A stretch of 64,000 nucleotides of DNA from Chloroflexota bacterium (lineage in GTDB: Bacteria; Chloroflexota; UBA11872), in contig JAPOVQ010000017.1 of assembly GCA_026708035.1 (NCBI GenBank), forward strand, positions 1 to 64,000, written 5' to 3'. The first letter of the stretch is position 1, and each line of letters opens with the position of its first letter. This document shows, in pieces, positions 1 to 64,000 of the stretch. The position numbers and the translations under genes were made by a program. The notes beneath the pieces are model-generated. The model saw nothing but the letters and a program-made list of their open reading frames with translations. It was not told the origin of the DNA and searched no databases.

Positions 1-27
1 GCCATGTGGGACCCGACCATGCGCTAA
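1..27 (+). CDS. Possible C-terminal end of an upstream gene (partial)
   Basis: An open frame from base 1 reads A-M-W-D-P-T-M-R and stops at TAA (25-27). Eight codons are too few to identify a family, so this is only a possible gene end. I list it because nothing else explains the first bases of the window. Confidence 0.2.
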   Translation, partial: AMWDPTMR

Positions 28-361
28 CCCTTGACGGTCCAACACCGTTGCTACAAGCGCATGTGAGGGTCTCCTTGATTGGACAGCATCAGGCGTGATC
101 CGTAGCTGGGGCGGCGGTCCGGCCCCCTCTCCCTTGATGGGAGAGGGTTGGGGTGAGGGTGCTCCGGAACCGCCACTCCCGCCGGTCGGAGGCCGATCCA
201 CTCGCGCAATGCGCTACTAATCCCACGAGGCCTCCATCCGCCGTGCGATACTGGGGTGTGGGATTGACGCCTCGCTGCCTGCGGCTGCTCATGCACGACC
301 ATGAGTCCCACCATCGGTCACCGCGGCGTTCCCGAGTTGGTATGTCCGCACCCGTTCTTTC
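28..361. other. Intergenic stretch before the CobW gene
   Basis: No convincing gene lies here; the open frames on both strands are arginine- and proline-rich shadows. It holds one copy of the dispersed palindromic repeat (123-160). No clear promoter for the downstream gene is visible. Confidence 0.6.
123..160. repeat. Dispersed palindromic repeat, family A
   Basis: An inverted pair CCCTCTCCC / GGGAGAGGG around a short TTGAT loop is followed by a GGTTGGGGTGAGGG tail. The same unit, with small changes, recurs more than fifteen times in this window, mainly between genes. It resembles a REP-like element and carries no coding capacity of its own. Confidence 0.85.
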
Positions 362-1312
362 GTGAAAGTCACGCTCGTCTACGGATTTCTCGGCGCCGGC
401 AAGACCACGTTGCTGCGCCGGTTGATCCCGCGTCTTCAGCCCCTGGGCCGCATCGCCGTGCTCGTGAACGAGTTCGGCCGGGAGGGCATTGATCAGCACG
501 TGCTGCGGTCGGCCGACGTGAGGGTCCGCGAGCTCACCGGCGGCTGCATCTGTTGCGAGGTCCGCGGCGACCTGCTCGCGGCGCTGGTCCAGATCGGCCG
601 AGAGGTGGCACCGGAGCGGCTGGTCGTCGAGCCCACCGGCCTCGCTGCGCCCTACATGCTGGGCCAAGTGTTCACCCAGGCCGAGGTGCGCGAGATCGCG
701 CAGGTCGACTCGGTGGTCACGGTCGTCGACGCCGCCCGACATGAAGTCGCGCACCAGGCCTTTGGCGATTTCTATGTGGACCAGATGCGCGTGGCCGACG
801 TGCTCGCCATAAACAAGGCCGACATCGCGACGCCGGAGCAGATCGAGACCGCGCGCGATGCCGTCCGCCAGCTCAATCCCGACGCCGCCCTGGCCGTCAC
901 CAGCTATGCGGAAATCGACACCGATCTGGTCCTCGCCGCCATCGCCGCGCCCCGCCCCGCCCCTGCCGCGGCCAACGGCGCCCACGGCCACGGAGAGCAA
1001 CCCGAGCTTTCCACGCTGGGGCTCGAGCGCGCCACGCTCCAACCCGGACCGCTCGCGCGCGACCACCTGGACCGCTGGCTTGCCGCTCTCGCCCGCGGCG
1101 ATTTCGGCGACGTGGTTCGGGCCAAGGGCATCGTGCGCGTGGACAACGCCACGCTGCTCGTCGACGTTGTAATGGGGGGCGTGGAAGTCCGGGCGTTCAG
1201 GCCGACGCCGGCACGCTTTGAAATCATCGGCCGCAATCTCGATCCTCGATCCATGGAGAAGTTTCTCGCCAATGGCAACACGAACATCCCGAGCCCGTCG
1301 CTCGCGCAGTAG
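362..1312 (+). CDS. CobW/COG0523-family GTPase (metal chaperone type)
   Basis: The 316-residue product has the hallmarks of the COG0523 G3E GTPases: a Walker A loop GFLGAGKTT (8-16), the metal-binding motif GGCICC (60-65), VEPTG (about 89-93) and an NKAD guanine-specificity motif near residue 150. Members deliver metals such as Zn, Co or Ni to target proteins in the cytosol, using GTP hydrolysis. A short His-containing linker (HGHG) near residue 207 may also bind metal. The start is GTG at 362, just before the Walker A strand. The last 41 bases overlap the next gene. The metal and client cannot be told from sequence, and no zinc-regulator gene is adjacent. Confidence 0.9.
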   Translation: MKVTLVYGFLGAGKTTLLRRLIPRLQPLGRIAVLVNEFGREGIDQHVLRSADVRVRELTGGCICCEVRGDLLAALVQIGREVAPERLVVEPTGLAAPYMLGQVFTQAEVREIAQVDSVVTVVDAARHEVAHQAFGDFYVDQMRVADVLAINKADIATPEQIETARDAVRQLNPDAALAVTSYAEIDTDLVLAAIAAPRPAPAAANGAHGHGEQPELSTLGLERATLQPGPLARDHLDRWLAALARGDFGDVVRAKGIVRVDNATLLVDVVMGGVEVRAFRPTPARFEIIGRNLDPRSMEKFLANGNTNIPSPSLAQ

Positions 1313-1844
1313 CAAGACCGCCAGTCCAACGCCCGCCGACGGCGAGGCCGTCGCGGCCGAGGCGAACGCCGCCGAATCCGCCGACAAGGCGAACGGCAAG
1401 CTGCCCTCGCATCTCACGCACCATCGCCGCATCGCCCGCAACCTCAACGGTCTGCTCGAAAACTACGGCGAGTTGCGGCGCCAGGTCGTCCAGATCGAGC
1501 GCACCTACAAGCGCGGCGACAAAGACCTCGACGCCCGCATCTTTCAGCTCACCACGCGGCTCGACGCGCTCGAGAAGAAGCTGAACGACTTCGATCAAGA
1601 GATGATCGGCGTCACCTTTGAATCGAACTTGAAGATCCGCGGCAACACCGACGCCATCGAAGCCCTCTGGGACGCGCTGGAGGCGGGCGGGGGACCCAAG
1701 GCAGTCGCCAAGCGTCGGCGCGAGGCCGCGGAGCGTGAAGAGGCGCGTCAGGAAGGCATCGAGAAGCAGCTCCAGGAAATGCTCGACAAGGATCGCCAAA
1801 CCAAGACGACGCCGCGACGACGAAAGGTCACCAAAGCCTCATGA
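1272..1844 (+). CDS. Charged coiled-coil protein, unknown function
   Basis: The 190-residue product from the ATG at 1272 starts with a basic, low-complexity stretch. A long charged helical region follows (about residues 40-130) with heptad-like Leu/Ile spacing and the phrase LTTRLDALEKKL, typical of a coiled coil. The C-terminus is Lys/Arg-rich. I recognise no catalytic motif. It overlaps the CobW gene by 41 bases and shares an ATGA start/stop overlap with the downstream NYN gene, so translation of the two is probably coupled. A scaffold or nucleic-acid-binding partner of the NYN protein is possible, but that is inference only. Confidence 0.7.
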   Translation: MATRTSRARRSRSSKTASPTPADGEAVAAEANAAESADKANGKLPSHLTHHRRIARNLNGLLENYGELRRQVVQIERTYKRGDKDLDARIFQLTTRLDALEKKLNDFDQEMIGVTFESNLKIRGNTDAIEALWDALEAGGGPKAVAKRRREAAEREEARQEGIEKQLQEMLDKDRQTKTTPRRRKVTKAS

Positions 1845-2596
1845 AACGACTCTCCCCCATCCCTGAAGACTTCGCGCCCGACCCCGATTCCGCAGGCAAC
1901 CCGGAGGACGACCTGCGCTCGCTGATGGACGAGCTCAAGGACGCCGTGTCGGCGCCGCGCGCCGCCGAGCGCGATCTGGCCGCCGCGGCCAAGGCCCTGT
2001 CCCGGGCCGCCGGCGCCCTGCACACGTCGAATGGCGCATCGGACTATGGCCCCAAGCTGCGCCTGGGCGTCTTTTTGGACACGGCCAACCTGACCGATCG
2101 AGGTACGGACGATCCCATTCGCGTGGACTTCGCCAAACTCTTGGCCCACGTCACCGAAGGCCGTCGAACCGTTCACGCCCGCGCCTATTGCCCCATCTAC
2201 GCCGACTTCAACGGCCGGCTGGAGCACCAGCGCTCGGTCGCGCCCGTCTGGGACATGGGCTACGACATCGTCACCAAGCCCATCAAAGTGTTTGCCGACG
2301 GCACGCGCAAGGCCGACCTCGACCTGGTCCTGGTCGTGGACGTGATCCGGCGTCTGCCGACCATGGACGTCGTGGCACTCATGTCCGGCGACGGCGACTA
2401 CGTGCCGATGGTGGAATACCTGCGCGAGCACGGCGTGCGCGTCGAGGTCTATTCGTTCGCCGATGCCATTGCGGAAGAGTTGCGCCTGGCCGCCAATGCC
2501 TGGCACGACATCAGCGCCCTGACCTCGGTGCACGTGGGCGCCCCGGCCCCCAAACGAAGCCGCAGCCGCGCCGGCGCGGCGGCCTCCAGCGCCTGA
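1841..2596 (+). CDS. NYN-domain protein (LabA/DUF88-like, PIN-like fold)
   Basis: The 251-residue product has a helical N-terminal part (1-70), then an NYN domain. LGVFLDTANL carries Asp80 and Asn83, an ADLDLVLVVD strand lies at 158-167, and MSGDGDYVPM carries Asp184 and Asp186. These are the conserved acidic positions of the PIN-like NYN/LabA family, many of which are thought to be metal-dependent ribonucleases. The start ATG overlaps the stop of the preceding coiled-coil gene (ATGA), indicating one operon. A second, diverged NYN gene lies 2.8 kb downstream, beyond two protease genes. The substrate RNA is unknown. Confidence 0.85.
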   Translation: MKRLSPIPEDFAPDPDSAGNPEDDLRSLMDELKDAVSAPRAAERDLAAAAKALSRAAGALHTSNGASDYGPKLRLGVFLDTANLTDRGTDDPIRVDFAKLLAHVTEGRRTVHARAYCPIYADFNGRLEHQRSVAPVWDMGYDIVTKPIKVFADGTRKADLDLVLVVDVIRRLPTMDVVALMSGDGDYVPMVEYLREHGVRVEVYSFADAIAEELRLAANAWHDISALTSVHVGAPAPKRSRSRAGAAASSA

Positions 2597-2625
2597 CCGG
2601 TCATGGCACGCCCACCGGCCCCGAT

Positions 2626-2811
2626 ATGAGCGGCCGCCGCCGGCGCCGACGCCGGTCGCGCCGCGCGTCGTCGGGGACGTCGCGCCGACCGTGGCGGCGG
2701 GTGCGCCGCTGGTTCACGGTGGCCCGCATCTGGGCCGTCATCTCGGTGATCGCCGTGATCCTGCTGGTGGCCTCGCTCATCATTACGCCGGGGCTCACCG
2801 CTGGGGGCTAG
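2626..2811 (+). CDS. Small single-pass membrane protein, Arg-rich N-terminus
   Basis: This is a 61-residue reading frame from ATG 2626. The first half is almost purely Arg/Ser. It is followed by one hydrophobic helix (about residues 35-56, VARIWAVISVIAVILLVASL) and a short Gly-containing end. It sits 29 bases after the NYN gene and runs directly into the protease gene, so it would be co-transcribed. The basic N-terminus predicts cytosolic orientation. No family is recognised. It might be a substrate or adaptor of the adjacent intramembrane protease, but it could also be a chance open frame in GC-rich DNA. Confidence 0.45.
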   Translation: MSGRRRRRRRSRRASSGTSRRPWRRVRRWFTVARIWAVISVIAVILLVASLIITPGLTAGG

Positions 2812-2959
2812 CGCACCGTCGCCCCCAGATGAGGCTTCGCCTCGGCGGGGACGCCGGGCGCGCGCCGCCCGCTCGCGCGGATGGACCATCCTCCGCATCG
2901 GCGGCACCGCCATCACGCTCGACCCAAGCTGGCTCATCATCTTCGTCATCATCGCCTGG

Positions 2960-4042
2960 ATGACCTCGGAGTCCGTGATCCCCCTGCGGCTCTTCGAGTC
3001 CGCCGCTCAAGCGGGCCTGGCGCCGCCGCCGCCGGGTTCGCAGGCGAGCTACTGGGCCGGCGGGCTGCTGGCCAGCTTCGTCTTCTTCGGCTCGATCGTG
3101 GCCCACGAGGCGGCCCACGCCCTCATGGCCGTGCGCCGCGGCATCGCCGTGCCGCGGATCAGGCTCTTCGTGTTCGGCGGCGTGGCCGAGATCTCCCAGG
3201 AGCCGCGCGCCGCCGGCCAGGAGTTTGCCATCGCCATCGTCGGCCCGCTCACCAGCGCCGCCATCGGCGGCGTGTTTCTGGCCCTGGCCCAGGCGCTGCC
3301 GCCGGCCACCGTGCCGCGCGTGACGGCGCAGTGGCTCGGCGAGATCAACCTCTTTCTGGCCGCCTTCAACCTGCTGCCGGGCTTCCCGCTCGACGGCGGA
3401 CGCGTGCTGCGCGCCATCGTCTGGGGCATCACGCAGAACGTGCACACGGCCACGCGCGTCGCCAGCCTTGCCGGCGCCGGCTTCGGCATCCTCCTCATCC
3501 TGTTCGGCGTCGTGCAGTTCATCGCATTCCGCGGCCTCGGCGTGCAGGCGCTGTGGGCCGTGTTCATCGGCTGGTTCCTGTGGTCGGCCGCGCGCTCGGC
3601 GCTGCGCGAGGGCGACGTCCGACGGCGACTGAGCTCGATGGTGGTGCGCGACGTGACGCGGGCCTTCACCCAAGCGCCGTTCCCCCGCGACGCCGTTGCC
3701 GCCGAGGTCGAGTCAAGCATCAGCGCCGAGAACGCTCCTCCGGTCTGGCCCGTGGCCGACGCCGCCGGCGACGTCTATGCCATGGTCGCCACGCGCGACA
3801 TCGCCGCCGTGCCGCCGTTCCTGCGGGAGACCACGCGCGTGGGCGATATCGCGCGGGAGATCGACCCGGAAGACGTGCTGGAGCCGGACACGTCGCTCGA
3901 CGGCGTGCTCCAGGACGCCCAACGTCGCCATCGCGGCTACTACGTGGTCAGCGCCGGCGGCCGGGTCGCCGGATGGGTGTACGTCGGGGATTTACTCCGC
4001 GCCGGACGGCAGCGGCGCTCCCGCTCCAGCGGTGCCCAGTAG
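2960..4042 (+). CDS. Site-2-type intramembrane metalloprotease (M50) with CBS-like C-terminus, copy 1
   Basis: The product is a multi-pass membrane protein with the zinc motif HEAAH (49-53 counted from ATG 2960) and the third-ligand motif NLLPGFPLDGG (137-147, Asp145). This is the signature of M50/site-2 proteases. A soluble tail of about 130 residues looks like a CBS-domain pair, as in SpoIVFB/Rv-type S2P-CBS proteins. The conserved N-terminal strand and first membrane helix (GWTILRIGG, then DPSWLIIF) are encoded in frame upstream from about 2879. No ATG, GTG or TTG exists in that frame between the stop at 2756 and 2960. Only a CTG at 2801 is available, so ATG 2960 gives a protein shorter than the family. 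A related copy follows directly. Confidence 0.85.
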   Translation: MTSESVIPLRLFESAAQAGLAPPPPGSQASYWAGGLLASFVFFGSIVAHEAAHALMAVRRGIAVPRIRLFVFGGVAEISQEPRAAGQEFAIAIVGPLTSAAIGGVFLALAQALPPATVPRVTAQWLGEINLFLAAFNLLPGFPLDGGRVLRAIVWGITQNVHTATRVASLAGAGFGILLILFGVVQFIAFRGLGVQALWAVFIGWFLWSAARSALREGDVRRRLSSMVVRDVTRAFTQAPFPRDAVAAEVESSISAENAPPVWPVADAAGDVYAMVATRDIAAVPPFLRETTRVGDIAREIDPEDVLEPDTSLDGVLQDAQRRHRGYYVVSAGGRVAGWVYVGDLLRAGRQRRSRSSGAQ

Positions 4043-4167
4043 TCGGAGCGGGCTCGCGCTTTCCCACGACCGATCACTCGGCTGATAATGATTGGTGCCT
4101 GAAGAGTCGCGTGAGTATGCACTGATTCCCGCATCGACAGAATCCGTCACTCGATCACACGGGCGTC

Positions 4168-5367
4168 GTGTCGCTTAGCCGCCCGCCGGCGGGCTGGAGC
4201 ACGTCTCGCCGTGGGCAAAAGAAGGGAATCGCCGCGCTCCGCGGCTGGAAGCTCTTTCGCTTCGGCGGCACCGAAGTCTATATGGACGCGAGCTGGCCGA
4301 TCTTCTTTGTGGTGAGCTTCGTGGTGACCGCGTTCTTCACCCTGCCATGGGGCTGGGGAGGGGCCTTTGAACGCTGGACCGGTGGCTACGCCGACCTGAG
4401 CCATTGGGGCGCCGGGTTGCTGGCCGCCGCCCTCATCCTTGCCTGCATCCTCGCGCACGAATTGGCCCATCTGTGGATGGCCAAGGGGCTGTCCATGGCG
4501 TCGCCAAAGACCCGGCTCTATGTGTTTGGCGACGTCGTCGAGCCCATGTGCGATCCACGGGAAGCCGGGGACGATGTCACCGTCGCCATTGCCGGACCCA
4601 TCGCCAGCGCCGTGCTTGGCGGGGTGTGTCTATGGCTTGCCTCGGCGCTTCCGTATGACTCATTGCCGCAAGCGGTGCTGCAAGTGGCGGGGCAGTTCAA
4701 TCTGTTTCTGGCCGTGTTCAGCCTCCTGCCCGGATACCCGCTCGACGGCGGACGGATACTCCGCGAAATCATCGAAGGGGCCACGGGCGATAGCTACCGG
4801 GCCACCCGCATCGCCAGCCGCGCCGGCATGGTCTTGAGCGTGCCCATCGGCATCTTGGGCTTCCTCAGTTTCTCGACACTTCCTGGGATTTGGGCGTTGG
4901 CCGTCGCCTGGTTCCTCTGGACGTCCGCAAGCGCGTCGAATCGGGACGCGTCGCACCGGCAGAGCCTCGGCACCGCCCAGGTGCGTGTGGTCGCGCGCCC
5001 CTTCACCCAAGCGCCCTTCGCCCACGACGCGTCCGTCGAAGAGGTGTGGCAGGCCATCCTCGGCGATCGGGCCCGGCCGCCGTGCTGGCCGGTCGCCGAC
5101 GTCTCAGGCGAAATCACGGCCTGGGTCACGAGGCGCGACCTCTCCACGGTGCCGTCGAATCGGCGGAGCGATACGCGCGTCGCCGAGATCGCGCACAACA
5201 TCGAGCCCGCGGACGTGCTGGAACCGCAAATGCTGCTCGACGCCGTGCTCACCAAGGTGCGGCGGGAGCGTCGCGGCTTCTATGTCGTCAAGCAGGACGG
5301 CCGCATCGCCGGCTGGGTATACGCCGACGATCTCGTTCAAGGCAAGCGCCCTGGCGGTACCGCCTAG
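4168..5367 (+). CDS. Site-2-type intramembrane metalloprotease (M50) with CBS-like C-terminus, copy 2
   Basis: The 399-residue paralogue of the preceding gene starts at GTG 4168. It has the complete N-terminal strand (WKLFRFGG) and first helix missing from the ATG-started copy 1. The zinc motif is HELAH (97-101) and the third ligand is in LLPGYPLDGG (187-196, Asp194). Several further membrane helices precede a soluble tail (about 255-399) that aligns by eye with copy 1: FTQAPF, CWPVADVSGE, RGFYVVKQDGRIAGWVY. Such proteases cleave membrane-embedded regulators; the CBS-like tail may sense nucleotides. A GATAAT element at 4084-4089 could give it its own promoter. Both catalytic motifs are intact in both copies. 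Confidence 0.9.
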   Translation: MSLSRPPAGWSTSRRGQKKGIAALRGWKLFRFGGTEVYMDASWPIFFVVSFVVTAFFTLPWGWGGAFERWTGGYADLSHWGAGLLAAALILACILAHELAHLWMAKGLSMASPKTRLYVFGDVVEPMCDPREAGDDVTVAIAGPIASAVLGGVCLWLASALPYDSLPQAVLQVAGQFNLFLAVFSLLPGYPLDGGRILREIIEGATGDSYRATRIASRAGMVLSVPIGILGFLSFSTLPGIWALAVAWFLWTSASASNRDASHRQSLGTAQVRVVARPFTQAPFAHDASVEEVWQAILGDRARPPCWPVADVSGEITAWVTRRDLSTVPSNRRSDTRVAEIAHNIEPADVLEPQMLLDAVLTKVRRERRGFYVVKQDGRIAGWVYADDLVQGKRPGGTA

Positions 5368-5437
5368 TCCGTCGGCAGCCGGCGCCGCCCCGTCCACTAT
5401 CATCTAGGCAGATTTGAATCCGCATTGGGAGTAGGGC

Positions 5438-6220
5438 GTGGCCGCAGCGAACAAATCCGCCGTCTTGATCGATCTGGCCTCGTTGCAGGCCCTCGCGGCG
5501 AACGGCGGCGGGACGATCGACTTCCAGCAGTTGCGCGACCGGCTCACCGGAGACGCCACCCTGGTGCGCGCCACGGCCTACGGCACCGAGCACGAGGGCC
5601 AACCCAGCCCGCACCTGGACCTCGCCAGCCTGTCCCGGTCCGGCTACAAGCTCGTGACCAAGCGGCTGCGACGCCGCGACGACGGCACGCTCTACGCCAG
5701 CGTGCACGTCGAGATGACCGTCGACGCGCTGGACCTCACGCCCTATATCGACCGCCTCACGCTGGTCACCACCGACCCGGACTTCGTGCCCCTCATCGAG
5801 GCGGTGCAGCGCCGGGGGGTGCGGGTGCAGGTCGTCGCCAGTGGAGCGGGGCGCAGCCAGCCACTGGCCGCCGCCGCCGACGAGACGCTGGAGTTGGACG
5901 ACCTGCTGTCCGACGTCGTGCGCCGCGAACGCCCGCGCCGGGATCGCCGGCGTCCCACGCCACCGCGCGCCGCCCCCGGCGAGACGGCGCGGGCGCGGGT
6001 GCCCGATCGACCCGATGAGGAACCCCGGCCGCGTCGCGCCGCGCCGCGGCCGCCCGAGCCTCCGGCCGATGCGGAACCCAAGCCCGCGGCCTCTGCGGAG
6101 CCCGAGCCCGCCGCGTCGCAGCCGGCAGCGGCTCCTCCCAAACGACGAGAACGGCTGACCGCCCTGCCCGGGGAGCGGTTGAGCGGACGCGCCGGGCCTA
6201 AACCCGACGCCCCGGATTAG
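5438..6220 (+). CDS. NYN-domain protein with Pro/Ala/Arg-rich tail
   Basis: The 260-residue product starts at GTG 5438. Residues 7-138 form a diverged NYN domain: Asp12 in VLIDLA, Glu92 and Asp96 in the VEMTVDAL strand, and Asp113 and Asp115 in TTDPDF. These match the acidic cluster of the LabA-like nuclease family, although the middle strand differs from the first NYN protein in this window. The C-terminal 100 residues are a low-complexity Pro/Glu/Ala/Arg region, likely disordered. It follows the two protease genes by 70 bases and is followed after 12 bases by the next gene, so it belongs to the same gene string. Function beyond a likely RNA-processing role is not known. Confidence 0.8.
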   Translation: MAAANKSAVLIDLASLQALAANGGGTIDFQQLRDRLTGDATLVRATAYGTEHEGQPSPHLDLASLSRSGYKLVTKRLRRRDDGTLYASVHVEMTVDALDLTPYIDRLTLVTTDPDFVPLIEAVQRRGVRVQVVASGAGRSQPLAAAADETLELDDLLSDVVRRERPRRDRRRPTPPRAAPGETARARVPDRPDEEPRPRRAAPRPPEPPADAEPKPAASAEPEPAASQPAAAPPKRRERLTALPGERLSGRAGPKPDAPD

Positions 6221-6232
6221 TCCCGCGGCGCC

Positions 6233-7093
6233 GTGCGCGTAGGCATCGCAGCCACCATGTGGGGCGATGCGCCGTTTCGCACCGTCGCAGAGGAAGCCCG
6301 CGACGCCGGGTATGCCGGGCTCGAAGGCGGCGCCAGCGACCTGGTTGGCGATGCACCGCTCGCTCGCCGCATCGTCTCGGACGACGGCCTGCCGCTCGTC
6401 GGCGGACGCTTTGCGGCCAATTGGTTCGCTCCCGAGTACCACGATGTCGAGCTGGACCAGCTCAGGCGCGTGGCCGAGTTCCTGGCCGACCTCGACGCGT
6501 CCTACGTCGTCGCGGCGGCCCACGCGGTGCCCGAGCGCTGGACGGCCGCGGGCCACGGCGATCCCGCCGAGGAACTGCAGCCGGACCAGTGGGGCCACTT
6601 CGCCGAGTGCCTCGCCCGCGCCGCCGACATCTGCGCCCAGGAATTCGAGCTCCAGGTCGTCTTTCGCAACCAGCTCGGCTCGCACGTGGAAACCACCGCG
6701 GAGCTCGATCGCCTGCTGTCCCTCACCGATCCCACATCGCTGATGCTCGCCATCGACGTCGGCTACCTGTTCTATCTGGGCTCCGACCCGCGCGCCTTCA
6801 TCCGCGACCGCATCGAGCGGGTAGCCTACGTCATCCTCAAGGACGTGGACGCCGACCTCCGCGACCGCCATCTGGCGCAGGGCGGCACCCTGCCCGCCTT
6901 CGTGCGCCAGGGCGGCTTCCCGGAGCTCGGCGGCGGCCACGTCGACCTGGAAGGCATCCTGGAGATTCTCGGGACCAGCGACTATGACGGATGGCTCGTC
7001 GTGGATCAGGACCTCACGCTGCGCGATCCCGCCGCCAGCGCCCAAATCAGCCGGGAGTGTCTCGTGCATCTGGGGCTCGATCTCGAATCATGA
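6233..7093 (+). CDS. Sugar isomerase/epimerase-like TIM-barrel protein, metal ligands substituted
   Basis: The 286-residue product begins at GTG 6233 and has the AP-endonuclease-2/IolE-like barrel pattern (GIAATMWG, then DAGYAGLEG, LTDPTSLMLAIDVG, VILKDVD, GWLVVDQD). In active members the metal-binding positions are usually in HPH, DTGH, HLKD and VExD-type motifs. Here I read FRN, DVGY, ILKD and VDQD, so most histidine ligands and the final Glu are replaced. The protein may therefore be a binding protein or act differently from the isomerases. Its stop overlaps the start of the next gene (ATGA), so the two are probably made together. Confidence 0.8.
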   Translation: MRVGIAATMWGDAPFRTVAEEARDAGYAGLEGGASDLVGDAPLARRIVSDDGLPLVGGRFAANWFAPEYHDVELDQLRRVAEFLADLDASYVVAAAHAVPERWTAAGHGDPAEELQPDQWGHFAECLARAADICAQEFELQVVFRNQLGSHVETTAELDRLLSLTDPTSLMLAIDVGYLFYLGSDPRAFIRDRIERVAYVILKDVDADLRDRHLAQGGTLPAFVRQGGFPELGGGHVDLEGILEILGTSDYDGWLVVDQDLTLRDPAASAQISRECLVHLGLDLES

Positions 7094-8244
7094 CGCGCGT
7101 CCTTGACCGCCGCTCGGTCGTGCGCGGCGCCGCCGGCCTGATGGGCGCCGCCCTGCTGTCGGCGTGCGGCACGGAGCCGGTCCGACGCACGGCCCCAAGC
7201 CCGCTGCCGCTGGCCAATGTCGAGCCCTGGGGCGCCAACGTCTTCTTGGATGAAGAGAACGAAGCCTGGAAACGCCGCCACAGCCTGGAGTTGCTGCGCC
7301 ACGCCGGCGTCCGCTGGGTTTTTCAGCGCATCGGTTGGGACGCGGTCGAAACCGACCGGGGTCGGTTTGTCAATCCGCAACGGCGCGAGAGTAGTTGGGA
7401 CCGGTTCGACGACATCGCCGACCGGGCCCTGGAGCAGGGCATCTCGGTCGTGGCCCGCATCGAGCGCTCACCGCAGTGGGCGCGCCCCGGTCGCGACAGC
7501 CCCACCGCACCGCCCGAGGACCTCGCCGACTTCGCCACGTTTCTGCGCGCCCTCGCCGAGCACTATCAAGACCGCATCCAGCACTACCAGATTTGGCACG
7601 AGCCCAACCTGGCCGTCAACTGGGGCGGCGCGGCGCCGGATCCCGCTGGCTACGCCGAGCTGCTGCGCGTGGCCCACGACGCCCTGAAGTCGGTCGACGA
7701 CCGCCTCGTCGTCGTCGCCGGACAGCTGGCCCCCACGCTCGAAAACAACCCGCGCGCCACCAGCGATCTTGCCTATCTGCGGCAGACCTACGACCACGGC
7801 GCCGCGGAGACGCTGGACATCCAGGCGGCGGCGGCCTTCGGCATGGAGTACTCCCCAAGAACGCCGCCGGACCCGCGCGTGCTCAACTTCCGCCGCGTCG
7901 AGTTGCTCCGCAATCTCATGGTGGAGTACGGCCGCAGCGACGCCCCCGTCTGGCTCAGCGCCTACGGCTGGAACGCCGCGCCGCCCGACCTCGAGGCCTC
8001 GCAACCCGCCTGGCGACGCGTCGAGGAGGCGCAGCAGGCCGCTTGGACCGTCGACGGCGTGCGCTACGGCCTGCGTCAATGGCCCTGGATCGGCGTCTTC
8101 GGCATCTGGTTCTTCCGCCAGTCCTTCGCCGCCCTTGGGCCCGACGACGCCTCCTACTACTTCCGCATGGTCGACCCGGATTTCACGCCGCGCCCGGTCT
8201 ACCGCGCCGTCCAAGAAGCGGCCACCGGCCGAACGGACCTCTAA
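7090..8244 (+). CDS. Glycoside-hydrolase-like lipoprotein (GH39/GH5-type barrel) lacking the nucleophile Glu
   Basis: The 384-residue product has an export signal with twin Arg (DRRSVVRG, 7-14) and a lipobox LLSAC (22-26), suggesting Tat export and lipid anchoring. The barrel carries the acid/base motif IWHEPN (168-173, Glu171). The strand that normally supplies the nucleophile reads VWLSAYGWN, with Ala291 where the paralogue at 14.4 kb has Glu (IWASEYGWM). A retaining glycosidase reaction is therefore unlikely; carbohydrate binding is more plausible. The ATGA overlap with the upstream barrel protein argues for coupled translation. The ATG at 7090 is chosen because the signal peptide begins there. 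Confidence 0.8.
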   Translation: MTRVLDRRSVVRGAAGLMGAALLSACGTEPVRRTAPSPLPLANVEPWGANVFLDEENEAWKRRHSLELLRHAGVRWVFQRIGWDAVETDRGRFVNPQRRESSWDRFDDIADRALEQGISVVARIERSPQWARPGRDSPTAPPEDLADFATFLRALAEHYQDRIQHYQIWHEPNLAVNWGGAAPDPAGYAELLRVAHDALKSVDDRLVVVAGQLAPTLENNPRATSDLAYLRQTYDHGAAETLDIQAAAAFGMEYSPRTPPDPRVLNFRRVELLRNLMVEYGRSDAPVWLSAYGWNAAPPDLEASQPAWRRVEEAQQAAWTVDGVRYGLRQWPWIGVFGIWFFRQSFAALGPDDASYYFRMVDPDFTPRPVYRAVQEAATGRTDL

Positions 8245-8262
8245 GAAACCTCTGTATGAACG

Positions 8263-8300
8263 CCTTCCCCCTTTCAGGGGGAAGGTTGGGATGGGGGTCA
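8263..8300. repeat. Dispersed palindromic repeat, family A variant
   Basis: CTTCCCCCTTT and AGGGGGAAGG form the inverted arms, followed by a TTGGGATGGGGGTC tail. It lies between the glycosidase-like gene and the next membrane protein gene. The same CT-rich variant recurs at 38.2 kb and twice at 57.4 kb. Confidence 0.8.
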
Positions 8301-8346
8301 GCATCTGAAACTTCAGTTGGGACCAACCGGCGTCTCCCTCGCACGC

Positions 8347-9741
8347 ATGACGCGCCCGGCATCGTCGCCGGCCGGCTTCGACCGCGTCGTGCTGGCCGCC
8401 TCCCGCCAGGTTGGCGCCTCCTCGGCCGCGGCCTTTCGCATCGCCTTCGGGCTCCTCGTCCTCTTCGCCGTCGGCCGCTTCGCCGCCCACGGCTGGATCG
8501 CCGAGCTCTATATCGAGCCCGAGCGTCACTTCAAATACCTTGGCTTTGAGTGGGTGCAGCCCTGGCCGGCCTGGGGCATGTATCTCCACTTCGCGCTGCT
8601 TGGCGTGGCCAGCCTGGGCGTGGCGCTCGGCTACCGTTACCGCCTCTCCATCGCCGCCTTCTTCGTCCTCTTCACCTACGTCGAGCTCATCGACAAGACG
8701 ACCTATCTCAACCACTACTACTGGGTCAGCCTGGTCAGCTTCCTGATGATCTTCATGCCCCTGCACCGAACGGCATCGCTCGACGCCTGTCGGAGGCCCG
8801 CTTGGCGCCGGGACACGATCCCCGTGTGGGTGCTCTGGACCCTCCGCGCGCAGTTGGGCGTTGTGTACCTGTTTTCCGGCATCGCCAAGCTGAATTCCGA
8901 CTGGCTGCTGCATGCGCAGCCGCTGCGGATCTGGCTCTACAACAGCGGCGACCTGCTGATCGTCGGCCCGCTGCTCCAGGAAGCCTGGGTGGCCTATGCC
9001 ATGAGCTGGGCCGGGGCCGCATTCGATCTCACGATCGTGGGCTGGCTGCTGTGGCGCCGCAGCCGCCCCTTTGCCTACCTCGTGGTCATCGCGTTTCACC
9101 TGGCAACCTGGGTGCTCTTTCCCATCGGCATCTTCCCCTGGGTCATGATCCTGGGGACCCTCATCTTCTTCTCACCCGACTGGCCCCGCCGGCTGCTCGC
9201 CAGGCTGCGCCGGCGCCCTGCGCCCAAAGGGGCCTTCACGCTGCGGTCCGCCGCGCCCCCCGGCCGGACGGCCCGCGCGGCTGCCGTCGCCCTTGGCCTG
9301 TTTGCCCTGGCGCAAGTCATCGTGCCCCTGCGCCACTGGGCCTATCCCGGCGAGGTCCGCTTCAACGAGGAGGGTTACCGCTTCGCCTGGCGCGTGATGC
9401 TGACGGAGAAGACCGGCCACGCCCAGTTCCGAGTCACCGATCCCGTCACCGGAGGGGAGTGGCTGGCGTATCCCGAGGACTACCTCACGCCCCTCCAGGC
9501 CGAGCGCATGTCCTACCAGCCGGACATGATCCTGGAGACCGCGCACTTCATCGCCGACGACTACAAGCGGCAGGGCCGCGATGTCGAGGTTCGCGCCGAC
9601 GTGTTTGTGACGTTCAACGGCCGTCCCGCCGTGCGCTTCATCGACCCCGACATCGATCTGGCCCGGCTAATGCCGGGCCTGGCGCCCAAGCCGTGGATCC
9701 TGCCCGCGCCGGACAGCGCCTCGATGCCGCCCTTGACGTAG
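8347..9741 (+). CDS. HTTM-domain membrane protein (vitamin K-dependent gamma-carboxylase-like)
   Basis: The 464-residue product from ATG 8347 has several membrane helices in its first two-thirds and a conserved cytosolic/loop segment ELIDKTTYLNHYYWVS, followed by LMIFMPLHR, typical of the HTTM family related to vitamin K-dependent gamma-carboxylase. The soluble C-terminal third includes NEEGYRFAWRVMLTEKTG, also common in these proteins. Bacterial HTTM proteins are largely uncharacterised; whether this one carboxylates Glu or oxidises a quinone cannot be read from sequence. A TTG 30 bases upstream is an alternative start. It is followed by a convergent operon. Confidence 0.85.
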   Translation: MTRPASSPAGFDRVVLAASRQVGASSAAAFRIAFGLLVLFAVGRFAAHGWIAELYIEPERHFKYLGFEWVQPWPAWGMYLHFALLGVASLGVALGYRYRLSIAAFFVLFTYVELIDKTTYLNHYYWVSLVSFLMIFMPLHRTASLDACRRPAWRRDTIPVWVLWTLRAQLGVVYLFSGIAKLNSDWLLHAQPLRIWLYNSGDLLIVGPLLQEAWVAYAMSWAGAAFDLTIVGWLLWRRSRPFAYLVVIAFHLATWVLFPIGIFPWVMILGTLIFFSPDWPRRLLARLRRRPAPKGAFTLRSAAPPGRTARAAAVALGLFALAQVIVPLRHWAYPGEVRFNEEGYRFAWRVMLTEKTGHAQFRVTDPVTGGEWLAYPEDYLTPLQAERMSYQPDMILETAHFIADDYKRQGRDVEVRADVFVTFNGRPAVRFIDPDIDLARLMPGLAPKPWILPAPDSASMPPLT

Positions 9742-9761
9742 TGACAACCATCGCAAGTCCT

Positions 9762-9786
9762 GTAGGGGCGCCCCTGGTGGGCGCCC
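9762..9786. repeat. Short inverted repeat, family D
   Basis: The sequence GTAGGGGCGCCCCTGGTGGG, followed by CGCCC, contains GGGGCGCCCC and GGGCGCCC inverted arms. Related GTAGGGGCG units occur at 23.25, 26.0 and 33.6 kb. It lies between two convergent genes. Confidence 0.6.
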
Positions 9787-9802
9787 TCCGCGGTCTCGGG
9801 TG

Positions 9803-10891
9803 CTATCGCATGCTGTCGCCGTCGGTGTCGCTGAATCCGACCGCGACTCCCAGCAGGCTCACTACCTCGGTGTTGAGTGTGCGGCGAAGCTCCATCACCC
9901 GGTCATAGACCGCCCGCACCTGCGCCGGCCGGTCCACCACGGCGTCGCGCAGGGGTCCTTCCACGGCGTCCACCGCCATCAACGCGTCCTCAAACTGGCT
10001 GCGCATGCGCTCGTCTGCCGCGGTCGACAGCGGAGTGACCAGGTGTGACACCCCGAGCCCATCGTTGTCGGCGTCTCCCAGGTACACATCGCGCATGCCC
10101 AGCACCGTCGCGCGCAGATCGGCCAGGCCATTGCCGCCGGCCCCGCCGGGGATGGCCGCAAGGTCGGGACCGTCGCCCCGCAGCCCCAACGCAGCCGCCA
10201 ACTGCAGGTCCGTCAGCGTGCGGATGAGGAAGACCTGCGTCCGCACCACTTCGGCGACCGCCGCGCTCTCGAGCATCGAGCTCGATGACCGTCCGGTGAG
10301 AAAGTCCCGGTAAGCGGGGCCGCCGTTCCGCGACACCGTCCACTCCTCGACGATGGCGCCGGTTTCAGACGCAATCACCCCGCCGAGCGCGCGCAAGTAC
10401 TCACAGCGCGCGGACGCGGAATCGGACAGCCGGGACACCGCGTCCGGGTCGAACACGATGTATTCGATCGCCCCAAATCCCCGCTGTGTCGACGCAAGGG
10501 TGTTCCGCACCGCGTCCTCGGTCGTCGCGGGGTTCTCCGCCAACATCCGCTCGATTCGCGCGGGATCGATTGGCGACCAGTCGATCAGCCCGCCGGAGCG
10601 TCGGTCGGCAACCGGACCGAACGCCATTGCCGCCGACCGCAGCCACGCTCCGCGCGCGTCCCGCCACGCCTGGTACGCAGATCGCAGCGTGCTATCCGAG
10701 GGCGCCGCGCACAGCGCCTCAAGCGCCGTCTCGAGGTCGGTGGCCGCCGCGCCGGCCGCCTGGTACGTCGGCACAATTACCTGGTCCGTGAGACTGATGA
10801 GCACCTCGGAGTCGTCGGGAGCGCCCTCGCCGCATCCGACCAACAGGACCATCAAGCCCGCCGCAACCAGTCCCGCCAGCAGCCGCACCAC
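9803..10891 (-). CDS. Imelysin-family (peptidase M75-like) lipoprotein, degenerate motif
   Basis: The 362-residue product starts at GTG 10891 with a signal peptide and lipobox LLVGC (Cys20), so it is probably anchored at the cell surface. The helical body matches imelysin-like proteins, a family linked to iron uptake. The signature GxHxxE is changed: residues 138-143 read GFGAIE, with Gly at the His position. The second imelysin in this operon keeps GWHAIE. The start overlaps the stop of the DUF1111 gene by one base (TAGTG). It is the last gene of a minus-strand operon and is probably a structural or binding member rather than a metal-dependent enzyme. Confidence 0.8.
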   Translation of the reverse strand: MVRLLAGLVAAGLMVLLVGCGEGAPDDSEVLISLTDQVIVPTYQAAGAAATDLETALEALCAAPSDSTLRSAYQAWRDARGAWLRSAAMAFGPVADRRSGGLIDWSPIDPARIERMLAENPATTEDAVRNTLASTQRGFGAIEYIVFDPDAVSRLSDSASARCEYLRALGGVIASETGAIVEEWTVSRNGGPAYRDFLTGRSSSSMLESAAVAEVVRTQVFLIRTLTDLQLAAALGLRGDGPDLAAIPGGAGGNGLADLRATVLGMRDVYLGDADNDGLGVSHLVTPLSTAADERMRSQFEDALMAVDAVEGPLRDAVVDRPAQVRAVYDRVMELRRTLNTEVVSLLGVAVGFSDTDGDSMR

Positions 10892-12300
10892 TACAACGAC
10901 CTCAAGAACTGCAGCAACGCCTCGCGCTCGGCCGCCGTCAGCGCCATGAACCGATCGCGGGCGGCTTGCCCTTCGCCGCCGTGCCAGAGAATCGCCTCCT
11001 CGAGGCTCCGCGCCCGTCCGTCATGCAGGAACATGGTGTGGCCGTTGACGACGTTCACCAGGCCAATGCCCCACAGCGGTGGCGTGCGCCATTCGCGGCC
11101 AGTGGCCACGCCGTCGGGCCGCCCGTCCGCCAGCCCCTCGCCCATGTCGTGGAGCAGCAAGTCCGTGAAGGGAAAGATGGTCTGGTTGCGCAGCGGCTCG
11201 ACGGGGTGGTCGTTCCCGGTGACGTGCCTGGGCGTGTGGCACGCGGCGCAGCCGGTCTGGACGAAGAGCTCCGCGCCCTGTCGCACGCGGGGATCGTCAA
11301 CGTTGCGCATCGCCGGCACGGCCAGCGTTTGCACGTAGAACGCAACCTGAGCGAGTCGCTCGTCCGGAATCTCGGGCGCGCCGCCGTTCGGCGCCGCCGC
11401 GCACGCGTCCTGCGCCGCCGGACAGTTTTCCTCCGGGAACAGGGTCGACGTGATCCCAACGTCACCCAGGAACGCGCCGGCGGCTTGCTGCTCTACCGTG
11501 GGCTGGTTGGCCTTCCACCCGAAGCGCCCCAGCACATCCTCCCCGCGCCGGATGTCCCGCACCATGTTCGGACGCCCGGAAATACCGTCGCCGTCAGCGT
11601 CGTCGGGATCCGCCACGTCCAGAATGCGCTGCGCCGGAATGGCCTCCAGCAAGCCCATGCCGATGACGGCCGAGGCGATGCGGGGCGAGATCATGATCGC
11701 CGGATCGTGCGGACCAAAGGCAAGGTCCAGGATGACGTAGGTCGGCTTGCGCAGCGTGAACGGCGTGCCGTCCGGGTAGACGCCGCCGATGATTTCATAG
11801 CGGATGCCGATCCGCCCCTCCGGCGCGACGCCGATGACGCCACGGTCCTGCAACTGCCCGCCGTAGACCGGGTCGTCAATCGGCCCGTTCGGCCCGGCAA
11901 TACTGAGCCGCAGCAGCAACCCGCGCTCGGGATCTTCGTCATGATCCGGCGGCTTGGCCCGGCCATCGCGGGCGTGACACGACGAGCACGACAGCGCGTT
12001 GAACGTCGGGCCCAGGCCGTCTCGCGCTTCGGTCGACGCCGGGGCCGTGACCCAGTTTTGCGTGAAAAAGCTGTCGCCCACCTCGAAGATGCGCCGCTCC
12101 TCGTTGGCCAGGTTGCGCGCGGAGAGCTCGAACGCGTTGCTGCCGGCGCTGAACGCCGTCGTCGCCCCGCCCAACCGCTCGTCGAAAACCAAATCGAGGT
12201 CAATGCCCGGTCGGTCGGGTCCGCACGAGGCGAGCAACGCGCCCATGAACACGACGGCCGCCAGCCGCCCGAAGGCGCGGCGCGCTCCGACCAGTACCAT
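10891..12300 (-). CDS. Di-haem cytochrome-like lipoprotein (DUF1111, thiol oxidoreductase family)
   Basis: The 469-residue product from ATG 12300 carries a signal peptide with lipobox LLASC (22-26) and two CxxCH haem c motifs, CSSCH (105-109) and CAACH (351-355). The second is in the family's typical C-terminal context, followed by GREWRTPPLWGIG and FLHDGRARSLEEAI. The family (DUF1111, often annotated di-haem oxidoredutase or thiol oxidoreductase) is commonly encoded beside imelysin genes in iron-responsive clusters, exactly as here. It would act outside the membrane, perhaps oxidising or reducing iron. The open frame extends upstream to 12585, but the signal peptide fixes the start. Confidence 0.9.
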   Translation of the reverse strand: MVLVGARRAFGRLAAVVFMGALLASCGPDRPGIDLDLVFDERLGGATTAFSAGSNAFELSARNLANEERRIFEVGDSFFTQNWVTAPASTEARDGLGPTFNALSCSSCHARDGRAKPPDHDEDPERGLLLRLSIAGPNGPIDDPVYGGQLQDRGVIGVAPEGRIGIRYEIIGGVYPDGTPFTLRKPTYVILDLAFGPHDPAIMISPRIASAVIGMGLLEAIPAQRILDVADPDDADGDGISGRPNMVRDIRRGEDVLGRFGWKANQPTVEQQAAGAFLGDVGITSTLFPEENCPAAQDACAAAPNGGAPEIPDERLAQVAFYVQTLAVPAMRNVDDPRVRQGAELFVQTGCAACHTPRHVTGNDHPVEPLRNQTIFPFTDLLLHDMGEGLADGRPDGVATGREWRTPPLWGIGLVNVVNGHTMFLHDGRARSLEEAILWHGGEGQAARDRFMALTAAEREALLQFLRSL

Positions 12301-12353
12301 TGGCCCGGGGTCACCGCACCCAGGCCGCACGCGGCGGCGCCGCCCGCGCCGTC

Positions 12354-13130
12354 CTACCCCGCATGCGACCTGCCGCGAGTGGCGGATGCGGTGACCTTGG
12401 CTGTGAAGTGCCGTTCCACCCGGCCGGTCGCCAGCATGGCGCCGACGAACAGAAGCCAGACGAAAAAGCCGGTTCCCACAATGGGGTGCATGATCGTCGC
12501 GGCATCGATCCAGATGAATTGCATGGCCAGGCCGATGACGGCCGAGACGGGCGCGATGCGCCGGAGCTGCCCGCCAACTCTCCACTGATACCGGGCGGCG
12601 ATGAGCAGGGCCAATCCGGCCGCCACGAAGCCGATCTTTCCAGCGATCCAGTGGATGCCGTCAAGCGCCTCCGCAGCCGTGCCGCCCGTGTCCGGGGCCG
12701 CGGTCGCCCCGACCGCTAGGGCGATCGCGCTGGCGCCCGAAACGCCCAAGCCGACCCCGGCGGTGGCGAGGAGATACGGAACCAGCGGCGTGCCCAGACG
12801 CTGGCGAATGATCCACGTCCGCGGTAGAAACCACGCCCCGGCAACGAGCGCAATCCCCGCCACGACGCGTCCGGCGCCGCCCAAGCCATAGGCGCCGCGC
12901 TGATCGGCGATGGCCGCCAGCGTCTCGGCCAGGGTGTCGTGGTCCGCGGCCGCCGACACGCGTCCGATCACCGAGACGGCCAGGGCCAGCGCGGCCAGAA
13001 CGAGCAGCCGGCCCGCATAGCGCGCAGCCGCGGCCGGCGCCGAACCGGCCGCGGCCGGCAAGGGCACGCGGCCCGCGACCTCAGGCACCGGGCCGCCCCG
13101 TTGCAGCCGCGGTGCCAGGCCACGGACCAC
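12354..13130 (-). CDS. Multi-pass membrane protein, unknown function, in the imelysin operon
   Basis: The 258-residue product starts at GTG 13130. After a Pro/Ala-rich N-terminus it has about six hydrophobic segments, for example RLLVLAALALAVSVIG, GFVAAGLALLIAA and VWLLFVGAMLATG, plus short loops with His (DGIHWIAGK, ATIMHPIVG). It lies between the two imelysin genes, 9 bases downstream of the upstream one, so it is probably in the same iron-related operon. I recognise no family. The His residues near membrane ends might bind haem or metal, but this is speculative. Confidence 0.65.
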   Translation of the reverse strand: MVRGLAPRLQRGGPVPEVAGRVPLPAAAGSAPAAAARYAGRLLVLAALALAVSVIGRVSAAADHDTLAETLAAIADQRGAYGLGGAGRVVAGIALVAGAWFLPRTWIIRQRLGTPLVPYLLATAGVGLGVSGASAIALAVGATAAPDTGGTAAEALDGIHWIAGKIGFVAAGLALLIAARYQWRVGGQLRRIAPVSAVIGLAMQFIWIDAATIMHPIVGTGFFVWLLFVGAMLATGRVERHFTAKVTASATRGRSHAG

Positions 13131-13139
13131 GGCCCTCCA

Positions 13140-14294
13140 CTAGCTCACGCTGATGGTGATGCCGAGCGCCTGCGCCGCGCCGACGATCGTGTCCGTCTGC
13201 TCTTCCAGAGCGACGATGGCGTCGAGCACGGCCTTCCGCCCGTCGTCCGCGTCGGACACGCCCTCGAGCAGGTGCTGATCAAACGGCGCCTCGATCGCCT
13301 TCGTCAGGTTCACGCTCCGCTCGATCTGCGCCGCCAGCTGCTCGGCAATCTCCGCGTCCTGGGCCTCGATCAGGTCCATGATCCCGGGGCCGGCCACCTG
13401 GCCGAAGTTGCCCAGAAACACCATCTGAATCCCCAGGGCGTTGCCCACGATGTCGGCGGTGGTGTTGTCGGAGAAGCAGGAGTGCTCGTCCTCCTGGGAC
13501 CGCGCCTCGTAGGCCACGGTCATGCGCTCGCCGGCCAGTTCGCCGCGGCTCAGCTCACCGATGCCGGTGATGATTCGACGCAGAGCCTCGTCCGTGTCGA
13601 CCGAGGTGAACTCGGCGCGGTAGTTGTCACCGCGACCGGGCGCCCACGCGTCCACCATGTCCTGCAGATGCTGCAGCAGCAGGTCCGACGCAACCGCCAG
13701 ATACGTGGCGCGGCGGTCGGCGTTCGCGGCCGTGGTGAAGTCTTCGATGGACCGTTCGCCCGGTCCGGCCACGCTCAGGTCCTGGCCCCACAGCAAGAAC
13801 TCGATGGCGTGCCAGCCCGTCGACACATTCGCCTCGCCGCCCTCTTCGTTCAGCGACACCAGCAGATCGGCGTTGATGACCGGAAAGGTCTCTGCGTCAT
13901 TGATGATGCCGGCGCTCGGATTGTCGACGACGTAGTCGATGTACGCCTCATCCAGCGGCCAGGCGTTGATCAGCCCTTCGGGACCATCCTCCGGATGGTC
14001 GATGGGACCATCGTAGAAGCGGAACGCTTCGGTCGGCCCATAGTCGTCGCGGGCGATCAGCCACATGCGCTTGGCGGCTTCGAGATGCGCCGCCGTGGGC
14101 TCTGCCAGGAATCGGTCAATGGCCCGGTCCATGGCCTGCGCTGAGCTCAGGCTCTGCGCATACAGGTGGTGGACGCCGTTGGCGTAGTTCGTCACCACGT
14201 CCTGCTTCAGCTCGGTGGTGGGTCCGCTTTCGCCGCAGGCTGCCAGCAGCCCGGCCATGAGACTCGCCACCACGACCAGAACGATTCTTCGCAC
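13140..14294 (-). CDS. Imelysin-family (peptidase M75-like) lipoprotein
   Basis: The 384-residue product has a signal peptide with lipobox LLAAC (Cys20) and the intact imelysin motif GWHAIEFLLWG (160-170, GxHxxE). Further family features include EDEHSCFSDNT near residue 270. Imelysin-like proteins are surface or periplasmic iron-related proteins; peptidase activity has been claimed for some and is doubtful for others. It is the first gene of an operon continuing with a membrane protein, a DUF1111 di-haem protein and a second imelysin. Its promoter at 14379-14406 and two dyads between promoter and start suggest iron-dependent repression. Confidence 0.9.
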   Translation of the reverse strand: MRRIVLVVVASLMAGLLAACGESGPTTELKQDVVTNYANGVHHLYAQSLSSAQAMDRAIDRFLAEPTAAHLEAAKRMWLIARDDYGPTEAFRFYDGPIDHPEDGPEGLINAWPLDEAYIDYVVDNPSAGIINDAETFPVINADLLVSLNEEGGEANVSTGWHAIEFLLWGQDLSVAGPGERSIEDFTTAANADRRATYLAVASDLLLQHLQDMVDAWAPGRGDNYRAEFTSVDTDEALRRIITGIGELSRGELAGERMTVAYEARSQEDEHSCFSDNTTADIVGNALGIQMVFLGNFGQVAGPGIMDLIEAQDAEIAEQLAAQIERSVNLTKAIEAPFDQHLLEGVSDADDGRKAVLDAIVALEEQTDTIVGAAQALGITISVS

Positions 14295-14321
14295 TGCCCC
14301 TCTCCCATTCGCGCCGCGCCC

Positions 14322-14336
14322 GCTAACTGGGTTAGC
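14322..14336. promoter_or_regulatory. Dyad in the leader of the imelysin operon
   Basis: GCTAAC-TGG-GTTAGC is a perfect 6-bp inverted repeat, 28 bases upstream of the imelysin start codon. The core resembles the half-sites of DtxR/IdeR-type metal repressors, but the match is by eye. Its centre is about 31.5 bases from the next dyad, close to three helical turns. Confidence 0.45.
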
Positions 14337-14351
14337 ACCGACGCCTAAAGT

Positions 14352-14369
14352 TCTTAGTCTCCACTAAGA
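14352..14369. promoter_or_regulatory. Dyad just downstream of the predicted transcription start of the imelysin operon
   Basis: TCTTAGT-CTCC-ACTAAGA is a perfect 7-bp inverted repeat. It would lie a few bases past the transcription start predicted from the -10 at 14379-14384. This is a good operator position for a repressor, most simply an iron-responsive one given the genes downstream. Confidence 0.5.
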
Positions 14370-14378
14370 GACGGCCGT

Positions 14379-14406
14379 AGGATAGGCGAACGCCCGGAGT
14401 TGTCAA
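14379..14406 (-). promoter_or_regulatory. Sigma-70-type promoter of the imelysin operon
   Basis: On the minus strand a perfect -35 TTGACA (14406-14401) is followed after 16 bases by a -10 TATCCT (14384-14379). The predicted start is near 14372, giving a leader of about 78 bases that contains two dyads. Confidence 0.6.
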
Positions 14407-14410
14407 GGCG

Positions 14411-17400
14411 GTGCCCACGGTCGCGGGCCGCAATCTCCATCGCCTCGATCCACGTCGGCGCGTTGCCGCCCACGCCCCCGCCCGCGAGACAATTCGGACC
14501 CCGCTCGCGCAGGGACAGCCCTCATGGACGCCCAACTGCTGGACTCGCCTTCATCGAATGGGCGGTCGCGCGTTTCGTAGGGCGCGCACACCGGGCCGGC
14601 GCTGGCATGCTGGGGGCGCTACCCGCACGAGACGACGCTTGCCTCACCGCTGGTCTTCCCCGCGCCTGAACCTGCCCGGGCTCGGTCATCGACTCCGAGG
14701 CCGCCGAACGTCCAGGATCACGAGGGTCGTCGTTGCCATCGTCGGCCTCGCGCTGCTCGGCGGGGTCACAGCCGCTCTCCTGGGCTGGGCCTCCCTCACC
14801 GAGCGCGGCGTGACCTTCGGTCTCGCCGATCTGCCCGAGCTGCGTCATGCGGACGCGCCCGCCATCGGCGCCAACACCTTCCTGCATCGCGAAGCGGACC
14901 CCGCCAAGGTCGAGCGCGAGCTGGAGCTCCTGGCCAGCGCGGGCATCGGCCTCATCCGCCAGGAGATTCTGTGGGTCGAAATCGAGCCTCACGCCAAGGG
15001 TGTCTACATCGACAACCACGGCGAAGATTCCTGGGCCAAATACGACCGCATCGTCGATCTGGCGCAGGGCTTCGGCATCGAGGTGCTCGCCCGACTCGAC
15101 CGCCCCCCGCCGTGGGCCACGCCCGGCTTCAACCCGCAGGAAAACACGTCGATCCAGATGCCGCCCGCGGATTTCACCGACTTCGCCGACTTTGCCGCGG
15201 CGGTTGCCGCGCGCTACCGAGGCAAAGTCAAGTACTTCCAGATCTGGAACGAGCCCAACCTCTTCGGCGAGTGGGGCGGCCGGCCGCCGGACCCCGCCGC
15301 CTACCTCGACATGCTGCGCGAGGTCGGCGCCGCCGTGCGGGCCGCCAACCCCGACGCCGTCATCGTGCTGGCCGGGCTGGCGCCCACAATCGAAACCGGC
15401 CCCGACAACCTCAGCGACCTGCTGTTCCTGGAGCGGCTCTATCAGCTGGGCGCTAGGGGCGCGTTCGACATCGCCTCCAGCATGTCCTATGGGCTGTTCA
15501 CCGGCCCGCGCGATCCCCGCATCGACGCGTCCCGGACGAACCTTCCTCGCGCCGTGCTCTGGCGCGAGATCATGGAATCCCACGGCGACGCCGGCACGCC
15601 GATCTGGGCTTCGGAGTATGGCTGGATGTCGCTGCCCCCCGGCTGGCAGGGCGACCAGGGTATTTGGGGCAATCACCCGGCAGCAGACCAGGCGGCCTGG
15701 ACCGTGGACGGCATCCGGCGAGCACGTGAGCAATGGCCCTGGCTGCCCACCATCATGATCTGGGCCGCGCGCTGGCCGCACGACACCCACCCGGACGACC
15801 CCACGCCGTTCTTCGGGCTGCTCACAAGGGACTTGCAGCCGCGCGACCACATGCTGGCTCTGGAACGGGCCTACGCCGACGCCCCAAGCGCCGGCATCGG
15901 CCTGCACCAGGAAACCCACGCCGCCTTCACCTTCGACGGACCATGGCCGCGGGTGCCCAGCGACTGGGCGTCGCTCGGATTCCATCGCCAGACCGGGCAG
16001 CCCGACGCACGGCTGGAGCTGCGATTCGAGGGCGACTCGGTCGGCCTGCTCACTCGGCGCGGCCCCGACATGGGACAGGTGCGCGTGCGCATCGACGGCC
16101 ACAGCGCCCTGGCCGACGCCCTGCCGCGCAACGCGGCCGGCGAGGCGATCCTGAATCTCTATGCCCCCGAGGTGGAGCGTCTGGCGCGCATTCCCATCGC
16201 GCGCGGGCTGTCCCAAGGCCCGCACGTGCTCGAATTGACGGTGATGGCCGAGCGCGACCCGCGATCGTCGGGGGGACTGGTGATCGCCGACGGCGCGCTG
16301 GTAGGCAACTCGCGGCCGCTCTGGCCCTACGCCGCCGTCGCCGCCACCTGGGCGCTGGCGCTGGCCGTGCTCGTCTGGGCCGCTGGCGGCCGCGCCGTTC
16401 GGGCTGCGGCGCGGATTCCGCGAGTCGAACTCCTGGACCGGCGTCTGCCGCTCGGACTGCACGCCGGCGAGGTGGCCGCCGCCGCCCTGGCCGTGGTGTT
16501 CGCCCTGCTGCCCGACGGCACGCCGGCGTCCGCCTGGACCCTGGTTCGGCTGGTGCTGGCGGCGGCGCTGGGCGCGCTGGCGCTGGCGCGCCCGCGTCAC
16601 ATAGCCATCGCGGCCGTCGCCGCCATCCCCTTCGTCGGCGTGATCGCGCGCACCGGCATCTACGACCGTCCGGTCGGCGAGACGCTCATCGTCATTCTGG
16701 TCATCGCCTGGGTGGCGCGCGCGCTGGCGCAGCGCCGCTGGCCGCTGCAACGCAGCGAAGACGCGGACGGACCAGAGCAAGCCGCGTCATCGCCGAGTCC
16801 GACTCCCTTTCCCCTTGAGGGAGAGGGCCGGCGGGAGGGGTTCATGCTCCGGCTATTCCGGCGTCCGGCCCCCTCTCCCCTTGCGGGAGAGGGCGGGGGT
16901 GAGGGGTTCCCCCTTCCGTCACTCCCGCGCAGGCGGGAATCCACCGTCGTTTACCGCTGGCTAGCGAGCCAGAGTGGGTGGCTCTGGCTCGCGCTCGCCG
17001 TCATCGCCGCCGGCGTCGCGGCCACGTTGGCGGCGGACTTCCCGCGGGTCGCCTGGCGCGACCTGCGCACCGTCATCGTCGAACCCGCGCTGCTGTTCCT
17101 GGTCCTGCTCAGCGTGATGCGCGACCGCGCCGACGCGCAGCGGCTCGGCGTGGCGCTGGTGCTCGGGGCGGTGGTGTCGGCAGTCGTGGCGCTGGCGCTG
17201 ATCCCCGCAGGCGCCGTCGTCACCGATGCTGGACCGCCGCGGCTGCGCGGCTTGTTCGGTTCGCCCAACAACCTGGCGCTCATCCTGGAGCGGGCACTGC
17301 CCCTGACCGTTGGACTGGCACTCGCCGTCGCCTACCGCCGGCGCCTGCGCGTCACCGCTTGGGCCGCCGCGGCGGTGCTGGTGGCGGTGCTGGTGCTCAC

Positions 17401-18115
17401 CTTCAGCCGCGGCGCCTGGATCGGCGCGCTGGCCGGACTCGCCGTGGCGCTGATACCCATCTGGCGGCGCCAGGGCAGAGGCGAGGGCGAACCAGGACCC
17501 AGTCTTTCCGGCGGAAGCCGGAATCCAGTCCGCGTCCTCCGTCGCATGCGTACCGCAACGCCTCTGCTCGTGGCGGGTCTCATGGCTGCCGGCCTGCTGG
17601 CCGCAATTGTCACCACCGGCGGCGACAACCTCGCCCGACTCCTGCGTCCCTCGGACGCCGCCACCGCCGCGCGCCCGCTGCTCTGGGACTCCGCCTGGCG
17701 CATGATCGCCGACAACCCCGTCCTCGGCGTCGGCCCGGACAACTTCCTCTACCACTACCCGGACTACATCCGGCCCGAAGCCTGGGCCGAGCCCAACATC
17801 TCGCACGCGCACAACATCGCCCTCGACACCTGGCTCACGCTGGGTATTCCCGGTCTCGTGGTCCTGGTCGGCGTGCTAGCCGCCTACGCCCGCACCTGGC
17901 GCGCCGCGCTGCGGCGCGCCGGCGGCAGCCGGGCGCTCGTCTACGGCCTCGGCGGCGCCATGCTGGCGACCCTCGTCCACGGCATCGTGGACAGCAGCCT
18001 CTATCTCCCCGAGCTCGCCGCTACCTTTTGGGTCATCGTCGCGGCCACCGTCATCCTGGCCGCATCCCCGTTCGTCATTCCGGCGAAGGCCGGAATCCAG
18101 TCCGGTCGATTCTAG
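14411..18115 (+). CDS. Fusion: membrane-anchored glycosidase-like domain plus O-antigen-ligase-like (Wzy) domain
   Basis: The 1234-residue frame starts at GTG 14411 (ATG 14558 is an alternative; the Arg-rich first 100 residues look doubtful). A membrane anchor (about 105-127) precedes a GH39/GH5-like barrel with acid/base IWNEPN (278-283, Glu281) and nucleophile IWASEYGW (Glu402). A beta-rich segment follows (470-630), then ten or so membrane helices (about 640-1220). These carry ligase/polymerase features GLFGSPNNLAL, FSRGAWIG, GVGPDNF and SHAHNIALDTWLTLG. Residues about 797-845, 1032-1039 and 1222-1234 are translated dispersed repeats. The protein would act at the outer membrane face on exported glycan. 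It is divergent from the imelysin operon. Confidence 0.8.
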   Translation: MPTVAGRNLHRLDPRRRVAAHAPARETIRTPLAQGQPSWTPNCWTRLHRMGGRAFRRARTPGRRWHAGGATRTRRRLPHRWSSPRLNLPGLGHRLRGRRTSRITRVVVAIVGLALLGGVTAALLGWASLTERGVTFGLADLPELRHADAPAIGANTFLHREADPAKVERELELLASAGIGLIRQEILWVEIEPHAKGVYIDNHGEDSWAKYDRIVDLAQGFGIEVLARLDRPPPWATPGFNPQENTSIQMPPADFTDFADFAAAVAARYRGKVKYFQIWNEPNLFGEWGGRPPDPAAYLDMLREVGAAVRAANPDAVIVLAGLAPTIETGPDNLSDLLFLERLYQLGARGAFDIASSMSYGLFTGPRDPRIDASRTNLPRAVLWREIMESHGDAGTPIWASEYGWMSLPPGWQGDQGIWGNHPAADQAAWTVDGIRRAREQWPWLPTIMIWAARWPHDTHPDDPTPFFGLLTRDLQPRDHMLALERAYADAPSAGIGLHQETHAAFTFDGPWPRVPSDWASLGFHRQTGQPDARLELRFEGDSVGLLTRRGPDMGQVRVRIDGHSALADALPRNAAGEAILNLYAPEVERLARIPIARGLSQGPHVLELTVMAERDPRSSGGLVIADGALVGNSRPLWPYAAVAATWALALAVLVWAAGGRAVRAAARIPRVELLDRRLPLGLHAGEVAAAALAVVFALLPDGTPASAWTLVRLVLAAALGALALARPRHIAIAAVAAIPFVGVIARTGIYDRPVGETLIVILVIAWVARALAQRRWPLQRSEDADGPEQAASSPSPTPFPLEGEGRREGFMLRLFRRPAPSPLAGEGGGEGFPLPSLPRRRESTVVYRWLASQSGWLWLALAVIAAGVAATLAADFPRVAWRDLRTVIVEPALLFLVLLSVMRDRADAQRLGVALVLGAVVSAVVALALIPAGAVVTDAGPPRLRGLFGSPNNLALILERALPLTVGLALAVAYRRRLRVTAWAAAAVLVAVLVLTFSRGAWIGALAGLAVALIPIWRRQGRGEGEPGPSLSGGSRNPVRVLRRMRTATPLLVAGLMAAGLLAAIVTTGGDNLARLLRPSDAATAARPLLWDSAWRMIADNPVLGVGPDNFLYHYPDYIRPEAWAEPNISHAHNIALDTWLTLGIPGLVVLVGVLAAYARTWRAALRRAGGSRALVYGLGGAMLATLVHGIVDSSLYLPELAATFWVIVAATVILAASPFVIPAKAGIQSGRF
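16804..16944. repeat. Three dispersed repeats inside the glycosidase-ligase gene
   Basis: Two family A units (16804-16842 and 16869-16908) and one family B unit (16918-16944, ACTCCCGCGC and GCGGGAAT arms) lie back to back inside the coding frame. Their lengths and spacing keep the frame open and encode peptides such as PFPLEGEG, PSPLAGEG and LPRRREST. They fall in a loop between two membrane segments. Confidence 0.85.
17505..17528. repeat. Family B repeat inside the ligase domain
   Basis: TTCCGGCGGAAGCCGGAATCC, the usual family B hairpin, lies in frame and encodes SGGSRNPV in a cytosolic or periplasmic loop. Confidence 0.75.
18074..18101. repeat. Family B repeat forming the C-terminus of the fusion protein
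   Basis: GTCATTCCGGCGAAGGCCGG, followed by AATCCAG, supplies the last coding residues IPAKAGIQ; the stop is 11 bases later. The repeat has probably replaced or extended the original C-terminus. Confidence 0.75.
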
Positions 18116-18192
18116 GAGCGCCGGTCGATACCGATGCCCCGTTCTTGATACGCGCAGGGGCGGGTTTGAAACCTGCCGCTACTGGCAGGAAG

Positions 18193-18732
18193 CTAAAGGA
18201 CGCGCAGCCGCTCAAAGGCGCGACTGAGCGAACCTCCGTACGTAGACAACCAGGCAGGCGGGTCGTCAGCAACCACGCTTAGCCAAAATGTATCCGTGCC
18301 ACCCGCGCCAGTGTGCTGCGGCGTGTGGCCGATCACATGGTTGTAGAGGACGGCTTTAGGAATCACCCAGCACTGCGCGTCAAACGGTGCGATTCCTAGG
18401 CACACGAGAATGTCGTAGTCCTGGTCGCGAATCTGCTGGAATTTAAACTGCCCGCTTGCCCAAAGCGTCGAAAACTTGATCTCTATCCTCCGGCCCTGGA
18501 TCACTCGATCCGCTTCGCTGTCGCCGCTGGGGCCAACGCTCAAATCTTTTGCAGCGCACCAGCCAGCCACAAGTTGCTCACCGATCTTGCCGACTTGGCG
18601 GGAAGGGCGAGCCTTGATCCACCCAAACGGACTTCGAGACCACTCGAGGTTTTCCTTTTCGTAATCGCCCCGAAGCATCTCGGATATACCAGCCAGCATC
18701 CTCACTTCGGGGTCAGTTATTTCGTTCTTCAT
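18193..18732 (-). CDS. Putative restriction endonuclease, PD-(D/E)xK type
   Basis: The 179-residue product from ATG 18732 begins 8 bases after the methyltransferase stop. It has an ordered PD-(D/E)xK-like core: Glu51 in KIGEQLVAGW, Asp75 in DSEADRV, and Glu84-x-Lys86 in RRIEIKFS. A segment with Gln and Asp residues follows (FQQIRDQDYDILVCLG), as in type II restriction enzymes. No name or recognition site can be given. By eye the gene is less GC-rich than its neighbours, consistent with transfer of a restriction-modification cassette. A solitary nuclease of other function is less likely given the adjacent methyltransferase. Confidence 0.7.
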   Translation of the reverse strand: MKNEITDPEVRMLAGISEMLRGDYEKENLEWSRSPFGWIKARPSRQVGKIGEQLVAGWCAAKDLSVGPSGDSEADRVIQGRRIEIKFSTLWASGQFKFQQIRDQDYDILVCLGIAPFDAQCWVIPKAVLYNHVIGHTPQHTGAGGTDTFWLSVVADDPPAWLSTYGGSLSRAFERLRVL

Positions 18733-18740
18733 TTCGCGGT

Positions 18741-19622
18741 TTACTCCAAGAGAGATGCCTGCCGCGGCCCGGTGCGATAGGGCGCATCGTCGAACTCCAC
18801 GAACTCGACATCGGCGTAGTCCGCGAAGCGTCGCGCCATCACGGCCAGCGCCTCCGGATTGTTGTCGATCAGCACGAACCGTCGCCCCAGCGCGTGGGCC
18901 GCCTCGCCCACCGTGCCGCTCCCGGCGAAGAAGTCCATCACCGTGCCACCGGGCGGGCATGAGGCCTGAATGATGCGCCGCGCGATGCCCACCGGCTTCT
19001 GCGTCGGGTAGCCGGTGCGCTCCTTGCCATTCGTGGGCACGATGGTGTGCCACCAGGTGTCCGTGGGCAGCTTGCCCCGCGCCGCCTTTTCCGGACCGAC
19101 CAGACCCGGCGCCATGTAGGGAATCCGCTCCACCTCGTCCGTGTCGAAGTAGTAGCGCTCCGGCTCCTTGGCGTAGGCCAGGATGTTGTCGTGCTTCGGG
19201 GGCCATTTCTTCTTGGTGCGGCCGCCGTAGTCGTAGGCCCAGATGATCTCGTTGAGAAAACCCTCGCGCCCGAAGATCCCGTCCAGCAGCACCTTGGCGT
19301 AGTGCACCTCGCGGTAGTCGAGATGCAGATACAGCGACCCGGTTGCCGCCAGCACGCGATGCGCCTCGAGCATCCGCGGCTCCAGAAACCCGAGATAGTC
19401 GTCGTAGGCGTCGTCGAAAGCCCGCGTGGCGAGCTGCTCGGTGCGGTAGCGCTTGCCCTGGAAGCCCGTTCGGTCGCCGTCGGGGTCGCGCACCGTTCGC
19501 AGCTGCGTGCGCGACTGGGCGCGGCCCGTATTGAACGGCGGATCGACGTAGATCAGGTCGATGCCGCCCGACGGCATGTCCCGCAGGAGCGGCAGGTTGT
19601 CGCCGAAGTACACGCGGTTCAT
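18741..19622 (-). CDS. DNA methyltransferase (N4-cytosine/N6-adenine type, beta-like order)
   Basis: The 293-residue product from ATG 19622 carries the catalytic motif DPPF (27-30) near the N-terminus and the AdoMet-binding motif FAGSGT (232-237) near the C-terminus. This order is typical of beta-class amino-methyltransferases. Other family segments are present (YLHLDYREVHY, TQKPVGIARRII, VLIDNNPEAL). It methylates a base within a DNA target and would protect the host from the endonuclease encoded immediately downstream. The frame is open upstream into a dispersed repeat, which is not taken as coding. DPPF, rather than DPPY, is a common variant. Confidence 0.9.
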   Translation of the reverse strand: MNRVYFGDNLPLLRDMPSGGIDLIYVDPPFNTGRAQSRTQLRTVRDPDGDRTGFQGKRYRTEQLATRAFDDAYDDYLGFLEPRMLEAHRVLAATGSLYLHLDYREVHYAKVLLDGIFGREGFLNEIIWAYDYGGRTKKKWPPKHDNILAYAKEPERYYFDTDEVERIPYMAPGLVGPEKAARGKLPTDTWWHTIVPTNGKERTGYPTQKPVGIARRIIQASCPPGGTVMDFFAGSGTVGEAAHALGRRFVLIDNNPEALAVMARRFADYADVEFVEFDDAPYRTGPRQASLLE

Positions 19623-19702
19623 TGCCAGGCGCGCCGGACATCGGGGGCCGGCCCCCTCGCCCTTGATCGGCAAGCGCTTGCCGTCGCCCACGACTGCTCC
19701 GG

Positions 19703-19741
19703 TCCCCTCTCCCTTGATGGAAGAGGGCTAGGGTGAGGGTG
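19703..19741. repeat. Family A repeat between the methyltransferase and mnmE genes
   Basis: CCCTCTCCCTTGATGGAAGAGGG with a GGGTGAGGG tail. A more decayed unit with CCGGCCCCCTCGCCCTTGAT lies just to the left (about 19646-19670). Nothing else is seen in the 166-base gap. Confidence 0.8.
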
Positions 19742-19788
19742 ACGCCCCCAATCGCTGCACGCCACAAGGCTCCCCTCGGCTCGCACCA

Positions 19789-21174
19789 TCACTTGCCGAT
19801 GCAAAACTTGGCGAAGATGGTATCCAACAAGTCTTCGGTGGCCGATTCGCCGGTGACCTCGCCCAGCGCCTGCACCGCGCCGCGCAGGCCGATGGCGATG
19901 AAGTCCGCGGGCAACCCGCCGGCGACCGCCTCGCGCGCGCCGGCCAGCTCGTCCCGCGCACGCTCCAGCGCCTGCTTGTGGCGCAGGCTGGCCACGGTTC
20001 CAAGGTCGGAATTGGGCGTGCCGTCGCCGATGAGCGTGCGCAACGCCGTGCGCACCCCGGCCACGTCGCCGTTGATCGCGCTCGTGCGGCACACCGGCGC
20101 GTCGATGAGGTCACCGGCATCCTCGATGGCGAAGGCGGGAGTCAGATCGCTCTTGTTGACGATCGCGATGGCCTGCTTCCCCGCCGCCGCCACCTGCCGC
20201 GCGGCGTCACGGTCGGCATCCACGAGCGCGCGGGACCCGTCCAGCACCAGCGCCGCCACGTCCGCCGCGGCCAGCGCCGCCCCGCTGCGGTCCACGCCGA
20301 TGCGCTCCACCGGATCCTCCGTCGGTCGCAGCCCCGCCGTGTCGCTGAGCCGCACCGGGATTCCGTCCAGGTTGAAGGACTCCTCGACGACGTCGCGCGT
20401 GGTGCCAGGGATCTCGGTGACGATGGCGCGTTCGGTGGCGAGCAACGCATTCATGAGCGACGACTTGCCCACATTCGGGCTGCCGACCAGCACCACGCGG
20501 AATCCGTGCCGCTGCAGCATCCCGCGATCCGCTCCCGCCAGGATCGCCCCCAGCGTCCCATCGATCCGCTCCAGCGTGCGCCGCAGGTCGTCGCGCGGGA
20601 CCGCCGGCACGTCCTCTTCCGCAAAGTCGATCTCGGCCTCCAGCCGCGCCATCAGGTCCAGGCAGGCCCGCCGCAACTCCTGCACGGAGCTGGAAAGGCG
20701 ACCGCCGAGCTGATCCGCCGCGGCGGCCAGGGCCTCGGCCGTTGGCGCCGCCACCAGGTCGGCCACGGCCTCCGCCTGCGCCAGGTCGAGGCGACCGTTC
20801 AGAAACGCCCGCAGGGTGAACTCGCCCGGCTCGGCGGGACGCGCCCCGACCCGGAGCACGGCGTCGAGCACGCGGGTCGTGACCAGCACCCCACCGTGGC
20901 CCTGCAACTCGACCACATCCTCGCCGGTATAAGAGTTCGGCCCCGGCATGAAGAGCAGCAAGCCGTCGTCAATCACCGCGTGCGGCGGGGCCGGATCGAC
21001 TACGTCCACGCGATGCGCATAGCGCGGGCGCGGACGCTCGATGCCTTCGCGACGCCGCACGACCCGCTCGGCCACCCCGCAAGCCTCGGATCCGCTGACG
21101 CGCACGATGCCGATTCCGCCCGGCCCCGGCGCCGTGGCAATGGCCGCAATCGTGTCCGTCAGCCCGCGCGTCAT
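19789..21174 (-). CDS. mnmE: tRNA modification GTPase MnmE (TrmE)
   Basis: The 461-residue product matches MnmE along its full length. It has an N-terminal folate-binding domain (DTIAAIATAPGPGGIGIVRVSG, about 6-27; GPNSYTGEDVVELQGHGG), a helical domain, an inserted G domain with GSPNVGKSS and DTAGLR, and the C-terminal catalytic motif FCIGK (457-461). With MnmG it installs the carboxymethylaminomethyl group on U34 of certain tRNAs in the cytosol. ATG 21174 starts the conserved N-terminus. The usual length is about 450-460 residues, so the gene is complete. mnmG is not in this window. Confidence 0.97.
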   Translation of the reverse strand: MTRGLTDTIAAIATAPGPGGIGIVRVSGSEACGVAERVVRRREGIERPRPRYAHRVDVVDPAPPHAVIDDGLLLFMPGPNSYTGEDVVELQGHGGVLVTTRVLDAVLRVGARPAEPGEFTLRAFLNGRLDLAQAEAVADLVAAPTAEALAAAADQLGGRLSSSVQELRRACLDLMARLEAEIDFAEEDVPAVPRDDLRRTLERIDGTLGAILAGADRGMLQRHGFRVVLVGSPNVGKSSLMNALLATERAIVTEIPGTTRDVVEESFNLDGIPVRLSDTAGLRPTEDPVERIGVDRSGAALAAADVAALVLDGSRALVDADRDAARQVAAAGKQAIAIVNKSDLTPAFAIEDAGDLIDAPVCRTSAINGDVAGVRTALRTLIGDGTPNSDLGTVASLRHKQALERARDELAGAREAVAGGLPADFIAIGLRGAVQALGEVTGESATEDLLDTIFAKFCIGK

Positions 21175-21199
21175 CGACGCCCCGTCGATGGGTTCCGTT

Positions 21200-21306
21200 C
21201 CCCTCTCCCTTGACGGGAGAGGGCTAGGGAGAGGGTCATGTCCGCCCCAACACCCGCTGCGGATTCCCCCTCATCCTCTCCTTCTCCCACCAGGGGAGAA
21301 GGGGCC
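21200..21306. repeat. Two family A repeats between mnmE and the radical SAM gene
   Basis: One unit (21200-21237) has CCCTCTCCCTTGACGGGAGAGGG arms and a GGGAGAGGG tail. A second (about 21267-21306) is in opposite orientation, with CCTTCTCCC / GGGGAGAAGG arms. They fill most of the 177-base gap. Confidence 0.8.
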
Positions 21307-21351
21307 GGACCCTCGCGCATGCGCCTTCCGTGAGCCGTGCCCAGCCCCGCC

Positions 21352-23151
21352 TCACGCCCGCGCGGCCGCCAGGCTGGGGGCCGCCGGCTCCGCCGCGGCC
21401 AGCGCACGGACGTACTCGCGCTGCAGCATCCGCTTGCTCACGTGGATGCCGATGTGGTCCCACGGCAGCGGCTCGGCGGGATCGCGGTGACGGTAGATCA
21501 TCTCGTCCAGGTCCACCCCGGCGTCCGCCACGGCGGCGAACCACGCCTCCGCTTTGAAGTGCTCCATCCAGCCGTCGAAGCGGCAGCCGCGGTCCCAGGC
21601 GCGGCGAATCACGCGCCCCACGCGCCGGTCGCCCAGCGCCAGCAGCGCCTCGACCTGGCTCTCCTCGGTGTCGTGCCACATCAGGTGCACGTTGCGGTCG
21701 CGCACGATCTCGAAGCAGGCCTGCTGCTTGGCGCGGATCGCCTCCGGCCTGTCCTGCGGATGCCATTGGAACGGCGTAAACGGCTTGGGAATGAAGGTCG
21801 ACACCGTGACGTTGACCTTCGCCTTGGCGCCGTGATGCCGCCGACCCACGGCCATCACGCGGTTGGCCAGGTGCGCGATCGCCCGCGCGTCGTCCAGCGT
21901 CTCGGTGGGCTGACCGATCATGAAATAGAGCTTGATCGTGCGGAATCCCTGCCCGAACGCCATGTCGCACGTATCCAGCAGGTCCTCGTCCGAGATCTCC
22001 TTGTTAATCACCTGCCGCATGCGCGGCGTCGCCGCCTCGGGCGCGAAGGTCAGACTCCCGCCCCGCTTGCCGCCGCGTTGCAGCGCCTGCGCCATGTCGA
22101 CGTTGAAGCTCTCGACGCGGGTGGACGGAATGCTCACCTGCAGGTAGTCGGGCGTGGCGTCCTGCACCTCGCCGATCAGGGTGTCGAGGCCGTCGTAGTC
22201 CACCGCGTTGAGCGACAGCAGCGAAACGTCGCTCTGCCCCGTCGCCGCCAGGCATTGGTCGATGGCCGCCGCCACACCCTCCGCCGATCGCCGGCGCACC
22301 GGTCGGTAGATGTAGCCCGCCTGGCAGAAGCGGCAGGCCCGCGCACAGCCGCGGTCGAGCTCGACGGCCACGCGGTCGTGCACCACTTCCGTGAGCGGCA
22401 CGACCGGTTGGGACGGCGCGGGCACGGCGTCCAGGTCCACGAACTGCCGCTCGATTTGCGCCGGCGCGTCGGGATGCAGCCGCTCGTACTCGATGAACCG
22501 TTGGCCCTCGAAGTGCGGCCGGTAGAGCGACGGGACGTAGATGCCCGGAATCTCCGTGGCGCAGTGGACCAGGAGCACGCGGCGCCAATCGGGGTGTTCG
22601 CGGTCGACACCCGCCAGGGCGTCGAGCAGGCGCGGCAGCAGCTCCTCGCCCTCGCCGATCGCGATAAGGTCGAAGAAGTCCGCCATCGGCTCGGGATTCA
22701 TCAGCGCCGAGCCTCCGCCGAGAATCAGCGGGTCGCCGGGTCCACGCTCGCGGCTCTCCAGCGGAATGTCCGCCAGGTCCAGCATCTCGAGCACGTTGGT
22801 GTTCCCGCTCTCGTAGCTGAGCGAGAACCCCAGCATGTCGAAGTCGGCCAGCGGTCGCCGCGACTCCCAGCCGAACAGCGGCAGGCCCGCCTCGCGCATC
22901 AGGTCCGCCATGTCCGGAAACGGCGTGAAGGCGCGGTCGCAGAGGTGCGGCGTGCGGTCGTTCACCTGCTCGTACAGCACCCCCATGGCGAGGTTCGACA
23001 TCCCGATCTCGTACGCGTCGGGGAAGCACAGCGCGAAGCGCGTCGCGGCCTCGTCCCACGGTTTGCGTCGGGCGTTTAGCTCGCCGCCCGTGTACTGCGC
23101 GGGCTTGGCGACGCGATCGAGAAGAGGCGCGATGTCGACGACGGGGTTCAT
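21352..23151 (-). CDS. B12-binding/radical SAM protein of the TIGR03960 type
   Basis: The 599-residue product from ATG 23151 has an N-terminal cobalamin-binding-like domain (GWESRRPLADFDMLGFS, about 94-110; LGGGSALMNPEPM). The radical SAM core starts with the cluster motif CARACRFC (Cys269, Cys273, Cys276). Further segments (LSLNAVDYDGLDTLI, SLTFAPEAATPRMR, KLYFMIGQPTET) match the TIGR03960 family. These proteins are conserved in many bacteria, often next to a TIGR03936/DUF2344 protein, and their reaction is unknown. No DUF2344 gene adjoins here. A possible structured RNA lies upstream on the same strand. Confidence 0.85.
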   Translation of the reverse strand: MNPVVDIAPLLDRVAKPAQYTGGELNARRKPWDEAATRFALCFPDAYEIGMSNLAMGVLYEQVNDRTPHLCDRAFTPFPDMADLMREAGLPLFGWESRRPLADFDMLGFSLSYESGNTNVLEMLDLADIPLESRERGPGDPLILGGGSALMNPEPMADFFDLIAIGEGEELLPRLLDALAGVDREHPDWRRVLLVHCATEIPGIYVPSLYRPHFEGQRFIEYERLHPDAPAQIERQFVDLDAVPAPSQPVVPLTEVVHDRVAVELDRGCARACRFCQAGYIYRPVRRRSAEGVAAAIDQCLAATGQSDVSLLSLNAVDYDGLDTLIGEVQDATPDYLQVSIPSTRVESFNVDMAQALQRGGKRGGSLTFAPEAATPRMRQVINKEISDEDLLDTCDMAFGQGFRTIKLYFMIGQPTETLDDARAIAHLANRVMAVGRRHHGAKAKVNVTVSTFIPKPFTPFQWHPQDRPEAIRAKQQACFEIVRDRNVHLMWHDTEESQVEALLALGDRRVGRVIRRAWDRGCRFDGWMEHFKAEAWFAAVADAGVDLDEMIYRHRDPAEPLPWDHIGIHVSKRMLQREYVRALAAAEPAAPSLAAARA

Positions 23152-23245
23152 ATAACGATGGGTAACGGCTGCCGACACCTGGTCCGGCACCTTAGCATGC
23201 GCCCTCCGCCGCCGGTCCCTGGACATTCAATTGGAACCCATTCGT

Positions 23246-23294
23246 GTAGGGGCGCCCGCTCCGGTTCCCTCGCCCTGAAAGGGAGAGGGTCATC
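23246..23294. repeat. Family D plus family A repeat units
   Basis: GTAGGGGCGCCC (family D start) runs into CCCTCGCCCTGAAAGGGAGAGGG (family A arms). They lie in the 625-base gap upstream of the radical SAM gene. Confidence 0.65.
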
Positions 23295-23342
23295 CGGGAT
23301 CGCCGGGCGGCCCGAGGGCTGAGACTGGTGGTGGCTGGGAAA

Positions 23343-23378
23343 ATAGACGCGGGCTCGCATCGGTCGATGCGAGCCCGC
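23343..23378 (-). terminator. Strong hairpin with T-run, probable intrinsic terminator (minus strand)
   Basis: A perfect 14-bp stem (GCGGGCTCGCATCG at 23349-23362 against its complement at 23365-23378) encloses only GT. On the minus strand it is followed within 5 bases by a TATTTT run. It would end transcripts coming from the folE side, including the structured RNA candidate. Confidence 0.6.
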
Positions 23379-23690
23379 AGCGCAATACGTGTCCGCTATT
23401 GCGCCCGGTCGTCTGGCGGACCCGGGGGTTAGAGTCCCAAGCGAGCGAACTCGCGAATGCGGGATCTCACGTGTCGTAGACAGGCATCCGGGCCCGGCGT
23501 GACCTGCTGCCCCGCGACGACTCGCCCGTCACGCCGCGGGGCGCAACCTGTCAATTTGCCAGCGTCCCATCTCGACGCGAATGTTTCGCATCACGCCACC
23601 TTTGGCGGTGCTGGCCCGTCGATCAATCGCTGATCGGCTGACCAGGGACGACCCGAGCAGCGCTGTTAACGCTGCGTGTACATCGTATAC
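23343..23690 (-). ncRNA. Possible structured RNA of unknown family
   Basis: The gap between folE and the radical SAM gene contains no open frame but many strong stems: GCAGCG/CGCTGC (23657-23675), CGATCA/TGATCG (23620-23636), GCCCCGCG/CGCGGGGC (about 23509-23543), GCGAG-CGAA-CTCGC (23441-23454) and GCGCAATA/TATTGCGC (23380-23404). The loop of the last stem contains GTCCGC, which can pair with GCGGAC at 23415-23420, a pseudoknot. On the minus strand a GTATACGATG element near 23690 could be a -10, and the terminator hairpin closes the unit, giving about 340 nt. I could not find tmRNA, RNase P, SRP or riboswitch signatures. It may be a free RNA or a long leader. Confidence 0.4.
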
Positions 23691-23776
23691 GAACTATCGG
23701 CTTCGGGCAAGACTGGCGCGTCCGCACCAGCAGCCCTCTTGCGGTGGAGACGCGCCGCCGCGCTGCTCGTCGGCCG

Positions 23777-24394
23777 CTAAGCCGGCTGGCCGATGGCGTG
23801 GAGAAACTCGGCGCGCGTGGCCGGGTTGTCGCGGAAGGCGCCGCGGGTCACGGTGGTCACCATGCGGCTGCCCGGCTTGCGAACGCCGCGCATGGTCATG
23901 CACAAGTGCTCGGCCTCCACCATCACCGCCACGCCGCCCGTGTCGAGCACGCGCTCGATGGCGTCGGCGATCTGGGAGGCCAGCCGCTCCTGCACCTGAA
24001 GCCGCCGGGCCAGGTGCTCCACAACGCGCGCGAGCTTGCTGAGGCCGACGATACGGTCGTGGGGCAGATACCCCACCGCAACCGTGCCGAAGAACGGCAG
24101 CAGGTGGTGCTCGCAGAGCGAATGGAACTGGATGTCCCGCACCACCACCATCTCGTCGTGCCCGTGCTCGAATGTGACCTCGAGATGCTCGTCGGGGTCG
24201 CTCTGATGACCGTTGAGCAATTCGTCGTACATCCGCGCGACGCGGGCGGGCGTGTCGAGCAGACCGTCGCGATCCGGGTCCTCGCCGACGGCGGTGAGGA
24301 TTTCGCGCACGGCGGCCTCGATGCGTGCATGACGTGCGGCGAGCTGCGCGCCGGTGAGCTGGGGCGCTTCGGCGCCGTTGGTGGATGCGGTCAT
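23777..24394 (-). CDS. folE: GTP cyclohydrolase I
   Basis: The 205-residue product from ATG 24394 is a full-length FolE. Residues include DTPARVARMY, the zinc-ligand motif HSLCEHHLLPFFG (Cys and His), GLSKLARVVEHLARRLQVQERL and the second zinc cysteine in AEHLCMTMRGVRKPGS. The enzyme converts GTP to 7,8-dihydroneopterin triphosphate, the first step of folate or queuosine-precursor synthesis, in the cytosol. A TATACT box on the minus strand at 24510-24505 could be its -10, with a leader of about 110 bases. The gene is divergent from the flippase-like gene, with no other folate genes nearby. Confidence 0.97.
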   Translation of the reverse strand: MTASTNGAEAPQLTGAQLAARHARIEAAVREILTAVGEDPDRDGLLDTPARVARMYDELLNGHQSDPDEHLEVTFEHGHDEMVVVRDIQFHSLCEHHLLPFFGTVAVGYLPHDRIVGLSKLARVVEHLARRLQVQERLASQIADAIERVLDTGGVAVMVEAEHLCMTMRGVRKPGSRMVTTVTRGAFRDNPATRAEFLHAIGQPA

Positions 24395-24615
24395 GCGATT
24401 GGTCCTGTGGGTGTGGTGGCCGCGGCGCGTAGTCGCGCGATGGCGTCGGGCGGATCGTAGGGCCCGCCGAAGCGATCGGCGCCGCTGCCCGGCCCGACGC
24501 TGTGAGTATACGCAGGCGTCCTTTCGGATCACGAAGCTGCGTTTGGCGCGCAACCGGCGCGTGCGCGCCCGTCATAATCGGGCCGCTTGCCTTTGGCTCC
24601 TGGATCGCCGCGCCC

Positions 24616-25935
24616 ATGCGCCCTGCGTCCGTCAAGGCCGTGACCTACAGCGCGATGTGGGCGTTCTTCTTGCCGTTGGCGGCGTCGCAGGTGCTGCAGC
24701 AGGTGCGGCACCCGCTGCTCGACGCGGGAATCGCGCGCGGTCTCGAGCCGGCGGCGTCGCTGGCCGCCTTTGGCGTCGTCAGCGGCGTGGTGCAGATTCT
24801 GGGCGCGGCGGGCATCGCGGTGCAGAGCGCCTACCTGGTGCTCGTGCGCGGGCGCCGGTCCTACTACTTCATGCGCCGCTACACCGCCGTCTACACCCTG
24901 GGCATCGTGGGGCTGACGCTGGTGACGGCGCTGCCGGGCAGTGGGCCGTGGTTCTTCGAGCAGTTGATGGGCACGCCCTCGGCGCTGACGCCGCGCGTGG
25001 TGCAGATGATGCAGATCGCCGCGTTGGTGCCCGTCTTCAACCTGGCGCGGCTGTTCTACGTGGCCCAACTGGCGCATCTGCGACAGACGCGCGTGGTGTG
25101 GGTGGCGCCGGCGATCAGCGTCGGCCTGCTGGCCGTCCTGGCGCTGGGCGTCATCCCGAACGTGCCGGTCGCGGCGAGCGTGGCGGGCGCGACGGTCTGG
25201 CTGGTGATCGCCGCCGTGGAGGCGGTCGTGCTCGGGTGGCTGGCGCATCGCGCGTCGAGTCGCGCGCCCTATGGCGACGACTCGGGTGACCAACTGCCCC
25301 TCGACGTGCGCCAGGTGACCTGGTTTGTGCTGCCCCTCATCGCCACCCAGTTCTCGCTCGCGGCGGGCCTGCCGCTCACCAACGCCGGGCTGCTGCGGCT
25401 TGACGATCCGGAGACATCGGTGGCGGCCCTGCGCGTCGCCATGAGCCTGATCATGGTCAGCATGGCCGCGCTGGCCACGCTGCGGCAGGTGGTCCTGGTA
25501 ATGGCGCAAGACCCCGGCGATCACGCGCGGGTGCGCGCCTTCGTGATCGCCGTTTCGGCTGGTCTGACCGCGCTCATGGCGCTCATCGCCTTCACACCGG
25601 TGGGACGGTTTGCGCTGGAGGTGGTGATCGGCGCGCCGCCGCACGTAGCCGAAGCGGCGCTGCCGGCGTTGCAGATTTTCGTCGCGGTGCCCGCCGTGAT
25701 GGGACTGCGGCAGTTCTACTCCGGCCTCACCATGCACCAGCGCCGCACGTCGCTGGTGGCGGCAGCCGCCATCGGGCGGCTGGTGCTCATGGCCGTCCTG
25801 CTGTTCATCCTCGCGCCCGCCGCCGCGCTTGCCGGCGCCTGGGTGGGGGCCATGGCGCGCACGGTGAGCATGGCCAGCGAGTCGGCGGCGGCCTACGCGA
25901 TTGGCCGGCGCTACGTCGGGCGGGCGGTTCGGTAG
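24616..25935 (+). CDS. MATE/MOP-like multi-pass transporter
   Basis: The 439-residue product from ATG 24616 has about twelve hydrophobic segments in two similar halves, with FFLPLAASQVLQQVRHPLLDAGIARG at the start, as in MOP-superfamily exporters and lipid/polysaccharide flippases. The charged loop near residue 220 (SSRAPYGDDSGDQLPLDVRQ) separates the halves. The substrate cannot be predicted. The gene is divergent from folE across a 221-base gap and has no partner genes. Similarity to the ANKH-like or MATE branch is by general pattern only. Confidence 0.7.
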   Translation: MRPASVKAVTYSAMWAFFLPLAASQVLQQVRHPLLDAGIARGLEPAASLAAFGVVSGVVQILGAAGIAVQSAYLVLVRGRRSYYFMRRYTAVYTLGIVGLTLVTALPGSGPWFFEQLMGTPSALTPRVVQMMQIAALVPVFNLARLFYVAQLAHLRQTRVVWVAPAISVGLLAVLALGVIPNVPVAASVAGATVWLVIAAVEAVVLGWLAHRASSRAPYGDDSGDQLPLDVRQVTWFVLPLIATQFSLAAGLPLTNAGLLRLDDPETSVAALRVAMSLIMVSMAALATLRQVVLVMAQDPGDHARVRAFVIAVSAGLTALMALIAFTPVGRFALEVVIGAPPHVAEAALPALQIFVAVPAVMGLRQFYSGLTMHQRRTSLVAAAAIGRLVLMAVLLFILAPAAALAGAWVGAMARTVSMASESAAAYAIGRRYVGRAVR

Positions 25936-26004
25936 CGTCCTGAGTCTAGGTCTCGAATGACCCCATCCCAGCCCTCCCCCCGTAAGAGACCCTTGCGGAA
26001 TCCG

Positions 26005-26030
26005 GTAGGGGCGGGTCTGCGACCCGCCCG
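26005..26030. repeat. Family D inverted repeat
   Basis: GTAGGGGCGGGTCTGCGACCC, followed by GCCC, has GGGCGGGTC and GACCCGCCC as arms. A decayed family A half lies at about 25958-25980. These are the only recognisable items in the 192-base gap between two convergent genes. Confidence 0.7.
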
Positions 26031-26127
26031 ACGCCTTGCATCCAGATTCGACCGAATTGGATTCCGGCCGCCGCCGTAGTGACGAACGGATTACGCGAAG
26101 CTCTCACCAAGGGTGGGGGTCGAAGTC

Positions 26128-27087
26128 TCAGCCGCCACGGTCCTTCCGCAGCGCTTGGATCAGCGCCTCGTTGCGGGCCGCCACGTATTGGTCGAACTCG
26201 CCGGGTTCCCAGGTGAACAGCCCTCGGCCCTCCCGCGCGCCCGTGTGACCGGCGGCCACGGCTTGCTCCAGAAAGGCGGGCGGCTCCGCGCTGGCGTCGA
26301 GGTCCGGCCCGAGATAGGTGAAGATCTGGCGATAGACGTCCAGCCCGGCCATGTCCGCCTGGCGCATGATGCCGAGCACCGGAATGCGCCGCGCCAGCAC
26401 GCCCTTGATGAGCTGGTCGATCTCCTCGGCGGTGGTGACGCCCTTGTCGATGAGGCTCAGGGCCTCGCGCGCGAGGGCGAACTGGAGGCGGTTCATCAGG
26501 TAGCCCGGCAGCTCCTTGCGGATGAGCACCGGCCACTTGTCCAGCGATTCGAGCACCTCGCGCAGGCCGTCGATCGTGGCCGCGTCGGTGAATTCGCCGG
26601 GAGCGATCTCGACAATGGGGATCAGGTGCGGCGGCAGCATCCAGTGGGCCAGCGCCACGCGCTCGGGATGCGCGCAGCCGCTGGCGATCTCGCTGATGCT
26701 GATACTCGACGTATTGCTGGTGAGGATGGCGGACGGTGGGCACAGCCGGTCGAGCTCCGCGAACACGTCTTGCTTGACCTCCAGATCCTCGGCCACGGCT
26801 TCCGCGCCGAAGTCGGCCCCGGCCGCCGCGTCGGCGAGGGACTGGGCGGCGCGCAGCCGTCCCACGACCACGTCCACCTCGTCAGCGGCGATCACGCCGG
26901 CACGCACCAGGTCCTGCGCGTCCTCCCGCGCCTCGGCGATGGCCGCTTCGGCGCGACCGGGCGCGGCGTCGTAGAGCGACACCTCGAAGCCGCCGCGCGC
27001 CAACTCGAGCGCGATTCCATGACCCATGCGTCCGGCGCCCGCCACCACGGCCCGGCGCCCATTGCCCGCCGTTGAATCAGTCGTCAC
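26128..27087 (-). CDS. 3-hydroxyacyl-CoA dehydrogenase family protein
   Basis: The 319-residue product has an NAD-binding N-terminus with GAGRMGHGIA (17-26), the segment LTSNTSSISISEIA and the catalytic-region motif AHWMLPPHLIPIVEI, where the His in the HW.. segment aligns with the active-site His. A C-terminal helical domain follows (GYLMNRLQFALAREALSLI). Such enzymes oxidise 3-hydroxyacyl-CoA or related hydroxy acids such as 3-hydroxybutyrate or L-gulonate. PP rather than the more usual FNP at the active-site loop suggests the L-gulonate/lambda-crystallin branch, but this is uncertain. No beta-oxidation genes adjoin it. Confidence 0.85.
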   Translation of the reverse strand: MTTDSTAGNGRRAVVAGAGRMGHGIALELARGGFEVSLYDAAPGRAEAAIAEAREDAQDLVRAGVIAADEVDVVVGRLRAAQSLADAAAGADFGAEAVAEDLEVKQDVFAELDRLCPPSAILTSNTSSISISEIASGCAHPERVALAHWMLPPHLIPIVEIAPGEFTDAATIDGLREVLESLDKWPVLIRKELPGYLMNRLQFALAREALSLIDKGVTTAEEIDQLIKGVLARRIPVLGIMRQADMAGLDVYRQIFTYLGPDLDASAEPPAFLEQAVAAGHTGAREGRGLFTWEPGEFDQYVAARNEALIQALRKDRGG

Positions 27088-27169
27088 GGTCCCGTCCCCC
27101 GCTGCGTTCCACCGGCACTATGAGCATAAGCCCCGCGGGCCGGGGAGATACACTGCCGGCGTTGGCCGC

Positions 27170-28120
27170 ATGACATCCACAGACACCACCGGGACGCCTA
27201 GCGCGGCCGGAGCGACGGACGGCCTGCTGGCCCCCATTGCCGCGGCCTTTGCGGTTGCCGCTCGTCCCGGCGTGCTTGGTCTGGGATTGGGGGCGGGGGC
27301 GGCGATCGGTGCGCTCGGCGGCTGCGCCGTCGCGCTGGCCTACATCCGCTCGCCGGCGGCCATTCCGTTTTTCGTCATCGCCGCTGCACTCATCGTCGTC
27401 GCCTGGTCCATTGCCGCGGGCGCCGTGGCGGCGTCGAGCCGTCGGGACGCACCACTCGCGGCGGGGCTGCGACGAGCCTTCGGGCGAGCCGTCGCGCTCG
27501 TGGCGGCGGCCATTCCCGCCGCGCTGGTCGTGGGTGTGCTGCTCGCGGCGCAGTTGGGCGTGTTCGCCCTCACGCAGATGGGCGCGCGCGGGCCTCTGGG
27601 CGAGCTTCCGGACCGGCCGTTGGCGCTGATCGCGCTGGTCTACACGCTGATCTTTGCCATGAACGTGTTGATAATCGTCCCCGCTGGCGCCCTGCAATGG
27701 CTGGTGGTGCCCCACGTGATGGGCGGCGCCGGACCCGTCGCAGCGCACGCGCGGGTGCGCGCCGCGTGCTGGGCGCGTCCCGGCCTGGTGCTGCGCACCA
27801 TGGTGGGCGTAATCATCATGGCCAGCGCCGCCGCCGCCGCGCTGCTCGGAATCGCGGCGCTGGGCCTGGTCGTGGCGTCGTTCGCCCAGATTCTGGGCGC
27901 GGGCGAGACCTTCCTGCTGCGGTTCTCCGAGCCGCTGGTGTCGGACATGTTCATGACGGTCACGGTCGACAACTTGGCAGCGGTGGTCGTGATGGCCACC
28001 GGCTTCGGGGCGGCCATCGGCGCGGCCACCGGCCCCAGCAGCATGCTAGGGGTAGCGGGCGGGGCCTATCTGGCGCGGCACGTGGCGCCAGTCGAGCCGA
28101 AGGCTGATCCCGAGGGATAA
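27170..28120 (+). CDS. Integral membrane protein, unknown function
   Basis: The 316-residue product from ATG 27170 has five or six hydrophobic segments (for example LGLGLGAGAAIGALGGCAVALA, FFVIAAALIVVAWSI, LVAAAIPAALVVGVLLAA and IALVYTLIFAMNVLIIV) and no recognisable catalytic motif. Its composition is Ala/Gly/Val-dominated. The layout resembles bacterial proteins of the DUF975/YihY-like general type, but I cannot assign a family. It is divergent from the dehydrogenase gene with an 82-base gap and is followed by a long inverted repeat. Confidence 0.65.
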   Translation: MTSTDTTGTPSAAGATDGLLAPIAAAFAVAARPGVLGLGLGAGAAIGALGGCAVALAYIRSPAAIPFFVIAAALIVVAWSIAAGAVAASSRRDAPLAAGLRRAFGRAVALVAAAIPAALVVGVLLAAQLGVFALTQMGARGPLGELPDRPLALIALVYTLIFAMNVLIIVPAGALQWLVVPHVMGGAGPVAAHARVRAACWARPGLVLRTMVGVIIMASAAAAALLGIAALGLVVASFAQILGAGETFLLRFSEPLVSDMFMTVTVDNLAAVVVMATGFGAAIGAATGPSSMLGVAGGAYLARHVAPVEPKADPEG

Positions 28121-28145
28121 GCTCCCGGCGCCGAGTCAACCTTTA

Positions 28146-28233
28146 GTCATTCCGAACAACGTGAGGAATCTAGAGTCTCAGGCCTCGCGGCCAGGGTCGT
28201 GGATCTGAGATTCCTCGCTGCGCTCGGAATGAC
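28146..28233. repeat. Long inverted repeat, family C
   Basis: GTCATTCCGAACAACGTGAG, then GAATCTAGA at the left, is mirrored by TGAGATTCCTCGCTGCGCTC and GGAATGAC at the right, around a 30-base loop. The unit would form an 88-nt hairpin in RNA. Full copies occur at 46.2 and 53.4 kb, and halves at 39.5 and 51.4 kb. Confidence 0.8.
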
Positions 28234-28251
28234 GGATAAGGAGGATGGCGC

Positions 28252-28443
28252 CTAGCCGCAGGCGCCGAAGCCGCAGGCCGGGCAGACGAGGCAGAGCCCC
28301 TGCGCGCGCAGCGGCGCGGCGCAGTCGGGGCAGGTCGGCGCGGGCCGCCGCATGACGGGCGGTGGCGCTGGAGGACGGGGGCGAACATCCCCAATGCGTG
28401 GTGGGGAAAGCGTCGCCGCCTGCTGGTCTTTGAGGGGAGCCAT
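28252..28443 (-). CDS. Small zinc-ribbon protein resembling the C-terminal tail of class II ribonucleotide reductase
   Basis: The 63-residue product ends in TCPDC (37-41), CLVCPACGFGACG (51-63): six cysteines (38, 41, 51, 54, 57, 62) with two CxxC knuckles. The pattern and C-terminal position closely resemble the zinc ribbon that ends B12-dependent ribonucleotide reductases (NrdJ). The first 36 residues are Pro-rich and probably disordered. No reductase gene is present in the window. The ATG at 28443 lies 6 bases after a TATACT box, so the transcript may be leaderless. It may be a detached tail or an independent zinc protein. Confidence 0.65.
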   Translation of the reverse strand: MAPLKDQQAATLSPPRIGDVRPRPPAPPPVMRRPAPTCPDCAAPLRAQGLCLVCPACGFGACG

Positions 28444-28449
28444 GCAGGC

Positions 28450-28478
28450 AGTATAGCAGCTTGTTCGGTGTTTGTCTG
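28450..28478 (-). promoter_or_regulatory. Promoter of the zinc-ribbon gene, apparently leaderless
   Basis: On the minus strand CAGACA (28478-28473) and TATACT (28455-28450) are spaced by 17 bases. Only 6 bases separate the -10 box from the ATG, placing the predicted start of transcription at the start codon. Confidence 0.5.
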
Positions 28479-28577
28479 GTATGGCGCGAAATGATCGCCC
28501 CGATTCGAGGCGACGCTAGCCTGCATCAGATGGACGACAGCGGAATGTGAAACGGTGCGCACAGCTAGGCTGTCGGC

Positions 28578-30680
28578 ATGACGATGCCTACACTGCGGTC
28601 CAGATGCGTTTCGGGTGGCGCCGAGTCTTCGCGCCAGCCGCCACCCCGCCGTTTGAAGGGCAAGCTGGCCGAGATGTATCGACGCCCGATGCCTAACCGG
28701 TGGCGTCGGCGCCGGATGGCGCTGGCGGCCGTCGTCGCGGCGTTCGCGGTGCTGCTGGCTCTCACACCCCATGCCCGCGCGCTGGATTGCGAGGGCGTCG
28801 ACCTTGGCGACGGGTGCCTCTTCACCATCACCGGCGGCGACACGCCCGAGCCCGATGATGGATTCGCCGTTACCAATACCGACGGCGTGCCGCTGTGGGA
28901 TTTCGTGCGCGGCAAGAATGCGCAAGCCATCGGCTATCCCATCAGCCAGCGCTGGGTCGACGGTCCCTTCACGCTGCAGGCCTTCCAGAAGGTGATCCTG
29001 CAGTGGGACCCCGGCAAGCAGCGCATGAACTACTACAACACGCTGGACGTGCTGGCGGATCGTTACCCGGACGTCGAGTTGCCCTTCGTGCCGGCGCACC
29101 AGGTGCTGGAGGCGGACCGAGGGGCCGACTTCGCCACCATCACGCGTAACCACCTAGCGCTGCTGGAGCAGAATGAGGCGATCAAGGAGCGGTTCCTGAG
29201 CGAGCCCGATTGGCTGAATCTCTACGGGCTGCCGATCCACTACGAGGAGCGGGAGGTCGACGGCCAGGCGGGGGCAGTGCAGATGCTGCGCGCCCAGCGC
29301 ACGGTCTTCGTGGTCTGGAACATACCGGCCCCGGGAACCACGGTGGGCCGGGTGAACCTGCAGAACGTGCCGGACAAAGTGAAGAATCTCGGCAACGCGA
29401 TCATTCCCAACGCCGCCAAGCTCCCGGTGACGCAGAACGCCGTGGCTTCCTTGGCGTCGTTCACGCTACCAGAACCGACACCCTCGATCACCGGTAACGC
29501 GGCGATTGACCAACTGGATTGGGTCCAAGACGGCGTCGCCGAATCCGAGGCAGCCGCCGTGGAAGCGCTGGTCGACCTGGCGATGGAATCCCAGCCGCTC
29601 TTCGAAACGGTGATGGGCAAGTCTTGGGTCCAGGATGGCATCAATGCGGATGAGCTGACTGTGGTCAAGGAACTGACGATCATGGCCGGCAAAGACGAAG
29701 CTCGGGCCTTGAGCGTCATACAGATGCCATTTCTTGAATCGGTTGAAGCGGCGGATGACTCGGCCGTCGACGTATTGGCGGACTTCCATCACAACTCGTC
29801 CCTCATGAGCTACTTGAACCTTGTCCTATCGCACCCGACGCTGAGCGGCGGTGTACGGGACGAGCACGTACCGTCATTGACGGCGCTGCTGGCCGTGGCA
29901 TACCACGCCGATCAGGAGGTTCGCGGCTACCTGTACGACACGCTCCTGAATCCCGAAGCAGTCATCGTTGAGCAACGCGCCGTTTCGCTTCCCCTTTCGG
30001 GGCACGTGCTCTTGGCCGTAGTCCGCACAATTGCCGGCGCGGCCACCAGCATGGACTGGCTGGAGCGGTCAGTGCGCAGCCACGAAGGCTTCATGGGCGT
30101 GCCCATCCCAAGGAATTCCGTCTCCTTGTTGGTCGCGGATCTCCCCAGAGCAGCAGCCGGACCAGGTGGTGTCCTCTCAATCCGTGACAGGACTCTCAAA
30201 CCAGGCTGGATCATTGCTCATGAGGCGGGGCACATTTATTGGACTGGTCAAACTGGAGCTAGATGGGCGACCGAGGGAGGCGCAGAATTCATGCGATGGA
30301 TTGCGCTGGGCAAAGGTCCGCCCCTCGGCGAATTCACAATTGGCGTCGACTCCTGCGAGTCCGTCCGCAACCTAGCTGAACTCGAACAGGAATCAGGCTC
30401 GACAATTGCGTTCGGATCGATCTGCCACTACCGCATGGGGTACGCGTTCTTCTACGATCTCTACCAGTTTCTGGGCGAACTGGAGTTTCGGCGAGGCTTT
30501 AGGGAGTTGTATCTGGCGACTGCCCGAGAGTCCACCAAGCGGGAATGTACGGGATCGGGCGCGAGCCTTTGCTTTCTGCGAGCCGGATTCGTGACGAGCG
30601 CCCCCGATCCCGAGGTGGCGGCGAGGGTTTGGCACGTGATCCACCACTGGTATTACGGCCCGCAAGGACCCCCTCAATAG
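28578..30680 (+). CDS. Secreted or surface HExxH metallopeptidase-like protein with WVQDG repeats
   Basis: The frame of 700 residues starts at ATG 28578; ATG 28674 or 28689 would place the Arg-rich signal peptide (RRRRMALAAVVAAFAVLLAL) at the N-terminus and may be correct. The mature part begins LDCEG. A repeat region has WVQDGVAESE and WVQDGINADE about 46 residues apart. The C-terminal third holds HEAGHIYW with a second cluster TEGGAEFM, a gluzincin-like arrangement (HExxH plus distal Glu). Cysteines near the end (CTGSGASLC) may form a disulfide. Substrate unknown; extracellular protein or peptide breakdown is the simplest guess. By eye the second half is less GC-rich than neighbouring genes. 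Confidence 0.7.
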   Translation: MTMPTLRSRCVSGGAESSRQPPPRRLKGKLAEMYRRPMPNRWRRRRMALAAVVAAFAVLLALTPHARALDCEGVDLGDGCLFTITGGDTPEPDDGFAVTNTDGVPLWDFVRGKNAQAIGYPISQRWVDGPFTLQAFQKVILQWDPGKQRMNYYNTLDVLADRYPDVELPFVPAHQVLEADRGADFATITRNHLALLEQNEAIKERFLSEPDWLNLYGLPIHYEEREVDGQAGAVQMLRAQRTVFVVWNIPAPGTTVGRVNLQNVPDKVKNLGNAIIPNAAKLPVTQNAVASLASFTLPEPTPSITGNAAIDQLDWVQDGVAESEAAAVEALVDLAMESQPLFETVMGKSWVQDGINADELTVVKELTIMAGKDEARALSVIQMPFLESVEAADDSAVDVLADFHHNSSLMSYLNLVLSHPTLSGGVRDEHVPSLTALLAVAYHADQEVRGYLYDTLLNPEAVIVEQRAVSLPLSGHVLLAVVRTIAGAATSMDWLERSVRSHEGFMGVPIPRNSVSLLVADLPRAAAGPGGVLSIRDRTLKPGWIIAHEAGHIYWTGQTGARWATEGGAEFMRWIALGKGPPLGEFTIGVDSCESVRNLAELEQESGSTIAFGSICHYRMGYAFFYDLYQFLGELEFRRGFRELYLATARESTKRECTGSGASLCFLRAGFVTSAPDPEVAARVWHVIHHWYYGPQGPPQ

Positions 30681-30759
30681 CTGCCGAAACCGAGTAGGCG
30701 CAGAGTCCTTGATGGCACCGCCAGCAATGCGCCATCCAGAAACCACGGGCAGCCGCGCC

Positions 30760-30765
30760 TATACT
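30760..30765 (+). promoter_or_regulatory. Probable -10 box of the M20 peptidase gene
   Basis: TATACT lies 29 bases before the ATG at 30795; the -35 region (CAGAAA, 30737-30742) is weak. A similar TATACT box precedes the zinc-ribbon gene. Confidence 0.35.
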
Positions 30766-30794
30766 GCGGCGCCCCAACCGCCGAGGTTCCGCCC

Positions 30795-31940
30795 ATGTCC
30801 GCCCTCGTTTCGCGCCTGGCCGATCTGGTGGCGATCAACAGCGTCAACGCCAGCCTGCCCGGAGGTCCCGGCGAGCAGGCCATGGCGGACTACGTGGCGG
30901 AGGCCGCGCGCGGCATGGGCGCCGACGTCGAGCAATACGAGGTCGAGCCGGGCCGTCCCAACCTGCTGGCCCGCATCGACCGCGGACGCCCCCGCACGCT
31001 GATGTTCGAGTGCCACCTGGACACGGTTGGGCTGGCGCCAATGCCCGACGCTCTCAACCCGCGCGTCGAGGGCGGGCGGCTCTACGGACGCGGCTCCGCC
31101 GATCCCAAAGGCTCGCTCGCCGCCATGCTCAGCGTCCTCGAAAGCGCCGCCGCGGATCCGGCGTTTCCCGTCAACGTCTGGCTGGCGGGGTCCATGGACG
31201 AAGAGATCACCATGCGCGGATCGCGGGCGCTGGCCGAGCGCCGACCCGCGGTTGACGCGGTGATCGTGGGCGAGCCGACCAACCTGCAGCCCATCGTGGC
31301 CCACAAGGGCGTGCTGCGCTGGCGCGTGCGCACCGCCGGCGTGGCGGCGCACAGCGCGACGCCGGAGCGCGGCCGCAACGCCATCTTCGACATGCAGACG
31401 GTGATCGGCGCGCTGCGCGCGGGCATCGAGCCGGGTCTGGCGCGGTCGTCGCATCCGCGACTGGGCCCCGCAACCTGGAGCGTGGGCGTGATCGCGGGCG
31501 GCGAGGCGGTGAACGTGGTGCCGGACGCCTGCCAGATCGACTGCGACAGGCGGCTGCTGCCCGGCGAAGATCCGGACGCGGTGCTTGCCGAGGTGGACCG
31601 GGCGGTGAACGAGTTGCGGCAAGTCGATGCCGGACTCCGCGTCGAGCGCGAGGCGCCTTACGTCCACGTGCCGCCCATGGAGACCGGCGCCGACGTGCCG
31701 GTGGTGCGCGCGACCGTGCAGGCCCTTACGGAGTCTGGTCGCGACCCGACCCTGGCCGCCGTGGCCTATGCCACCGACGCCTCCATGCTGGCGTCCGTCG
31801 GCGGGCTGCCCGCCGTGGTGCTGGGTCCCGGCGACATTGCCCAGGCGCACACGAACGACGAGTGGATCGACCTGACCGAGCTCGAGGCGGCCGTGGGCGT
31901 CTATCGCGGAATCTGCGAGGCCTTTGCCGATGCGGCCTGA
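30795..31940 (+). CDS. M20-family peptidase/deacylase (ArgE/DapE type)
   Basis: The 381-residue product has the dinuclear zinc motifs of the M20 family: FECHLDTVG (His and bridging Asp, about residues 71-79), GRGSADPKGSLAAML, the catalytic pair in MDEEITM, a further Glu/Asp region VGEPTN, and the last His in QAHTNDEW. A dimerisation domain lies between (about 175-290). Such enzymes hydrolyse N-acyl amino acids, succinyl-diaminopimelate or dipeptides in the cytosol. The exact substrate cannot be told and no arginine or lysine synthesis genes adjoin it. The ATG at 30795 opens the conserved N-terminal helix. Confidence 0.9.
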   Translation: MSALVSRLADLVAINSVNASLPGGPGEQAMADYVAEAARGMGADVEQYEVEPGRPNLLARIDRGRPRTLMFECHLDTVGLAPMPDALNPRVEGGRLYGRGSADPKGSLAAMLSVLESAAADPAFPVNVWLAGSMDEEITMRGSRALAERRPAVDAVIVGEPTNLQPIVAHKGVLRWRVRTAGVAAHSATPERGRNAIFDMQTVIGALRAGIEPGLARSSHPRLGPATWSVGVIAGGEAVNVVPDACQIDCDRRLLPGEDPDAVLAEVDRAVNELRQVDAGLRVEREAPYVHVPPMETGADVPVVRATVQALTESGRDPTLAAVAYATDASMLASVGGLPAVVLGPGDIAQAHTNDEWIDLTELEAAVGVYRGICEAFADAA

Positions 31941-31991
31941 CGGCACCAACGCATTTGGCGTCAAGTGTGCGGCTCCAGGTTCGTTCGGACT

Positions 31992-32019
31992 GGATTCCGG
32001 CTTTCGCCGGAATGACGGT
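31992..32019. repeat. Family B repeat
   Basis: TGGATTCCGGCTTTCGCCGG, followed by AATGACG, is a 9-bp inverted repeat around CTTTC. It is the only marked element in the 198-base gap besides a possible promoter at 32081-32108. Confidence 0.75.
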
Positions 32020-32080
32020 GGGGTGACGCCAAGGTCTTGCTTCCGCGGGAACGTCGGAGCCATGTGGATCCAGCCCCGGC

Positions 32081-32108
32081 CTGATCGAGCGCGCCCGCCA
32101 TCTACAAT
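32081..32108 (+). promoter_or_regulatory. Possible promoter of the lipoamide dehydrogenase gene
   Basis: CTGATC (32081-32086) and TACAAT (32103-32108) are separated by 16 bases and sit 30 bases before the ATG at 32139. The -35 match is modest. Confidence 0.35.
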
Positions 32109-32138
32109 GCCGTCCGCTCGGAAGACCCTGACGATGCC

Positions 32139-33557
32139 ATGCCGGTAACGGCGGATGTGTGCGTGCTCGGCGGCGGTCCGGGCGGCTACGTGGCGGCCCT
32201 GCGGGCGGCCGCGCTTGGGGCCAGCGTCGCGCTGGTTGAGGCCGAAGAGGTCGGCGGCGTGTGCCTGCTGCGGGGCTGCATTCCATCAAAAGCCCTGCTC
32301 CGCAGCGCCGAGGTATATCAGTTGGCGCTCCACGCGGGCGCGTTCGGCGTCAACGTATCTGGGGTCGAAGCCGACTATCCGGCCATGCGAGCGCGCAAGG
32401 ACCGCATCGTGCGGCAACTCGTGCGCGGGGTAGGCGGCCTGCTGGACGCGGCCGGGGTCACGGTCATGCGCGGCTACGGCACGCTGGCCGGCGAGGGCGT
32501 CGTCGAGGTGGACATGGGCGATCGCGGCGACCTGGTCATGGCGCCGAAGGTGATCATCGCCAGCGGCTCGTCGTCGGTCATGCCGCCGGTTCCCGGCACG
32601 GACCTGCCGGGCGTGATCGACAGCGACGGCGCATTCGAGCTGGAAGAGCCGCCCGCGCAGATCGTCGTGGCCGGAGCGGGCGCCGTCGGCGTCGAGTGGG
32701 CCACGCTCTTCGCGCTCCTGGGCAGCGAGGTCACGCTCGTTGAAATGCTGCCCACGGTGGTCCCCAACGAGGATGCCGACGTGAGCGCGGCCCTGCGCAA
32801 GATCCTGGTGCAGCAGGGCGTGACCGTGCGCGACGGCACCCGCATCGAGTCCATCGCCCAGCGCGACGGCGGGCTGCGCGTGAGCCTGGCAAAAGATGAC
32901 GAGACATCAGAGGTCGACGCGACGCACGTATTGATGGCCACTGGGCGACGGGCAAATGCGCTGAACCTCGGGCTCGATCGCATGGGCGTGACGCACAGCG
33001 TCCAGGGCATTCCCGTGGACGGCGCCATGCGCACCAACCGGCCCGACATCTACGCCATCGGCGACGTGACCGGGCAGCGGTTGCTGGCGCACGTGGCCTC
33101 GCACCAGGGGGTGGTGGCGGCGGAGAACGTGATGGGCGGCTCGGCGGTCTACCACGACGACGTCGTGCCAGCCTGCACCTTCACCCATCCCGAGATCGCC
33201 AGCGTAGGGCTCACCGAAGCCGACGCGCGCGAACAGCACGGCGAGGTGATCGTGGGGCGTTTCCCGTTCCAGGCGCTGGGCCGCGCCAGGGCATTTGGCG
33301 ACACCGACGGCTTCGTGAAGCTGGTGGCGAACGCTGCGAGTGCACGGCTGCTGGGGATGCACGTGATAGGTCCCGGGGCCAGCGACATCATCGCCGAAGG
33401 CGCGCTGGCGTTGCAGCTCGAAGCCACGCTGGACGACCTGCGCGAGACGATCCACGCGCACCCGACCTTCCCCGAGGCCACGGCCGAGGCCGCGTGGCAG
33501 GCCATCAACCAACCGCTGCACCTACCGCAGCGCCGCGCCCGTGCGCGCTCCTCCTGA
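32139..33557 (+). CDS. lpdA: Dihydrolipoyl dehydrogenase (E3-type flavoprotein)
   Basis: The 472-residue product has the FAD-binding GGGPGGYVAA (11-20), the redox disulfide motif GGVCLLRGCIPSKAL, a second nucleotide-binding GAGAVGVEWA, a TNRPDIYAIGDV segment and the C-terminal active-site His-Glu region HAHPTFPEATAEA. It reoxidises lipoamide in 2-oxoacid dehydrogenase or glycine cleavage complexes, using NAD. Spacing CxxxxC is as expected and length is normal. No E1 or E2 genes are in the window, so the partner complex is unknown. Mercuric reductase or a soluble disulfide reductase of the same fold is less likely. Confidence 0.92.
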   Translation: MPVTADVCVLGGGPGGYVAALRAAALGASVALVEAEEVGGVCLLRGCIPSKALLRSAEVYQLALHAGAFGVNVSGVEADYPAMRARKDRIVRQLVRGVGGLLDAAGVTVMRGYGTLAGEGVVEVDMGDRGDLVMAPKVIIASGSSSVMPPVPGTDLPGVIDSDGAFELEEPPAQIVVAGAGAVGVEWATLFALLGSEVTLVEMLPTVVPNEDADVSAALRKILVQQGVTVRDGTRIESIAQRDGGLRVSLAKDDETSEVDATHVLMATGRRANALNLGLDRMGVTHSVQGIPVDGAMRTNRPDIYAIGDVTGQRLLAHVASHQGVVAAENVMGGSAVYHDDVVPACTFTHPEIASVGLTEADAREQHGEVIVGRFPFQALGRARAFGDTDGFVKLVANAASARLLGMHVIGPGASDIIAEGALALQLEATLDDLRETIHAHPTFPEATAEAAWQAINQPLHLPQRRARARSS

Positions 33558-33560
33558 GGT

Positions 33561-33672
33561 GGATTCCCGCTATCGCGGGAATGACGGCGGCGCAATTCCT
33601 AGATCAGTAGGGGCGTCCCTTGTGGGCGCCCGCTCGGTCGGTGACCAGGGCAGCCACAAGGGCTGCCCCTAC
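33561..33672. repeat. Family B and family D repeats between lpdA and the sugar kinase gene
   Basis: 33561-33587 is GGATTCCCGC/GCGGGAATGAC (family B). 33607-33672 starts GTAGGGGCGTCCC and ends GGGCTGCCCCTAC, with two internal hairpins (GGGCG/CGCCC types), a compound family D element. Together they fill almost the whole 129-base gap. Confidence 0.75.
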
Positions 33673-33686
33673 ATCGATTGACTCGG

Positions 33687-34718
33687 ATGAGCCAGGCGAA
33701 AGCACCGGCCGTGATCGCGGCCGGCGAGGTCATGGTCGAGCTGGCCGGTCCCAAGCCGCTGTCGCGCGTCGAAGTGATCAAGCGATCGAACTCCGGCGAC
33801 GTGCTCAACGTGGCCGTGGCGTTGGGGCGGCTAGGCCTGCCGTGCGCGATCCTCACCAAGGTCGGCGACGATCCGTTTGGCGACTACCTGCTCGAGGACT
33901 GGGCTGGCCTCGGCGTTGACCAGCGCTACGTGGGGCGCGGCGGCGGGCCGACCGGCCTCTATGTCGCCGAGCACGCTGCCGACGCCAGCTACCAAATCTG
34001 GTACTGGCGAAAGGGCAGCGCGGCGTCGACCATCGCGCCCGCCGACGTGGACCGGGTGGACCTGGACGGCGTGCGGCTGGTGCACTTGAGCGGCATCTCG
34101 CAGGCCATCTCGGCGTCGTCTCGGGCGGCGACGCGGCGACTGGCGGAGCGCGCCCGCGAGCGCGGCATCCCGGTCTCGCTGGACGTCAACTTCCGCCCGC
34201 AGCTCTGGTCGGGAAAGGACGCGGCGGCGGCGATGCACGAGGTGCTGCCGGACGCGGATCTCGTGTTCTGCGGCGCGCCGGACGAGTCGCTGGCCGTGGC
34301 GGGCCTCCCCGACCCCGAGGACGCGGCGCGGTATTTCCTGGACCAGGGGGCCGAGGTTGTGGCGGTCACGATGGCAGGCGACGGAGCGTTTGCGGCGACA
34401 GCCGACGAGACCGTGCGGTTGCCGCACGTGGCGCGGCGCATTCAGGGACCCCAGGGCGCCGGCGACGCGTTCGTCGGCGGATTCCTGGCGGGGCGCCTGG
34501 TGGGCGCGGGCCTTGCGACTTGCGCGCGCTTCGGGACCCTGGTCGCGGGCCTGAAGGTCGAAAACCCAGGACCGCTGCACGGCCTGCCCCAGCGCGCCGA
34601 GATCGTGGCGCGGGCGGCCGAGCTGGGCTGGGACGATGTGCTGCGGACGTTGGATGTGTTGGAAGCAGGCGCCGGGGGAACAGACGCCGACCGGAACGCA
34701 TCGGAGGTGACGGGATGA
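33687..34718 (+). CDS. PfkB-family carbohydrate kinase
   Basis: The 343-residue product from ATG 33687 has the two PfkB signatures: SGDVLNVAVALGRLGLPCA (about 36-54) and GPQGAGDAFVGGFLAG with the catalytic base in GAGD (about 255-270). VSLDVNFRPQLW is typical of 2-keto-3-deoxygluconate/fructokinase-like members. It phosphorylates a sugar with ATP in the cytosol; the specific sugar is not certain. A TTG 9 bases upstream is an alternative start. The stop shares ATGA with the next gene, indicating coupling. Confidence 0.88.
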   Translation: MSQAKAPAVIAAGEVMVELAGPKPLSRVEVIKRSNSGDVLNVAVALGRLGLPCAILTKVGDDPFGDYLLEDWAGLGVDQRYVGRGGGPTGLYVAEHAADASYQIWYWRKGSAASTIAPADVDRVDLDGVRLVHLSGISQAISASSRAATRRLAERARERGIPVSLDVNFRPQLWSGKDAAAAMHEVLPDADLVFCGAPDESLAVAGLPDPEDAARYFLDQGAEVVAVTMAGDGAFAATADETVRLPHVARRIQGPQGAGDAFVGGFLAGRLVGAGLATCARFGTLVAGLKVENPGPLHGLPQRAEIVARAAELGWDDVLRTLDVLEAGAGGTDADRNASEVTG

Positions 34719-35038
34719 TCGTGGTGACCACGTTGGAGATTTCGGGCCGGGAGATCACCGAGACCCTCGGGATCGTGCAGGGCAACAGCGTGCGGGCGCG
34801 CGGCATCGGCCGCGACTTCATGGCCGGGCTCCGCTCCATCAAGGGCGGCGAGGTGCGCGAGTATGCCGAGCTGCTGGCGCAGGCCCGACACGAGGCGGTG
34901 GAGCGCATGGTCGCCCACGCCGAGTCGCTGGGCGCCGACGCCGTCGTGGGCACGCGCTACAACGCCGCCGACGTGATGCAGGGCGTGGCCGAACTGCTGG
35001 CCTACGGCACCGCCGTCCGCACCGCCGCCAAGGACTAG
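34715..35038 (+). CDS. YbjQ/UPF0145-family protein
   Basis: The 107-residue product from ATG 34715 matches the YbjQ family: VVTTLEISGREITETLGIVQGNSV, then VRARGIGRDFMAGLRSIKGGE, and ADAVVGTRYNAADVMQG near the end. Members form small oligomers, and the function is not established. The start overlaps the kinase stop (ATGA) and the stop overlaps the convergent amidase stop by 4 bases. Confidence 0.9.
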   Translation: MIVVTTLEISGREITETLGIVQGNSVRARGIGRDFMAGLRSIKGGEVREYAELLAQARHEAVERMVAHAESLGADAVVGTRYNAADVMQGVAELLAYGTAVRTAAKD

Positions 35039-36468
35039 TTCGCCGGCAGGTCAGGCTCGGGCGGCCACCCGAGTGCCGGCGCGTCGCCGCCGCGCTCGTA
35101 GGCCAGCGCGATGCGCACGGCCGTCCGCTCGCGGTACTTCGGGGCGACGATCTGCAAGCCCACGGGCATGCCGTCGGAGCCGCGGCCGCAGGGGAGGCAC
35201 ACCACCGGCTCGTGCGTGCAGTTGAAGCACCGCGTGAAGCGGCCCATCCAGGTGAAGTCGGTGAGCGCTTGGGCGATCGGCACGGGTGAGCGCGGGAGGG
35301 CGGGCACCACGAGAGCGTTCACCTGGCTGGTGGCGCGCCGGTAGTCCGCCAGCGCGTCGTCGCGCATGGCTCGCAGGCGTCCCAGCGTCGCCGCGGTGTC
35401 CCTGGGATCCAGGTTCAGGACTTCCAGCCCCGCCGCCAAGCGCTCACGCAGAGCTTCGCCGACCCGGGAAAGGTCACCGCCGGTCGCCGCCGAAATCGAG
35501 GCGTGGGCTTCGAGAATCATGATGCCCCAATGGGACTCGATCACCTGCGGCAGCGACGAAAGCTCGACCGCCACCAGCTCGGCGCCCAGCCGGGCCAGCG
35601 CGTCGATGGCACCGCGCGCGATGCGCTCGATCTCGGGGTCGATTTCCTCGAAGAAATAGCTCGACGGCACGCCGAGGCGCAGGCCGTCGAGTCCGGCGTC
35701 CGCGTCGGGCACGAGGTGCGTCAGGCTGTTGGACACGCCGATGCGCGCCTCGTCGTCCGGGTCCACCATGGCGCGCAGCATCAGCGCCGCGTCCAGGGTG
35801 GTGCGGGCCATGGGCCCCGGCGTGTCGAACGTCGGCGCCAGTTGCCGCACGCCGTCCAGGCTGACGCGGCCGTAGGTGGGCTTGATGCCGACCACGCCGC
35901 AGGCGGCGGCCGGCATGCGAATGGAGCCGCCCGTGTCCGATCCGAGCGCGGCGAACATCATGCCCGCCGCAACCGCGATGCCGGACCCGCTGCTCGATCC
36001 GCCGCTGACCCGCGACGTGTTCCACGGGTTGAGGCCCGGTCCAAACTGGGAAATTGCGCCGGTCGGGTGCAGGGCCATCTCGTCGCAGTTCAGCTTGGCG
36101 ATGATGACCGCGCCCGCGCGCTTGAGCTGGCGCACGAGCGTGCTGTCCCGCTCGGCGATATGGCCGTCGAAGACGTGGGAGCCAGCAGTGGTCGGCGCGC
36201 CCGCCACGTCTGCCAGGTCCTTGATGCCGATCGGGACGCCGTGCAACGGCCCGCGATGGGTTCCGCCGACGATCTCGCGTTCCGCCTGTCGCGCGGCCTC
36301 CAACGCCTGGTCCGCCAGGATCGTGGTCGTGGCGTTGAGGGCGGGTCCCAGGCGCCCGGTGCGCGCCAGGCAGGCGCGGGTCACCTCGACCGGGCTGACC
36401 TCGCCACTGGCAATGCGCTCGCCGATCTCCACCAGGGTGAACTGCCACAGCTCGGTGGCGTCAGTCAC
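35035..36468 (-). CDS. Amidase-signature enzyme (GatA-like)
   Basis: The 477-residue product has the Lys-Ser-Ser catalytic triad of the amidase-signature family: Lys in GIKDLADVAG (about residue 82), the Gly/Ser motif VSGGSSSGSGIAVAAG and the nucleophile Ser in GSDTGGSIRMPA. It resembles GatA, but the window contains no gatB or gatC, and the C-terminal part (VVCLPCGRGSDGMPVGLQIVAPK) is also seen in stand-alone amidases. It would hydrolyse an amide bond such as an aryl or acyl amide. The start overlaps the nitroreductase stop by 8 bases, so the two are co-transcribed. Confidence 0.88.
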   Translation of the reverse strand: MTDATELWQFTLVEIGERIASGEVSPVEVTRACLARTGRLGPALNATTTILADQALEAARQAEREIVGGTHRGPLHGVPIGIKDLADVAGAPTTAGSHVFDGHIAERDSTLVRQLKRAGAVIIAKLNCDEMALHPTGAISQFGPGLNPWNTSRVSGGSSSGSGIAVAAGMMFAALGSDTGGSIRMPAAACGVVGIKPTYGRVSLDGVRQLAPTFDTPGPMARTTLDAALMLRAMVDPDDEARIGVSNSLTHLVPDADAGLDGLRLGVPSSYFFEEIDPEIERIARGAIDALARLGAELVAVELSSLPQVIESHWGIMILEAHASISAATGGDLSRVGEALRERLAAGLEVLNLDPRDTAATLGRLRAMRDDALADYRRATSQVNALVVPALPRSPVPIAQALTDFTWMGRFTRCFNCTHEPVVCLPCGRGSDGMPVGLQIVAPKYRERTAVRIALAYERGGDAPALGWPPEPDLPAN

Positions 36469-37042
36469 TCGCGTCGTCCCAGCCGAGCCAGTCGACCTCG
36501 GGCGTCGTCCGCTCGCGCGTATCCGGGGGCGCGTTGGCCGATGGGTAGCCCAGATAGATGAAGCCGACGAGGCGATCCGAATCGCCGATGCCCAGCGCCC
36601 TGCGGCTGGCGACGTAGTCGCACATCGCGCCGGTGCGCCACTTGGCCGCCAGGCCCTCGGCGTGGGCCGCCAGCAGCATGTTCTGCACCGCGCAGCAGCA
36701 GGCGGCGTAGTCCTCCAGGTCCATCACCGGATCGTCGGCGCGCGGGTGGCTGACCACGATGACGACGGGCGCGCGCGTGAGCTTGGCGCGGGCGCCCTTG
36801 ATCTCGCCGGCGGCAATGGGATCGCTGGCGTCGAGCTCGTCGCGCAGGCCGTCGCTGATGGCCTCGCCAACCGTCCGGCGCGCGTCCCCGGCGAGCACGT
36901 GGAACCGCCAGGGTTCGGTCATGCGATGGTTGGGCGCCCACACGGCCACGTCGATCAGCCGTTGAATGGCGGCCTGCGACGGCACGTCCGCCGTCAGGGC
37001 GTTGATGCTGCGGCGATCACGCAGCGCCGTAAGGGTATCCAC
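36461..37042 (-). CDS. Nitroreductase-family flavoprotein
   Basis: The 193-residue product has RDRRSINALT near the N-terminus (FMN phosphate contact region), AVWAPNHRMTEPWRFHVL, and a C-terminal ALGIGDSDRLVGFIYLGYP, all typical of the NfsB/YdjA-like nitroreductase fold. It would be a dimeric FMN enzyme reducing nitro groups, quinones or similar with NAD(P)H. Four cysteines in a row region (AACCCAV) are unusual. It lies first in a two-gene unit with the amidase. The natural substrate is unknown. Confidence 0.85.
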   Translation of the reverse strand: MDTLTALRDRRSINALTADVPSQAAIQRLIDVAVWAPNHRMTEPWRFHVLAGDARRTVGEAISDGLRDELDASDPIAAGEIKGARAKLTRAPVVIVVSHPRADDPVMDLEDYAACCCAVQNMLLAAHAEGLAAKWRTGAMCDYVASRRALGIGDSDRLVGFIYLGYPSANAPPDTRERTTPEVDWLGWDDASD

Positions 37043-37168
37043 GAAACCTCGAATGCTTTGGGGCTGGCCGTCACCCAGTCATGGTAGCGATTCACACCGC
37101 GCCGGGGCGCGCCGGCGGTACTCTGGGGCGGCGATCTCGAGTCTGGGCCTGGGTCGAGGCGACGTGCA

Positions 37169-38200
37169 ATGCAAATCGGCGTCCTCACCGGCGGCGGTGA
37201 CTGTCCGGGGCTTAACGCCGCCATTCGCGGCGTGGTGCGTCAAGCGGCGCGCCAGGGCTGGACCGTGCTCGGCTTTCGCGACGGCTGGGCCGGCGTGCTC
37301 GCGGGCGAGCCCGAGCCGCTGACGATCGAGGCCACGGACCCGATGCTGGCCGAGGGCGGCACGATGCTCGGCTCGACGCGCACGAACCCGCTGCGCGATC
37401 CGGAGTCGTTCGCCAAGGCCCGCGCGGTATTCGACCGCTGCCGGCTGCAAGGGCTGGTGGTCATCGGCGGGGATGACACGCTATCCGTCGCGGGCGCCAT
37501 GGCCGCCAAGGGCGACGCCGTCGTGGGCATTCCCAAGACGATCGACAACGACGTCCCCGAAACCGACGTGTGCATCGGCTTCGACACCGCCGTCACCACG
37601 GTGTCCAATGCCGTGGGACGGGTGCGGACCACGGCTGTCTCCCACCGGCGAGTGGTGGTGGTGGAGACGATGGGCCGGGACGCAGGCTGGCTGGCGGCGG
37701 CAGGCGGCCTCGCCGGCCGGGCCGACTACATCGCGGTGCCGGAGCGTCCCATCGAACTCGCGATCCTGGTGTCGCACGTGGAAGGCCGCGCCGCCCGCGG
37801 CTTGCCCTTCAGCGTGATCGTAGTGGCCGAAGGCGCCGAGATCGTGGACTTGGAGGTCGACCCGGCCGAAGTCCACGCCTCGGACGAGTTCGGACACGTG
37901 CAGCTCTCGGCGCGCGGCTTGGGATACGCGGCCGCCGGCGCGCTGGAAAATGCCTTGGGGCGGAGCGTTCCGGCGATGGTGCTGGGGTACACGCAGCGCG
38001 GTGGACCGCCGACGCCATTCGACCGCGTCCTGGGCACGCGGTGCGGCGTTGCGGCGGTGGACTACCTGGCATCCGGCGACCACGGCATGCTCACCGCCCT
38101 GCAGCGCAACCGCATCGTGCCGGTGCCCCTGGCCGACGTGGCCGGGCGCACACGGCGGCTGGACGCGAGCTACCTGGCGTTGCTGGATCTGTTCGACTAG
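37169..38200 (+). CDS. 6-phosphofructokinase, residues of the pyrophosphate-dependent type
   Basis: The 343-residue product has the PfkA fold with GGGDCPGLNAAIRG (8-21), GSTRTNP, IGGDDTLSVA (99-108), PKTIDNDVP (122-130) and VETMGRDAGWLA. In ATP-dependent enzymes the positions of Asp103 and Lys123 are Gly; Asp plus Lys there is the known signature of pyrophosphate-dependent phosphofructokinases. The enzyme therefore probably phosphorylates fructose 6-phosphate reversibly with PPi, a glycolytic step. Start ATG 37169 opens the conserved nucleotide loop. No other glycolytic genes adjoin it. Confidence 0.9.
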   Translation: MQIGVLTGGGDCPGLNAAIRGVVRQAARQGWTVLGFRDGWAGVLAGEPEPLTIEATDPMLAEGGTMLGSTRTNPLRDPESFAKARAVFDRCRLQGLVVIGGDDTLSVAGAMAAKGDAVVGIPKTIDNDVPETDVCIGFDTAVTTVSNAVGRVRTTAVSHRRVVVVETMGRDAGWLAAAGGLAGRADYIAVPERPIELAILVSHVEGRAARGLPFSVIVVAEGAEIVDLEVDPAEVHASDEFGHVQLSARGLGYAAAGALENALGRSVPAMVLGYTQRGGPPTPFDRVLGTRCGVAAVDYLASGDHGMLTALQRNRIVPVPLADVAGRTRRLDASYLALLDLFD

Positions 38201-38230
38201 CGGGGCGGGGCATCTGGGCGGCCGGTAGGC

Positions 38231-38270
38231 GTTGACCCCCATCCCAACCTTCCCCCTTTCAGGGCGGAGG
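38231..38270. repeat. Truncated family A repeat
   Basis: GACCCCCATCCCAACCTTCC followed by CCCTTTCAGGG keeps the tail and one arm; the second arm is altered. It lies in the 221-base gap between the phosphofructokinase and nadA genes. Confidence 0.65.
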
Positions 38271-38421
38271 AGTTTTTCGCGCGATTTCGTATCTCGGCGC
38301 GGCGCGTGCGAGAATCTCTAACCATTTCGGCTCGGCAGAGCCCATCGTCCGAACGCCCGTGCGTCGCCGGCGAGCAGTCCCTGCCGGCGGATCCGCCGCA
38401 GCGGGCGCGGCGCCGAATGCC

Positions 38422-39489
<1,068 letters not shown>

Positions 39490-39525
39490 AGCGGCGCACA
39501 GCCCGACGTGTCATGTCGAGCCCCA

Positions 39526-39715
39526 CAGGTCATTTCGAGCGAAGCGAGAAATCCAAAGGGCACGGGAGACGTCGCAGCGTCGGTAAATCCCTCGCATGCG
39601 CTTGGAACGTCCGGGGGCGGATTGGCGGCGCTTGCCTTGGTACCGACCAGCCTCAGCTGCGGCCACAACCGTTGACGCGCATCCCAACCTTCCCCTTACG
39701 GGGGGAAAGGGGCTC
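39526..39715. repeat. Family C half-copy and family A copy before the sigma factor gene end
   Basis: GTCATTTCGAGCGAAGCGAG, then AAATCCAAAGG, near 39528 is a decayed left arm of family C. Around 39675-39712, CCCAACCTTCCCCTTACGGG, then GGGAAAGGGG, is a family A variant. Nothing else is seen in this 238-base gap between convergent genes. Confidence 0.6.
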
Positions 39716-39727
39716 TTGCGAGGCCCC

Positions 39728-40726
39728 TTAGCTCGCCAGGTACTCGCGCAGCGGGCGTGCGGCCTGCGAGCGCTGGAGCTTGCGCAGGGCCTCGACTTGC
39801 AGCTGGCGGATGCGCTCGCGCGTGAGCCCGAAGTGGGCGCCGATTTCGTCGAGCGTCCAGGGCTCGTTGCCGTCCAGGCCGAAGCGCAGCGTCAGGATGG
39901 TGCGCTCGCGGTCGGGCAGGATGGCGAGGGCGCGGTCGACGTCGTCGCTGAGCGATTCCACGAGCAGGCGCCCGTCCGGCGCCTCGGGCTCGGGATCCTC
40001 CACGAAGTCCGACAGCGGCTCCTCGCCGTCTTCGCCCACGGGCTGCTCCAGCGACATGGGTGAGCGTCCGGCGCGCACGATTTCGACGATGCGATTGGGG
40101 TCGAGCTTCAGCACGTCGCCCAACTCCTCGGCCGTGGGGTTGCGCTCCAACTGCGTGGCCAGATCCGGCGCAATGCGGCGGATCTTGCGCAGCGTCTCAA
40201 CGACGTGGACGGGCAGCCGCACGGTGCGCGAGTCGTTGGATAGCGAGCGCGTGATCGCCTGCCGAATCCACCACGTGGCGTAGGTGCTGAACTTGAAGCC
40301 GCGGCGCCAGTCGAAGCGCTCGACGGCCTGCATCAGGCCCAGGTTGCCCTCTTGAATCAAATCGAGCAGCGGCAAGCCGCCCGTCGCGTAGCGCTTGGCC
40401 ACGTTGACGACCAGGCGCAGGTTGGCGCGGGTCAAGTGCGCGCGGGCTGCGTCGTCGCCGGCCTCGACGCGCTTGGCCAGCGCTACTTCCTCGGCGGCCG
40501 TGAGCAGCGGGACGCGGTTGATCTCGTTGAGATAGAGGCGCAGCGTGTCTTCGATTGACGCGCCGACGCCGGGTTGGGGAACCGGGCTCGGCTCGGACGC
40601 CCAACCCCCACTACCGCCCGACGACGCCTCATCGCCAGCCGTGCTATCACGCGGCTCGAGCTGAGAGAGCGCATCTTCCCAAGCATTCGGAGCGGGAGAG
40701 GCCGACACGTCAGTCGCGGGTGCCAC
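39728..40726 (-). CDS. Sigma-70 family RNA polymerase sigma factor (RpoD/SigA-like)
   Basis: The 332-residue product carries region 1.2 (DTLRLYLNEINRVPLL), region 2 with GGLPLLDLIQEGNLGLMQAVERFD and FSTYATWWIRQAITR (-10 recognition), region 3, and region 4.2 TLDEIGAHFGLTRERIRQLQ (-35 recognition). It lacks the long region 1.1/NCR of large primary factors, so it could be a primary-like group 2 sigma. The GTG at 40726 is preferred because GAGGAA lies 6 bases before it; ATG 40792 would add 22 residues without a ribosome-binding site. It is divergent from the sufR-like gene. Confidence 0.92.
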   Translation of the reverse strand: MAPATDVSASPAPNAWEDALSQLEPRDSTAGDEASSGGSGGWASEPSPVPQPGVGASIEDTLRLYLNEINRVPLLTAAEEVALAKRVEAGDDAARAHLTRANLRLVVNVAKRYATGGLPLLDLIQEGNLGLMQAVERFDWRRGFKFSTYATWWIRQAITRSLSNDSRTVRLPVHVVETLRKIRRIAPDLATQLERNPTAEELGDVLKLDPNRIVEIVRAGRSPMSLEQPVGEDGEEPLSDFVEDPEPEAPDGRLLVESLSDDVDRALAILPDRERTILTLRFGLDGNEPWTLDEIGAHFGLTRERIRQLQVEALRKLQRSQAARPLREYLAS

Positions 40727-40816
40727 CGGGGGTTCCTCGGTTCTCAGCGGGTGTCCGCAATTGCGCGGGCACCGGTCACTCGATGAAAGCATTCTACATG
40801 TTTTTACAGATAAGTC

Positions 40817-40831
40817 TGCACAAACTGTGCA
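40817..40831. promoter_or_regulatory. Perfect dyad between the sigma factor and sufR-like genes
   Basis: TGCACA-AAC-TGTGCA is a perfect 6-bp inverted repeat, 91 bases upstream of the sigma start and 93 upstream of the sufR-like start. SufR repressors usually regulate their own operon, so this is a candidate operator, but it could equally control the sigma gene. Confidence 0.45.
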
Positions 40832-40924
40832 AATTCCTACCTTCGGGGCGCGAATTGCGGTTGTTTGCCCCCTAGCCGCGGTGGTAGCTTCGACTGACGG
40901 CATCACACCCCCGGGGCCTGCCAT

Positions 40925-41539
40925 TTGCGCACGTTAAGTCCCCGCGATGAGATCCTGCGGACGCTCAAGGTCGGCGGGGCCATGTTTGCGCCCGATATCG
41001 CCGACCGCGTGGGGACTGGCACGTCCGCCGTCCGACCGCATCTGGAGAGCCTGGCGGCCGACGGCCTGGTCACGGCCAACCCCGTGCGCGGACGGCCGGG
41101 GCGGCCCCGCTATCGCTACCACCTGACGGCCAAGGGCCACGAGACCTTCGAGCGCACATACGACGACCTCGCGTCCTGCATGGTGGACGCGGTGCTGGAG
41201 CTGGGCGGCGAGTCCCTGTTGCACGCCGTGCTGGAACGGCACGAACGACGGCAACTCGACAAGTACATCCCCCGCGTCCGCGGCCTGCCGTTCGACCTCC
41301 GCGTGCACGAGGTGGCCCGCATCCTGGACGAGTGCGGCTATATGGTCGAGCTCGAGACTACGGACGACGGCTACCGCCTGCGCGAGCACAACTGCCCGGT
41401 CTCACGCGTGGCCGAGGGATGCACCGCCGCCTGCGAATCCGAATTGCGCTTTATCCGCAAGCTGGTGCAGGCCGACGTCGAGCAGTTGGTGGTTTCGCCG
41501 AAGGGCGACCAAGCATGCTGCTATGCCATCCGCCGATGA
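40925..41539 (+). CDS. SufR-like Fe-S transcriptional repressor
   Basis: The 204-residue product begins with a winged helix-turn-helix of the DeoR/ArsR type (RDEILRTLKVGG, DIADRVGTGTSAVRPHLESLAADGLV, GRPRYRYHLTAKG). Its C-terminal half has the cysteine cluster HNCPVSRVAEGCTAACESEL, similar to SufR, which binds a [4Fe-4S] cluster and represses Fe-S assembly genes when the cluster is present. Two more cysteines occur at the end (DQACCYA). The start is TTG 40925; an ATG at 40982 would cut the DNA-binding domain. It overlaps the cysteine desulfurase gene by 17 bases, in keeping with control of its own Fe-S operon. Confidence 0.85.
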   Translation: MRTLSPRDEILRTLKVGGAMFAPDIADRVGTGTSAVRPHLESLAADGLVTANPVRGRPGRPRYRYHLTAKGHETFERTYDDLASCMVDAVLELGGESLLHAVLERHERRQLDKYIPRVRGLPFDLRVHEVARILDECGYMVELETTDDGYRLREHNCPVSRVAEGCTAACESELRFIRKLVQADVEQLVVSPKGDQACCYAIRR

Positions 41540-42740
41540 GGACGGCCGCCGCGGCGTAGACGGCGCCGGGCGAATCTATCTCGACCACGCGGCGACCACG
41601 CCGGTCGATCCCGACGTGATGGCCGCCATGCTGCCTTTCCTGACGACCCACGCAGGCAATGCCAGCAGCCTGTATCTGGAGGGCCGCGAGGCGCGCGCCG
41701 CGCTCGATGACGCCCGCGACGCTGTGGCCGACGTGCTGGCGTGCGACGCGGCGGAGGTCGTCTTCACCGGCAGTGGCAGCGAGGCCGCCAACCTCGCGAT
41801 CCGCGGCGTGGCCTGGCGCGCGCACGAGGCAGGACGACGCCACTTGGTGACGAGCGCCGTCGAGCACCACGCGGTGCTGCACACGGTGCAACAGCTCGAG
41901 CGGCGACATGGGTTCACTGCCACCTTCGTGCCGGTCGACAGCGATGGGCGCGTCGATCCCGTCGACGTGCTTGCCGCCGTCCGGGACGACACCGCGCTGG
42001 TGTCGGTGATGTACGCGAACAACGAGGTGGGCACGGTGCAGCCCGTGGCCGAGATCGCCGCGTCGCTGGCGGACCACCCGGCCCTGATTCACACCGACGC
42101 CGTGCAGGCCGCCGGAAGCCTGAGCCTGGTGACGCCCGAGTTGGGCGTGGACCTGCTCTCGCTGACGGCGCACAAGGTATACGGACCGAAAGGCGTGGGC
42201 GCGCTGTACGTGCGCCGCGGGGTGCGGCTGGCGCCGCAGATTGTCGGGGGCTCCCAGGAGCGCAATCGCCGCGCGGGCACCGAGAACGTGGCCGGCGCGG
42301 TCGGTCTCGCGGCGGCGCTCGCGCGGGCCGATGCCGAGCGCGCGGCGAGCAGCGCCGCCAACGCCCGGCTGACCGGCATCCTCATCGAGGGGCTGACGGA
42401 GATTCCTCAGGCACGCCTGACCGGGCCGGCGGAGCGCCGTTTGCCGAATTCCGCCAGCTTCGTGATCGAGGGCGTGGACAGCGAGGCGCTGCTGCTGCGG
42501 CTGGACGCAGCGGGGATCGCGGCTTCGAGCGGCTCGGCTTGCACCTCGGCGTCACTGGAGCCGTCCCACGTGCTGCTGGCCATGGGCATCCCGGCGGACA
42601 TCGCCCGCAGCAGCCTGCGGCTCACGACGGGACGCTCGAACACCGACGCCCAGATGCGCCTCGCCGCGGACATCATTGCCGACGCTGTCGCGCAGTTGCG
42701 GCGCAAAGCCGATACCGCCGCCGCGGTGTCGATGGCGTAG
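41523..42740 (+). CDS. Cysteine desulfurase (NifS/IscS class)
   Basis: The 405-residue PLP enzyme starts at ATG 41523. It has IYLDHAATTPVDP, FTGSGSEAANLAI, VEHHAVLHT, the PLP lysine in TAHKVYGPKGVGALYVRRG, and the catalytic cysteine in SSGSACTSASLEPSHVL. It removes sulfur from cysteine for Fe-S cluster building, acting with the A-type carrier encoded next. The short loop around the active cysteine and overall length fit the group I (IscS/NifS) class rather than SufS. No iscU or sufBCD genes are in the window; the scaffold must be elsewhere. Confidence 0.93.
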   Translation: MPSADEDGRRGVDGAGRIYLDHAATTPVDPDVMAAMLPFLTTHAGNASSLYLEGREARAALDDARDAVADVLACDAAEVVFTGSGSEAANLAIRGVAWRAHEAGRRHLVTSAVEHHAVLHTVQQLERRHGFTATFVPVDSDGRVDPVDVLAAVRDDTALVSVMYANNEVGTVQPVAEIAASLADHPALIHTDAVQAAGSLSLVTPELGVDLLSLTAHKVYGPKGVGALYVRRGVRLAPQIVGGSQERNRRAGTENVAGAVGLAAALARADAERAASSAANARLTGILIEGLTEIPQARLTGPAERRLPNSASFVIEGVDSEALLLRLDAAGIAASSGSACTSASLEPSHVLLAMGIPADIARSSLRLTTGRSNTDAQMRLAADIIADAVAQLRRKADTAAAVSMA

Positions 42741-42776
42741 ACTTCCGATGAGCCAAGGTTCTGGGAGACGCGCGGG

Positions 42777-43187
42777 ATGATGGATTCGCTGCCCATGGCC
42801 GCCCACGCGCCCGTGCTGGCGATCACCGAGTCGGCGGCGGCGCAGTTCGAGCGCATGCGCGCCAAGCGCAACAAGCCCGAGGCCGTGCTGCGGGTCCGCG
42901 TGGTGCCCGATTCAGGCTGCGGCGACTTCCGCTACGCCATGGGGATCGAGCCCGGTCCGCGCGACGGCGACATGTCCATCGACGCGCACGGCATCACGGT
43001 CATCGTCGACGCCACCAGCGTCGGACTGCTGCGCGGCTCGACGCTCGACTACAGCGACGCGCTGATCGACGGCGGGTTCAAGCTGCTCAATCCCAACGCG
43101 CAGAGCGCCTGCGGCTGCGGCCAGTCGTTCACCACCAGCGGCCGCGCCGTCACCAGCGAGCACAAGCGCGGCGCGCTCTCGCTCTAG
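42777..43187 (+). CDS. A-type iron-sulfur carrier (HesB/IscA/ErpA family)
   Basis: The 136-residue product from ATG 42777 has the HesB fold: ITESAAAQFERM, VVPDSGCGDFRYAMG with the first conserved Cys, and the C-terminal SACGCGQSF, giving the three-cysteine pattern of A-type carriers. These proteins pass clusters from the scaffold to apoproteins. It is the last gene of the SufR-like/desulfurase operon and is followed by a hairpin terminator. The Ser/Lys tail beyond CGCGQSF is longer than usual. Confidence 0.92.
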   Translation: MMDSLPMAAHAPVLAITESAAAQFERMRAKRNKPEAVLRVRVVPDSGCGDFRYAMGIEPGPRDGDMSIDAHGITVIVDATSVGLLRGSTLDYSDALIDGGFKLLNPNAQSACGCGQSFTTSGRAVTSEHKRGALSL

Positions 43188-43276
43188 GGGTCAATTCGGC
43201 GGTCAACTGGCCTGACCGGCGTCCGGCCCTCGCGGAAGATCTAGGCAATCCCCCCAGTCATTTCGATGGCTGGGAT

Positions 43277-43300
43277 AGAGGCTGCCTACGGGCAGCCTCT
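43277..43300 (+). terminator. Hairpin terminator after the Fe-S operon
   Basis: AGAGGCTGCC and GGCAGCCTCT form a perfect 10-bp stem with a TACG tetraloop, followed by a pyrimidine-rich CTTCGTCTT. The U-run is weak, but the stem and position support termination. Confidence 0.6.
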
Positions 43301-43368
43301 CTTCGTCTTGCCGAACGTCGCCGATTCGCGGCCGGCAGGGCCGTTTGGGTGATCCACCACCGTTCGCT

Positions 43369-43396
43369 TTGACCCAGAGATATTGCGCGGTACTAT
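43369..43396 (+). promoter_or_regulatory. Promoter of the mini zinc-finger gene
   Basis: TTGACC (43369-43374) and TACTAT (43391-43396) are separated by 16 bases, predicting a start near 43403 and a leader of about 68 bases that contains two strong dyads. Confidence 0.55.
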
Positions 43397-43402
43397 CAGA
43401 CA

Positions 43403-43421
43403 GCGCACGACATACGTGCGC
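43403..43421. promoter_or_regulatory. Dyad in the leader of the mini zinc-finger gene
   Basis: GCGCACG-ACATA-CGTGCGC is a perfect 7-bp inverted repeat beginning at the predicted transcription start. It could be a protein operator or a 5' hairpin. Confidence 0.5.
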
Positions 43422-43423
43422 AG

Positions 43424-43443
43424 TCAGGTCAACGTTGACCTGA
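43424..43443. promoter_or_regulatory. 20-bp perfect palindrome before the mini zinc-finger gene
   Basis: TCAGGTCAACGTTGACCTGA reads the same on both strands without a spacer. Such long perfect palindromes are typical of dimeric repressor sites (GntR, TetR or AraC types). It lies 27 bases before the start codon. Confidence 0.55.
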
Positions 43444-43470
43444 GGCATTCCCGCGAGGAAGGGGGAACGC

Positions 43471-43683
43471 ATGACCCACTACGTTGGTCCACGAGCGACC
43501 ATCTCTGCCCGCTCGGGCGAACACATCTGCCCGCGTTGCGTCGGCCGTGGATTTCGCCGCTACGACGGAGGCGGGCGTCCGCTTGCGCGCGCGAGCTACG
43601 CCGGTGCAGCGTTCTGGCGCTCATGTTCCCAGTGTCACGGCACGGGTCACGTGCCGGAGGGTGTGGCGTCGCTCGCGGCGTAG
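43471..43683 (+). CDS. Small DnaJ-zinc-finger-like protein
   Basis: The 70-residue product contains CPRCVGRGF (20-28) and CSQCHGTGHV (52-61): two CxxCxGxG units as in one zinc centre of DnaJ, separated by 28 residues. There is no J domain. The ATG at 43471 has a good ribosome site (AGGAAGGGGG). It has its own promoter, two leader dyads and a terminator, so it is an independent unit. Related isolated CxxCxGxG proteins occur in other bacteria without known function; zinc storage, redox sensing or RNA/protein binding are possible. I cannot assign a role. Confidence 0.75.
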   Translation: MTHYVGPRATISARSGEHICPRCVGRGFRRYDGGGRPLARASYAGAAFWRSCSQCHGTGHVPEGVASLAA

Positions 43684-43704
43684 CGCTCGAATCGCGGTGA
43701 TCCG

Positions 43705-43740
43705 CGAGCGCTCCGGCTCCCCGGCCGGAGCGCTCGTTTC
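43705..43740 (+). terminator. Terminator after the mini zinc-finger gene
   Basis: CGAGCGCTCCGG (43705-43716) pairs perfectly with CCGGAGCGCTCG (43725-43736) around an 8-base loop, followed by TTTC. It ends the single-gene unit and may also serve the convergent gene. Confidence 0.65.
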
Positions 43741-43757
43741 ATATGCCGGGCTTGGCG

Positions 43758-44498
43758 CTAGAGCGAGATTCCGCCGTCGATCACCAGCACCTCGCCGGTG
43801 GTGAAGGTGGATTGCAGCAGGTGGATCACCGACTCGGCGACGTCCTCGGCGACAGCGGCCCGCTGCAGGGGCGTCTTCTCAACCGCCGCGTCCAGGAACT
43901 CGCGCCGGTCGTCCACCCAGCGCGTGTCGATGATCCCTGGCGCTACGGCGTTGACGCGCACTTCCGGCGCCAGCGCGCGAGCCAGCGACCGGGTCATGGT
44001 GTTGAGCGCGCCCTTGGACGCGGCGTAGGGAATCGAGCTGCCGGCGCCCGTATTGCCCGCCACCGATGACACGTTGACCACCGCGCCCGCGCCGGCAGCA
44101 CGCATATGCGGCACGCAGGCGCGCGTGGCATAGAACGCGCCGAAGAGATTCACGCCCATCACGCGCTGCCAGGCGGCCTCGGTGAGCCCGTCGAGATCCG
44201 GGTGGTCCACGAACACGGTGGTCCCGGCGCTGTTCACCAGGTAGTCGACGCGGCCCAGCGCGGCCGCCGCCTGCTCAACCATGGCGACCACGGAGGCGTT
44301 CGACGCCACGTCGGCCTGCAGCGCCACGGCCTCCACGCCCTCGGCCTCGCAGTCGCGGGCGGTGGCGGCGGCCTCGTCCGCCGAGCGGGAGTAGTTGACG
44401 GCGACGCTCACGCCCAGCCGTGCCAGCCCCAGCGCGGTGGCGCGACCCACTCCCGTTCCGCCGCCCGTGATGATTGCCGCCCGACCTTCGATCGACAT
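43758..44498 (-). CDS. Short-chain dehydrogenase/reductase
   Basis: The 246-residue product from ATG 44498 has the SDR cofactor motif TGGGTGVGRA (11-20), NSAGTT (NAG-type motif), the catalytic Ser in VVNVSSVAG, and Tyr/Lys in IPYAASKGAL. The C-terminal VLVIDGGISL is typical of classical SDRs of the FabG type. VNYSRS after the second strand suggests NADPH use. The substrate cannot be predicted; a 3-oxoacyl reductase role is possible, but no fatty-acid genes are nearby. Confidence 0.92.
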   Translation of the reverse strand: MSIEGRAAIITGGGTGVGRATALGLARLGVSVAVNYSRSADEAAATARDCEAEGVEAVALQADVASNASVVAMVEQAAAALGRVDYLVNSAGTTVFVDHPDLDGLTEAAWQRVMGVNLFGAFYATRACVPHMRAAGAGAVVNVSSVAGNTGAGSSIPYAASKGALNTMTRSLARALAPEVRVNAVAPGIIDTRWVDDRREFLDAAVEKTPLQRAAVAEDVAESVIHLLQSTFTTGEVLVIDGGISL

Positions 44499-44574
44499 GC
44501 GCCCCTCCAACTGGTGGCCTGTAAAGGCGCTATTGTGGCACCGCTCTCCGTGGCATCGGGATGGCGCCGCCGAC

Positions 44575-45630
44575 ATGGAATCGACCCACACCCTCAAGAC
44601 GGGCGAGCGGCTCGACGTGACGACCCTGGGTCCCGGCGAGGGACGCGGCGACTCCGCCGTGAACCGCGAGTTGTGGTGGTTCATCGTGCAGCCGTTCGAC
44701 CCGTGGACGTCGCCGGGCGAGAACGAGCTCGTCGCGCGCGCCCTCCGCGGCGCAACCGACGACTCCCTGCACGACGTCCTGATCGTCGGGCGCATCGATG
44801 GCGAGATCGTGGGCACGGTGTGGCACGGCACCAGCCGCAACACGCGCGAGGTCGGCGGCTACGGTTTCGTGCGCACCGACCCGGCCCATCGCGGCAAGGG
44901 CGTGGCGCAGACCCTCACCAGGCTGTCGCTGGAGCGCTTTTGGGCCGACGGCGGCTTGGTCATCTACCTGGGCACGGTGGCGCCAGACGCGGCCCACGTC
45001 TACGAGAAATACGGCTACGTCCGCTACAACGGCATCGCCATGCGGGCGCTGCGCCCCGGTTCCGACCCGGAGACGTTCGACGACGACTACTTCGCGCACG
45101 ACGGCTCGGCGCCGCTGGCGCGCGACGCGGGATGGGGCGATATGGGCGGCTACCCGGCGCTGATGCTGTCGCCGGAGCCGCGGGACTGGCGCATCCGCGA
45201 CTTCACCGAGGCCATCTTCTACGACCCGCCCGAGGTCCAGTCGGGATCGTGCCTGCGGCCGTTTGTCAGCTCCATGCTGCGGCGGGAGACGCACCCGGCC
45301 AACCGGTTCAAGGTGCTGGTGACCCGCCGCGACCGCCCGGTGGCCGCCGCCGGTCTTTTCGCCCCGACGGCCGCGCCGCTGGACGGCAGCGCGACCCTCG
45401 AAGTGCTCTGCCATCCAGCCTACGGCGGCGAGCTGTCGTCGTTCCTGGGCGCGGTGCTGGCGGAGGGCCGAGAGGCTGGCGTGCGCACCGTGCGCGCCTA
45501 TGCCTCGGGCGAAAGCCGCAGCGCCGCGCTGGCCGCGGTGGGCTTCTCTGCCGAGTCCACGCTGTCGCGCCACCTGCGGTGCGGCGACCGCGCCGTCGAC
45601 GTGACGGTGCTGCGGCGCGATCTGGCATAG
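44575..45630 (+). CDS. GNAT-family acetyltransferase, extended
   Basis: The 351-residue product from ATG 44575 has a GNAT domain in its first half: VLIVGRIDGEIVGTVW, then the acetyl-CoA loop RTDPAHRGKGVAQTLTRLSLE (RxxGKG type, about 101-121) and VYEKYGYVRYNG. A second half of similar size (about 190-351) looks like a weaker GNAT-like domain (ATLEVLCHPAYGG, VRAYASGES, AALAAVGF), so it may be a tandem-GNAT protein. It transfers an acyl group to an unknown amine. The gene is followed after 11 bases by a Rieske gene, so the two are co-transcribed. Confidence 0.8.
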   Translation: MESTHTLKTGERLDVTTLGPGEGRGDSAVNRELWWFIVQPFDPWTSPGENELVARALRGATDDSLHDVLIVGRIDGEIVGTVWHGTSRNTREVGGYGFVRTDPAHRGKGVAQTLTRLSLERFWADGGLVIYLGTVAPDAAHVYEKYGYVRYNGIAMRALRPGSDPETFDDDYFAHDGSAPLARDAGWGDMGGYPALMLSPEPRDWRIRDFTEAIFYDPPEVQSGSCLRPFVSSMLRRETHPANRFKVLVTRRDRPVAAAGLFAPTAAPLDGSATLEVLCHPAYGGELSSFLGAVLAEGREAGVRTVRAYASGESRSAALAAVGFSAESTLSRHLRCGDRAVDVTVLRRDLA

Positions 45631-45641
45631 GCCTGGCCGAG

Positions 45642-45962
45642 ATGAAGTTTCACAAGGTCGGCGACGAGAAGATCCTGCCGCCCCCCGGCGGGATGGTCAC
45701 CGTGATGGTGGACTGGTCGGAGGTGGTGATCGCCAACGTCGACGGGGAGTACCACGGCATCCAGGGCGTGTGCGAGCACGCCGGTGGGCCGCTGGGCGCG
45801 GGCTATTTGGTCGGCTGCCAACTCACCTGCCCCCTCCACGCCTGGACCTACGACGTGACGGACGGCTGGCTGATCAGGCCCCCGTGGGGCCAGCGCGCGC
45901 AGACCTACGAGGTGCGCGTGCGCGACGGCCAGGTCGAGGTAGCGGCGCGGGAAGAGAGCTAG
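45642..45962 (+). CDS. Rieske [2Fe-2S] ferredoxin-like protein
   Basis: The 106-residue product from ATG 45642 consists of one Rieske domain with CEHAGGPLG and CPLHAW, the Cys-x-His and Cys-x2-His cluster ligands 16 residues apart. It is a soluble electron carrier, as in small subunits of nitrite reductase or dioxygenase ferredoxins. No oxygenase gene adjoins; its only neighbour in the unit is the acetyltransferase. GAGYLVGCQLTCPLHAW is typical of the family. Confidence 0.93.
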   Translation: MKFHKVGDEKILPPPGGMVTVMVDWSEVVIANVDGEYHGIQGVCEHAGGPLGAGYLVGCQLTCPLHAWTYDVTDGWLIRPPWGQRAQTYEVRVRDGQVEVAAREES

Positions 45963-46346
45963 TCGGGCAGAGTGGCGTAGCCCGGATTCCCCCCTCATCC
46001 CAACCTTCTCTCACCAGGGGAGAAAGGGCCGGACTCCCGCGGGTGGGTGCCGGTGGCCCGGGCTGCGCGCAGCCTGGGAGTTGCCATTGCGATCGGTCCG
46101 GTCCCCTCTCCCCATTGTGGGAGAGGGATAGGGTGAGGGGAACGGCCGGACCCACGCTGCACGCAGCGCGGGCCACCGAAACTTTTTCTTCCGAGCCGCC
46201 CCAATTCGTCATTCCGAACCGGAGGCGAGGAATCTAAGGAGCGGGGAGAAGGCGCAACGTCCTTAGATTCCCCACGGCATTCGGAATGACAGGGTGGTGG
46301 GCGGGGGACAATGGATTCCGGGCCGAGCGACGACCCGATGACCGGC
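45963..46346. repeat. Repeat cluster between convergent genes
   Basis: This 384-base gap has no gene. It holds a family A pair (about 45990-46033 reversed, and 46103-46145), two family E units with GCTGCGCGCAGC-like cores (46063-46077 and 46152-46175) and a full family C inverted repeat (about 46207-46293, GTCATTCCGAA to CGGAATGAC). Confidence 0.8.
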
Positions 46347-49300
46347 CTAGGCTCGCGTCAACCGGATTCTGACTGGCAGGCCGTTGAGCGTGGGCTGGGC
46401 GTGGGCTGAATCGGACGGGGCCTCGCCGTCGTTGACGGCCAACGCGAGAACCTCACCGGCAATCCACGCCTGGTGCTCGGCGAGCGTCTGCGCCACCTCA
46501 CCGTCGCCACCGATCCAGAGCCGAATCCGGTCTGAGACTTCGAGGCCCGCGTCGCGGCGGAGGCCCTGGGTGGCGTGCACCAGCTCGCGCGCCAGGCCCT
46601 CGCGGGCCAACTCGTCATCGACATCGGTCGCGACCGCCACGATCACGCCGTCCTGCTCGGCGACGCCAAACCCCTCGCGCGGCGTGCGGCGTACGTTGAG
46701 GTCCTCGGGGATCAGCGTCTCGACGGCGCCTTCCAGGTCCACCGCCAGCTCGCCGCGTTCATCCAGCTCGCGCACCGCGGCGGCGGCATCCAGGGCTGTC
46801 AGCGCGGCGGCGACCTGCTTGACGCGCGGGCCGAAGCGCGGACCCAGCCGCCGGTAGTTGGGCTGGATCTGGAACTCCACCAGCTCGTGCTCGGAGGCCA
46901 TGCGCTCCAGCGTCTTGACGTTCAACTCGTCGAGGACGTGGGGCTCGAGCGCCTCCACCGCGTCCCAGGCCGCGTCGTCGGGCACCTGGATCAGCGCCGA
47001 TCGCAGCGGCTGGCGCAGCTTCACGTTGGCGGCGTTGCGCGCGGCCCGCCCGGCGCGCACCACCCGCTGCACCTCGGCCATCGCGGCGTCCAGCCCCGGA
47101 TCGCGGCGGTCGTCGCGGGCCTGCGGCCAGTCGGTCAGGTGCACGCTCTCCGGGGCGCTCGGGTCCACGCCGCGCACCAGGTTCTGATAGATGTCCTCGG
47201 TCCAGAACGGCATCACCGGGGCCAGCAGGCGCACCAGCGTGGTCAGCACCTCGTAGAGCGTCTGGTAGGCGGCGCGCTTGTCGACATCGTCCTCGGACTT
47301 CCAGTACCGCCGCCGCCCGCGCCGCACGTACCAGTTCGAGACGTCCTCGATGAAGCGCTGCGCGGCGCGTTGGCCGCGATGCACGTGGAAGGTCTGCAGG
47401 GCGTCGGTCATGGTGTCGATGAGCGTTTGCAACCGTGACAGCACCCAGCGGTCGAGATCCGGGCGGTCGGCCAGCGGCACCTCGGGCTGCGTCGGATCGA
47501 ATTCGTCCAGCCGGGCGTAGGTGACGAAGAACGCGTAGACGTTCCACAGGGTCAGCATGCGCCGCTTGATCTCGCCCGCCGGGCCGTAGCCGAAGTTGAT
47601 GTTGTAGAGCGGATTCTGGCCGGCGTAGAGCCAGCGCATGACGTCGGCGCCCATGCGCTCGGCGGCTTCGCCGAACTCGATGGCGTTGCCCCAGCTCTTG
47701 TGCATGGCGCGGCCGGTCTCGTCGTTGAGCTTCTCGTAGACGAAGACGGACTGATAGGGCGAGCGGTTCTCCAGCGTGACGCTCATGAAGAGCATGGAGT
47801 AGAACCACAGCCGAATCTGCTCGCGCATCTCGGTGATGAAGTCGGCGGGGTACCAGCGCTGAAACTCCTCGCTGCCCTCCAGGTAGCCCAGCGTCGAGAA
47901 CGGCACGATGCCGGCATCCAGCCAGGCATCGCCGACGGCGTCGATGCGGCGCACGGGCGCCTCGCAGCCCTCGCAGCGGATGACCACGTCGTCGATCCAG
48001 GGGCGGTGCAGCTCGCGCAGCCCTTCCAGGCCGGAAACCGCCCGCTCCTCCAACTGGGCCTTGGAGCCGATGACGGTCAGGTGACCGCAGGCGCGGCAGG
48101 GATAGAACGGCAGCGGCAGGCCCCAATAGCGCCGCCGCGAAATGTTCCAGTCGCCCATGTTGCGCAGCCAGTCGGCCATGCGCGCGCCGGCGTAGTCGGG
48201 CACCCAGTGCACCGTGGCGGCAGCGTCCAGCATCGGCTGGCGCACCTCGTCGGCACGGATGAACCACTCGTCGTCCACGCGGAAGACCAGCTCCTCCTGG
48301 CAGCGCCAGCAGTGGGGATAGCGGTGCTCGAAGCGGTGCGCCCGATAGAGCAGTCCGCGCCCGCGCAGGTCGTCGATGACGTCGTCCGCCACCTGGCGCG
48401 CGTCGCGTCCGGTGAGCCGGTCGTAGCCCTCCACGTAGACGCCGTTTTCGTCGATGGGCACGAGCACCGGCAGGTCGAGCTCCTGGCTCAGGCGGAAGTC
48501 GTCCTCACCCGCGCCCGGGGCGATGTGGACGATGCCGGTGCCCTCCTCGGCGCCCACGTCCTTCCAGGGAATGACCCGATGCTCGGTGCCGGCGACGGCG
48601 GGCAGATGGTCGAACGGCCCGTCGTAAGTCCAGCCGAGCATGTCGGCGCCCGTGATGCGGCCGACGACCTCGTGCGCGTCGTCGCCGAGGGCTTCCTTCA
48701 CGGTGGCTTCGGCCAGGAAGTAGCGCGCGCCGTCCGCCATCTCGACCTCGACGTAGGTCAGGTCGGGATCGACCGCGGCGGCGACGTTGGCGGCCAGCGT
48801 CCAGGGCGTGGTGGTCCAGACCAGCAGCCAGGCGTTGTCGCGTCCGTGGAGCGGCAGGCGCACGTAGAGCGCGTCGTGCGTGATCTCCTGGTAGGTGTCG
48901 ATCAGCTCGTGCTGCGAGAGCGCCGTGCCGCAGCGCGCGCACCAGGGCATGGCGCGCTGGGCCACCTCAATCCAGCCGCGCTCGTGACAGCGCCGCAGGA
49001 AGCCCCAGATGTGCTCGATGTTGCTGTCGGAGTGGGTGTAGTAGGAGTCGTCCCAGTCCATCCACTGGCCCAGCCGCACCGACTGCGAAGTCTGGATGGC
49101 CGAATAGGTGTCGACTCGCTCGCGGCAGGCGTCGGCGAAGGCCTCCAGCCCGAAGGCCTCGATGTCGCGCTTGGTCTCGAAGCCCAGCTCCTTCTCGACC
49201 TCGACCTCGAGCCACAGACCCTGGCAGTCGAAGCCGTTCTGATAGCGCTGGTGATAGCCGCGCATGGCGCGGTAGCGCTGGTAGACGTCCTTGTAGGTGC

Positions 49301-49529
49301 GGCCCCAGGCGTGATGCACGCCCATGGGGTTGTTGGCCGTGATGGGCCCGTCGATGAAGGACCAGCGCGGGCCGTCGGCGTTCTTGGCGCGCAGCTTGTC
49401 GAACGCCCCCTGCTCCGCCCAAAAGTCCAGGATGCGGCGCTCCATGGACGGAAAATCCAGCTCATCCGGCAGCGGCTGGAAGGGGGACGTTGCGTCGGGT
49501 GGTTTGGCGGCCGAAGTTTTCGAGCTCAT
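46347..49529 (-). CDS. ileS: Isoleucyl-tRNA synthetase, divergent signature motifs
   Basis: The 1060-residue product from ATG 49529 has the full IleRS layout: N-terminal catalytic half, CP1 editing domain (LLVWTTTPWTLAANVAAAVD), second catalytic part (WFIRADEV, RMADWLRNMGDWNISRRRYWG), anticodon-binding domain (DRWVLSRL, VSNWYVRRGRRRYW) and a C-terminal extension. The HIGH motif is changed to GVHH (70-73, within ANNPMGVHHAWGRT) and the KMSKS loop reads MHKSWGN (from residue 609). These variants also occur in a known divergent bacterial group as far as I recall. It charges tRNA-Ile. The repeats upstream are not taken as coding, although the frame is open to 49817. Confidence 0.92.
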   Translation of the reverse strand: MSSKTSAAKPPDATSPFQPLPDELDFPSMERRILDFWAEQGAFDKLRAKNADGPRWSFIDGPITANNPMGVHHAWGRTYKDVYQRYRAMRGYHQRYQNGFDCQGLWLEVEVEKELGFETKRDIEAFGLEAFADACRERVDTYSAIQTSQSVRLGQWMDWDDSYYTHSDSNIEHIWGFLRRCHERGWIEVAQRAMPWCARCGTALSQHELIDTYQEITHDALYVRLPLHGRDNAWLLVWTTTPWTLAANVAAAVDPDLTYVEVEMADGARYFLAEATVKEALGDDAHEVVGRITGADMLGWTYDGPFDHLPAVAGTEHRVIPWKDVGAEEGTGIVHIAPGAGEDDFRLSQELDLPVLVPIDENGVYVEGYDRLTGRDARQVADDVIDDLRGRGLLYRAHRFEHRYPHCWRCQEELVFRVDDEWFIRADEVRQPMLDAAATVHWVPDYAGARMADWLRNMGDWNISRRRYWGLPLPFYPCRACGHLTVIGSKAQLEERAVSGLEGLRELHRPWIDDVVIRCEGCEAPVRRIDAVGDAWLDAGIVPFSTLGYLEGSEEFQRWYPADFITEMREQIRLWFYSMLFMSVTLENRSPYQSVFVYEKLNDETGRAMHKSWGNAIEFGEAAERMGADVMRWLYAGQNPLYNINFGYGPAGEIKRRMLTLWNVYAFFVTYARLDEFDPTQPEVPLADRPDLDRWVLSRLQTLIDTMTDALQTFHVHRGQRAAQRFIEDVSNWYVRRGRRRYWKSEDDVDKRAAYQTLYEVLTTLVRLLAPVMPFWTEDIYQNLVRGVDPSAPESVHLTDWPQARDDRRDPGLDAAMAEVQRVVRAGRAARNAANVKLRQPLRSALIQVPDDAAWDAVEALEPHVLDELNVKTLERMASEHELVEFQIQPNYRRLGPRFGPRVKQVAAALTALDAAAAVRELDERGELAVDLEGAVETLIPEDLNVRRTPREGFGVAEQDGVIVAVATDVDDELAREGLARELVHATQGLRRDAGLEVSDRIRLWIGGDGEVAQTLAEHQAWIAGEVLALAVNDGEAPSDSAHAQPTLNGLPVRIRLTRA

Positions 49530-49544
49530 GCCGTCATTCCCTTG

Positions 49545-50236
49545 TCCGACTCCCTCTCCCTTGGGGAGAGGGTTGGGGCGAGGGGGAATGCGTGGAACGA
49601 TTTCAGCCGCTCCGCCAAAAAGTCCGCCGCCAGTCTTCCCCTCATCCTGTCCTTCTCCCACAAGGGGAGAAGGGACTCGATGGCACGCCCAGTGGGCATG
49701 GGCGGCTCGTGTGCAGGCCGATGCCCTAGCCGCTGATGGAGGTCGCCCGCGTCGATCGGTCCGAGTCCGACTCCCTCTCCCTTGGGGAGAGGGCCGGGGT
49801 GAGGGGATTGGCCCCATCCGTCACGCCCGCGGAGAGCCTGCCCCCTACTCGATGCGGGGCGGGAATCCGTCCGGGTCCGGCCCCCTCTCCCCTTGCGGGA
49901 GAGGGTTGGAGTGAGGGGTCCCAAAAGGCCTCTGTCCGTAATCCCCGCGTCTGAGTGGCTCTCCCCGTGAGAGCGTCCGGGTCCCTTTCCCTTGGGTCCG
50001 ACCCACCCTCTTTCGGGCCCGGCTCCCTCTCCCTTGGGGAGAGGGCCGGGGTGAGGGGATTGACCCCATCCGTCATTCCCGCCCCATCCGTCATTCCCGC
50101 GAAGAGCCCGCCCCGTACTCGATGCGGGGTGGGAATGTGTCCGGGTCCGGCCCCCTCTCCCCTTGCGGGAGAGGGTTGGGGTGAGGGGTTTCCAATCCCC
50201 CCGTCCGTCATTCCGGCGAATGCCGGAATCCAGCGA
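49545..50236. repeat. Dense cluster of dispersed repeats upstream of ileS
   Basis: Within the 738-base gap I count at least six family A units (about 49549-49586, 49639-49680, 49768-49807, 49879-49919, 50020-50060, 50150-50190) in both orientations and several family B units (about 50083-50145 and 50208-50235). Two units include a TACTCGATGCGGGG insert. No gene is seen. Any ileS promoter must lie within or between the repeats. Confidence 0.85.
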
Positions 50237-50267
50237 TTTCGAAGCCGAATCGTTGTGAAACACGCCG

Positions 50268-50990
50268 TCAGTCCGCCAGGGCGATTTCGAGACGCCGGTT
50301 GATGCGTCCCTTGTTGACCGCGTTGACGATGCGCACCGGCCCAACTTCGGCGGTGTTGGCCACGTGGGTGCCGCCGTCGGCCTGGCGGTCCAGGTCCACG
50401 ATCTCCACGATACGAATCTGGCGGATGTGCTCCGGGACCAGGTTCACGTGGGTGCGGATCAGGTCCGGAAGCTGGAAGGCCTCCTCGCGAGGCAACTCGT
50501 AGACCTTCACCTCGCGCCCGTCGGCCAGCGACTCGTTGAGTTGGTCCTCGATCTCCTGCTTGATCTCGTTGATGCGGATGCCTTCGAGCGAGAAGTCCAT
50601 GCGGGCCCGTTCGCCGTTATCGGAAATGTTGCTGCCGGTCACGTCGGCGTTCCAGCCGGTCCACACGATGCCCGAGAGCGCGTGCAGCGCCGTGTGCAGG
50701 CGCATGAAACGGAAGCGCCGCTCCCAATCGAGGCACGCCGTCACCTGCGTTCCGGGCTCCGGCGGCTCGCCTTCGACCGCGTGGGCGATATCGCCGGCGC
50801 GTCGCTGCACGCGGGTCACCGGCCATACCTCGGCACCGGCACGAAGCTCCCCGGTGTCGCCGGGCTGCCCGCCGCCGCGCGGATAGAATGCGGTGCGGTC
50901 GAGCACCACGCCGTCGGGGCCGGCCCGCTGGACCACGGCTTCGAAGTTCCGCACGTAGCTGTCGCTGCTGTAGAGATCCTCGGTCGCCAT
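50268..50990 (-). CDS. AlaX-type aminoacyl-tRNA editing protein
   Basis: The 240-residue product from ATG 50990 matches the free-standing AlaX editing domain: TAFYPRGGGQPGDTGEL, the zinc motif HTALH (99-103) and GGTHVANTAEVG near the C-terminus. These proteins hydrolyse mischarged Ser- or Gly-tRNA-Ala in trans. In AlaRS-type domains the second zinc motif is CGGTH; here it reads DGGTH, with Asp in the Cys position. A T-box leader with terminator precedes it, so expression should respond to an uncharged tRNA. The start codon is chosen for the conserved N-terminal strand; the frame is open 48 bases further into the leader. Confidence 0.88.
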   Translation of the reverse strand: MATEDLYSSDSYVRNFEAVVQRAGPDGVVLDRTAFYPRGGGQPGDTGELRAGAEVWPVTRVQRRAGDIAHAVEGEPPEPGTQVTACLDWERRFRFMRLHTALHALSGIVWTGWNADVTGSNISDNGERARMDFSLEGIRINEIKQEIEDQLNESLADGREVKVYELPREEAFQLPDLIRTHVNLVPEHIRQIRIVEIVDLDRQADGGTHVANTAEVGPVRIVNAVNKGRINRRLEIALAD

Positions 50991-51036
50991 CGTCACCCGC
51001 CGTCCCGTCGTGCTCCCTGGCGTGCGGCGCCGCAAC

Positions 51037-51062
51037 AAAAAACCCGTCCCCTCCGGGACGGG
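51037..51062 (-). terminator. T-box terminator hairpin before alaX
   Basis: On the minus strand CCCGTCCC and GGGACGGG pair around a GGAG loop, followed by a run of six T. This is the regulated terminator of the T-box leader. Confidence 0.85.
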
Positions 51063-51270
51063 CTCATGACCCGCGGTGCCACCCGCGATTGTCCGGCAAA
51101 CGCCGGACCACTCAACCGCCGCCCACCGTGGTGGACGACCGCGCCGCTAACGGGGCGCTACCCGACCGGGTCTACTAGCTCGCCCGAGCGAGCGTTCGGC
51201 CGGCAGCTCGGGAGGGATGTCAGCAGCGGCGGTCCCGCGCCCGGCTCACACCCACCCGGGCTCGCTCGGC
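51037..51270 (-). promoter_or_regulatory. T-box riboswitch leader of the alaX gene
   Basis: The conserved T-box sequence GGGTGGCACCGCGGG occupies 51084-51070 (minus). A stem III-like hairpin GTCCGGC/GCCGGAC lies at 51091-51108, and a long-range stem I can form between 51260-51269 and 51184-51193 (10 bp). The terminator follows at 51037-51062. T-boxes bind uncharged tRNA and prevent termination. I could not place the specifier codon. The variable bulge base is C, predicting a tRNA with discriminator G73. Confidence 0.85.
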
Positions 51271-51357
51271 GGTCCGATCGCCGCGACGTGTCTCCGTCAA
51301 CGCCGATGTTTCTTCAGGGGTGAGTGTCCATGGCGATCTGGGGTGGGTCAAGGAAGT

Positions 51358-51600
51358 GTCATTCGAACGAACGTGAGGAATCTAGAGTCCCGACCTCAGG
51401 GTGTTCGGAACGACCGTGGCCCACGCTGCGTGCAGCGTGGGACCGGCGCAGGTCAAGACTCCGAGGCTGCGCGCAGCCTGGGCCACCGGGCAAATGCAAC
51501 AGCACTCCCTCGTCACCCCGGCGAAAGCCGGGGTCCAGATCCGCCCGGCACGCGCGAGACTCCGCCTGGATTCCGGCCTCCGCCGGAATGACGGACCGGG
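51358..51600. repeat. Repeat cluster between the T-box and a glycosidase-like gene
   Basis: A left half of family C (51360-51400, CGTGAGGAATCTAGAG) is followed by two family E units (CCCACGCTGCGTGCAGCGTG at 51420-51441; GGCTGCGCGCAGCC at 51466-51479) and two family B units (about 51511-51540 and 51567-51597). There is no gene in this stretch. Confidence 0.8.
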
Positions 51601-51625
51601 CCGGAGTGACGGACGGGGTGGGCTG

Positions 51626-51656
51626 TTGATCGGAGTGTGCCGTGGCCGCCTATAGT
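51626..51656 (+). promoter_or_regulatory. Possible promoter of the glycosidase-like gene
   Basis: TTGATC (51626-51631) and TATAGT (51651-51656) are separated by 19 bases, 39 bases before the ATG at 51696. The spacer is long for a standard promoter. Confidence 0.35.
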
Positions 51657-51695
51657 TCCAGCACGCGGATAGGCCAGCCGGAAAGACGACACCCC

Positions 51696-53393
51696 ATGCA
51701 GCCATTCGAGCTCTCGGCGGAGCATTTGGCCGCGGTGGAGCGGCGGCGGCGGATCGTGGTGCGCTATGACATCACCGGCGATCCCAAGGACTTCGTGGGC
51801 GAGCCGCCGCCGCCCGAGCAGCTGGCCAAATGGTGGGACGCGCAGCTGAGCCTGCAGGACATGCCGGGCACGCAGATCGACACGATCATCTGGTGGTCGG
51901 AGGGCGGCCTGGAGGCCTCGTTCGAGAGCGATGTGCGACCCGTCGGGGAATGGATCGAGAACTGGGTCGCGGCGGGCGTGGAGATTCCGTCGCTGGCGCT
52001 GGAGCAGGCGCGGCGCCGCGGCATCGAGTCCTTCTACCAGCTCGCCATGAACGGCTACGACGTGGGCTGGGACGGGACCAAGATCGTGCCCATGAAGATC
52101 CCGGTGAAGGCGGCGCATCCCGAGTGGCTGATGTGGCCCTACGGCCCCGTCGAGGGCGGCTACATGAACTACGCCGAGCCGGGCGTGCGGGACCATATCA
52201 CCGAGATCGTGCGCGAGGTGGCCTGGCGCTTCGACCACGACGGCATCAACCTCGATTTCGCGCGCTTGGACATCCTCTTTCCGGCGGGGCCGCAGTGGGA
52301 GCTGCGCGAGCACCTGAACGACCTGATGCGCACGGTGCGCGCGGTGCTGCTGGAGCGGGAGCGGGTGCGCGGGCGGCCCTATCTGCTGAGCGTGCAGATC
52401 CCGCCCGACGTGGTGAGCTGCCACGCCACCGGCATCGACATCGAGACCTGGGTGCGCGAGGGTCTGGTGGACCTGCTGATCCTCGGCTGCCGCACGTTCG
52501 ACGTGGATGTGCGCGACTTCCGCCGCGTGACGGCGGGATATCCGGTGAAGCTGTTCCCGTGCATCGACGCGCACCATTCCAGCGACGGCTATTTCCACCC
52601 GTCGCTGGAGGTGCAGCGCGGCGCGGCGGCCAACTGGCTCCACCAGGGCGCCGACGGCGTGTGCACCTTCAACTATCCCGACCGCACGCCCGAATCAGCC
52701 CGGCGCGCCGGGACCTACATCGAATTGATGGACACCGACTACTGGCGCGGGTGCATGCAGGCGCAGCGCGAGCTGGGCGCACCGGAAACGCTGCGCCGCA
52801 CCGACAAGGTGTTCTTCGCCGAGCGTCGCGGCGGCGGCCACTTCATGATCCCGCCGCCGGAGGACTGGAGCACGCCACGGGAGATGTTCCTCAACACCAA
52901 CTTGCTGGCGCCGCTGCCGGCCCTGCTGCCGAACATCCCCACCGGCACGCCGCAGCCCAAGGAGGAGTGGCCCGGACCGCCGAACCAGTCGAGCGACTAC
53001 CGCGACGGCAAGGTGGACACCTTCGTGCGCGTGTGGGTGGGCGACGACGTGAACGCGGAGGCCGAGGCCGTGCGCTCAATCACCGTGCGCGCGGTGCTGT
53101 CCGACGAGGACGGGTCGGACGGGGACCGGCTCGACCCGGTGCTCCTGGCGACCAAGTACCGCGATCTCTACAATCGCCCGCCGCTGACCGACGTGGTGGA
53201 GCGCATCGAGCTGCGGATCAACAATATCGTGCTGCCGCCGCCGACCGTCGAGGACGGCTGGCTGGTCTTCGAGGCCAGCCCCACGTTCCTGGCGCACGGC
53301 GAGAACCTGTTCGGCGTCTGGGTCAACCCGCCGGACGAGGGCTCCGAGCGGCTCACGTTGGAGAAGCTGGAGATTCACGTCGGGTATCGGTAG
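51696..53393 (+). CDS. Glycoside-hydrolase-like TIM-barrel protein, unassigned family
   Basis: The 565-residue product from ATG 51696 shows a barrel typical of putative glycosidases of the GHL/DUF type: RIVVRYDITGD near the N-terminus, IDTIIWWSEGG, MNYAEPGVRDHITEIVREVA and the conserved DHDGINLDFARLDILF, where acidic residues end strand 4. HQGADGVCTFNYPD lies at the end of the barrel. The last 150 residues form a beta-rich domain (VRSITVRAVLSDEDG, IELRINNIVLPPP). No signal peptide is seen, so it appears cytosolic. The substrate is unknown. It stands alone, flanked on both sides by repeat clusters. Confidence 0.65.
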   Translation: MQPFELSAEHLAAVERRRRIVVRYDITGDPKDFVGEPPPPEQLAKWWDAQLSLQDMPGTQIDTIIWWSEGGLEASFESDVRPVGEWIENWVAAGVEIPSLALEQARRRGIESFYQLAMNGYDVGWDGTKIVPMKIPVKAAHPEWLMWPYGPVEGGYMNYAEPGVRDHITEIVREVAWRFDHDGINLDFARLDILFPAGPQWELREHLNDLMRTVRAVLLERERVRGRPYLLSVQIPPDVVSCHATGIDIETWVREGLVDLLILGCRTFDVDVRDFRRVTAGYPVKLFPCIDAHHSSDGYFHPSLEVQRGAAANWLHQGADGVCTFNYPDRTPESARRAGTYIELMDTDYWRGCMQAQRELGAPETLRRTDKVFFAERRGGGHFMIPPPEDWSTPREMFLNTNLLAPLPALLPNIPTGTPQPKEEWPGPPNQSSDYRDGKVDTFVRVWVGDDVNAEAEAVRSITVRAVLSDEDGSDGDRLDPVLLATKYRDLYNRPPLTDVVERIELRINNIVLPPPTVEDGWLVFEASPTFLAHGENLFGVWVNPPDEGSERLTLEKLEIHVGYR

Positions 53394-53435
53394 CCGCGGA
53401 ACCGGATCGGGCGGGTCTCAATCCGGCCGCTCCCA

Positions 53436-53702
53436 CCCGTCATTCCGAACGAACGTGAGGAATCTAAGGACGCTGTGCGCTCTCCCCGCCCCCTAGATTC
53501 CTCGCCTGCGGCGCGGAATGACAGTGAGGGGACGCCTGCGAACCAATGGCGGGGACTCAGCGCGTCGTGCGGTGTCCCTTCTCCCCTAGTGGGAGAAGGA
53601 CAGGATGAGGGGGACCGCGCGGCGGGTAGCGAGGGAGCGTGTAGGTTCGTTCCAGGCCCTCACCCTCACCCTAGCCCTCTCCCATCAAGGGAGAGGGGAC
53701 CG
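53436..53702. repeat. Repeat cluster after the glycosidase-like gene
   Basis: A complete family C inverted repeat (about 53438-53523, GTCATTCCGAACGAACGTGA to CGCGGAATGAC) is followed by two family A units (about 53577-53612 and 53658-53702) in opposite orientations. These account for most of the 332-base gap. Confidence 0.85.
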
Positions 53703-53725
53703 GACGGGACGCGAGCAGGCCTCCG

Positions 53726-54973
53726 TCAGGCCGCCAAGAGCCGCCGGTCGCGGGCGACTTCGCGTCCGCCGAGGTAGACGGCGATCGGGTCCGCCACGCA
53801 GCAGATGTTCTCGCCCACGTCGTCCTCGACCACCAGAACGTCGGCGGCCAGTCCCGGCTTCAGCGCGCCGGTGACGTCGCCCAGTCCGATGGTGCTCGCG
53901 GGGGCGTAGGTGGTGATGTTGATCGCCTCGACCGGCGAGAGGTCGAGCGTGACCGCCGCCGCAATGACAGTGAGCGCGAACTCGTCGTGCTTGGTGGTCA
54001 TCACGCCGGCGTCGCTGGAGACGACCAGCGGCGTGCCGCTGGCGCGCATGGCGCGGTGGTAGACGCCGCGCGCGTGCAGCTCCTCGCGGTCCGCCTCGGA
54101 CATCTCGTCCAGGTGGTCGACCCCGCGCACGTGGTCGCGGCTGCCCGCGCCGACGGTCATGTGCACCGACTGCGTGGCCGGCTGGATGCGGGCGGCGGCC
54201 TCGGCGTCGAAACGGAAGGCCCCGTGCTCGCCGGTTTCATCGAGCCACGAGCAGTGCTCCAGGGTGTCCACGCCGGCGTCGATGGCCAGGATGCAGCCGG
54301 TGGTGCCCAGCACGTGGGCCGCCACCTGCTTGCGCAGCCGATGGGAGTCGTCCACTAGGGCCTGCAGCTCCGACTCCGAGTACTGCGTCATGCCGGGCGA
54401 GGTGCCGGGCGTCATCATGCCGCCGGTGGCCATGACCTTGATGAAGTCCGCCCCGGCCTCGGCCATCGTGCGCACGGCCTCGACGACCTCGTCGCGGTTG
54501 TCGGCTCGCAGGCCGCACCAGTGCAGGTGGCCGGCGGTGGTGGTGATCGGCGCGCCGCACACCAGCAGGCGCGGGCCGATGACGTGGCCGTCGTTGATGG
54601 CGTCGCGCACGTCCATGTTGAGCGTCAGGTAGCCGCCGGTGTCGCGCATGGTGGTCACGCCGGTGGCTAGCCCTCGCTGGGCGTTGCCGATGGCGGTAGC
54701 GATGCGCTCGGCGTCGCTGGCCCCCATGTGGATGCCGCGGGTGGTGGGATGGTCCGGACCGGCGGTGAACTGGAGGTGCACGTGGGCGTCGATGAGGCCC
54801 GGGAGCAATGTGGCGTCGCCGTAGTCCACGATCTCGGCGTCAACCGGGTCTCTTCGGCCGGGTGAGCCCACGGCGGCGATGGTTCCGTCGCGAATGGTCA
54901 CCTCGCCGGGCCGGATGGGCTCGGCGCCGGTGCCGTCAATCAGCGTGGCGGCGCGCAGCACGAGGTCGGGCAT
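53726..54973 (-). CDS. Metal-dependent amidohydrolase (prolidase/imidazolonepropionase-like)
   Basis: The 415-residue product from ATG 54973 (GGAGGG ribosome site) has the binuclear amidohydrolase ligands: HVH in LIDAHVHLQF (about residue 63), the likely carboxylated Lys in ADFIKVMATGG, His in VAAHVLGTTG and LEHCSW, and Asp in VSSDAGV. The C-terminal GDVTGALKPGLAADVLVVEDD is typical. Members hydrolyse cyclic amides or Xaa-Pro-type dipeptides in the cytosol; which one is unknown. The long open frame upstream to 55417 consists of repeat-derived sequence and is not counted. Confidence 0.88.
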   Translation of the reverse strand: MPDLVLRAATLIDGTGAEPIRPGEVTIRDGTIAAVGSPGRRDPVDAEIVDYGDATLLPGLIDAHVHLQFTAGPDHPTTRGIHMGASDAERIATAIGNAQRGLATGVTTMRDTGGYLTLNMDVRDAINDGHVIGPRLLVCGAPITTTAGHLHWCGLRADNRDEVVEAVRTMAEAGADFIKVMATGGMMTPGTSPGMTQYSESELQALVDDSHRLRKQVAAHVLGTTGCILAIDAGVDTLEHCSWLDETGEHGAFRFDAEAAARIQPATQSVHMTVGAGSRDHVRGVDHLDEMSEADREELHARGVYHRAMRASGTPLVVSSDAGVMTTKHDEFALTVIAAAVTLDLSPVEAINITTYAPASTIGLGDVTGALKPGLAADVLVVEDDVGENICCVADPIAVYLGGREVARDRRLLAA

Positions 54974-55368
54974 GGCGTCAGTCCCTCCTGGCGGCGCAGT
55001 GTAGCGGGCGCGGTCGCAGAGGTTGGGGCCGATCACCCTCACCCCAGCCCTCTCCCATCCAGGGAGAGGGGGTCGAGCCCGCCAGCACGAACGCGAGGCC
55101 CGTGTGACGGGCGAGGGGAATTGGACCGCGTGGAAGCGGGCTACTGGGTGCGACATTGAGTCCCTTCGCCCCTGGCGGGAGAAGGACAGAGCCTGCCCCG
55201 TACTCGATACGGGGATGAGGGGGGCTTCGCGGCGGATCACGGCGAGGCGTCGGTACGCGGTCGAGACTTGACCCTCACCCTCGAATCTCGGTACCGCGAT
55301 GGCGATCAAACCAGACGCCCCGGGCCTCGATTGTTCGGTCAGCCCACCCGGATGCTGTGGGTGCCTTC
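54974..55368. repeat. Repeat-bearing gap between amidohydrolase and hydroxyacid dehydrogenase genes
   Basis: One family A unit lies at about 55031-55073 (CCCTCTCCCATCCAGGGAGAGGG), and a second, interrupted unit at about 55158-55220 with the TACTCGATACGGGG insert also seen near 50.1 kb. No open frame looks real. Confidence 0.7.
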
Positions 55369-56346
55369 CTATCCCGACAGCCGGTCGTAGACCTCCGGAT
55401 TCACCGTCCGCTCGCACCGGCCGGTGGCCATGAACTCCCGCAGGTTACGCACCGCGCGATCGCCCATGCGGAACATCGACTCGTGGCTGTGCGAGCCGAA
55501 GTGCGGCGTCAGAATCGTGCGCGGGGTGTGGAAGAACGGGTGGTCCTCCGGCGGCGGCTCGACGGCGAACACGTCCGAGCCAAGTCCGCCCAGGCGCCCG
55601 TCGTGCAGCGCCTCCACCACCGCCGCCTCATCCACCAGCCGCCCGCGGGAGCTGTTAATCAGGAAGGCGCCGGGCTTCATCAGCGCAATCTCCTCGCGCC
55701 CAATGATCTCCATCGTCTCGTCGGTCACGGGCGTATGCAGCGTCACGAAGTCGGACTGGCGCAGCAGCTCGGCCAGCGACACGAACGCCCCGTCGATCCC
55801 TGCGGCTTCGAGCCGCGCCGGATCCGGATTGGCCGTGTGCGCCAGCACGCGCATACCGAAGCCGTGCTGGCAGATCGTCGCCACGCGGCGTCCGATGTCC
55901 CCGAATCCCACGATGCCCACCGTCTTTTCCGCCAGGTCGTTGCCCAGCAGCACGATGCGCTTGGCGAAGCCCTCGGTGCGCACCGAGGCGTCCGCGTCGA
56001 AGATGCGGCGGGCGAGGGTCCACATCATGCCCACGGAGTATTCGGCCACCGTCAGCGACATTTCGCCGGGGCCGTTGAGCACCGCCACCCCGGCGTCGGT
56101 GGCGGCCGCCAGGTCAATGCTGTCCACCCCGGTACCCACGCGCGAGATGCAGCGCAGCGTGCCGGCGTTGGCCTCCAGCAGCTCGCGCGTCCACGACTCG
56201 GTGCCGGCGATCACGGCCACGGCGCCCACCGCCGCCGCCGCCAGCTCCGCGTCGTCGGGGAACGGCGCCTGCCGCACCTCGTAGTCGCGTTCGAGCTCGG
56301 CCTGTGGCCCCGGGGGCATGGGAAACGTTTGCAGAACTAGTGTCAT
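55369..56346 (-). CDS. D-isomer-specific 2-hydroxyacid dehydrogenase
   Basis: The 325-residue product from ATG 56346 has the family's NAD-binding loop GIVGFGDIGRRVA (about 154-166), the catalytic Arg region NSSRGRLVDEAAVV, Glu in SDVFAVEPP and His in LTPHFGSHSHES. It resembles phosphoglycerate dehydrogenase-like enzymes without the ACT domain, so it may act on another 2-hydroxy acid such as glyoxylate or D-lactate. It ends the minus-strand gene series after the mreB-like gene, with only 21 bases between them. Confidence 0.9.
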   Translation of the reverse strand: MTLVLQTFPMPPGPQAELERDYEVRQAPFPDDAELAAAAVGAVAVIAGTESWTRELLEANAGTLRCISRVGTGVDSIDLAAATDAGVAVLNGPGEMSLTVAEYSVGMMWTLARRIFDADASVRTEGFAKRIVLLGNDLAEKTVGIVGFGDIGRRVATICQHGFGMRVLAHTANPDPARLEAAGIDGAFVSLAELLRQSDFVTLHTPVTDETMEIIGREEIALMKPGAFLINSSRGRLVDEAAVVEALHDGRLGGLGSDVFAVEPPPEDHPFFHTPRTILTPHFGSHSHESMFRMGDRAVRNLREFMATGRCERTVNPEVYDRLSG

Positions 56347-56367
56347 CTCAGCCTCGCTGGGCCGGTG

Positions 56368-57393
56368 CTACGGGTGCGAGATTACGATCTTTTGCAGCAC
56401 GTCGAAGTGCTCCAGGGCGACGCCGGTGCCGCGGACGGTGCACAGCAGGGGCGTCTCCGCCACGTGCACGGCCACGCCGGTCTCGCGCGCCACCAGCTTG
56501 TCCAGGTTGCGCAGCAGCGCCGTGCCGCCGGTCATCACCAGCCCTTTATCGATGATGTCGGCCGCCAGCTCAGGCGGCGTCGCCTCGAGCACGCTGCGAA
56601 CGCCGCGGATGATCTGCTCCACGGGCTCCGCGATGGCCTCCGTGATCTCGTCCGACGTGATCGTCACGGTGCGCGGCAGGCCCTGCATCTGGTCGCGCCC
56701 GCGCACCTCCATGGTTTCCGCGGGTTCCAGCACGATAGCGCTGCCGATGCGCATCTTGATCGATTCCGCCGTGCGGTCGCCGGTCATCAGGTTGTATTTG
56801 CGCTTGATGTAGGTGCGAATGGCCTCATCCAGGCGATTGCCGCCGACGCGCAGCGACCCCGAGCAGTCGGCCACGATGTCGTTGAGCGAGATCACCGCGA
56901 TCTCCGTCGTGCCCCCGCCAAGATTCACCACCATGCTTCCCGAGGCATGGGAGATGGGCACGTTGGCGCCGATCGCCGCCGCCAGGGGCTCCGGGATCAG
57001 GTGCACGCGCTTGGCCCCCGCCGCGATGCCCGCGTCCATCACCGCGCGTTGCTCCACCGTGGTCACGCCCGTGGGCACCGCCACCATCACCTCGGGCCGG
57101 AAGAGGCGGTGGCGGCCGGCGGCTCGCTCGATGAAGTAGCGCAGCATGGCCGCGGTGACCAGGTAGTCGGCGATCACGCCGTCCTGCAGCGGGCGCATGA
57201 CGCGCAGGCTGCCGGGCGTGCGCCCCACCATCTCGCGCGCCGCGTGCCCGATGGCTTCGATGCGGCGGTCTTGCACCGACACGGCGACCACCGACGGCTC
57301 GTCGATGATCACGCCCTCGCCGACGAGGTAGACCAGCACGTTGGCGGTGCCGAGGTCGACCCCCAGCTGCTGCGAGCTTAGGGATCGGAACAT
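56368..57393 (-). CDS. mreB: MreB/Mbl-like actin-family cell-shape protein
   Basis: The 341-residue product from ATG 57393 has the MreB phosphate loops LGVDLGTANVLVYL (10-23) and VVNLGGGTTEIAVISL, plus IPEPLAAAIGA and VMTGGTALLRNLD. It forms membrane-bound filaments that guide peptidoglycan synthesis in rod-shaped cells. No mreC or mreD follows, and it is next to murA as Mbl is in some Gram-positive bacteria, so it may be the Mbl-type paralogue. The length is normal. Confidence 0.93.
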   Translation of the reverse strand: MFRSLSSQQLGVDLGTANVLVYLVGEGVIIDEPSVVAVSVQDRRIEAIGHAAREMVGRTPGSLRVMRPLQDGVIADYLVTAAMLRYFIERAAGRHRLFRPEVMVAVPTGVTTVEQRAVMDAGIAAGAKRVHLIPEPLAAAIGANVPISHASGSMVVNLGGGTTEIAVISLNDIVADCSGSLRVGGNRLDEAIRTYIKRKYNLMTGDRTAESIKMRIGSAIVLEPAETMEVRGRDQMQGLPRTVTITSDEITEAIAEPVEQIIRGVRSVLEATPPELAADIIDKGLVMTGGTALLRNLDKLVARETGVAVHVAETPLLCTVRGTGVALEHFDVLQKIVISHP

Positions 57394-57411
57394 CTAAGCA
57401 ATCTCCGATGA

Positions 57412-57500
57412 ATCCCCTTCCCCCTTCCAGGGGGAAGGTTGGGATGGGGGTCCGACTCCTTCCCCCTGCAAGGGGGAAGGCTGGGATGGGGGTCAACACC
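57412..57500. repeat. Two tandem family A variants between mreB and murA
   Basis: Two units with CCTTCCCCCTTCC/GGGGGAAGG arms and TTGGGATGGGGGTC tails follow each other directly (57412-57452 and 57455-57500). They lie in the 188-base gap upstream of the mreB-like gene. Confidence 0.85.
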
Positions 57501-57581
57501 TGGCAGCCCAGGTGCGGCGAGTCGGCCACCCCGCCGGATTGCGGCCCGTGCTGCCATCACCAGGGGTTGTTCAGGCTTTCC

Positions 57582-58913
57582 CTACGCAACCGTCGCCGTG
57601 GCCGCCGGGCGCGGGCGGCGCTCGACCGTGATATCGGCGCCAAGCTCTCGCAAGTCGCCCGGAAGGTCTTGATAGCCGCGCTGGATGATCTCCGCGTCAT
57701 CGAGCACCGTCGTGCCCTGCGCCACCAGCCCGGCCAAGAGCAGCGCCGCGCCGGCGCGGATGTCGGGCCACAGCTGCATCTCGCAGGCCGTGAGCGGCGT
57801 CGGACCGCGGATGCGCGCCGTCGGGCCATCCACCGACACGTCCGCGCCCATGCGCCGGAGCTGCTCCACATAGCCCAGGTTGCCGTCGTAGACGCGCTCG
57901 ATGATGGAGCTCTCGCCGTGGGCCTGGGTCAGCAGCGTGCCCATCGCCGCCTGGACGTCCGTGGGGAATCCCGGAAACGGAATGCACTGGATGGCGGTGG
58001 CGCTGAGCATCGGGCTGCCGATGACGCGCACGGAGCGGTTCGTCTCGTGCAGCGCCACCCCCATGGCAGCAAGCTTGACGAGCACCGGCTGCAGGTGGTC
58101 GGGGCGCACGTTCAGCAATTCCACGTCGCCGGCGGTAATGGCCGCCGCCACCGCCATCGTGCTGCCCACGATCCGGTCCGGGATCGCGCGCGCCACCGTG
58201 CCGAAGAGCCGCGACTGGCCCTGCACGCCGATCGTGCTCGTGCCCTCGCCGTGAATCTCGGCGCCCATGCTGCGCAGGAAGTGCACCAGCGCGATCACTT
58301 CCGGCTCGCGCGACGCGTGCACGATGGTCGTGTAGCCGCTGGCCAGCGTGGCCGCCATCAGCAGGTTTTGCGTGCCGGTGTGGCTCGGGTAGTCCAGGTA
58401 GACCTGGCCGCCGACCAGCGGGTCGGCCACCGCCTGGTAGACGCCGCCGCCGAGGGCGATGGAGGCGCCCATGACCTCGAAACCCTCGATGTCCACGTTC
58501 ACCGGGCGGGTCCCCAGTTGGCAACCGCCCGGCGCGTGGCAGTCCACCCGTCCGAAGCGCGAGAGCAGCGGTCCGGTTACCTGAAACGACGCCCGCATGG
58601 CGCGCACTAGGCGGGGATCGGGGCGGGTCGAGTGGACGCCGGCCGCGGTGATGGCGACCGATCGGCGCTCAGTGTCGATCTCCACCTGTGCGCCGAGTCC
58701 ACGCAGCAGCTCGGCCATGACCATGATGTCGGTGATGAGCGGGATGTCCTCGATGACGCAGGTTTCCTCCGTCAGCAGGCACGCGGCCATCATGGGCAGC
58801 ACCGCGTTCTTGGCGCCGGGCACGCGATAGGCGCCCTGCAGCGACCGGCCGCCGGTGATTGCGACCCGCGTGGCGGGCGTGGTCGTGGTGGCGTCGGCGA
58901 GGGCTGCGGCCAC
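57582..58913 (-). CDS. murA: UDP-N-acetylglucosamine 1-carboxyvinyltransferase
   Basis: The 443-residue product starts at GTG 58913. It has the MurA substrate lysine in VPGAKNAVLPMMAA (about 32-45), the catalytic cysteine in CHAPGGCQLGTRPVN (about 120-134), and EGFEVMGASI and AMGTLLTQAHG segments. It transfers enolpyruvate to UDP-GlcNAc, the first committed step of peptidoglycan synthesis. Cys rather than Asp at the active site predicts fosfomycin sensitivity. It follows atpC by 10 bases, so it is probably read from the ATP synthase operon, at least in part. Confidence 0.96.
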   Translation of the reverse strand: MAAALADATTTTPATRVAITGGRSLQGAYRVPGAKNAVLPMMAACLLTEETCVIEDIPLITDIMVMAELLRGLGAQVEIDTERRSVAITAAGVHSTRPDPRLVRAMRASFQVTGPLLSRFGRVDCHAPGGCQLGTRPVNVDIEGFEVMGASIALGGGVYQAVADPLVGGQVYLDYPSHTGTQNLLMAATLASGYTTIVHASREPEVIALVHFLRSMGAEIHGEGTSTIGVQGQSRLFGTVARAIPDRIVGSTMAVAAAITAGDVELLNVRPDHLQPVLVKLAAMGVALHETNRSVRVIGSPMLSATAIQCIPFPGFPTDVQAAMGTLLTQAHGESSIIERVYDGNLGYVEQLRRMGADVSVDGPTARIRGPTPLTACEMQLWPDIRAGAALLLAGLVAQGTTVLDDAEIIQRGYQDLPGDLRELGADITVERRPRPAATATVA

Positions 58914-58923
58914 GGGGCCGGCC

Positions 58924-59346
58924 TTAGCCGCGCCCTGCCCGTTGCGCGGTGCGGATGCGCGCCAGCGCCCGAAGCAGGGCCAGCCGCGCCCGGATCACCG
59001 TCGCGTCGTCTCCGCCCACGCGCGCCTCCTCGAGCTCGCGCAGCGCCTCGGCGCGGGCGCGCTCGGCCCGCTCCACGTCGATCTCGTCGGACCGCTCCGA
59101 GCCGTCCGCGAGCACCGTCACCGTGTCCTGCATGACCTGGAGGAATCCGCCCAGGATGGTGAGAAAGCGTTCATCGCCGCCGCTGCGATAGCGCAGCGTG
59201 CCGGCCTGCAATTGGGTCACCAGCGGGGCGTGGCGCGGCATCAGCCCGAGCTCGCCGTCGATTCCGGGCGCAACGACCATATCGACGTCGTCCTCGCGCA
59301 GAACTTCCCGCTCCGGCGAGACGACGGTGAGGGTCAACCCAGCCAT
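58924..59346 (-). CDS. atpC: ATP synthase epsilon subunit
   Basis: The 140-residue product from ATG 59346 has the epsilon beta-sandwich (LTLTVVSPEREVLREDDVDMVVAPGIDGELGLMPRHAPLVTQL) followed by a two-helix C-terminus (DEIDVERAERARAEALRELEEA). It sits on the central stalk and modulates rotation. It is separated from atpD by 180 bases containing a dispersed repeat, an unusual break in this operon. Confidence 0.95.
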   Translation of the reverse strand: MAGLTLTVVSPEREVLREDDVDMVVAPGIDGELGLMPRHAPLVTQLQAGTLRYRSGGDERFLTILGGFLQVMQDTVTVLADGSERSDEIDVERAERARAEALRELEEARVGGDDATVIRARLALLRALARIRTAQRAGRG

Positions 59347-59451
59347 CTACGCCTCCTCGTCGAGAATATCAGAGCGTTTCGAGACGACTGTTGCGTTGAG
59401 CAACACGTTGATCGGCATCAGGCGACTTCCCGCTCCTCGTCCACGGTCTGA

Positions 59452-59491
59452 TCCCCTCTCCCTTGACGCGAGAGGGTTGGGTTGGGGGTGC
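59452..59491. repeat. Family A repeat inside the ATP synthase operon
   Basis: CCCTCTCCCTTGACGCGAGAGGG with a GGTTGGGTTGGGGG tail sits between atpD and atpC. A small hairpin GTTGC-GTTGA-GCAAC lies nearby at about 59389. In RNA it would form a stem between two co-transcribed genes. Confidence 0.8.
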
Positions 59492-59526
59492 ATTCCGCTG
59501 ACCGTCGCGATGGACCGACGCCGCGC

Positions 59527-61811
<2,285 letters not shown>

Positions 61812-61814
61812 CGG

Positions 61815-63347
61815 CTAGCTGCCGGCCATCGCGGCTCGGCCCGAGAACGTGTTGGTCGTGAAGTCGGCGATCGCCGCGTCAAGCGCAGCCTCGTCCTCGT
61901 CGCTCAGCTCGCGCGACTCTCGAATGCGGTCCAACAGCTCCGCCTGCCCCGAGCGCAGGAAGTCGAGCAACTCCTGCTCGAAGCTGTCGACCTGATCGGT
62001 CGGCACGGCGTCCACCGCGCCCGAGGTGCCGGCGTGAATGATGCAGACCTGCTCCTCGATCGGCGCCGGCTCGAACTGCTTCTGCTTGAGCAGCTCGGTC
62101 AAGCGCGCGCCGCGTTCAAGCTGGTTGCGCGTGGCCCGGTCCAGATCGGAGGCGAACTGCGCAAACGCCGCCACCTCGCGGAACTGCGCGAGGCCCAGCC
62201 GCAGCTGGCCGGCCACCTGTTTCATGGCGCGAATCTGCGCGTCGCCGCCCACCCGCGACACGGACAGCCCGGCGTTGATCGCCGGTCGGATGCCGCCGTT
62301 GAACAGGTCGGCTTCCAGGTATATCTGGCCGTCGGTAATCGAGATGACGTTGGTGGGGATGTAGGTGCTCACGTCCCCTTCCTGCGTCTCGATGATCGGC
62401 AGGGCCGTAAGCGACCCACCGCCCTGGTCGTCGTGCATGCGGGCCGACCGCTCGAGCAGCCGGGAGTGCAGGTAGAACACGTCGCCCGGGTAGGCCTCGC
62501 GGCCCGGCGGGCGGCGCAGCACCAGCGACACCTGGCGATAGGCCCAGGCGTGCTTGGTGAGGTCGTCGAAGATCACCAGCGCGTCTTGGCCGCGATCGCG
62601 GAAGTATTCGCCCATCGTGCAGGCGGCGAAAGGTGCGATGAACTGCTGGGCGGCCGGCTGGCTGGCGGTGGCGGCCACCACGATGGTGTGCTCCAGCGCG
62701 CCGTATTCCTGCAGCAAGGCCACCACCTGCGCCACGGCGCTTTCCTTCTGGCCGATGGCGCAGTAGATGCAGATCAGGTCGCCGCCGCGCTGGTTGATGA
62801 TCGTGTCCAGGGCGATGGCGGTCTTGCCGATCTGGCGGTCGCCGATGATGAGCTCGCGCTGGCCGCGGCCGATCGGAATCATCGCGTCGATGGCCTTGAT
62901 GCCCGTCTGCACCGGCGTATCCACGTCCTGGCGCAGCGCCACGCCGGGCGCCACCTTCTCGATCACGTCCGTGGCGCTGGCGGTGATCGGTCCTTTGCCG
63001 TCCACCGCCTCACCCAGCGCGTTCACCACGCGGCCGAGCATCTCCGGTCCCACGGGCACCTCGGCCACGCGGCCGGTGGTGCGCACCTCGTCGCCTTCCT
63101 GAATCGTCAGGTAGTCGCCGAGGATCACCGCGCCCACGGTGTCTTCTTCCAGGTTGAGCGCCATACCCATCACGCCGCCGGAGAACTCCAGCAGCTCGCC
63201 CGCCAGACACTCGGAGATGCCCGTGACCTGCGCGACGCCATCGGCGACCTCGAGCACATTGCCCACGTTGGCCTGCTGAGCGCTGGCCTGAAAGCCCTCG
63301 ATTTCTCGCCGTAGGGCGTCTGCGATTTCTTGCGGGCTGATAGACAT
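61815..63347 (-). CDS. atpA: ATP synthase alpha subunit
   Basis: The 510-residue product from ATG 63347 has the P-loop [18 protein letters not shown], the alpha-type [12 protein letters not shown], and the signature [14 protein letters not shown]. It forms the non-catalytic nucleotide sites of F1. Length and both ends match the family. It lies 15 bases after atpH. Confidence 0.98.
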
Positions 63348-63362
63348 TCGCGTCCCTCGCGC

Positions 63363-63905
63363 CTAGCGCAACGCTCGGCCCAGCGATTGCAGCCGGGCGC
63401 GCACGCTCAAATCCAAAACATTGTCGCCGCGTCGCACCACGAAGCCGCCCAACAGGGCGGGGTCGGTCGTGGTGGTGAGGTGCAGCCGGCGGCCCGGCTG
63501 GGCCAGCCGCTGGCGCAACTCTTCCGTCTCGGTCTCCTGCAACGGAGCCGCCGTGGTCACGTGCACGCGGTCCAGGCGGCGCTCGCGGTCGGCGACGCGC
63601 AAGAACCCGCGCTCGATCTCCGGCAGCGCGTCAACGTCCCGGCTCGTCACCAGCACGTGCAGCAGTCCGAGGCCGTTCACGCTCACGGATGACCGGGCCA
63701 CCCGATCAACCAGGTCCAGTCGCTCGGCCAGCGGCGTCCCCGGGTTCTCGAGAAACGTCCGCACGGAGTCGTCGTCCGCGATGGCCCGCAGCGTGCGCAG
63801 GTCGCTCTCCCAGTCGTCCCAGGAGTCCTCGCGCTGCGCCGCGGCCACCACCACCTGCACGTAGGTGCGGGCGCGGCGTCGGCGCGCGGCTGCGCCCTGT
63901 CTCAC
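63363..63905 (-). CDS. atpH: ATP synthase delta subunit
   Basis: The 180-residue product starts at GTG 63905 with a basic N-terminus (RRRRARTYVQVVVAAAQ), a helical N-terminal domain and the C-terminal DPALLGGFVVRRGDNVLDLSVRARLQSLGRAL typical of delta/OSCP. It joins F1 to the peripheral stalk. The start overlaps the atpF stop (GTGA), indicating translational coupling. Confidence 0.93.
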   Translation of the reverse strand: MRQGAAARRRRARTYVQVVVAAAQREDSWDDWESDLRTLRAIADDDSVRTFLENPGTPLAERLDLVDRVARSSVSVNGLGLLHVLVTSRDVDALPEIERGFLRVADRERRLDRVHVTTAAPLQETETEELRQRLAQPGRRLHLTTTTDPALLGGFVVRRGDNVLDLSVRARLQSLGRALR

Positions 63906-64000
63906 CGGGCGCCCCCGTCGACGTCCGCCAGGGCTTCCTGCACCAGGCGGCGGTGCTCGGGGTCGTCGATGGAGCGATCCAGCACGCGGGCCGTGGCGCC
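63902..64000 (-). CDS. atpF: ATP synthase b subunit, C-terminal part (runs off the window)
   Basis: The frame ending at TGA 63904-63902 reads ATARVLDRSIDDPEHRRLV, then QEALADVDGGAR, matching the C-terminal helix of subunit b (AtpF), which binds delta. The rest lies beyond base 64000. Position before atpH is as expected. Confidence 0.85.
   Translation of the reverse strand, partial: GATARVLDRSIDDPEHRRLVQEALADVDGGAR

What the first reader, a model, noticed from the sequence alone, without database searches (positions are those of the whole stretch)
16804..18101. Dispersed intergenic repeats translated inside a membrane protein
Three repeats (16804-16944), one at 17505 and one at 18074 belong to the same families that otherwise fill intergenic gaps, yet they keep the frame open and supply about 60 residues, including the C-terminus. 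This implies recent repeat mobility and repeat-driven protein change.
Basis: seen in the sequence. Interest (0 to 1): 0.65.

Follow-up and report, generated by a model that had tools for sequence, protein, structure and literature searches.

The report
REP repeats inserted inside membrane protein
Short palindromic repeats that normally sit between genes have been inserted, always in frame, into floppy loops and the tail of a sugar-polymer ligase in a Chloroflexota bacterium, and close relatives carry different sets or none; this is a clear new case of a known but seldom documented process.

Summary
The 1,234-codon ORF 14411-18115 encodes an extracellular glycosidase-like domain fused to a WaaL/Wzy-type O-antigen ligase. 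It holds two hairpin repeats of family A (CCCTCTCCC-loop-GGGAGAGGG) and three CGTC-type REPs (family B). Both families are otherwise almost wholly intergenic: 34 of 40 strict copies in the window, and 115 of 132 over 604 kb, lie outside predicted genes.

Congeners settle the history. The main insert (site 1) is absent from G001, G004 and the sister genus, whose empty loop is conserved. It is present in different versions in the window genome, G003, G005 and L032. Site 2, an additional site 0 and the C-terminus also vary. Every internal length difference is a multiple of three. The host gene is under purifying selection (Ka/Ks 0.13-0.18); the inserts are nearly unconstrained (0.49-0.85). An AlphaFold model is disordered exactly at the inserts. 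A PfkB kinase and a GH127 enzyme show the same pattern.

Most likely this is neutral, selection-filtered insertion and array growth of REP-like elements. The mover is unknown; no Y1/RAYT transposase was found. Intragenic CGTC REPs are already described (PMC3733652). New here are the phylum, the multi-species series and a second family. "Recent mobility" is only partly right; functional change is unshown.

The parts
14411..18115 (+). Host gene: GH5/cellulase-like domain fused to WaaL/Wzy-type O-antigen ligase (start codon uncertain, 14411 or 14639)
   Evidence: Pfam PF00150 and PF04932; orthologues in 5 congeners and sister genus; fold match to WaaL 7tpg
16401..16469 (+). Site 0: empty here, but carries an in-frame CGTC REP (+36 nt) in G001 and REP plus half-REP array (+90 nt) in L032
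   Evidence: DNA alignment
16798..16847 (+). Family A repeat 1 (stem 16805-16813 / 16819-16827), read as PTPFPLEGEGRREGF
16864..16913 (+). Family A repeat 2 (stem 16871-16879 / 16885-16893), 66 nt after repeat 1, read as PAPSPLAGEGGGEGF
16917..16943 (+). Family B (CGTC-type REP), read as PSLPRRREST
16741..16989 (+). Site 1 insert region: 249 nt here, 237 G005, 315 G003, 291 L032, 30 in G001 and G004 (empty)
   Evidence: AlphaFold pLDDT below 50 over model residues 157-228
17501..17527 (+). Site 2: family B REP (AGTC tag here, CGTC in G005 and L032), read as SLSGGSRNP; absent in G003 and G004
   Evidence: pLDDT below 50 at 405-419
18073..18099 (+). C-terminal family B REP, read as FVIPAKAGIQ; orthologues have a family C repeat (VIPSAARNL) or family D repeat at the same place
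   Evidence: pLDDT below 50 at 601-614

Best explanation
The gene is a working O-antigen-ligase-type membrane protein. Its cytoplasmic loops and C-terminal tail have taken up REP-like palindromic repeats of two families, CGTC-1 type and an uncatalogued CCCTCTCCC-hairpin type. The repeats multiply as dispersed elements, mostly between genes. Insertions that keep the frame and fall in structurally free loops survive; others are removed by selection. Once a loop is occupied, units are added or lost in 66-nt (22-residue) or similar in-frame steps by recombination or slippage, and filled or empty alleles may move between species by homologous recombination. Shown: insertion relative to a conserved empty state, frame retention, relaxed constraint in the inserts, predicted disorder, and recurrence in other genes. 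Inferred: neutrality, cytoplasmic location, and the copying mechanism (no transposase identified).
For: Empty sites conserved with the sister genus: PPVR loop in G001 and G004. Length differences at sites 0, 1 and 2 are all multiples of 3 across six species, while repeat-associated length differences between genes are 13/8/7 for mod 0/1/2. Copies are strongly depleted from coding DNA: 14 of 132 inside genes that cover about 88%. Ka/Ks is 0.13-0.18 in the host parts against 0.49-0.85 in the site-1 insert. AlphaFold disorder coincides with the three insert sites. Independent recurrence: a PfkB kinase with 0, 1, 2 or more repeats in one loop, a GH127 enzyme with the repeat in four of six congeners, and a zincin C-terminus extended only in this genome. 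Fast turnover: 28 of 31 intergenic clusters differ in length from G003. Precedent: intragenic CGTC REPs (PMC3733652) and RPEs (PMC10969869).
Against: No target duplication or clean insertion boundary was found. The site-1 insert brings non-repeat spacer as well, so it is not simple single-element insertion. G003 (filled) and G004 (empty) are sisters (support 0.96), so one gain on the tree does not fit without loss, recombination or repeated insertion. No expression data. Two of three sampled contigs (C1 and C6, 400 kb) had no convincing in-gene copy, so the process is rare.
Confidence: 0.82

Rival explanations
1. The insertions are adaptive: repeat-encoded, proline/glycine/arginine-rich peptides give the ligase and other sugar enzymes new loops that are favoured by selection.
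For: Several of the affected genes act on sugars (ligase/glycosidase, PfkB kinase, GH127). The same reading frame (APSPLxGEGxGEG) is used in the ligase and GH127. More copies than expected in this one gene, 5 against 0.76 expected, although three of them form one block.
Against: Insert Ka/Ks of 0.49-0.85 fits drift. The three B copies use three different frames, so there is no shared peptide. Predicted disorder. Viable empty alleles in congeners.
Confidence: 0.1
2. The repeats are kept in the gene for their DNA or RNA function (mRNA hairpins, gyrase or protein binding, attenuation), and translation is incidental.
For: In-gene copies still fold as hairpins much as intergenic copies do. REPs have reported DNA and RNA roles (PMC3733652).
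Against: Presence, number and family differ among close species at every site, so no fixed hairpin is maintained. Family A folds are no better than shuffled controls.
Confidence: 0.06
3. Old protein sequence that resembles the repeats by chance, or an assembly or binning artefact.
For: High G+C genomes have many open frames; the named relatives are metagenome-assembled.
Against: Reversed-sequence controls give almost no copies. Five other assemblies show the same gene with other repeat sets in frame. Empty loops match the sister genus.
Confidence: 0.02

Closest known systems
CGTC-1 REPs, including Neisseria dRS3 and Rickettsia RPE-6, and intragenic REPs (Di Nocera et al. 2013, PMC3733652)
   Same: CGTC tag, 8-bp stem, 4-nt loop, CCA tail; mostly intergenic; some inside genes, clusters there coding 43-82 residues; no dedicated transposase known
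   Different: Chloroflexota host; inserted here together with a second hairpin family; gain and loss resolved across six congeners at one gene; found in a membrane ligase, a PfkB kinase and GH127 rather than mainly replication and repair genes
Rickettsia palindromic elements (RPE-1 and relatives), as reviewed in PMC10969869
   Same: Dispersed palindromes inserted in frame in functional protein genes, expected to lie where structure tolerates them
   Different: RPEs of about 150 bp each encode one conserved peptide; here units are 27-50 nt and are read in several frames
GTAG REPs / REPINs with RAYT transposases
   Same: Short palindromic dispersed elements, intergenic, clustered
   Different: No GTAG tag, and no Y1_Tnp/RAYT gene in any of 19 family genomes

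Membership tests
CGTC-1 REP | CGTC (or TGTC/CCTC) unpaired tag at one end | tested here: met
   16917-16920 and 18073-18076 are CGTC; 17501-17504 is AGTC here but CGTC at the same place in G005 and L032
CGTC-1 REP | 8-bp stem beginning with A-T pairs, 4-nt loop | tested here: met
   18077-18084 / GAAG / 18089-18096 is perfect; the other two in-gene copies have one stem mismatch each
CGTC-1 REP | CCA tail | tested here: met
   16941-16943, 17525-17527, 18097-18099
CGTC-1 REP | High copy number, mainly intergenic | tested here: met
   96 exact cores in this genome, control 0; most strict copies outside genes
CGTC-1 REP | Head-to-head dimers predominate | not tested
   Dimer orientation was not tabulated
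Tagged (CGTC or GTAG) REP, for the family A repeat | Unpaired CGTC or GTAG tag at one end | tested here: not met
   No CGTC or GTAG tag seen; 9-bp CCCTCTCCC stem followed by GGGGTGAGGG; family A is therefore not filed as a tagged REP
Rickettsia palindromic element | About 150-bp element with one conserved encoded peptide | tested here: not met
   27-nt and about 45-nt units; three B copies in three frames
Rickettsia palindromic element | In-frame insertion in functional genes at structurally tolerant positions | tested here: met
   works like an RPE without being one
REPIN/RAYT system | Y1 tyrosine transposase gene in the genome | tested here: not met
   PF01797: 0 of 19 family genomes, controls positive
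MITE | Target-site duplication and terminal inverted repeats matching an IS | tested here: inconclusive
   No duplication visible, but flanking intergenic DNA is too diverged; IS ends not compared
WaaL/Wzy O-antigen ligase (host protein) | Wzy_C domain and WaaL-like fold | tested here: met
   PF04932 E 4e-24; Foldseek 7tpg E 1.6e-6

The most novel reading that the evidence does not exclude
In this Chloroflexota genus, two unrelated palindromic families spread without any Y1/RAYT transposase, and certain cytoplasmic loops of sugar-polymer enzymes act as recurrent landing pads where in-frame arrays grow and are exchanged between species. That would be a frame-respecting route of protein length evolution by an unknown mover, possibly adaptive.
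Probability: 0.15. Interest if true: 0.65.

Novelty: new member of a known kind. Interest (0 to 1): 0.42.

Why it matters
In-frame insertion of palindromic repeats into proteins has been documented mainly in Rickettsia and in scattered REP-rich genomes. Here six congeners plus a sister genus give filled, empty and remodelled alleles at several sites of one gene and in two further enzymes. The origin, selection and possible function of repeat-encoded residues therefore become directly testable. It is also a practical warning: peptides such as VIPAKAGIQ, SPLAGEGxGEG and PSLPRRREST in predicted proteins can be translated repeats. Finally, it raises the open question of what moves CGTC-type REPs when no RAYT gene is present.

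Tried and rejected
Rfam search of the window: no family. RAYT/Y1 transposase as mover: absent in 19 genomes. A looser repeat pattern (two mismatches per arm) was abandoned because the reversed control gave 62-81 hits. Target-site duplications: none visible (a first attempt failed). Plasmid search for the repeat block gave only short family-A matches in three proteobacterial plasmids. Candidate in-gene copies at C17:78746 (a weak two-mismatch match with no length difference in G003), C1:130594 and C6:91089 were judged chance matches. The copy at 49548 lies upstream of the conserved start of its gene.

Full report
What is there. The window is contig C17 of a 3.46-Mb genome in 36 contigs; its named close relatives are Chloroflexota metagenome assemblies. 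ORF 14411-18115 (+) encodes a cellulase-like glycosidase domain (PF00150) followed by an O-antigen ligase domain (PF04932). A predicted model of the membrane part has pTM 0.77, and its best PDB match is the WaaL ligase 7tpg.

The repeats. Family A is a 9-bp hairpin CCCTCTCCC-loop-GGGAGAGGG followed by GGGGTGAGGG. Family B is CGTC + 8-bp stem + 4-nt loop + CCA, which is the published definition of CGTC-1 REPs (PMC3733652). Two A copies and three B copies lie in the gene. Controls: exact cores of both families have 0 matches when the pattern is read backwards. In strict scans 132 copies were found in 604 kb of this genome, with 4 in the reversed sequence.

Distribution. Copies are mainly intergenic: 115 of 132 outside predicted genes although genes cover about 88%. 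In the window 34 of 40 are outside genes and 5 of the other 6 are in this gene. Two other contig stretches (400 kb, 54 copies) have no convincing in-gene copy. The exact CGTC core counts 82-229 in each of the six genomes of the genus but 0-3 in 13 genomes of the sister genus. Family A is more widespread and patchy, exact in 71 of 301 Chloroflexota genomes.

Comparison of orthologues. Protein and DNA alignments of six congeners and the sister genus show four variable places. Site 1 (16741-16989) is 249 nt here, 237 in G005, 315 in G003 (three A units spaced 66 nt), 291 in L032 and 30 nt in G001 and G004; the short form encodes PPVR, close to the sister genus. Site 2 (17501-17527) is absent in G003 and G004. 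Site 0 (about 16430) is empty here but holds a CGTC REP in G001 and L032. The C-terminus is family B here, family C (GTCATTCCGAGC..., read VIPSAARNL) in G003, G004, G005 and L032, and family D in G001. All length differences at the three internal sites are multiples of three. Between genes, 28 of 31 repeat clusters differ in length between this genome and G003, with no significant bias to multiples of three (13, 8, 7), and 13 have no repeat in G003.

Selection and structure. Ka/Ks of the conserved host parts is 0.13-0.18, and of the site-1 insert 0.49-0.85. In the AlphaFold model the residues below pLDDT 50 are 157-228, 405-419 and 601-614, apart from residues 1-16 and a short stretch at 124-130. 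These three segments are site 1, site 2 and the C-terminal repeat. A hydropathy count with the positive-inside rule puts sites 0, 1, 2 and the C-terminus on the cytoplasmic side, and the conserved loop with the SHAHN motif outside (inference).

Recurrence. A PfkB-family kinase at C17:82627-83715 (-) has no repeat in G001 or the sister genus, one in G003, two in G004 and several in this genome, G005 and G002. All are in one loop, and the measured lengths are all multiples of three. A GH127 enzyme carries one A repeat in four of six congeners. A zincin-like protein is extended at its C-terminus by an A repeat only in this genome.

History and mechanism. The gene tree joins G003 and G004 (0.96), yet G003 is filled and G004 empty. 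G004's flanks match G003 best on both sides, while its empty core is identical over 15 nt to that of G001. Hence the insert is not a simple single gain; recombination between lineages, lineage sorting or repeated insertion is needed. This is unresolved. [quoted passage not shown] I infer copying of hairpin elements by an unknown route, survival only when in frame and in a disordered loop, and later unit gain or loss within the array.

Verdict. Observation confirmed; interpretation partly supported. It works like Rickettsia palindromic elements, and family B belongs with intragenic CGTC REPs. Family A is not a member of the tagged REP families by the features tested, and I found no paper that describes it. 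The finding is well supported, of moderate novelty, and useful as a multi-species series.

Noticed in passing
G000:C17:82627-83715 (L073:18627-19715), minus strand: PfkB-family sugar kinase with a loop holding 3 or more in-frame repeats here and 0 to many in congeners.
   Followed up: yes
L135-L140 (GH127 orthologues); G000:C9:45694-47640: Beta-L-arabinofuranosidase-like GH127 with an in-frame family A repeat (PAPSPLEGEGWGEG) in four of six congeners.
   Followed up: yes
window 18193-18732, minus strand: Small ORF without Pfam match between the ligase gene and an N6/N4 DNA methylase gene (18741-19691); in four of five congeners the methylase-like sequence follows the ligase gene directly, so this looks like a local insertion.
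   Followed up: partly
L032 (JAJDUK010000074.1): Contig labelled as an Alphaproteobacteria MAG carries this Chloroflexota gene with about 80% identity: probably misbinned or mislabelled.
   Followed up: no
L032 site 0; window 50063-50104: Tandem half-REPs with a period of about 18 nt (CGTCATTCCCGCCCnnnn), which would also expand in frame.
   Followed up: no
G000:C2:1943-2238 and C6:49071-49339: Near-tandem family A arrays with about 84-nt and 118-nt spacing.
   Followed up: no
window 9803-14294: Two imelysin (M75) genes flank a di-haem oxidoreductase gene: a likely metal-uptake cluster.
   Followed up: no
G008 orthologue (L070): The GH domain in G008 appears to contain a large internal tandem duplication (about 190 residues).
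   Followed up: no
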